22,284 nt of DNA, from the IMG/VR virus record IMGVR_UViG_3300042879_002359, positions 1 to 22,284 of that record; one strand, 5' to 3'. The notes under the pieces are model-generated. The model saw only the letters and a list, made by a program, of their open reading frames with translations. It did not search any database and was not told the DNA's origin. The position numbers were made by a program, and so were the translations under genes. Source of the DNA: a virus. Shown piece after piece: positions 1-22,284 of the stretch (the first letter of the stretch is position 1; every line of letters starts with the position of its first letter).

Positions 1-69
1 CAACCGAGCATGGGAATCCATTATACCACGAATATACTTTGCCAACGATTCAAAGTGTTTACGGCTCAT
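1..69 (-). CDS. Small phage protein, N-terminal part only
   Basis: Only the first 23 codons are inside the window; the gene runs off the left edge. The visible protein begins MSRKHFESLAKYIRGI, a basic, helical start of a kind often seen in short phage proteins of unknown function. Its ATG overlaps the stop of the upstream gene as ATGA, which supports both the frame and translational coupling. No function can be assigned. Confidence 0.7.
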   Translation of the reverse strand, partial: MSRKHFESLAKYIRGIMDSHARL

Positions 70-266
70 ACCTCAACTCCCTTCACTTCAGGTTCATCAA
101 GAATAACACGATCACGGACCGCATTGTAGACTTTGATGGGTTTATCTAATTCAACATGATGGCTCACACCACCACCGTATTTTACACGTGACAGGCGCAC
201 GACACCAGCAACAGGGAACTCACCCATGTACATACCAATAACACGCTTACCTTCAAGATTCCACAT
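66..266 (-). CDS. Conserved phage hypothetical protein, 66 aa
   Basis: Soluble 66-residue protein starting at an ATG, with a beta-rich look (MGEFPVAGVVRLSRVKYGGG followed by a polar strand-rich half). There is no membrane segment and no Cys motif. It lies two bases after the stop of the upstream gene and ends in an ATGA overlap with the next one. The sequence resembles short conserved proteins of large tailed phages, but I do not recognise a domain and assign no function. Confidence 0.75.
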   Translation of the reverse strand: MWNLEGKRVIGMYMGEFPVAGVVRLSRVKYGGGVSHHVELDKPIKVYNAVRDRVILDEPEVKGVEV

Positions 267-268
267 AA

Positions 269-457
269 TTATATCCTATCAATAGTAGCAAACATACCAC
301 GGCCTTTTACAGCAGCAGCCACACGACCAATATTGTAAATACTGTATTTGTTATTTCGGAAAGTTTTTTCAGACGGACGGGGTTTTGCCATTTTAGCAAC
401 AACCACAGGCCCTTTGTAAGAAGCGTAGGCCAGACTCAATTCAGCAGCAGTAAACAT
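269..457 (-). CDS. Hypothetical phage protein, 62 aa, first gene after a promoter
   Basis: The frame is open up to 481 with GTG at 481 and ATG at 478, but the best start is the ATG at 457: a GGAG Shine-Dalgarno (464-467) lies six bases before it, and the -10 box at 488-493 puts the transcription start near 481. The protein (MFTAAELSLAYASYKGPVVV...) is basic (NNKYSIYNIGRVAAAVKGRG), without membrane segments or known motifs. It is the first gene of a promoter-driven unit that continues off the left edge. Function unknown. Confidence 0.7.
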   Translation of the reverse strand: MFTAAELSLAYASYKGPVVVAKMAKPRPSEKTFRNNKYSIYNIGRVAAAVKGRGMFATIDRI

Positions 458-487
458 CACCATCTCCATATCAATCATCACAGTGAT

Positions 488-516
488 ATAGTATCAAAGA
501 CTGGCTGGAATGTCAA
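488..516 (-). promoter_or_regulatory. Sigma-70 promoter
   Basis: On the minus strand, TTGACA (511-516) is followed by 17 bases and TACTAT (488-493). A TG two positions before the -10 box gives an extended -10 (TGATACTAT). It should start transcription near 481 and drive the genes at 269-457 and beyond. It lies just downstream of the tiny ORF at 522-599. Confidence 0.85.
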
Positions 517-521
517 GTAAT

Positions 522-599
522 TTATTCCTCGGAGGAAGATATCAGGATGGCAATACATAACAAAATGATAGCACACTGTCCAATGAGAACAATTATCAT
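522..599 (-). CDS. Tiny one-helix membrane peptide, 25 aa
   Basis: A 25-codon ORF whose ATG overlaps the stop of the upstream gene as ATGA. Almost the whole peptide is one hydrophobic helix (MIIVLIGQCAIILLCIAILI, then SSSEE). It ends six bases before the -35 box of the promoter at 488-516, so it would be the last gene of its unit. Coupling and composition suggest it is real, but an ORF this short can occur by chance. Confidence 0.45.
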   Translation of the reverse strand: MIIVLIGQCAIILLCIAILISSSEE

Positions 600-811
600 T
601 TTACTATGGACTTCTCCTTGATACAGATATAGGCACCGGTACGATCAGTGAATAGGACGCCATGGTATCGCTCACAGTGGTCCTGGGCGTCTAGGCGCTT
701 GTCTCGGATAATTGTGTATGCAGTAGCACTTGCAATGAATAGTACAAGATAACTACTCCACACTATAATATTACTGGTATTATTCTTCAGTTTGTTCAGT
801 AGGTTTTTCAT
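596..811 (-). CDS. Single-TM protein with an outside Cys pair
   Basis: A 71-residue protein with a membrane helix at about residues 14-34 (IIVWSSYLVLFIASATAYTI) and a C-terminal tail with two cysteines (C46 and C63) that could form a disulfide if the tail is periplasmic. A GTG at 817 is an alternative start two codons upstream; neither has a strong ribosome binding site. The start overlaps the upstream gene by about 30 bases. That gene has the same plan (helix, then two Cys), so the two may be related. Function unknown; a role in the host envelope is inferred only. Confidence 0.7.
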   Translation of the reverse strand: MKNLLNKLKNNTSNIIVWSSYLVLFIASATAYTIIRDKRLDAQDHCERYHGVLFTDRTGAYICIKEKSIVK

Positions 812-1043
812 CGCCACTCACACATACATCACCAACAAAAACATACACATTGGAATCAATGGACTTTTGTTGGAACAATTGATTATTATAGCACTTGTAT
901 GGGTCTTTGTAGTTTTGCGCCACATAGTACACACCATAGCCAATGCCGCCCATTATCATTAGAATTGGAAAGTATTTTATGTACTTTACTATCTCAGGCA
1001 TCATGCCCAAGATTTTCGGTAACATTTCCAATAGTTGCTTCAT
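780..1043 (-). CDS. Single-TM protein with a Cys pair, 87 aa
   Basis: A short amphipathic N-terminus is followed by a membrane helix at about residues 24-42 (YFPILMIMGGIGYGVYYVAQ), then a polar tail with C51 and C74 and an acidic end (TEQTEE). The ATG overlaps the stop of the upstream gene as ATGA. The tail (KCYNN...VYVFVGDVC) loosely parallels that of the following gene, so they may be a duplicated pair. Orientation is probably tail-out. No known family recognised. Confidence 0.75.
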   Translation of the reverse strand: MKQLLEMLPKILGMMPEIVKYIKYFPILMIMGGIGYGVYYVAQNYKDPYKCYNNQLFQQKSIDSNVYVFVGDVCVSGDEKPTEQTEE

Positions 1044-1243
1044 TTTTTGTCTCTGGCCTTTACAGCATCAGATAACATACCCTTTATGATCAATAGCACA
1101 CGACCTTTTTCCATCTCGGTCAGTGTTTTTACCAGAACTAATTTGTCATCGTAGGATTTTGCTTCTTGTAAGAATTCGGCTGGTACCGTCATCTTTTTCT
1201 TTTTGGGTCTGTGCTTTTTGAGTTCTTCTTTTGGATCGGACAT
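1040..1243 (-). CDS. Small basic phage protein, 67 aa
   Basis: Starts with MSDPKEELKKHRPKKKKM and continues as a charged helical protein ending KARDKK. I chose the ATG at 1243; the frame stays open to a GTG at 1267, which would add eight residues, and neither start has a clear Shine-Dalgarno. The stop overlaps the next gene as ATGA. The Lys-rich N-terminus could bind nucleic acid or the membrane surface, but no domain is recognisable. Confidence 0.65.
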   Translation of the reverse strand: MSDPKEELKKHRPKKKKMTVPAEFLQEAKSYDDKLVLVKTLTEMEKGRVLLIIKGMLSDAVKARDKK

Positions 1244-1283
1244 ATTTGGTATGGATTGGTTTATCACCGAATCATATCACTAT

Positions 1284-1466
1284 TTATTCTAAATCCTTAT
1301 ACATCCATTCATATTCACGCAGCCGTTCAATTTCATTTGCGGCTTCTTCCAATAGATCAGCAATACGGTCAGGCTTACCCTCTTCCACTGATTTGCGTCC
1401 TGGTATTTGACGGCGTATCTCTGCTCGTTTGCGTAGGCGGTACACCAAATCGTATTTGTAGGTCAT
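1284..1466 (-). CDS. Conserved phage hypothetical protein, 60 aa
   Basis: A charged, helical protein (MTYKYDLVYRLRKRAEIRRQ...IADLLEEAANEIERLREYE). This pattern, a basic start, a PDRIADLLEEAA segment and a coiled-coil end, recurs in small proteins of many tailed phages. Its ATG overlaps the stop of the MazG-like gene as ATGA, so the two are probably translated together. Function unknown. Confidence 0.75.
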   Translation of the reverse strand: MTYKYDLVYRLRKRAEIRRQIPGRKSVEEGKPDRIADLLEEAANEIERLREYEWMYKDLE

Positions 1467-1705
1467 AATGCGTCTATGTTACTCCACACTTTCAGTTTTT
1501 GTCTTTTCTCTTGGCTGTATATTTGTAACTTTGTCGCATCAACCAAGTCATGTTCAACACACAAATCAATCATGCACTGTAGGTCGCCTAGTTCTTCTGC
1601 TAGCCGTTTCATATTGTCAGGATGATGGCCAAATCGGTGTATCTTTGATGCAATCTGAATTACTTCGGCACACTCTTCCTGTAATATCGTCAAAATCTCT
1701 TTCAT
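1463..1705 (-). CDS. MazG-like nucleotide pyrophosphohydrolase
   Basis: An 80-residue, all-alpha protein carrying the metal-binding motif of the MazG/dUTPase-like NTP pyrophosphatase superfamily: E10-E11-x-x-E14, then E38-x-x-D41 (EECAE and EELGD). Members hydrolyse NTPs or dNTPs to NMP and pyrophosphate. Phage versions are often short like this one and may adjust the nucleotide pool or (p)ppGpp signalling during infection; the true substrate cannot be read from the sequence. It sits in a run of small genes, with its start overlapping the stop of the 46-aa ORF. The family call is firm, the role is inferred. Confidence 0.85.
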   Translation of the reverse strand: MKEILTILQEECAEVIQIASKIHRFGHHPDNMKRLAEELGDLQCMIDLCVEHDLVDATKLQIYSQEKRQKLKVWSNIDAL

Positions 1706-1842
1706 TTTTTACAGTCTCCATTCACAATGGTAACATTGGTTGTATTTGGTGAAGTTGACCGCATAGCCCAATCATGTAGATTATCCCACAAATCAGGCTC
1801 ACCTGCAAATAGAAATACCAATACTAATATCAGGACAATCAT
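1702..1842 (-). CDS. Small membrane-anchored peptide, 46 aa
   Basis: Begins with a hydrophobic stretch (MIVLILVLVFLFAGEP) that may be a signal anchor or signal peptide, followed by a polar, Asn/Thr-rich tail ending NGDCKK. A good AGGAG ribosome site lies eight bases before the ATG, inside the 3' end of the upstream gene, and the start overlaps that gene's stop as ATGA. The stop overlaps the MazG-like start. The tail would be periplasmic. Function unknown. Confidence 0.65.
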   Translation of the reverse strand: MIVLILVLVFLFAGEPDLWDNLHDWAMRSTSPNTTNVTIVNGDCKK

Positions 1843-2015
1843 TCACTTTTCTCCTGTAGTTCTTTTATCTTTTGTTCTAGTTCTTCAATTTCACGCTGTT
1901 TATAACCGGCACGATACACTGAACGAAGTAGTTTTTCCAGTCCGGGTGTGAAAGCCAGTAGACTTGTCGCATATTCTTGCCGAATCGCATCAATTACTTT
2001 ATCTTCATCAATCAT
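1839..2015 (-). CDS. Coiled-coil phage protein, 58 aa
   Basis: A 58-residue helical protein (MIDEDKVIDAIRQEYATSLL...) whose C-terminal third is a probable coiled coil (KQREIEELEQKIKELQEKSE). It overlaps the upstream gene by eight bases and the downstream one as ATGA. The Shine-Dalgarno of the downstream gene lies in its last codons. No domain recognised. Confidence 0.75.
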   Translation of the reverse strand: MIDEDKVIDAIRQEYATSLLAFTPGLEKLLRSVYRAGYKQREIEELEQKIKELQEKSE

Positions 2016-2241
2016 TAGTTATTCCAAAATGTTTCAGTAGATTTTGTTTATCGGCTTGTGATCCACAACATGATACACATTCACGCACAATTGATTCTGC
2101 AAACTTACGGGCAGTACCACGCCAGATATCACTATGGTAGATATTGAAATTTGCATTTGCAGCCAATGCTTCAAACTTATCCTCAAGGTCTTTTACCAGT
2201 ACAGTTTTGTATGCTTGGTCAAAGTCTGGAAAATCACTCAT
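2008..2241 (-). CDS. Phage hypothetical protein of the FAE-IVREC family, 77 aa
   Basis: A soluble protein ending with KFAESIVRECVSCC, a linker, and LLKHFGITND. This ending matches that of the two neighbouring proteins at 19657-19881 and 19881-20054 (FAELIVREC... FGVE), so the three look like distant paralogues within one genome. N-terminal halves differ. It overlaps both neighbours by eight bases. Function unknown; the conserved Cys and the terminal FG motif are the only landmarks. Confidence 0.75.
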   Translation of the reverse strand: MSDFPDFDQAYKTVLVKDLEDKFEALAANANFNIYHSDIWRGTARKFAESIVRECVSCCGSQADKQNLLKHFGITND

Positions 2242-2473
2242 AATATTCCTTTATCTCACGCCAATGATTACGCTCGGCATGATACAACAGACACCAATCA
2301 TCAATACAATTTTCGGGTGTCAATTCAAAATCTGGGCGTTTTGCTTCAATCATATGAGTAAACCATTGCACCCAAAATGCATCCAAAATCTCTTTATCTG
2401 ATAATGTTTCGTGGTGAACATATATTTCACCCAATGCATTATGATCAAGATAGGAAATAGACCAATATTTCAT
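2234..2473 (-). CDS. Hypothetical phage protein, 79 aa
   Basis: Trp/His/Tyr-rich soluble protein starting MKYWSISYLDHNALGEIYV. The frame is open for 11 more codons upstream, but the ATG at 2473 overlaps the stop of the lipoprotein gene as ATGA, the arrangement used by its neighbours, so I take it as the start. Later residues include CIDDWCLLYHAERNHW. No known motif; function unknown. Confidence 0.75.
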   Translation of the reverse strand: MKYWSISYLDHNALGEIYVHHETLSDKEILDAFWVQWFTHMIEAKRPDFELTPENCIDDWCLLYHAERNHWREIKEYYE

Positions 2474-2619
2474 TTCAGTGGCACTTTTTCTTTTGGACTC
2501 ATCCAATCACCAGCAGTCTGTAAATCTTTACCAGCACCAGTCAGTAGACCAGCAGTAGTATTACAGCCAGTCACGATAATGGACAAAGGCATCAAAAATA
2601 GTATAATCAATTTATTCAT
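2470..2619 (-). CDS. Entericidin-like lipoprotein, 49 aa
   Basis: Begins MNKLIILFLMPLSIIVTGC: a lipoprotein signal peptide with the lipobox V-T-G-C, so C19 should be lipid-modified, with Asn at +2. The mature part (CNTTAGLLTGAGKDLQTAGD) matches the shape of the entericidin A/B family, where a CNT...G.GKD.Q.AG core is typical. Entericidins are small cell-envelope lipoproteins of Proteobacteria; EcnB promotes lysis and EcnA acts as its antidote. A GGAG ribosome site lies close to the ATG, and the ends overlap both neighbours. In a phage it could aid lysis or block superinfection; both are inference. Confidence 0.75.
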   Translation of the reverse strand: MNKLIILFLMPLSIIVTGCNTTAGLLTGAGKDLQTAGDWMSPKEKVPLK

Positions 2620-3073
2620 TATTTCTCCATTGTTTGCGTAAAGATTGATACTTTGGGTGTGCAGCAGCAGTGCGCCGATACTCTAAAAAGATTGATGCAG
2701 ACTCAGCATAATGGCATGTTGCATGGTCTTTTTCTTGTGGTCGCACATTACCACGCTCATCATATTTTTTACCAGAGTGATGATTTGCATATCGTCTTGC
2801 CCGTGTAAATCCCATCTCTAAAAACTTTCGTGCCATGTCAGCACCAATAAAGTCATCGGTATCCAAATAATCAAGGAACATGGCATATATTTTAGTCGCT
2901 GATATCTGTGCCTCACTCGGCGTTTTGAATCGCCAGTATTTACAAATATCATTTGTATATGGACGCACCAGTAGCACACCTTGCTCACCACGACCAATGC
3001 GGTACATCTTACGCACCGATGGTTTGGTGAAGTCTAGTATCTTATAATCCAGATTGTAATCAAACTCTTTCAT
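2612..3073 (-). CDS. DUF4385 protein, 153 aa
   Basis: From the ATG at 3073 (MKEFDYNLDYKILDF...) the protein follows the DUF4385 pattern known from bacteria and phages: a FDY.LDYK.LDF start, YRIGRGEQGVLLVRPYT, WRFKTP, and FIGADMARKFLEMGFTRARR followed by an ANH(H)SGKKYD segment. The frame extends 20 codons further, but those residues do not fit the family and overlap the upstream gene more deeply. The start overlaps the upstream gene by 14 bases. The many Arg/His residues suggest nucleic-acid contact, but the family has no established function. Confidence 0.85.
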   Translation of the reverse strand: MKEFDYNLDYKILDFTKPSVRKMYRIGRGEQGVLLVRPYTNDICKYWRFKTPSEAQISATKIYAMFLDYLDTDDFIGADMARKFLEMGFTRARRYANHHSGKKYDERGNVRPQEKDHATCHYAESASIFLEYRRTAAAHPKYQSLRKQWRNNE

Positions 3074-3284
3074 TAGGCACAAACGCAGCAGATGCAACCC
3101 ATAATTTACCAGTTCTGCCACATAATGCAGCACGTTCTGGAATACCTAATCGCATTTCACGGCAAGTTCGTTTTGAATGTTCACCATATACGGGATCATC
3201 ATATATCACCGATTCTGAATGTAAACAAAAAGCCTCTTTATTGGAGGCTTCAGTAAAGTATTTGCAGTCCTTGCAAAGTTTCAT
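3060..3284 (-). CDS. Cys-rich, probably zinc-binding phage protein, 74 aa
   Basis: Has cysteines at 4, 7, 20, 41 and 55 plus His22 (CKDCKYF, FCLH, RTCREMR), a spacing that suggests a small zinc-binding fold; similar short proteins occur in other phages. A terminator-like hairpin lies inside the gene about 35 bases after the start, so its expression may depend on read-through. The start shares one base with the upstream stop (TAATG). Function unknown. Confidence 0.8.
   Translation of the reverse strand: MKLCKDCKYFTEASNKEAFCLHSESVIYDDPVYGEHSKRTCREMRLGIPERAALCGRTGKLWVASAAFVPNERV
3224..3250 (-). terminator. Intragenic Rho-independent terminator-like hairpin
   Basis: A perfect 7-base inverted repeat (AAGCCTC at 3230-3236 and GAGGCTT at 3244-3250) with a 7-base loop. 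On the minus strand the stem is followed by a T-run (TTTTGTTT), giving six Ts in a row with the stem end. It lies inside the coding sequence of the Cys-rich protein, just after the single gene that follows the consensus promoter at 3503-3531. Confidence 0.65.
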
Positions 3285-3472
3285 TAGAACTCACCGTATG
3301 CAATCGCATCATTGTCGTATGAATTGGCGGCATACATTTGTAATTCGTGCTCTGCCCATGCAGCATCCATGTACGCTTCAAACTCGGCTTCAATATCTTC
3401 AGTCAGTGTAATTTCAGCCAATTCTTTGGCTAGTTCATTAATTTCATCTTCAGTCAAACCAGGGCCACTCAT
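3284..3472 (-). CDS. Acidic phage protein, 62 aa, first gene after a promoter
   Basis: A strongly acidic, helical protein (MSGPGLTEDEINELAKELAE...). The frame also has an ATG at 3484, but GGAG at 3479-3482 lies six bases before the ATG at 3472, the same arrangement as in the genes at 269 and 4072, so 3472 is preferred. A consensus promoter lies directly upstream, and a terminator-like hairpin follows within the next gene, so this short protein may be made from its own strong transcript. The acidity recalls DNA-mimic or host-takeover proteins, but there is no specific match. Confidence 0.75.
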   Translation of the reverse strand: MSGPGLTEDEINELAKELAEITLTEDIEAEFEAYMDAAWAEHELQMYAANSYDNDAIAYGEF

Positions 3473-3502
3473 AACAATCTCCATATCAAAGAAACAAAAA
3501 TA

Positions 3503-3531
3503 ATTATATCAATACCGACAATCTTTGTCAA
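3503..3531 (-). promoter_or_regulatory. Consensus sigma-70 promoter
   Basis: A perfect TTGACA (3526-3531), a 17-base spacer and a perfect TATAAT (3503-3508), with an extended -10 TG (TGATATAAT), all on the minus strand. It drives the acidic protein at 3284-3472. This is one of the strongest-looking promoters in the window. Confidence 0.92.
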
Positions 3532-3532
3532 G

Positions 3533-3766
3533 TCAGCCACCTTTTGATTTTATTGTCTGAATAGCAAGTTCAATCTGTGGCCAATCTTCACGCTCCTCAT
3601 ATGTACCGACATAAAAACCACGAATTCTATTCAATCCACGCAACATATCGGCATTCCACACATATTTCCAATTGTAGTATAATCCCATCATGTTCTTGCG
3701 TATCACAAAATCTTCAAACTCTTTTCTTGTGCCCGCAACAATATAGAATGGCTCATCATACATCAT
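3533..3766 (-). CDS. Hypothetical phage protein, 77 aa
   Basis: A soluble protein rich in Tyr, Trp and Arg (MMYDEPFYIVAGTRKEFEDF ... GFYVGTYEEREDWPQIELAI). Two ATGs in tandem (3766, 3763) are possible starts. The stop lies two bases upstream of the -35 box of the next promoter. No domain recognised. Confidence 0.7.
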   Translation of the reverse strand: MMYDEPFYIVAGTRKEFEDFVIRKNMMGLYYNWKYVWNADMLRGLNRIRGFYVGTYEEREDWPQIELAIQTIKSKGG

Positions 3767-3842
3767 TTTTTAGTCGTTCCAAAAGATAAATGGCCGCTAT
3801 AATAGCGACCACACCGATAAAGGAAAAAAGATATTGTATCAT
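3756..3842 (-). CDS. Tiny one-helix membrane peptide, 28 aa
   Basis: A 28-residue peptide that is almost entirely one membrane helix with a charged end (YLFSFIGVVAIIAAIYLLER). Its ATG overlaps the stop of the upstream gene as ATGA, and it overlaps the following gene's start by 11 bases, the same packing as the established genes around it. Comparable tiny membrane ORFs lie at 522-599 and 7230-7322. Function unknown. Confidence 0.5.
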   Translation of the reverse strand: MIQYLFSFIGVVAIIAAIYLLERLKNDV

Positions 3843-4072
3843 CGTGGGTTGAATCCTAGTTCAAATTCCATCATCAACATTTTTGCGATATTGATATACT
3901 GACGAGCCCGTTCGGAATCGTTGACCGCAATCAATTCTTGTGCATCGGATAGATAACTTGCGATTACCATACCGGGACCAGAAAGTTTGTAGGTGAGTGA
4001 TTCTTTTACATCTTCAAGAATCTCGTCTTTGTAATTACCGTATGCCTGATATTCCCACTGTAAATTGCTCAT
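3839..4072 (-). CDS. Hypothetical phage protein, 77 aa
   Basis: A helical soluble protein (MSNLQWEYQAYGNYKDEILE ... RARQYINIAKMLMMEFELGF). The ATG at 4072 overlaps the upstream stop as TGATG; the GTG one codon before it is an unlikely alternative. No motif or membrane segment; function unknown. Confidence 0.75.
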   Translation of the reverse strand: MSNLQWEYQAYGNYKDEILEDVKESLTYKLSGPGMVIASYLSDAQELIAVNDSERARQYINIAKMLMMEFELGFNPR

Positions 4073-4266
4073 CACACACCCTTCATAGCTTCATAAACAT
4101 ATTCACGAACCGCAGTATCGGTCGCCTCTTCAAAGCCCTCTATCTCTGAAATTTTGGTAAGTATCTCACTTACACATTCCCAAGTATAGTTGTAATCTTT
4201 TGCCACAGATACAATCGCACCAATTACATGATTACCATTTTCTGTAAACATACCATAATAACTCAT
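4072..4266 (-). CDS. Hypothetical phage protein, 64 aa
   Basis: An acidic, mostly helical protein (MSYYGMFTENGNHVIGAIVS ... TAVREYVYEAMKGV). The frame opens with another ATG at 4278, but that ATG is part of ATGGAG, whose GGAG (4273-4276) is six bases before the ATG at 4266; the later start is therefore more likely. It follows a membrane protein gene and is probably co-transcribed from the promoter at 4577-4605. Function unknown. Confidence 0.7.
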   Translation of the reverse strand: MSYYGMFTENGNHVIGAIVSVAKDYNYTWECVSEILTKISEIEGFEEATDTAVREYVYEAMKGV

Positions 4267-4277
4267 CACATTCTCCA

Positions 4278-4547
4278 TTATTTGAAAACAATCAATGCCA
4301 ACAATACACTATTGAAGAAGAAACCGACGGCGTTACTGATTATGTATAACTTATCGTTTCTACCCAATGCACGAATTAGAAACAGAAACAATCCACTCCA
4401 TACCATCAACACCATGCTCAGTGGCGGAAGTCTATCACTGTACCCTAGGATCACACCAAGACTTGTTGGTAATGTCGCAGCATGAATCAACACCATACCG
4501 ATCCAGCCACATGCTTCTGTTATATCAATTTTGACAATCTTACTCAT
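4278..4547 (-). CDS. Three-helix membrane protein, SemiSWEET/PQ-loop-like
   Basis: An 89-residue protein with about three membrane helices (near residues 14-34, 42-60 and 68-88). The order of features, a helix with G..G..L..A..LP, a middle helix with WSGLFLFLIRALGRND, and a last helix with SNAVGFFFNSVLLALI, resembles the 3-TM PQ-loop/SemiSWEET fold, in which a P-x motif sits in helix 1 and an Asn in helix 3. SemiSWEETs move small sugars; whether this one does is unknown. It is the first gene after the promoter at 4577-4605. Confidence 0.7.
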   Translation of the reverse strand: MSKIVKIDITEACGWIGMVLIHAATLPTSLGVILGYSDRLPPLSMVLMVWSGLFLFLIRALGRNDKLYIISNAVGFFFNSVLLALIVFK

Positions 4548-4576
4548 TTCTTACCTTTCTTTCTCATCACATTGTC

Positions 4577-4605
4577 ATAGTAACAGAGGACGGTAAGATT
4601 GTCAA
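4577..4605 (-). promoter_or_regulatory. Sigma-70 promoter
   Basis: TTGACA (4600-4605), a 17-base spacer and TACTAT (4577-4582) on the minus strand, about 30 bases before the start of the three-helix membrane protein. An AAGG-type ribosome site lies between them. It probably drives the run of genes down to about 3533. Confidence 0.88.
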
Positions 4606-4608
4606 GTA

Positions 4609-4671
4609 TTATCGGCTAGGAGACTGCCTTTTTCGCCAAAGTGATTTCTTTTTAGCAACTTTTGTTGTCAT
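4609..4671 (-). CDS. Possible 20-aa basic peptide
   Basis: A 20-codon ORF (MTTKVAKKKSLWRKRQSPSR) whose ATG overlaps the stop of the upstream gene as ATGA and which ends just before the -35 box at 4600-4605. It is strongly basic. The coupling is the only support, so it may be a chance ORF; if real it would be the last gene of the unit that starts beyond the tRNAs. Confidence 0.3.
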   Translation of the reverse strand: MTTKVAKKKSLWRKRQSPSR

Positions 4672-5078
4672 TTTTGCACCTGTCTGATGATTCTGGTCTG
4701 TGTATCGGGGGTTACAAAGATTCTTGCACGATAGACAACACTATTGGTCATCAGGTCTTTTTGTGAGGTGAATTCTATACAATTTCTCTTTACTATTTCA
4801 CGCACCATTTCCTGTATCAAATCTTTTTTTATTTCATCTTCAAAGTTTTTGATATTTGCTGATAGACCTGTTCGTTCTAATTCATAACTGTCCAATATTT
4901 TTTCAACTGCCAGCATTTGCCCTTGAATGGCATATTCTTTTGCATTGATGCTGGGCATCATTACATGTGTGGTTATTGATCCAACAGCAGGTGCAGCAAA
5001 TGTACCACCACTACCACCTTTAATATTATTAATTGATACAGATTGTGTGCCTTGTGGCACTTTAACAGTTATGTCCAT
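4668..5078 (-). CDS. Hypothetical phage protein, 136 aa
   Basis: An N-terminal strand-rich, Gly-rich part (MDITVKVPQGTQSVSINNIK) followed by a helical region (about 55-105) and a strand-rich end with Arg (YRARIFVTPDTQTRI). A GGAG ribosome site lies five bases before the ATG. It directly follows the tRNA cluster. There is no signal peptide or membrane helix. I do not recognise the family. Confidence 0.8.
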   Translation of the reverse strand: MDITVKVPQGTQSVSINNIKGGSGGTFAAPAVGSITTHVMMPSINAKEYAIQGQMLAVEKILDSYELERTGLSANIKNFEDEIKKDLIQEMVREIVKRNCIEFTSQKDLMTNSVVYRARIFVTPDTQTRIIRQVQK

Positions 5079-5097
5079 AATTGCTCCATAATAAAAT

Positions 5098-5172
5098 TGG
5101 CCCGGCGTGTAGGAATCGAACCTACATTTATAGCTTAGAAGGCTACTGTTCTATCCATTGAACTAACGCCAG
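5098..5172 (-). tRNA. tRNA-Arg(UCU)
   Basis: A full cloverleaf on the minus strand: acceptor CTGGCGT pairs with ACGCCGG, D-stem GTTC/GAAC, anticodon stem GTAGC/GCTAT around loop CTTCTAA (anticodon TCT), and T-stem GTAGG/CCTAC with loop TTCGATT. The discriminator is G and CCA is encoded. It reads AGA, a codon often rare in Gram-negative hosts but suited to an AT-rich phage. Confidence 0.93.
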
Positions 5173-5176
5173 TTGT

Positions 5177-5253
5177 TGGTGGGCCGGGAGAGATTCGAAC
5201 TCTCTATCCCCCGATTATGAGTCGGACGCATATACCAAAAATGCTTCCGGCCC
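5177..5253 (-). tRNA. tRNA with CAU anticodon (Ile2 or elongator Met)
   Basis: Acceptor GGGCCGG/CCGGCCC, D-stem GCAT/ATGC, anticodon loop CTCATAA (anticodon CAT), T-stem GAGAG/CTCTC, discriminator A, and encoded CCA. It is not an initiator: the first pair is G-C and the anticodon stem lacks the three G-C pairs. The core CGACTCATAATCG around the anticodon equals that of E. coli tRNA-Ile(CAU), which reads AUA after lysidine modification, so Ile2 is the more likely identity; T4 also carries such a tRNA. Confidence 0.92.
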
Positions 5254-5259
5254 CATTGT

Positions 5260-5343
5260 TGGTACGGGCGGAGGGACTTGAACCCTCAATCCTTTCGGCG
5301 CAAGATTTTAAGTCTTGTGTGTATACCATTCCACCACACCCGC
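5260..5343 (-). tRNA. tRNA-Leu(UAA)
   Basis: Acceptor GCGGGTG pairs with CGCCCGT (with G-U pairs), anticodon stem CAAGA/TCTTG around loop CTTAAAA (anticodon TAA), a long variable arm as expected for leucine tRNAs, T-stem GAGGG/CCCTC, discriminator A, and encoded CCA. It begins immediately after the stop of the oxygenase gene, so it is probably cut from the same transcript. It reads UUA, abundant in AT-rich genes. Confidence 0.94.
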
Positions 5344-6054
5344 TTAGTAATCATTTGGTGCATATTCAGGTCTTGGCTCTGTACGCTGTGGCGCAGATTC
5401 ATCTTGACCTTGTAAATGCAAGCCAGTCAAACTATGTTCATCACCAATATATCCCTTCAAGAATGTATTGATAGCAATACTTACCCTTGTATCGGTACTT
5501 GTTGTTTGTTCTACGCTATGCGTCAAATATGATGGAAAAATAACGATATCACCGGTGCCAACAGAAAACCACCATGATGATGAATTGAATGGATTATAAT
5601 TTTCTGTAGGCAAATCTATACGATTGTATTTGTCATTATAAAATGTAATACGATCTTTTTCACGATCAGTGCTTATGTAAATGCAACCTGATATCCAACT
5701 GTTTGGATGTGCATGTTTGTGATGATACTGGCCAGTTTTCGTGTAGTTCATCCATGATTGTGTAATATATGCTTCAACGTCATACTTTGGTGCACACACT
5801 TTTTCCATGTAATAATTTACATAAAATTGATAGTGATCACGGATATCTTTCATCACAGGATCATCAAGTACGTAACGATTGGCACTCGTCAGATTGCCAG
5901 TATTTTGTGTCGTTGATTTTGCAACTTCATCGAAATATTTTTTTTCTTCTTTTGTCCAATCACGGTGAAACTTTGCAAATAATACTGGTGTTGGAAATAT
6001 ACCACTGATATTTGGCTCAGGTAGTATCTTGATTGTGTTGTTCTTTTCTTTCAT
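5344..6054 (-). CDS. 2-oxoglutarate/Fe(II) oxygenase
   Basis: A 236-residue protein of the TIGR02466/2OG-FeII_Oxy_5 type. It has the iron-binding H-x-H pair in KHAHPNSWISGCIYIS (about His114 and His116), the distal His in DIVIFPSYLTHSVEQ (about His179), and Arg190 in TRVSIAINTF, which should bind 2-oxoglutarate. Such enzymes hydroxylate proteins, nucleic acids or small molecules; the substrate is unknown here. T4-like phages often carry several. A TTG 15 bases upstream extends the frame, but the ATG at 6054 with a GGGAAG site is more likely. It overlaps the upstream gene and abuts tRNA-Leu. Confidence 0.85.
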   Translation of the reverse strand: MKEKNNTIKILPEPNISGIFPTPVLFAKFHRDWTKEEKKYFDEVAKSTTQNTGNLTSANRYVLDDPVMKDIRDHYQFYVNYYMEKVCAPKYDVEAYITQSWMNYTKTGQYHHKHAHPNSWISGCIYISTDREKDRITFYNDKYNRIDLPTENYNPFNSSSWWFSVGTGDIVIFPSYLTHSVEQTTSTDTRVSIAINTFLKGYIGDEHSLTGLHLQGQDESAPQRTEPRPEYAPNDY

Positions 6055-6199
6055 TTTCTTCCCTATCAATATCTAACCACAAATATGCTGCTGCTTGGTC
6101 AATCACACGTTGGGACCACATTTCTTCATTATCTAGCACTGGTACATCATATTCTGGCGCTAGCCAGGGTTTACTTGTATTTGCTTTCGAAGAAGTCAT
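6017..6199 (-). CDS. Hypothetical phage protein, 60 aa
   Basis: A polar protein (MTSSKANTSKPWLAPEYDVP ... AAYLWLDIDREENERKE) with a Trp-Leu-Ala-Pro patch and a charged C-terminus. It overlaps both neighbours, by 29 bases upstream and 38 downstream. The overlaps are long, but no better start exists in frame. No domain recognised. Confidence 0.65.
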   Translation of the reverse strand: MTSSKANTSKPWLAPEYDVPVLDNEEMWSQRVIDQAAAYLWLDIDREENERKEQHNQDTT

Positions 6200-6386
6200 A
6201 TGCTTTATTCTTTGCTTCCTCTAGTGATGCAGCAATTACTTTTACCCATGCAGTATCACCTGATATACTCATATCATAAGGCACTGGTCCGTCAAACTCA
6301 AAACCCTCTGGTATGAATACTTGAACTTCATACTCGGTAAGATTTTTGATGCGATTCATAACAATATCAAATTCGGCTTGGCTCAT
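6171..6386 (-). CDS. Hypothetical phage protein, 71 aa, first gene after a promoter
   Basis: An acidic alpha/beta protein (MSQAEFDIVMNRIKNLTEYE ... ASLEEAKNKAYDFFESKYK). The frame is open up to 6407, but that region is the -10 box; an AGGAG site six bases before the ATG at 6386 fixes the start. Its promoter and first 20 bases lie inside the 3' end of the carboxypeptidase gene. The ending recalls small phage proteins that resemble a swapped-domain alpha/beta fold; no function assigned. Confidence 0.78.
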   Translation of the reverse strand: MSQAEFDIVMNRIKNLTEYEVQVFIPEGFEFDGPVPYDMSISGDTAWVKVIAASLEEAKNKAYDFFESKYK

Positions 6387-7233
6387 AATAATCTCCTTTG
6401 ATATCATTATACACTACTCTTTTTACAGTGTCAACTCTTTGTGCAGGATTTCGTGCGCCCATAACGACAATTGCCTCATAATATACATTATCACCTTTAC
6501 TCTTCTCTACCAATATGGCAACACAAAATCCTGCTGGGTTGGTAAAGCCCGTCTTACTTACCTGAACACCATCAATCTGTGACAAAATGGCAGTGTTCGT
6601 ATTATGTAGAACAACAATTCTATTTTTGCGTTTGACCTGTGTCAAAATTGCTGCACTTTTCTTGGTTGATATCTCACGAATGTCTGGATAATATGCAGAT
6701 GCAATTAACATTTGTGTTACATCAGATGCGGTGCTAACATTACCAGAACTCAAGCCAGATGGATCATCAAAGTGTGTGCTGAACATGCCCATCATCTCTG
6801 CACGAATATTCATATCACGGATAAATTTTTCACGACCACCAGGATAATCTGCTGCAAGTGTTTCTGCTGCTGCATTATCACTCTTTATCAATAACATATG
6901 AAACAATTCACCACGTGTATATTCACGTTTGGGCATACGACTGCCCGCTTTTGAACTCAAATACAATTTACGGTGCATGTCCATATTGTGATCTAGTGCC
7001 ACCATTGCAGTCATTAGCTTTGTCATACTAGCCAATGCACGAACTTGATCTATATTCTGACCACGAATCATAGAATTCTCTGTCACATTTGTTACCATAA
7101 TCGATAATGTGCCATATGTTTCAACTGCTTTTCTTTTCTCTGTGCGTGGCTTTGCATCTGCTGATTTGAATACCAAAAATACCAATAAAGAAAATAGTAC
7201 AACCCACTCTGTAAGTGTGAAATGTTTGTTCAT
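6367..7233 (-). CDS. Serine D-Ala-D-Ala carboxypeptidase (PBP5-like, family S11)
   Basis: A 288-residue secreted enzyme that would trim the terminal D-Ala of peptidoglycan pentapeptides in the periplasm. All three penicillin-binding motifs are present in order: S69-M-T-K72 (nucleophile and base), S118-D-N120 and K227-T-G229. Residues 9-27 form a hydrophobic signal segment ending ADA, a possible cleavage site. Length fits the catalytic domain alone; the C-terminal beta domain and membrane-binding helix of bacterial PBP5 are missing. The last 22 codons also hold the promoter of the next gene. Phage peptidoglycan enzymes are usually lysins of other families, so an S11 enzyme is unusual. It may alter crosslinking before lysis or resist host envelope enzymes; both are inference. 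Confidence 0.92.
   Translation of the reverse strand: MNKHFTLTEWVVLFSLLVFLVFKSADAKPRTEKRKAVETYGTLSIMVTNVTENSMIRGQNIDQVRALASMTKLMTAMVALDHNMDMHRKLYLSSKAGSRMPKREYTRGELFHMLLIKSDNAAAETLAADYPGGREKFIRDMNIRAEMMGMFSTHFDDPSGLSSGNVSTASDVTQMLIASAYYPDIREISTKKSAAILTQVKRKNRIVVLHNTNTAILSQIDGVQVSKTGFTNPAGFCVAILVEKSKGDNVYYEAIVVMGARNPAQRVDTVKRVVYNDIKGDYYEPSRI
6406..6434 (-). promoter_or_regulatory. Consensus sigma-70 promoter inside a gene end
   Basis: TTGACA (6429-6434), a 17-base spacer and TATAAT (6406-6411) on the minus strand, all within the last codons of the carboxypeptidase gene. It drives the gene at 6171-6386 and probably the oxygenase and tRNAs after it. Confidence 0.9.
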
Positions 7234-7322
7234 TTAAGTATTGCTGTAAAAAGATATGGCAGAGCCATAGTTGTGAGTAATAGTACGATATAAATTAGAA
7301 GTTCTTTGTACATTTGATTCAT
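7230..7322 (-). CDS. Tiny one-helix membrane peptide, 30 aa
   Basis: A short polar start (MNQMYKE) is followed by a hydrophobic helix (LLIYIVLLLTTMALPYLF). A strong AAGGAG ribosome site precedes the ATG, and the stop overlaps the carboxypeptidase start as ATGA, so the two are probably translated together. The ribosome site lies in the loop of a small hairpin (7322-7339). Function unknown; it may be a membrane partner of the carboxypeptidase, which is only inference. Confidence 0.65.
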   Translation of the reverse strand: MNQMYKELLIYIVLLLTTMALPYLFTAILK

Positions 7323-7339
7323 CGCCGTCTCCTTGGCGA
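7322..7339 (-). promoter_or_regulatory. Hairpin presenting a Shine-Dalgarno
   Basis: A 5-base stem (TCGCC/GGCGA) encloses an 8-base loop, AAGGAGAC, that is the ribosome site of the 30-aa membrane peptide. The 3' arm reaches the A of the start codon. Such a loop may expose, or when bound hide, the site. Confidence 0.45.
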
Positions 7340-7346
7340 CAAATCA

Positions 7347-7592
7347 TTACTTCAATTCATCGCCTATTTGTTTGATTGTTTTTTCGTACCCTTCACAGAG
7401 TTCCAAATAATATTGTGCTTCATTCCATGCATGTAATAACTGAAATTTTGCCTCACTCAAAACATCGGCTAATGCCCTATACCTAGTTCTTGTGTTATCT
7501 GGCCCATTTTCAATGAGTGTTAGCAAAACGTCAATCTTGTCAATTACGCTAACATCATCAATATGGTCAAAGTCACTGTCATCTTCGGTCAT
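7347..7592 (-). CDS. Hypothetical helical phage protein, 81 aa
   Basis: An acidic N-terminus (MTEDDSDFDHIDDVSVIDKI) followed by helices (YRALADVLSEAKFQLLHAW ... YLELCEGYEKTIKQIGDE). Its ATG overlaps the stop of the upstream gene as ATGA. No membrane segment or known motif; function unknown. Confidence 0.75.
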   Translation of the reverse strand: MTEDDSDFDHIDDVSVIDKIDVLLTLIENGPDNTRTRYRALADVLSEAKFQLLHAWNEAQYYLELCEGYEKTIKQIGDELK

Positions 7593-7759
7593 TGTTCGCC
7601 TTTTTCAAGTAAATTGATTGCATCTTTGATAAATCTTATCTCTCTGTTAAGTGCATCTCTGGCTTCATGTATTTCCAATAACTTTGCCCTCAAGCGGTCT
7701 AACTCTGTGTTATCCACTTGAGGCTTTTGTTTCGGTATAAATGTATATATCTCTGCCAT
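7589..7759 (-). CDS. Small coiled-coil phage protein, 56 aa, probably leaderless mRNA
   Basis: The protein begins MAEIYTFIPKQKPQVDN and continues as a charged coiled coil (DRLRAKLLEIHEARDALNRE). The frame is open 12 codons further up, but those codons are the promoter itself. Only seven bases separate the TATAAT box from this ATG, so the transcript should start at or very near the A of the ATG. There is no room for a Shine-Dalgarno. The stop overlaps the next start as ATGA. Function unknown. Confidence 0.75.
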   Translation of the reverse strand: MAEIYTFIPKQKPQVDNTELDRLRAKLLEIHEARDALNREIRFIKDAINLLEKGEQ

Positions 7760-7766
7760 GTATAAG

Positions 7767-7795
7767 ATTATACTATTGAATGAAATAATTGTCAA
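7767..7795 (-). promoter_or_regulatory. Consensus sigma-70 promoter for a leaderless transcript
   Basis: TTGACA (7790-7795), a 17-base spacer and TATAAT (7767-7772) on the minus strand. The start codon at 7757-7759 is where +1 would be expected. The -35 box directly abuts the stop of the gene upstream. Confidence 0.9.
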
Positions 7796-8110
7796 CTACC
7801 ATTTTTCTGCACGTGACCATGTGATATCATACTCAGCCACATAATCGGTAACATCAGGTATGCCTACCGCATATTCATCTGCTTCAATATTTTCCCACTC
7901 TTCACCTTTACGCATTGCTGTAGATATGCGGGATGATTTAGCCCTTGTTGCTGCACCCTCTGGTGTTTGATGATACTCAATTAGTTTTTGTCTGCGAACT
8001 TTTTTATCTTCTTCGGTATGTACACGCACATTACCACAAGAACGTGAACAATATTCTCCACGCTTGGTATGTGTGGTGCCACATCTAGGACAAGTTTTTT
8101 GAATCGGCAT
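7796..8110 (-). CDS. Zinc-binding phage protein, 104 aa
   Basis: The N-terminus carries a four-Cys cluster, C7-x2-C10 and C21-x3-C25 (TCPRCGTTHTKRGEYCSRSC), which should bind one zinc. It is followed by a basic segment (KKVRRQKLIEYHQTPEGAAT) similar to regions next to zinc fingers in phage endonuclease-associated proteins, and by an acidic tail. No nuclease motif is visible, so nucleic-acid binding is as far as I go. It lies three bases after gmhA in the same direction. Confidence 0.78.
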   Translation of the reverse strand: MPIQKTCPRCGTTHTKRGEYCSRSCGNVRVHTEEDKKVRRQKLIEYHQTPEGAATRAKSSRISTAMRKGEEWENIEADEYAVGIPDVTDYVAEYDITWSRAEKW

Positions 8111-8113
8111 ACA

Positions 8114-8731
8114 TTAGAAGTCGTCTTTGACGTTAGGCTGTAGTTTCTTTTCTATGTATTCGCATAGCCAATGACCTAAAATCAAATGTGCTTCTTGTAT
8201 GCGTGGTGTGGATGTTGATGGTGCTGCGATATAATAATTGGCATAATCTTGCATGTATCTGGTTTTCAGTCCAGTAAATGCAACGTTGATTAGTCCACTT
8301 ATTTTACCATATTTCATTGCTTCAAGTATATTCTCTGATGTGCCTGATGTGGACAAATAGATTGCTACATCACCTGGTTTTGATAGTGCCTGTAGTTGGC
8401 GTGAGAATATATGTTTGTAACCTAAATCATTTGAAATTGCAGTGATAACAGAAGTATCAGTGTTCAATGCTATTGCAGCATATGGATCACTTTGTGTCAT
8501 GAAGTATGATACTAATTCACCAGCCAGATGTTGTGCCTCTGCTGCTGAACCACCATTACCCATGAAAAAGATTTTGTTGCCACGTTTCAATGCGTCTACA
8601 CATTCTTGTGCAGCCATTTCTAATTCATTGAGTGGTGAAGGTATTGTTGCTGATGCAAACTCTATTGTTTTTTGTTCCAACAGAGTATCAATGACCGATT
8701 TGGTCTGTTTCAAAGAATCAATAATGTTCAT
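8114..8731 (-). CDS. gmhA: Sedoheptulose-7-phosphate isomerase (GmhA)
   Basis: A 205-residue SIS-domain enzyme, normal length for GmhA, which converts sedoheptulose 7-phosphate to D-glycero-D-manno-heptose 7-phosphate, the first step toward LPS or capsule heptose. Visible motifs are GNGGSAAEAQHLAGELV (58-74), LSTSGTSENILEA (126-138) and STSTPRIQEAHLILGH (172-187). The E. coli active-site and zinc residues H61, E65, Q172 and H180 correspond to H68, E72, Q179 and H187, so it should be active. No other heptose genes are in the window; it may boost host heptose supply or feed a phage glycosylation pathway elsewhere. Confidence 0.93.
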   Translation of the reverse strand: MNIIDSLKQTKSVIDTLLEQKTIEFASATIPSPLNELEMAAQECVDALKRGNKIFFMGNGGSAAEAQHLAGELVSYFMTQSDPYAAIALNTDTSVITAISNDLGYKHIFSRQLQALSKPGDVAIYLSTSGTSENILEAMKYGKISGLINVAFTGLKTRYMQDYANYYIAAPSTSTPRIQEAHLILGHWLCEYIEKKLQPNVKDDF

Positions 8732-8738
8732 AATGTAC

Positions 8739-8999
8739 CTATGCTGATTGAACTATGTCTTGTGCGTTGCAGGTTGTAATGAAATTGATGTATGCTACGG
8801 CTTCTTCTTCACTGGTGTAATAACGAATGACTGTTTGACCTGTGTAACGTGAAATAATCGTCAATAAAATAAAGTGGTCACGATAGACGGAGAACTTGAT
8901 CCACCATCCATTCCTGACCACTGGTTGCCAAAACTTGGTTTTACCTTCTATCTCAAGCCTTAGATTTTTTACTTTCTGATTTGATGATTTTCTTTGCAT
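8739..8999 (-). CDS. Hypothetical phage protein, 86 aa
   Basis: A basic start (MQRKSSNQKVKNLRL) is followed by a compact alpha/beta part rich in aromatics (WWIKFSVYRDHFILLTII ... TGQTVIRYYTSEEEAVAYI). The pattern of strands then TSEEEAVAYINFI resembles short phage proteins that carry a host-factor-like alpha/beta fold. It overlaps the upstream gene by 47 bases, so the true start may be later, but no other ATG exists in the early part. Function unknown. Confidence 0.68.
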   Translation of the reverse strand: MQRKSSNQKVKNLRLEIEGKTKFWQPVVRNGWWIKFSVYRDHFILLTIISRYTGQTVIRYYTSEEEAVAYINFITTCNAQDIVQSA

Positions 9000-9201
9000 C
9001 TTCCGCTACGTTGTTATTGAGATTTACTGCCTTCTCTGTATATGTAGCAAAATGCTTTCCTGTAATGTCATCAAAATAGGTAAGAACGTGATCAATTACA
9101 CACTTGTTGAGATCAATTGTTCTAATTGCGACATCCTCAGATTTACGCTGAATGTCATTCCATGTATAAAATGATGGGAATTGTGGTTGATTCAAAAACA
9201 T
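8953..9201 (-). CDS. Helical protein, possibly phasin-like, 82 aa
   Basis: Apart from an aromatic start (MFLNQPQFPSFYTWNDIQRK), the protein is a long amphipathic helical region ending in Lys/Ser repeats (IIKSESKKSKA). The middle (IDLNKCVIDHVLTYFDDITG) loosely recalls phasins, which coat polyhydroxyalkanoate granules, but the similarity is weak and the protein shorter than usual. A clear GGAG lies six bases before the ATG. Taken as unknown function with a speculative hint. Confidence 0.72.
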   Translation of the reverse strand: MFLNQPQFPSFYTWNDIQRKSEDVAIRTIDLNKCVIDHVLTYFDDITGKHFATYTEKAVNLNNNVAEDAKKIIKSESKKSKA

Positions 9202-9338
9202 TGTAATCTCCTTTTTTGGTTGAACTCTTTGATAAGCTGTTCTACGTCTGCTGCATTTTTCGGCTGTCTTGAACTGACGTATTGCTCAAGTTCCGATAAT
9301 TGAGGCTGTGTAAGCCACTCAATAATTCGTCTAAACAT
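9192..9338 (-). CDS. Small DUF3563-like protein, 48 aa
   Basis: A basic helical protein (MFRRIIEWLTQPQLSELEQY...) with the pattern W-L, then E-x-Y-(V/L), then a D/A-D-(V/L)-E segment, which resembles the short DUF3563 proteins of Proteobacteria. An AAGGAGG ribosome site lies six bases before the ATG and a promoter directly upstream. It overlaps the next gene by 10 bases. Function unknown. Confidence 0.7.
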   Translation of the reverse strand: MFRRIIEWLTQPQLSELEQYVSSRQPKNAADVEQLIKEFNQKRRLQCF

Positions 9339-9353
9339 ACTGCACCTCCTTGT

Positions 9354-9370
9354 ATACTATTATATAGTAT
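9354..9370. repeat. Inverted repeat over a -10 box
   Basis: ATACTAT and ATAGTAT form 7-base arms around three bases, with the TATAAT box in the middle. It could be a repressor site or a by-product of AT-rich promoter sequence. Confidence 0.45.
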
Positions 9371-9388
9371 TTTTATGATGCAGTGCAA
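9359..9388 (-). promoter_or_regulatory. Probable sigma-70 promoter
   Basis: On the minus strand, TTGCAC (9383-9388), 18 bases, and TATAAT (9359-9364). The -35 box is weaker than in the other promoters. The -10 box lies at the centre of an inverted repeat (9354-9370), and the element overlaps the end of the GIY-YIG gene. Confidence 0.6.
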
Positions 9389-9779
9389 TATTTTTTAGGT
9401 GATCTTTGCGTATCTTTGCCGTGACCCAATCATTATAATATACCTCATCCAACAAGGCGTGGCGTGTAAGGATTTCGTAAGTTTCCCAATAAGCACATTC
9501 CGACTTAGACTTGCACAAATATAATATTGTGCGTCTGTAGTTATGTGCGCCTATTTCGGCAACTTCTCTTTTGAGTGTGTCGTTGGAACCGTAATACGTT
9601 TCCCAATCGGAAGGCTTTCTGATCTTTTTTCTTTTGCCGTTGACTTGCTTGTAACCAGCTTTGCTAAAGTATTTGCGTCCAATATATTTTCTTCCTGTGA
9701 TAAGATTTTCTATTAGATACACAAAACCCAAATGTGTGCCGTCATCTTCAAACGGCACACCATTGTAATACCATGTCAT
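9360..9779 (-). CDS. SegE-like GIY-YIG endonuclease
   Basis: A 139-residue protein with GIY-YIG-like core strands, GFVYLIEN (18-25) and RKYIGRKYF (30-38), followed by a basic stretch (NGKRKKIRKPSDW), YYGSN, and a conserved Glu in YWETYEIL (about 99) that should bind the metal. This layout matches the SegE-type GIY-YIG domain of T4-like phages. T4 Seg proteins are free-standing homing endonucleases; this one lacks an obvious DNA-recognition domain, so it could act in another DNA-cutting role. A perfect 8-base hairpin lies near its start. Confidence 0.83.
   Translation of the reverse strand: MTWYYNGVPFEDDGTHLGFVYLIENLITGRKYIGRKYFSKAGYKQVNGKRKKIRKPSDWETYYGSNDTLKREVAEIGAHNYRRTILYLCKSKSECAYWETYEILTRHALLDEVYYNDWVTAKIRKDHLKNIALHHKNTI
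9734..9760. repeat. Perfect inverted repeat at the start of the GIY-YIG gene
   Basis: GTGTGCCG (9734-9741) and CGGCACAC (9753-9760) are perfect complements with an 11-base loop. In the minus-strand mRNA this is a GC-rich 8-base stem within about codons 7-15 of the endonuclease gene. It may be a chance result of coding sequence, or slow translation of a potentially toxic nuclease. Confidence 0.55.
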
Positions 9780-9955
9780 AGTGGCTCATCATCTTCATCG
9801 TCATGAAGGTCTTGATCATCAAAGTTTTCATCTTCAAGTATTAGGTACTCACCACAAAATGGGCAGTGAGTTGGATCACTTTCAGTATACATCTCATTGT
9901 ATGAAATGCTGAATTGTGACCCACAAGCTGAACATTCGTGCTGTAGCTTAATCAT
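9776..9955 (-). CDS. Zinc-ribbon protein with acidic tail, 59 aa
   Basis: Two CxxC pairs, C8-x2-C11 and C31-x2-C34 (HECSACGSQF and HCPFCGEYL), form a typical zinc ribbon. The last 19 residues are almost all acidic (DENFDDQDLHDDEDDEPL). Such proteins often contact RNA polymerase or DNA; the acidic tail could mimic nucleic acid. It is coupled to both neighbours (TAATG upstream, ATGA downstream). No specific family assigned. Confidence 0.75.
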   Translation of the reverse strand: MIKLQHECSACGSQFSISYNEMYTESDPTHCPFCGEYLILEDENFDDQDLHDDEDDEPL

Positions 9956-10410
9956 TAGTTACACCATGATTGTTTTGCTTCACCAAAGTATTCACGTGCA
10001 AAACCATTTTGAATCAATTGAGCACGTAGACTTTGACCATCTAGAATGATGTCTCCCAAAACACGACCACCAAACTTGTCCCACGAATAAAGAACCACTT
10101 GACGCTTAGTTGATTTGGCAACTGCTGCTGTGGTAAACTTTGTTGCGTTTTGTCCTCGTTGATCTTCACTTGGACATTGCGCTCGGAACCCCTTTTCAGG
10201 GGTATCAACTCCATAGATGCGAACTGCTAGTTCTGGTTTCAGTGGCTTTGGTAGAAATGGTGCTGCAATAACCACAGTATCACCATCATTTACACGCACG
10301 ATTTGTGCATCATACATTACACCCTCTGGCGTCTTTGCTTGTACTGGTAAGAACAAACAAAGAAAAACATAACCAACTGCAATGTAAAACTTTGTCATAA
10401 ACTTTTTCAT
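9955..10410 (-). CDS. Secreted staphylococcal-type nuclease (thermonuclease)
   Basis: A 151-residue SNase-fold enzyme with a signal peptide (hydrophobic residues about 8-22, ending PVQA, mature start about K26). Catalytic residues line up with S. aureus nuclease: D42 and D44 in VNDGDTVV, R64, D69 and E72 in VRIYGVDTPEKG, and R116 in FGGRVLGD. It would cut DNA or RNA in a Ca-dependent way in the periplasm or outside. C79 and C150 could form a disulfide. The start overlaps the upstream stop (ATGA). Possible roles are degrading competing phage DNA entering the periplasm, or recovering nucleotides and phosphate; both are inference. Confidence 0.92.
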   Translation of the reverse strand: MKKFMTKFYIAVGYVFLCLFLPVQAKTPEGVMYDAQIVRVNDGDTVVIAAPFLPKPLKPELAVRIYGVDTPEKGFRAQCPSEDQRGQNATKFTTAAVAKSTKRQVVLYSWDKFGGRVLGDIILDGQSLRAQLIQNGFAREYFGEAKQSWCN

Positions 10411-10868
10411 ATCATTTCCTTACAAATTAGATTGTAAACTTCATTTCTTGCTGTGTCGGGTGTTTCCATTTCAACTGAATAAGCACCGAATTCGTATGTT
10501 CCTCTGAATATCATGTTTTCCTCTGGGTCAACATACCATTCGTAGAAAATGTGCAGAATTGATTGTTTACAGTTTAGAACTCCGTAAGTATATATCTTGC
10601 TTACTTTGGTCTTTAAACCATCACTATAATATGGAGTTTTGTATGCGGTGATTGCGTGAAACTCATACATTTCTTTGTGGTTGTCGAACATTCCTTTTTC
10701 AAGATAGATATCCCACTCATCTCTTCCGACGCTGAGAATCCATTCTCTTTCAATAAAAGGAATTTTAGTTGTACCATCTTTTTGTTCGACAAAAGGTAGA
10801 CGGTATTCTGCGGATTGTACTGGTAGTGAAAACAGGACAGCCATGATAAAGGAAAATAGGTGTTTCAT
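10407..10868 (-). CDS. Secreted protein with Cys pair, surface-adhesin-E-like
   Basis: From the ATG at 10868 the protein (153 aa) starts with a signal peptide (MKHLFSFIMAVLFSLPVQSA) and continues as a strand-rich domain with two cysteines in LNCKQS and LICKEM that probably pair. The order, W..V....DIY, a YTYGVLNC block, a strand pair and a C-terminal helix with Cys, resembles the small surface-adhesin E family, but I rate that match as tentative. AGGGGAG supports the start. The ribosome site and ATG lie in a hairpin loop (10854-10892). It is paired with the secreted nuclease by ATGA overlap, so the two may act together. Confidence 0.75.
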   Translation of the reverse strand: MKHLFSFIMAVLFSLPVQSAEYRLPFVEQKDGTTKIPFIEREWILSVGRDEWDIYLEKGMFDNHKEMYEFHAITAYKTPYYSDGLKTKVSKIYTYGVLNCKQSILHIFYEWYVDPEENMIFRGTYEFGAYSVEMETPDTARNEVYNLICKEMI

Positions 10869-10892
10869 GATACTCCCCTGAAACACCTATTT
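10854..10892 (-). promoter_or_regulatory. 13-bp hairpin enclosing the ribosome site and start codon
   Basis: Perfect 13-base arms (AAATAGGTGTTTC and its complement) flank a 13-base loop that holds AGGGGAG and the first two bases of the ATG at 10868. In the minus-strand RNA the stem is followed by TTCCTTT, so it may end part of the porin transcript, control translation of the secreted-protein gene, or both. Confidence 0.7.
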
Positions 10893-10904
10893 AGACTACT
10901 TTTA

Positions 10905-12311
10905 TTAGAAACTCAGTTGACCTCTGAGCATTACTGCTTTATCACCGTTTACACGACTGCCTGCTGCACCAACAGGTGCGTCAAACTTAGTGTCCACATA
11001 GTTTAGCATGAAACGTAGATTATCATTGGCAAACCATGTAATGCCATATGTCAGTGACGTTGCTTTGTTTGTCTTGCCTGCGACCACTGCAATATCATCG
11101 GCATTGAACTCACTTGCACGTACACCAACTTGCCATGCACCCTTGCCACCTTTATCAACTGGATTGCTTGGCTTTACCCAACCGAATACACCATCTTTGT
11201 AACTATGGTTTTCACCCGTCAGATTGTACATTGCTTGAATGTAATAACCATCAATCTTTTGATCAGCACCTTTCGCAGGATCATATGTGAATTGAAACTG
11301 TTCACCTTGTAGTTTCAATGCTTTATATGAGTATGCTGCTTCAAGACCTTGGCGTGTACGATTTGTATCTCCACTCAATGTAGGACCTGTAAAGTATGCA
11401 CTTTGTTGGCGACTTTCTGTACGACCACTTGCTGGTGCTACGCCACCTCTAATGTCACCTACACTGTATGCTGCACCAAGATGCATTACTGTGTCTTTGA
11501 TCATAGCAAGTTCAGCAAAGTTTACTGTTGCACGACCAATTACATCAGTACCGTCCGCTGTGGCGCTCTTATTTCCTCGTCCACGACTGAGAGCCACGGC
11601 ATATGTAAAACCAGTTTTAGGCACACCATGTATCATCACTCCTGTTTCTTTCGCAGGTATAAATTCACCTTCTGTTTGACCAATCAAACTGCGTTCCATA
11701 AAGTCAAGATTGTTTGAACTGGTCAACTGCTCAAGACTAAATGGCATTTTGAACAAACCAAATTGAAACTGCATTTCAGGATTGGCTGCATAGTTTACCC
11801 ACATTTCATCCATAGTAGATGATGTTGATGCTGCACCTGTATCATTACCAAAGTTTGCTAATAGAAGATATTTGAAGTCTTTTGCAAATTGACCACGAAC
11901 ACCAAATCTTGCACGACGTACTTCTAAGCCATCTTGATACGTATCTGTGCTTTGACCTTTGGCATAGTCTGGTGTATAAGTTCGGTAGTCCATATGAAGT
12001 CTACCTGTAAATTGGGCAGTCGTGTTACCGTCTTTAGATTTGATTCCAAGTCCATTGCCCATGACTCCACCATCATCTTGTCTTGCAATTCTCCATTTGT
12101 TTGATTCACTAACATCTCTGTCAATTCTTTGTTCAACAAATTTTTTATTTTCTTCTTTATCCTCATATTCTTTGATTTTAGTTTCATACTCTTGTTGAGT
12201 AAGAATACCTTTGTCTCTCAGAATACTCAGAGTTTCTTTGTGACTATCAGCATATGCTGGAATTACTGTCGTAAGTGCAACAACAATAGCAAGTTTCTTA
12301 AATAATTTCAT
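10905..12311 (-). CDS. Phosphate-selective porin (OprO/OprP type)
   Basis: A 468-residue outer-membrane beta-barrel of the phosphate-selective porin O/P family, which binds and passes phosphate or polyphosphate. It starts with a signal peptide (MKLFKKLAIVVALTTVIPAYA), then a helical coiled region (LSILRDKGILTQQEYETKI), then alternating barrel strands, and ends with an aromatic residue (LRGQLSF) as outer-membrane proteins do. Family-typical segments are RRARFGVRGQFAKDFKY and FGLFKMPFSLEQLTSSNNLDFMERS. Full length. It lies nine bases after pstS with its own AAGGA ribosome site, so both are probably one operon under the Pho-like element. A porin gene in a phage is rare. Confidence 0.93.
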   Translation of the reverse strand: MKLFKKLAIVVALTTVIPAYADSHKETLSILRDKGILTQQEYETKIKEYEDKEENKKFVEQRIDRDVSESNKWRIARQDDGGVMGNGLGIKSKDGNTTAQFTGRLHMDYRTYTPDYAKGQSTDTYQDGLEVRRARFGVRGQFAKDFKYLLLANFGNDTGAASTSSTMDEMWVNYAANPEMQFQFGLFKMPFSLEQLTSSNNLDFMERSLIGQTEGEFIPAKETGVMIHGVPKTGFTYAVALSRGRGNKSATADGTDVIGRATVNFAELAMIKDTVMHLGAAYSVGDIRGGVAPASGRTESRQQSAYFTGPTLSGDTNRTRQGLEAAYSYKALKLQGEQFQFTYDPAKGADQKIDGYYIQAMYNLTGENHSYKDGVFGWVKPSNPVDKGGKGAWQVGVRASEFNADDIAVVAGKTNKATSLTYGITWFANDNLRFMLNYVDTKFDAPVGAAGSRVNGDKAVMLRGQLSF

Positions 12312-12320
12312 GATTTATCC

Positions 12321-13343
12321 TTATTTCCAAATTGTGTTACCATCAGGACCTTTTAGATCCTTTTTCCAGTTATCTTGTACTAACTTGATAACTGATTGAG
12401 GCATGTGTACATACTCCAAATCCTCACTCATCTTTGCACCGTTCTTGTAACTCCAATCAAAGAATTTAAGAATTGCTTTGCCTGTTAGTGCATCGGTTTG
12501 TTGCTTGTGCATTAAAATAAAACTTGCGCCAGTTGCAGGCCATGCATCTTTACCGGTTTGGTATGTCAGTAACAAATACATGCCTGGTGCATTTGCCCAG
12601 TCTGCATTTGCTGCTGCTGCTTTGAATGTATTATCGTCTGGTTGTACAAAATTGCCATCACGATTCTTCAATTGTGCCCATGCAATTTTATTTTTCTTTG
12701 CGTATGCATATTCAACATAACCAAATGCGCCTTTTACACGTTGAACATTTGCTGCAACACCTTCATTACCTTTACCACCAATACCTGTAGGCCATTTCAC
12801 TGCTGTGCCTTCACCAACTGTTTTTGCAAAATCTGGATTTGCTTTGCTCAGATAGTTTGTCCAAATGAATGTTGTACCAGAACCATCTGCACGATGAATT
12901 ACAGTGATATTCAATGCTGGTAAATTTACACCAGGATTCAAATCAGTGATTGCTTTGTCATTCCACTTTGTAATTTTACCAAGATGAATACCTGCAACAA
13001 CATCACTCGTCAACTTTAATTGACCTGGTGCAACACCTTCAAGATTTATAACTGGTACTACACCACCAATGATTGCAGGAAATTGCATTAGACCTTCTTT
13101 GTCTAATTCTTCCGGCTTCAATGGCATATCACTTGCACCAAAGTCAACTGTCTTTGCTTTGATTTGACGGATACCGCCACCCGATCCGATTGATTGATAA
13201 TTGAGTCCTATGCCTGTTGCTGATTTGTATGCTTCAGCCCATTTTGCATAGATTGGATATGGAAATGTCGCACCAGCACCGGTTAAATCTGCTGCTGATG
13301 CGACACCTGTGAATAGTAACAACGATAATAATAGATTCTTCAT
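12321..13343 (-). CDS. pstS: Periplasmic phosphate-binding protein PstS
   Basis: A 340-residue PstS, the high-affinity phosphate receptor of the PstSCAB ABC transporter. The signal peptide is MKNLLLSLLLFTGVASA, and the mature part opens with ADLTGAGATFPYPIYAKW. The family's phosphate-contacting signatures are visible: GAGATFP, IGSGGGIRQI, FGASDMPL and HRADGSGTTFIWTNYL. The frame extends to 13382, but AGGAG before the ATG at 13343 and the signal peptide fix the start. Upstream are a candidate promoter, a 7-base hairpin and a Pho-box-like repeat. The transporter membrane subunits are not in the window, so it would serve the host's PstCAB. pstS is known from cyanophages; here it is next to a porin. 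Confidence 0.96.
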   Translation of the reverse strand: MKNLLLSLLLFTGVASAADLTGAGATFPYPIYAKWAEAYKSATGIGLNYQSIGSGGGIRQIKAKTVDFGASDMPLKPEELDKEGLMQFPAIIGGVVPVINLEGVAPGQLKLTSDVVAGIHLGKITKWNDKAITDLNPGVNLPALNITVIHRADGSGTTFIWTNYLSKANPDFAKTVGEGTAVKWPTGIGGKGNEGVAANVQRVKGAFGYVEYAYAKKNKIAWAQLKNRDGNFVQPDDNTFKAAAANADWANAPGMYLLLTYQTGKDAWPATGASFILMHKQQTDALTGKAILKFFDWSYKNGAKMSEDLEYVHMPQSVIKLVQDNWKKDLKGPDGNTIWK

Positions 13344-13359
13344 AATATCTCCTATAGGA

Positions 13360-13377
13360 ATTGTGCGATTGCACAAT
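13360..13377. repeat. 7-bp inverted repeat in the pstS leader
   Basis: ATTGTGC and GCACAAT form perfect 7-base arms with a 4-base loop, about 17 bases before the pstS start. It overlaps the proposed -10 box and the start of the RNA. It could be an operator or a 5' stabilising hairpin. Confidence 0.5.
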
Positions 13378-13401
13378 ATCACACTTATCTATTTTTTTCA
13401 A
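13373..13401 (-). promoter_or_regulatory. Candidate pstS promoter
   Basis: TTGAAA (13396-13401), 17 bases, and TATTGT (13373-13378) on the minus strand. Both boxes are weaker than in the other promoters, which fits an activator-dependent promoter. The Pho-box-like repeat ends 15 bases upstream. Confidence 0.55.
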
Positions 13402-13415
13402 GTTTTTAAATAGAA

Positions 13416-13444
13416 CTGTAACAAAACTGAAATCGTTTTGTAAC
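13416..13444 (+). promoter_or_regulatory. Pho-box-like triple repeat upstream of pstS
   Basis: Read on the plus strand: CTGTAAC, 4 bases, CTGAAAT, 4 bases, TTGTAAC. This is the 7-4-7 spacing of PhoB binding sites (consensus CTGTCAT-like units, 11-base period), with three units. It lies in the short gap between nrdB and pstS. The units point opposite to the pstS gene, which is less usual. The same stretch also contains a 7-base inverted repeat (ACAAAAC/GTTTTGT), so a weak terminator after nrdB is an alternative reading. Confidence 0.55.
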
Positions 13445-13446
13445 AA

Positions 13447-14439
13447 TTATGCTGCTTTACCCCACACTGTTTCCCAATTTCCTGTTAGTGCACCCTTGGA
13501 ATAATCTGTTGCACGATTCTCAAAGAAATTGGTATGTGTTGGTGCATTGATCATCTCTTCAACCCATGGAAGCGGATTCTTCTTGACCTTGAATACGCCT
13601 TTAAGACCAAGAGAAATGAGCCTGCGATCAGCAATGTAGCGTATGTATAATTTAACGTCATCAGCAGATAGCCCATCAATACCACCCATAGCAAAAGCAA
13701 GATCGATAAACTTATCTTCGAGTTCAACCATCTTTTCAGCAATGGTATAAATTTTTGATTTGAGATCATCATTCCATATCTCCTTGTTCTCTTCGATATA
13801 TGTGCGGAACAACTTGATCATTGACTCTGCATGTTGTGTTTCATCAACGATTGACCATGTAATGATTTGACCCATACCACGCATTTTGCCTTGTCGTGCA
13901 AAGTTCAATAACATGATGAAAGAACTAAACAATTGCATACCTTCAGTGAATGCTGAGAATACTGCAATGTGTGCTGCCGTTGATGCTCTGTCGCCATTCT
14001 GTGAACTAACACTCAAAACATAATCGTGTTTTGAGCGCATCTCTTCATACTCAAGAAACTCTGTGTATGTGGTATCTGGCATACCAAGTGTTTCAATCAA
14101 ATGTGAATATGCTGCGATGTGTAATGCTTCACGTGCTGCAAAACCCAATAGCATCATTCTTACTTCAGGCTGAGGGAAGTAAGGTAGGTAATTATTAACA
14201 TAGCCACCTGCAACATCAATGTCGCCCTGAGTAAAGAATCTGAAAATATGTGTAAGAAAATTCTTTTCGTTTTGTGTAAGTTTATTTTTCCAATCCTTAA
14301 CATCCTCAAGCATCGGTACTTCAGTGTGTAGCCAGTGTGATTGTTCATGTTTTAGCCAACTCTCGTATGCCCAAGGATATGCAAATGGTTTGAATGATGT
14401 TCTTTCGTCTGTTAGTCTTATTTCTTGTTTTTTAATCAT
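13447..14439 (-). CDS. nrdB: Ribonucleotide reductase beta subunit (class I NrdB)
   Basis: A 330-residue ferritin-like subunit that holds the di-metal site and tyrosyl radical for making dNTPs from NDPs with NrdA. The ligands and radical line up with E. coli R2: D73, E104, H107, E166, E200 and H203, with Tyr111 at the position of Y122 (EALHIAAYSHL). The spacing E-x2-H-x3-Y is intact, so a radical enzyme is expected. It overlaps the thioredoxin gene by eight bases and lies about 2 kb from nrdA, with six small or accessory genes between. Phage RNR recycles host nucleotides for replication. Confidence 0.96.
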   Translation of the reverse strand: MIKKQEIRLTDERTSFKPFAYPWAYESWLKHEQSHWLHTEVPMLEDVKDWKNKLTQNEKNFLTHIFRFFTQGDIDVAGGYVNNYLPYFPQPEVRMMLLGFAAREALHIAAYSHLIETLGMPDTTYTEFLEYEEMRSKHDYVLSVSSQNGDRASTAAHIAVFSAFTEGMQLFSSFIMLLNFARQGKMRGMGQIITWSIVDETQHAESMIKLFRTYIEENKEIWNDDLKSKIYTIAEKMVELEDKFIDLAFAMGGIDGLSADDVKLYIRYIADRRLISLGLKGVFKVKKNPLPWVEEMINAPTHTNFFENRATDYSKGALTGNWETVWGKAA

Positions 14440-14677
14440 TGATGAATGCCTCTAGTTCTTGTTTTGTTTTATTGCCTACTAATCTTTTTGATGGTACATT
14501 ATCTTCTACAATTACAAGTGTCGGTACACCACGAATGCCAAACTCTACTGCTAATTCGGGTTGTTCATCAATATCAATCACTTCAATTGGTACGTTTGTT
14601 TGCACATCTTCCAATGTTTTTGCTAACATCTTACATGGTCCACACCATGATGCTGTAAATCGTATTACCTTTTTCAT
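14432..14677 (-). CDS. Phage thioredoxin
   Basis: An 81-residue thioredoxin-fold protein, shorter than bacterial thioredoxin (about 105), as common in phages. The active site is W11-C12-G13-P14-C15-K16 and the cis-proline is P52 in GVPTLVI. It overlaps the nrdB start, so it is very likely the reductant for the phage ribonucleotide reductase, the role NrdC plays in T4. The WCGPC site makes thioredoxin rather than glutaredoxin the better name. Confidence 0.93.
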   Translation of the reverse strand: MKKVIRFTASWCGPCKMLAKTLEDVQTNVPIEVIDIDEQPELAVEFGIRGVPTLVIVEDNVPSKRLVGNKTKQELEAFIND

Positions 14678-14808
14678 CGACCTTGACCTCTGTATTTTTT
14701 ATGTGAACGTTTCTCATGTTTATTCATTGATGCTGTTTTCTTTTGACCACCTTGTTTGGTGCGTTTGAATACAGACTTATGTTTAGATACACCAACTTGC
14801 TTTGCCAT
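14674..14808 (-). CDS. Highly basic phage peptide, 44 aa
   Basis: Starts MAKQVGVSKHKSVFKRTKQG and stays rich in Lys, Arg, His and Gln to the end (HEKRSHKKYRGQGR). A GGAG site lies five bases before the ATG, and the stop overlaps the thioredoxin start as ATGA. Very similar-looking short basic proteins occur in other T4-like marine and freshwater phages. The composition suggests DNA or RNA binding; function is unknown. Confidence 0.75.
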   Translation of the reverse strand: MAKQVGVSKHKSVFKRTKQGGQKKTASMNKHEKRSHKKYRGQGR

Positions 14809-14816
14809 ATTATCTC

Positions 14817-15449
14817 CTATTCATACATTACAGTTTCAGTGTCACCCAAAGACCATTTGGGCTTTTGCTCAACCACATACTTCTTAGTACAAACCTTAAA
14901 ATCTGGAAACTTCAATTGTTTGGGATTACTTGCTGCATCTAAGAACAAGCAACGATTATTTGGTTGTGCTGCATATTGACCGTTATACAATTCAATGAAA
15001 TTGAAACTTTTATGATCTTCTGGCCATTCTGCATAACTTGTATCTATAATATTCAAGTCTGGTGCTGAATGATCCACTGTGAACATGTAATTGCCTTCAT
15101 AAAACTGTTTGTCTTTGGCATAAAACTTACATGTGAGATTGCGAAGAAATGCTTTCTGTATCACAGTGAAATCATAACTGAAACAATCCCAAATTTGAAG
15201 TGTGTCTAAAGGTAAAAAATCTTTTGGTAGATTATTCGTTCTGCTAACAAATGCATGTAATGGTAGTTTATCGTAAAGTGCGCCATAGTTTGGTAAATAT
15301 GCCTCTATTCTGAATGCTTGACCTCTGATACTTTTGATTGTGACCCAAATACATGGCTCATATTCACCATGACCTTTTTCAAAGTCATATAGAAATTCTT
15401 TGCGTATGTAACAGTGTACTGGTGGTATGTTTGCTGCTAAGTGTGCCAT
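14817..15449 (-). CDS. Conserved phage protein of unknown function, 210 aa
   Basis: A soluble, strand-rich protein starting MAHLAANIPPVHCYIRKEFL. Conserved-looking blocks are EPCIWVTIKSIRGQAFRIEA, LQIWDCFSYDFTVI, and PDLNIIDTSYAEWPEDHKSF followed by FIELYNGQYAAQPNNR. I recognise this layout from T4-like phages of aquatic bacteria, where it lies near nucleotide-metabolism genes, but no function is known to me. No signal peptide or membrane helix. The start overlaps the membrane protein gene by 13 bases. Confidence 0.82.
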   Translation of the reverse strand: MAHLAANIPPVHCYIRKEFLYDFEKGHGEYEPCIWVTIKSIRGQAFRIEAYLPNYGALYDKLPLHAFVSRTNNLPKDFLPLDTLQIWDCFSYDFTVIQKAFLRNLTCKFYAKDKQFYEGNYMFTVDHSAPDLNIIDTSYAEWPEDHKSFNFIELYNGQYAAQPNNRCLFLDAASNPKQLKFPDFKVCTKKYVVEQKPKWSLGDTETVMYE

Positions 15450-15691
15450 TTTTTCTCATGTAAGTGAAATTTCATTCCGATGTACGTACCCACAAATGCT
15501 CCTAATACTGCTGGTATTATCATCTTATTGTCATTTGTATAGTTGATGATAGCCACACCACCTAAAAATGTAATCAGTGATGCCCATATGCTTGCTGCAA
15601 ATGGCTTATCGTTTTGAACTGATTTAAGTAATTGAGTATAAACAATGTCTGTTACGAGCATACTTAAAAAAGTAAATATGTATGCCCACAT
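15437..15691 (-). CDS. Small three-helix membrane protein, 84 aa
   Basis: Hydrophobic helices lie at about residues 2-20, 32-50 and 57-74, with a short charged C-terminus (KFHLHEKKWHT). The signature VTDIVYTQLLKSVQNDKPF, then a helix, YTNDN and a Gly-rich last helix (PAVLGAFVGTYIGM) recurs in small membrane proteins of T4-like phages. The ATG at 15691 overlaps the upstream stop (TGATG); the GTG one codon before is unlikely. Possibly a transporter-like or holin-like protein; unknown. Confidence 0.78.
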   Translation of the reverse strand: MWAYIFTFLSMLVTDIVYTQLLKSVQNDKPFAASIWASLITFLGGVAIINYTNDNKMIIPAVLGAFVGTYIGMKFHLHEKKWHT

Positions 15692-15822
15692 CACTCTTTT
15701 TTCTCTGCGGGCTGCACTATTACTGTTTGTGGTGGCTCAGGCCAAACTTTGTCTTTGATTGCATTGGCACCAATCCAGCCCCATGCACTAAAGAAACCCC
15801 ACACGATCATGTCTAATATCAT
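15691..15822 (-). CDS. Small membrane peptide with Pro-rich tail, 43 aa
   Basis: A hydrophobic N-terminus (MILDMIVWGFFSAWGWIGAN) is followed by a polar, Pro-rich tail (KDKVWPEPPQTVIVQPAEKK). A GGAG site precedes the ATG. It is coupled to the next gene by overlap. A single-pass or surface-attached peptide; function unknown. Confidence 0.65.
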   Translation of the reverse strand: MILDMIVWGFFSAWGWIGANAIKDKVWPEPPQTVIVQPAEKKE

Positions 15823-15823
15823 A

Positions 15824-16465
15824 TTATTTCTCCATTAGTCTATTCACAAATTCACTCAACAATGCATGGTGTCTCTCTTCATGCCAGTGTTTATGTAAAT
15901 AAGGTTTGTCGTACCAATACTCTTCTGCTTCTAAATGTGGACCTATAAGTCCAATTTTATTTTGTATGATCGCTGCTGCGTCGCCGTTTTTGTATCTTGC
16001 AACGACTTCGAACTTTGATTCATCTCCGACAAATGCAGGTCCATCGTAAAAGAAGAATCTGTCTGTGTTGCCGTTCCAGTTACATTCCACTGCTTTGCTG
16101 TAGTATCTTTTTGTGCAAGTGTTTGGACGACGGATATATTGTTCGGGTTCGCAGCCATCCATAAGATTGAGATAATGCCTGCCAGCCCAATAAGCGCCCA
16201 TACAAATTCCGAGAAATCTGCCACCATTCTGTACGTATCGTCTGATACTATGTTCATGATATTTAAACAAAATATCGTAGGTATCAGAATCACCAACACC
16301 GCCAGGAAAGCATACACAATCCACTGAATCAAAATAATCGTCCTCAACTTCATGTTTTGTGAACACCTTATAGTTATAGTCTGGCCCTAGTGCCTTGATT
16401 ACACCATTTACTGATTGCACTGAACAACGTGGATGCTGCACAAACAACGCTATGGTACGACTCAT
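15824..16465 (-). CDS. Class I amidotransferase-like protein (BPL_N type)
   Basis: A 213-residue protein of the class I glutamine amidotransferase-like fold, closest in look to the N-terminal domain of biotin-protein ligase (BPL_N). The catalytic set is visible: nucleophile C88 in FLGICMGAY, H177 and E179 in LIGPHLEAEEYW, and the FPGGVGDSDTYD loop near residue 53. The sequence also has VARYKNGDAAAII, a segment of this family. No synthetase domain is fused, so it may be a hydrolase or a regulator. It lies between nrdA and nrdB, which hints at a role in nucleotide or cofactor supply, but its substrate is unknown. Confidence 0.8.
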   Translation of the reverse strand: MSRTIALFVQHPRCSVQSVNGVIKALGPDYNYKVFTKHEVEDDYFDSVDCVCFPGGVGDSDTYDILFKYHEHSIRRYVQNGGRFLGICMGAYWAGRHYLNLMDGCEPEQYIRRPNTCTKRYYSKAVECNWNGNTDRFFFYDGPAFVGDESKFEVVARYKNGDAAAIIQNKIGLIGPHLEAEEYWYDKPYLHKHWHEERHHALLSEFVNRLMEK

Positions 16466-16581
16466 TTTTCTTTTTTATCTTCCTGCTCCTTTTTCTTTGG
16501 AGGTTGAACAGGTGGTTTTTCCTTGTATGTTGGTCTTTTTGGATGCGGCTTTGGTTTCTTTGAGTTTAGTTCGAATGTCAT
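16462..16581 (-). CDS. Lys/Pro-rich peptide, 39 aa
   Basis: A short, unstructured protein (MTFELNSKKPKPHPKRPTYK ... KKKEQEDKKEK), starting right after the nrdA stop (TAAATG) and ending in an ATGA overlap with the amidotransferase-like gene. The coupling on both sides supports translation. Probably disordered; function unknown. Confidence 0.6.
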   Translation of the reverse strand: MTFELNSKKPKPHPKRPTYKEKPPVQPPKKKEQEDKKEK

Positions 16582-18375
16582 TTAGCCCTCACACGCTAAA
16601 CAGACCTCCTCAGTAGCCAGTTGTTTCAAATCAATTTCTTGTATAATCTCACGTTCAATCTTTTTGGATACCTTGTCGGCCTTTGCAAGTTTCTCTGAAC
16701 GGCAGTAATACAACGTTTTCAGTCCTTGTTTCCATGCCTGAAAATGAACTGCATGTAAGTATTTAACATTCACATCAGGTCTAAAAAAGAGGTTAAGGGA
16801 TTGCGCCTGGTCAATGTAATGTTGTCTGTCAGCGGCGTGGTCCACAACCCATCGTTGGTCAATTTCCATACCAGTTTTGTAGACATCCTTGGTCCATTCA
16901 TCCAAGAAATCCAAGTGCTGGACGGAACCGTCGTTTGCAATGATACTTGACCAGATTTCTTGATAGTCCAATTTAGAGTCGGCATCACATTTCTCCTTGA
17001 TAATTTTATCCAAGAATTTATTTTTGTTTAGAAAAGCACCAGATAATGTATCCTGTCTGTAAGCATTAGCACGATAAGGTTCAACGCTAGGAGAAGTGTT
17101 GCCCATGATGATTGAAGAAGATGCATTGGGGGCAATAGCCATAACATGAGAGAAACGCTTGCCAGTACCACTTGCGTCAGGAGCCTCTCCTCTCTCATTG
17201 CCCAATTCCAAATTTGCTGCATCTAACTTCTCCTTGATATGTTTAAATACTTTGTTGTTCAATGATTTTGCAAGCGCCGATTCAAACGCAATATTGTTCT
17301 TTTGTAGAAGAGCATGATAGCCAAGAGCCCCCACACCAATGCTGCGCTCTTGTTGAGCAGAGTACCTGGCTCTGTGTATAGCATCAGGAGCATTGTCAAT
17401 AAAATACTGAAGTACGTTATCAAGCATCTCCGCCAAGTCCCTAAGAAAAAGTTTATCGTCTTTCCAATCATCATAATACTCCAAGTTCACAGATGAAAGA
17501 CAACATACTGCTGTACGTTCTTTATCTGTAGGTAAAATAATTTCACTGCATAGATTTGATTGTCTAATGCTCAGACCTTTTTCTTTCTGAAATTCTGGCA
17601 TCAAACGATTTGATGTATCAATGAAATGAATGTATGGTTCAGCAGTTAGCATACGTGTTTCAAGTATGCGCTGCCATAATTCACGTGCTGATACTTTGTC
17701 TTTGACTTCACCTGAATGCGGGTCTTTTAGTTCCCATGTATCATCAAAGTGTGGATCAAGCATTGCTTGTTCAATGATGTGCATAAAATCATCTGTGATA
17801 TTGATACCATGATGTAGATTCAGTGTGCGTAAATTAGGATCACCAGTTGGTTTACGCATTTCTAAGAATAGTAGAATATCAGGATGACTGATATCCAAAT
17901 AGGCAGCGTATGAACCACGGCGGGTACGACCTTGTCTATATGCCAAGGAGGAAGCATCATAGGTACGAAGATGAGGCATAATACCAACAGATTTATCATC
18001 AGCAGAACGAATACCCAATCCAATGCCAACACCTCCGCCTAACATCGAAAGCCAGTTGACTTCTGAAAGAGTGTTGACCAAACCTTCTGCACTATCATCC
18101 AAATAAGGGAGAAAACAGCTAATAGGCAAACCACGCTTGCTACGACCAAAGCTAAGAATAGGAGTAGAGTAACTAAGCCAATGCTTAGAACTATAATCAT
18201 ACAACCTCTGAGCATGATCAGCATTAGATGCAAAGGCTGCGGATACAAATGCAAATCTTTGCTGAGGACTTGTTTCGTCCTCACGCATATATGATTCTTT
18301 AAGTCTTTTGATTCCGAGTTCATCGAACAGTTTATCTCTTTCTAAGTCTATTTTGATGCTGCTGATATCTACCAT
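16582..18375 (-). CDS. nrdA: Ribonucleotide reductase alpha subunit (class I NrdA)
   Basis: The 597-residue catalytic subunit that reduces NDPs to dNDPs. Active-site residues: C87 (SCFLPYL) and C291 (VCCLSS) as the redox pair, C276 in RQSNLCSEI as the thiyl radical with N274 and E278 beside it, PNASSS in the nucleotide site, and Y556-Y557 for radical transfer. The C-terminal C592-x2-C595 (VCLACEG) takes electrons from thioredoxin. It is much shorter than E. coli NrdA (761) or T4 NrdA because the N-terminal ATP-cone is absent, so it should not be shut down by dATP through that domain. It follows thyX in one operon. Confidence 0.96.
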   Translation of the reverse strand: MVDISSIKIDLERDKLFDELGIKRLKESYMREDETSPQQRFAFVSAAFASNADHAQRLYDYSSKHWLSYSTPILSFGRSKRGLPISCFLPYLDDSAEGLVNTLSEVNWLSMLGGGVGIGLGIRSADDKSVGIMPHLRTYDASSLAYRQGRTRRGSYAAYLDISHPDILLFLEMRKPTGDPNLRTLNLHHGINITDDFMHIIEQAMLDPHFDDTWELKDPHSGEVKDKVSARELWQRILETRMLTAEPYIHFIDTSNRLMPEFQKEKGLSIRQSNLCSEIILPTDKERTAVCCLSSVNLEYYDDWKDDKLFLRDLAEMLDNVLQYFIDNAPDAIHRARYSAQQERSIGVGALGYHALLQKNNIAFESALAKSLNNKVFKHIKEKLDAANLELGNERGEAPDASGTGKRFSHVMAIAPNASSSIIMGNTSPSVEPYRANAYRQDTLSGAFLNKNKFLDKIIKEKCDADSKLDYQEIWSSIIANDGSVQHLDFLDEWTKDVYKTGMEIDQRWVVDHAADRQHYIDQAQSLNLFFRPDVNVKYLHAVHFQAWKQGLKTLYYCRSEKLAKADKVSKKIEREIIQEIDLKQLATEEVCLACEG

Positions 18376-18388
18376 CTTATCTCCAATA

Positions 18389-19042
18389 TTATTGTTCTAG
18401 TGCTTCTACTACATTTGGAAACTGTTCTTTAATAAGTTTCCAACATGCTGCTGCTAATTCCATGTGTTCTTTTTGTGTGCCATTTGCCATACGCAACTGA
18501 CAATAATGAATCCAGCTACGCAAGGTACCATTCATATACAAACGTGATTGAATATTGCCTTCAGGTAAAACTACACGTGCCTGTTCTTTTGCAATACCAT
18601 TTTCAATAGCCCAATCATAGGCATTTTTAGCTTCTGCAATAAGATTGATCTGTTTGATCTTCCATTCAGCTTGCAATTCTTTATCATCAGTTTCGATACT
18701 GTTTTGTCTGTTCTTTGTGTCTTGCAATCTTGCTTCACGCAACTCAAATCCCAAATCTTTCGTTGGATCAGCATAACGCTGACTAAACTCCTGAAAAGAA
18801 AAACTACGATGACGCAAAATCTGTCTTGCGATATCTCTAGTTGTTTCTAGTTCCATTACGACATTGACCATTTCAAAAATTGACCAATGTTGGTTGTTGA
18901 TACAATACTTGATTAGTTTTGATGGATCACTATTTGATCTTTGATTGGCTGGATTTGAAACACGTGCCATATACACAATCAAATCTTGAGCAGTTTTATG
19001 TTCACCTTTTGGTGCAGTAACACCAATAATTTTTGCTTTCAT
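18389..19042 (-). CDS. thyX: Flavin-dependent thymidylate synthase ThyX
   Basis: A 217-residue ThyX that makes dTMP from dUMP using FAD, NADPH and methylene-tetrahydrofolate. The ThyX motif RHRx7S is present as R77-H78-R79...S87 (RHRSFSFQEFSQRY), and the C-terminal dUMP-binding part (TLRSWIHYCQLRMANGTQKE) is intact. It begins with a TAATG overlap with the HNH endonuclease gene and is followed by nrdA. Together they supply dNTPs for the phage. Confidence 0.96.
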   Translation of the reverse strand: MKAKIIGVTAPKGEHKTAQDLIVYMARVSNPANQRSNSDPSKLIKYCINNQHWSIFEMVNVVMELETTRDIARQILRHRSFSFQEFSQRYADPTKDLGFELREARLQDTKNRQNSIETDDKELQAEWKIKQINLIAEAKNAYDWAIENGIAKEQARVVLPEGNIQSRLYMNGTLRSWIHYCQLRMANGTQKEHMELAAACWKLIKEQFPNVVEALEQ

Positions 19043-19614
19043 TATTTCATTCCCTTATTCCAATTATCACCCGGACAGTCTTGACTTCTTTTTCTTTCAC
19101 CTGTAATGCTATTTGTCCACCAAAATGTATTTCTCACATAATTACTACCACTTTTTAGAGGATCGTGCCAACCTGCTTTTTTTTCTTTAGATTTTATACC
19201 TGCTTTTGATGCGTTTTGTTTTGATAGAATAGGATCAGCATTTATTCTATGTAATCCTATTTTTTTTTCTTTGGTTAGAATGCCTACTTTTGTGCTTATT
19301 TCTCTGCGTCTTTCTTCAGTCATCAATTGAAAATTATGCCTACCCTCAGATAATAATTTCTTTTGATGTTCAGAAGCACATTCGGCAAGCAATCTTACTT
19401 CTTCTTCACTTCTATTCATTCTCATCAAAATAGCCTGTGCCGCTCCATAATCATTTTGTTTTTGATGTATTTCTAAATGCTGTTCTATCGTTACTGCTAA
19501 TAGATTGTTTGGATCATTGTTGTCGTGGTTACCATCTATATGATGAATCTCCATGTTTTCTGGCAACTTTTGACCATTATAATCTTCCCATATTTTTACA
19601 TACTTTTTAGACAT
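19042..19614 (-). CDS. HNH homing-type endonuclease
   Basis: A 190-residue free-standing endonuclease. The HNH core is EIHHIDGNHDNNDPNNLLAV (22-41) followed by EQHLEIH (44-50). After it come helical segments and NUMOD3-like repeats (KVGILTKEKKIGLH and KAGIKSKEKKAGWH) that would bind DNA. The sequence is more AT-rich and Lys-rich than its neighbours, consistent with a mobile gene inserted between the paralogous small genes and thyX. AGGAG precedes the ATG. T4-like phages carry such genes next to nucleotide-metabolism genes; the target is probably a nearby site in a related phage. Confidence 0.9.
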   Translation of the reverse strand: MSKKYVKIWEDYNGQKLPENMEIHHIDGNHDNNDPNNLLAVTIEQHLEIHQKQNDYGAAQAILMRMNRSEEEVRLLAECASEHQKKLLSEGRHNFQLMTEERRREISTKVGILTKEKKIGLHRINADPILSKQNASKAGIKSKEKKAGWHDPLKSGSNYVRNTFWWTNSITGERKRSQDCPGDNWNKGMK

Positions 19615-19656
19615 AACACTGGACTCCTTTTGAGTGACAATGTTATTTAGTGTTTT

Positions 19657-19881
19657 TTATTCTTCAACTCCGAAATGTTGTTTAATTACATCTGCCGCTA
19701 AATGTGTATTTCTATCCATCTCCATGGCTGTTCTATTCTTATTAGCAATCTCAATACATTCCCGAACAATCAACTCAGCGAAATGATTTACCATTACTGA
19801 TAATTCTTCACTATGACCAGCAATACCTGTTGGGTTTTTACCTACATACTCTTTAATATCTTCTGGTTTAATATAATTCAT
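19657..19881 (-). CDS. Phage hypothetical protein of the FAE-IVREC family, 74 aa
   Basis: A soluble helical protein with HFAELIVRECIEIANKN and the ending VIKQHFGVEE. The same ending pattern occurs in the next upstream gene (19881-20054) and at 2008-2241. It shares one base with the upstream stop (TAATG). N-terminal part: MNYIKPEDIKEYVGKNPTGI. Function unknown. Confidence 0.78.
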   Translation of the reverse strand: MNYIKPEDIKEYVGKNPTGIAGHSEELSVMVNHFAELIVRECIEIANKNRTAMEMDRNTHLAADVIKQHFGVEE

Positions 19882-20054
19882 TATTCAACTCCAAAATATT
19901 CTAAAATAACATAGTCGTCTACTACCAACGAAGCACATTCTCTGACAATCAACTCGGCAAAGTTTTTACACTCAGGCATATCCCAATGTCCTATGCCAAA
20001 TGCATCTTCCATATATCCAGCCTCAATAGCCAGTTCCTTGATTCGTTCGTTCAT
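19881..20054 (-). CDS. Phage hypothetical protein of the FAE-IVREC family, 57 aa
   Basis: Begins MNERIKELAIEAGYMEDAFG and continues with NFAELIVRECASLVVDD and the ending VILEYFGVE. It is a paralogue of the adjacent protein at 19657-19881, so a tandem duplication is likely. The start is two bases before the primase stop and the stop overlaps the next start as TAATG. Function unknown. Confidence 0.78.
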   Translation of the reverse strand: MNERIKELAIEAGYMEDAFGIGHWDMPECKNFAELIVRECASLVVDDYVILEYFGVE

Positions 20055-20055
20055 A

Positions 20056-21105
20056 TCATACCTTCTTCCAAAATGTAAATTTAGCTATAGCCTCAAGACC
20101 ATAAAATGTATTACTATCTATGATTTCCTGGATTTCGCCTGTTGAAAAACCATTTAGTACCATCTCATTGATGTCTTTGCCTTCAATATTATCTGGCCAA
20201 ATGACGACATCATGATTTGATTTGATTGCATTTTCAATCAACTTGCATACTTCTTTATTTCGTGGTTCATTATCAAATACAAGCGTAATTTTTTCTGCTT
20301 GAATATTTTTCACCGTCAGTGCAAGATTGGCATCACCAGATGCCACACAATTATTCAAAAACAAACTGTCAAGTGGACCCTCAACAAGATATACTCTCTT
20401 CTTCAAATCAGCTCTGTCCATGCCATAGATCAACTTGTTTGTTGAATCATTGGTGCGTAATGTAACATAACGAAGTTTGTAACTACTACTCTCTAATGCA
20501 CGACCCGATAATGCAATCAATTCATTCTGATAATTATAGAATGGTATAACCAATCGTGCATCTTCTACAAGTTCTTTGCCATGATCTGGAATCAGAGCAT
20601 CACAAAATTCTTTATAGTTAGATGTGAATAATAACTTATCGTAATGTTCTTTAGGAAGTAAACGATTCTCTACGTATGTTAGACAAAAATGTCCACTTGG
20701 TAGATTACTGAGCCATTCCCCATGTTCAAATACACGGCGCTTTTCGATGTGACCAAATTTGGGTTGGCTGGTGACGATTCTTGGTGCACTTTCAGGCTTC
20801 CAGTGATACGTGTTGGATACACCTGTGGTTCCCGATTTATACTTTTCGAGTACATACTCTCCATGTATTGATGGGTCAACATGTTTGAGGAAATTGGCGA
20901 CATTTGTTCCTACTCCGCAGTTATGACAACGATAGAAAAGATCATTGCCCTTGGCATACATGTAGCCGCGGGCTTTGAGTGTATTTGTTTTGGAATCGCC
21001 ACAATAGGGGCATGAAAAATTCCACAGATTTGTATTCTTCTGCTTGAAATTACGCAAGCGTGAAGAAACCAATCTCACATATTTTGAGTCAGTTGAAAGT
21101 GCCAT
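20056..21105 (-). CDS. DNA primase (T4 gp61 type)
   Basis: A 349-residue primase that makes RNA primers at the replication fork with the phage helicase. The N-terminal zinc domain has C32-x2-C35 and C60-x2-C63 (SCPYCGDS and YRCHNCGVGT). The TOPRIM part is visible as VYLVEGPLDSLF (about 239-250) and ITLVFDNEPRNKE (about 273-285), with the acidic metal ligands. The start MALSTDSKYVRLVSSRL fits the family. Only six bases separate the TATAAT box from the ATG, so this mRNA should be nearly leaderless. It is the first gene of the primase-thyX-nrdA unit. Confidence 0.94.
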   Translation of the reverse strand: MALSTDSKYVRLVSSRLRNFKQKNTNLWNFSCPYCGDSKTNTLKARGYMYAKGNDLFYRCHNCGVGTNVANFLKHVDPSIHGEYVLEKYKSGTTGVSNTYHWKPESAPRIVTSQPKFGHIEKRRVFEHGEWLSNLPSGHFCLTYVENRLLPKEHYDKLLFTSNYKEFCDALIPDHGKELVEDARLVIPFYNYQNELIALSGRALESSSYKLRYVTLRTNDSTNKLIYGMDRADLKKRVYLVEGPLDSLFLNNCVASGDANLALTVKNIQAEKITLVFDNEPRNKEVCKLIENAIKSNHDVVIWPDNIEGKDINEMVLNGFSTGEIQEIIDSNTFYGLEAIAKFTFWKKV

Positions 21106-21111
21106 GTTCTC

Positions 21112-21140
21112 ATTATATCAGTGTTTCTCAAGTGTGTCAA
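21112..21140 (-). promoter_or_regulatory. Consensus sigma-70 promoter of the primase unit
   Basis: TTGACA (21135-21140), a 17-base spacer and TATAAT (21112-21117) with extended -10 TG (TGATATAAT), all on the minus strand. The primase ATG is at 21103-21105, six bases after the -10 box, so the leader would be zero to a few bases. Confidence 0.92.
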
Positions 21141-21569
21141 TTAATTGAATAATTTTACTAGGTAGTCCAGTCTGACGTTTGATACTACCCATGCAACAAC
21201 TACCACTCCACCAGCTACCATCCATTTCCATTTGGATAGTGCTTGAAGTTCTTCATCTTCTTTTTTGTTATGTTCGGTAATATGGTCACGTAATGCCTTG
21301 AACTCATCCATTATTCTACGCTCGGTAAGTTCAATCTTATCGGAAAGATTTCTGTCTACCGTGGTAATACGTGAATGAAGTTCTTTGATGTCGCTTGCAG
21401 TTTCTTGTTTTCTTTTGTCCATGTCGTTATAAATCTGATTGACAACGGAGTTATTATTATCTGCAAGTTTCTCAATGACACGATCCATCTTCTCACAGAG
21501 GTCTACAAGTGTGTAGACCTTTTCTCTGAGAACACCGACCTCTACTCTAAGTGCTACATCTCCGTCCAT
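21141..21569 (-). CDS. Coiled-coil protein with C-terminal TM, XhlA-like, 142 aa
   Basis: From the ATG at 21569 (MDGDVALRVEVGVLREKVYT) a long coiled coil covers about residues 8-110, followed by a membrane helix near the end (WMVAGGVVVVAWVVSNV). This layout, coiled coil then C-terminal anchor, is that of XhlA-like holin partners and other phage anchors, but the coil is longer than in XhlA. The frame extends to 21629, overlapping the upstream gene; the ATG sharing TAATG with that stop is more likely. A perfect 9-base hairpin lies within the gene. A lysis role is only inferred. Confidence 0.75.
   Translation of the reverse strand: MDGDVALRVEVGVLREKVYTLVDLCEKMDRVIEKLADNNNSVVNQIYNDMDKRKQETASDIKELHSRITTVDRNLSDKIELTERRIMDEFKALRDHITEHNKKEDEELQALSKWKWMVAGGVVVVAWVVSNVRLDYLVKLFN
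21499..21523 (+). terminator. Plus-strand terminator-like hairpin inside a coding region
   Basis: AGGTCTACA and TGTAGACCT form perfect 9-base arms with a 4-base loop. On the plus strand the stem is followed by TTT, as in Rho-independent terminators, but no plus-strand gene is visible. In the minus-strand mRNA it is a strong hairpin within the coiled-coil gene, extended by a second, imperfect arm (TTCTCA and TGAGAA). Confidence 0.5.
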
Positions 21570-21766
21570 TATTTCTTCTCTGGAATCTTTGTTCCTTCTA
21601 GTTTTTTGTGTACTTTGATCGTCTTGCATACTTCTTTTTCTTTTTTAGTCTTATTGTCAAATTCTTTGACACATACTTTTTTCTCTTCAGCAGCAAAAGC
21701 GGCATTTGTCAGAGGAGCAAACAACAGGAATAAAACCATTCCTAAGACGGCAAATTCTTTTTTCAT
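21569..21766 (-). CDS. Small secreted Cys-pair peptide, 65 aa
   Basis: A signal peptide (MKKEFAVLGMVLFLLFAPL...NAAFA) is followed by a basic mature peptide of about 40 residues with two cysteines (KVCVKEFDNKTKKEKEVCK) that could form a disulfide loop in the periplasm. It shares overlaps with both neighbours (ATGA upstream, TAATG downstream). A role beside the membrane proteins around it, for example in lysis, is possible but unproved. Confidence 0.78.
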   Translation of the reverse strand: MKKEFAVLGMVLFLLFAPLTNAAFAAEEKKVCVKEFDNKTKKEKEVCKTIKVHKKLEGTKIPEKK

Positions 21767-21990
21767 TTCTTTTCCTTTGATATAAATTTTTCTGATGCCG
21801 TAAAGCCCAAACCACCAAGGACGATATACATTATAGCATCAAACGTTTGTGGATTCAATTTCTTTTCATAAAACACTTCGGCAATAAATCCAATAGCAAG
21901 AAGAATGAATGCCAAAAGGGTAATCACTCTCTTGCTACTGGGATTGTTTTCACCCTCACCAGACAACATCTTGACGATGAAATTTATCAT
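21763..21990 (-). CDS. Two-helix membrane protein, holin-like, 75 aa
   Basis: An amphipathic start (MINFIVKMLSGEGENNPSSK) is followed by two membrane helices at about residues 23-39 (VITLLAFILLAIGFIAEV) and 50-64 (FDAIMYIVLGGLGFTA), and a basic tail (SEKFISKEKK). The pattern S-S-x-R before helix 1 and a short loop between the helices resembles small phage holin-like proteins. Class II holins have two helices, so a holin is possible; a structural membrane role cannot be excluded. Confidence 0.75.
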   Translation of the reverse strand: MINFIVKMLSGEGENNPSSKRVITLLAFILLAIGFIAEVFYEKKLNPQTFDAIMYIVLGGLGFTASEKFISKEKK

Positions 21991-22284
21991 AGTTCAGGAT
22001 GATCTGGTTGTTTAGGTGCTTCTTTACCACCAAAGCCTGCTTCTACTGATGGTGCAAATGCTGCTACTGCTGCAACTGGTGCTGCAAACGTTTCTGCACT
22101 GCTAGTTGAAAACGATGCACTAAAACCGCCACTTGGTGGTAACGATGGTGGTGCTGGTGGTGGTGTATAAGGCTTATTTGCAGCATCAAGTGCTTTTGCT
22201 CTCAAGTCTTTGTCATCACCTGCTAACATGATACCTGATAATGTACCTGTCAAGAATGTAGCAATAGGAATAATTAGTTCAAAG
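21987..22284 (-). CDS. Pro/Ala-rich membrane-anchored protein, 5' end outside the window
   Basis: The frame is open to the right edge, so the start is not in the window. The visible N-terminal part (FELIIPIATFLTGTLSGIML) is a membrane segment, followed by a charged stretch (GDDKDLRAKALDAANKPYT), a Pro run (PPPAPPSLPPS) and an Ala-rich, low-complexity end. A TTG at 22253 could be called as start, but it would cut the membrane helix. The stop overlaps the holin-like gene as ATGA. It looks like an anchor plus a flexible linker; function unknown. Confidence 0.72.
   Translation of the reverse strand, partial: FELIIPIATFLTGTLSGIMLAGDDKDLRAKALDAANKPYTPPPAPPSLPPSGGFSASFSTSSAETFAAPVAAVAAFAPSVEAGFGGKEAPKQPDHPEL

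Follow-up and report, generated by a model that had tools for sequence, protein, structure and literature searches.

Phage enzymes that act on the bacterial wall are usually read as lysins or as entry enzymes. The DNA analyzed here, a window of 22,284 nt from an IMG/VR virus record, carries on its minus strand a gene for a predicted secreted peptidase of the penicillin-binding type (family S11), which raises the question of whether such an enzyme serves to burst the host or to alter the wall of a host that is still alive.

Family assignment and predicted export

The open reading frame at 6367-7233 (-) starts with ATG and encodes 288 aa, which match the Pfam family Peptidase_S11 (PF00768) with E=9.3e-35 and 120.7 bits, against a gathering cut-off of 27.6. 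The motifs follow one another in the order SxxK, SxN and KTG: S69-M-T-K72 (7018-7029, -), in which S69 is the predicted nucleophile, S118-D-N120 (6874-6882, -) and K227-T-G229 (6547-6555, -). S69, K72, S118, N120 and K227-T228-G229 are unchanged in all 51 viral homologues aligned, and D119 is conserved in at least 90%. The N-terminus (residues 1-27; 7153-7233, -) forms a hydrophobic helix (residues 7-24) and ends in a predicted signal peptidase I site between A-D-A and K. An A-x-A-like end is found in nearly all S11 relatives, and textbook signal peptides occur in the distant ones. These elements, the three motifs and the signal segment, had been recognized in the sequence-only reading and all proved intact. 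Such an N-terminus would direct the protein into the periplasm.

Judged from its sequence and a fold model, the protein is closest to PBP7/PbpG, of the D,D-endopeptidase type, rather than to the carboxypeptidase PBP5. The top NCBIfam model was the PbpG endopeptidase PRK11669 (1.6e-46, 158.9 bits; next model 59.2), which was matched by 51 of the 51 viral members. The top PDB sequence matches were 6azi and 6muq, and both were also the top PDB folds found by Foldseek with the AF2 model of the 288 residues (pLDDT 87), which has the penicillin-binding D,D-peptidase fold. The NCBIfam cut-off for class A beta-lactamases was missed (18.8 bits vs 200). The curated NCBIfam PbpG equivalog cut-off (294 bits) was missed as well, at 158.9 bits, and the midcell-targeting C-terminal helix of E. 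coli PBP7 is absent, the phage protein stopping earlier in the alignment with an Escherichia PbpG. For these two reasons the protein is called PBP7-like and not PbpG.

The C-terminal membrane-binding domain of PBP5 had been described as missing. It is indeed absent from the AF2 model and the alignment, in which the chain stops ~60 residues past KTG, but this does not reflect a loss. To our knowledge, PBP7 never carries a PBP5-type C-terminal domain, so its absence here is expected and needs no special explanation. A PBP5-type enzyme with a lost domain was ruled out, because the top NCBIfam model, PDB sequences and folds were all those of PBP7.

The earlier label of carboxypeptidase therefore fits less well than that of a PBP7/PbpG-type D,D-endopeptidase. 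Both the activity of the protein and its endopeptidase specificity are predictions. E. coli PBP7 has been described as endopeptidase-only, whereas A. baumannii PBP7 is also a carboxypeptidase (PMC13059705), and specificity is for this reason not readable from sequence. It is quite unlikely, however, that the phage protein acts as a D,D-carboxypeptidase that trims pentapeptides and so reduces later crosslinking or alters the wall against superinfecting phages. Superinfection exclusion would suit early expression, and some PBP7 enzymes, such as that of A. baumannii, do carry out both reactions, but sequence and fold are nearer to PBP7 than to PBP5/PBP6.

Viral lineage and genomic neighborhood

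The window is syntenic over nearly its full length with a 172-kb contig, which encodes T4-type terminase, sheath, tube, portal, protease, capsid, polymerase and helicase. The carriers of the S11 gene are best explained as T4-like phages of one lineage that infect Gram-negative bacteria of aquatic habitats. Scans of IMG/VR for viral homologues, a search suggested by the sequence-only reading, confirmed at least 514 relatives, the best 80 of which are 42-94% identical. The gene belongs to a real phage, as had been supposed, and is not the only S11 gene in phages. The top bacterial match is ~41% identical among the matches listed. In a tree of 100 rows, the 46 viral and 54 bacterial homologues were parted by one branch (SH-aLRT 98), with the two most distant viral rows placed on a long branch. 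The dN/dS of S11 (0.07-0.17) points to purifying selection, and the gene stands immediately upstream of the neighboring oxygenase in 20/20 informative contigs, defined as those whose neighboring oxygenase is at least 57% identical. The tree split, the low dN/dS and the fixed synteny contradict the degraded host fragment for which the sequence-only reading had allowed, and rule out a contaminant one.

No close cultured relatives were found among 50,697 phage records (INPHARED) with four query proteins; the matches obtained were at most ~33% identical and mostly look like host contamination. The contigs CAKLQF020000007, CAKLQF020000026 and CAKLQH020000023, assigned to Acinetobacter phage MD-2021a, carry pbpG and dacD annotations and are likely bacterial contamination. 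Such matches might recall a host gene captured not long ago, or a misassembly of bacterial sequence, with no role in the phage. This explanation is, however, hardly credible for the window, given the depth of the viral clade, the selection on the gene, its fixed place on phage contigs and its distance from the bacterial matches listed.

Next to S11, a block of exported proteins occupies 9955-13382 (-). It consists of PstS (12321-13382), a phosphate-selective porin O/P (10905-12311), an exported protein to which no function was assigned (10407-10886) and a thermonuclease-like protein with a signal sequence (9955-10410). PstS matches many genomes, of Methylophilaceae and Burkholderiales type, at 55-64%, and so points to no single host. 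PstS, the porin and the nuclease have no match in a 146-kb relative and are perhaps a variable phosphate-scavenging set. A 49-aa lipoprotein-like ORF at 2470-2619 (-), entericidin-like and with the lipobox VTGC, is conserved in the 146-kb relative. A SIS-domain protein at 8114-8731 (-), possibly GmhA-like (lipopolysaccharide heptose), has no match in either the 172-kb or the 146-kb relative.

Early-type promoter, probably coupled micropeptide and separate lysis genes

A sigma-70 promoter, TTGACA-N17-TATAAT, lies at 7767-7795 (-), 562 nt before S11, and matches the consensus at 12/12 positions. It is followed by a gene of ~56 aa (7589-7759, -), the start of which was placed immediately downstream of the promoter (the mechanical ORF extends to 7795) and which has no match in PHROGs, and by a second gene of 81 aa (7347-7592, -), which is 79% identical in the 172-kb relative and for which no family was found in Pfam and further profile searches. 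In the subclade of the window, the promoter is found at -554 to -574 in 19 of 20 loci, the twentieth (L008) ending at 304 nt and being too short; at 11 loci of sister subclades it stands at -240/-243 or -35. A fixed place, in three spacings, is thus seen at 30 of 31 loci, and the remaining one ends too early. At these 30 loci TTGACA is perfect, the spacer is 17 nt and the second hexamer has 0-2 mismatches, so that some of the promoters differ from the consensus at two positions of that hexamer. As a control, 4% of random 700-nt stretches of the relative G001 hold a promoter site with at most one mismatch. At some sister-subclade loci, a distance of 35 nt between the promoter and the first ATG implies an mRNA with little or no leader. 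Three more perfect TTGACA-N17-TATAAT promoters were seen on the coding strand of the window, at 6406-6434, 3503-3531 and 21112-21140 (-); the first falls inside the 3'-terminal part of S11, and a 78-aa gene downstream would be transcribed from it.

T4-type late motifs, on the other hand, concentrate at structural genes and upstream of the lysis cassette (G001:9623 and 10663); in this lineage, only three loci have one less than 700 nt from S11. In place of the late promoter of a lysis gene, S11 has a sigma-70 early motif. A comparable reading of early and late motifs has been applied in a review of T4-like cyanophages (PMC2984593). By motif, the promoter is assigned to the early class, served by the host sigma-70 polymerase, and S11 would be expressed accordingly early. 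Nevertheless, transcription from a late motif that lies ~2.9 kb upstream in relatives (G001:23008) could extend into S11, and an early promoter need not mean an early protein, since the Shine-Dalgarno sequence of the next gene sits in a foldable hairpin.

This gene, at 7230-7322 (-), encodes a single-span membrane micropeptide of 30 aa, MNQMYKELLIYIVLLLTTMALPYLFTAILK, and is preceded by the Shine-Dalgarno sequence AAGGAG (7329-7334, -), conserved among relatives. Its stop codon and the start codon of S11 overlap in ATGA, and no Shine-Dalgarno sequence precedes the S11 ATG in the window; translational coupling of S11 to the micropeptide is therefore likely. A tiny coupled membrane peptide had already been noticed at this position, and the comparison with relatives gives it weight: 19 relatives sampled from the subclade have a micropeptide of 29-30 aa at this junction, ending in or beside the S11 start codon, and its dN/dS, mostly 0.05-0.27 (few sites; one pair 0.42), indicates purifying selection. 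Sister subclades (L009-L014, L020, L024, L119, L124-L126) have no micropeptide, and their S11 proteins share a conserved extension at the N-terminus, MNIKxKLLDIQYAIENWYNA..., which in one sister group takes its place.

Directly before the Shine-Dalgarno sequence, a hairpin A:B can form at 7335-7364 (-), with an MFE of -13.5 kcal/mol (z -3.3) and compensatory changes between lineages. In an alternative hairpin B:C (7322-7339, -; TCGCC-AAGGAGAC-GGCGA), which has the same layout and other sequences in relatives, the Shine-Dalgarno sequence lies in the loop. The two are mutually exclusive: A:B (6-13 pairs) frees the Shine-Dalgarno sequence, and B:C loops it. The arms co-vary between subclades (GGCGAT/GTCGCC, CAGTGGAC/GTCCACTG and others), and shuffle z-scores range from -1.7 to -5.7. 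The stems were read sequence by sequence, as the MAFFT alignment blurred the arms; B:C rests on reading the sequences, and a scripted search for it often chose other small helices. The two hairpins at 7322-7364 (-) are a possible translational switch. More tentatively, the enzyme and the coupled micropeptide may form one host-takeover module, in which the peptide would anchor, localize or regulate the enzyme or block a host wall synthase, sacculus crosslinking would be reprogrammed, and the output would be set by the two-state hairpin.

A dedicated lysis cassette was found elsewhere in the two large relatives (146 and 172 kb). It comprises a GH19-like endolysin (phrog_181, 7.6e-76), an Rz-like i-spanin and an Rz1/LysC-like o-spanin, and its neighbors are membrane proteins, among which the holin may be found; no holin family was matched among the lysis-cassette genes of these two relatives. 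Among the other lysin families scanned, which included M15, GH24 gave matches only within very large open frames, and the GH108 scan returned zero matches, controls included, and is hence uninformative. In G001, S11 lies on the same strand as the cassette and ~13 kb from it, and so is not co-located with spanin or lysin genes. The window ends inside the cassette region: membrane-protein genes that adjoin the cassette are cut by the contig edge at 21763-22253 (-), syntenic with G001:12450-13147, and this synteny suggests that the phage of the window has a cassette of its own. For the lineage, S11 as the only lysin was ruled out by the dedicated cassette in both large relatives.

Proposed role and comparison with known systems

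The early promoter and the separate late lysis cassette together indicate that S11 probably acts on the wall of the living host and does not burst it, which agrees with the remodeling proposed from sequence alone. E. coli PBP7 has been described as a space-making enzyme, its C-terminal helix being required for midcell localization (PMC11586513), and the title of Hara et al. 1996, cited in PMC9238320, states that the growth defect of an spr mutation is suppressed when PBP7 is overproduced. From the endopeptidase and space-making properties of E. coli PBP7 and the suppression of spr, early crosslink cleavage follows as the most likely role of S11. In the proposed mechanism, a four-gene operon would be transcribed early by the host sigma-70 RNA polymerase, translation of S11 would be coupled to the 30-aa membrane micropeptide, and the exported enzyme would most likely cut D-Ala-mDAP crosslinks of the host's sacculus, making space or loosening the wall as PBP7 does, while lysis would be left to the GH19-like endolysin and spanins of the late cassette. 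Taken as a whole, this account of an exported PBP7-like enzyme is favored with moderate confidence. The benefit to the phage may lie in sustained growth or swelling, in superinfection exclusion or in preparation of lysis.

An accessory role in lysis itself also has to be considered, in which a periplasmic enzyme made early or continuously would thin the crosslinks so that lysis by the later endolysin and spanins becomes quicker or more complete. Cut crosslinks would aid lysis, the lysozyme e of T4 (a lysin) and gp67 of Melnitz (a proposed lysin) have been described as controlled by early promoters (PMC9004378), and the hairpin at the Shine-Dalgarno sequence could delay translation. Even so, this role appears unlikely: S11 stands outside a cassette that looks complete, its own sigma-70 promoter keeps a fixed place, T4-type late motifs are rare near it, and a sister subclade with the promoter directly at S11 has no such hairpin. 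An entry enzyme carried in the virion has a precedent of sorts in phage S-SCSM1, in which a protein annotated as D-Ala-D-Ala carboxypeptidase was detected among virion-associated proteins (PMC9602691). The signal sequence, the early promoter and the location outside the structural genes make it very improbable here.

The favored reading, cleavage of crosslinks in the living wall, has consequences beyond this locus. A widespread virus-specific PBP7-like clade that has early promoters and stands beside an intact set of lysis genes suggests that the wall of the host is managed by some phages while infection is in progress. The S11 fold is ordinary; what is unusual is a phage wall enzyme that is conserved, early and not a lysin, together with a coupled micropeptide. 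The lineage offers a direct test of its purpose, be it growth, swelling, superinfection exclusion or lysis timing.

S11 genes in phages are already known from automatic 'carboxypeptidase' annotations and mentions in papers, and paper searches found no functional study of a phage pbpG or S11. ORF110 of Limnohabitans phage DC31 and ORF7 of DSL-LC01 are known as D-Ala-D-Ala carboxypeptidases from annotation alone; such labels may conceal endopeptidases. The DacC/S11 entries of uncultured Caudovirales in BFVD, which bear the same label and are likewise known from annotation, have the same fold as the phage protein and are 25-31% identical over the match. As a precedent for the micropeptide idea only, Gp11 of the S. 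aureus phage PhiNM1 (PMC11237401) is a small membrane protein of early infection and is directed against peptidoglycan synthesis; it acts in another host, and no relationship is claimed. PBP5/DacA, PBP6 and DacD share the superfamily fold and motifs, but the phage S11 lacks their C-terminal membrane-binding domain and scores far lower with their models (33.8-59 bits). Summarizing, the nearest known system is PBP7/PbpG (E. coli; E. cloacae 6azi; Y. enterocolitica 6muq; MEROPS S11), with which the phage protein has in common the fold, the motifs, the periplasmic signal and the lack of a PBP5-type C-terminal domain. It differs from PBP7/PbpG in being ~36% identical and under the curated PbpG cut-off, in having fewer residues ahead of the SxN motif and at the C-terminal end, and in being encoded in an early operon with a micropeptide.
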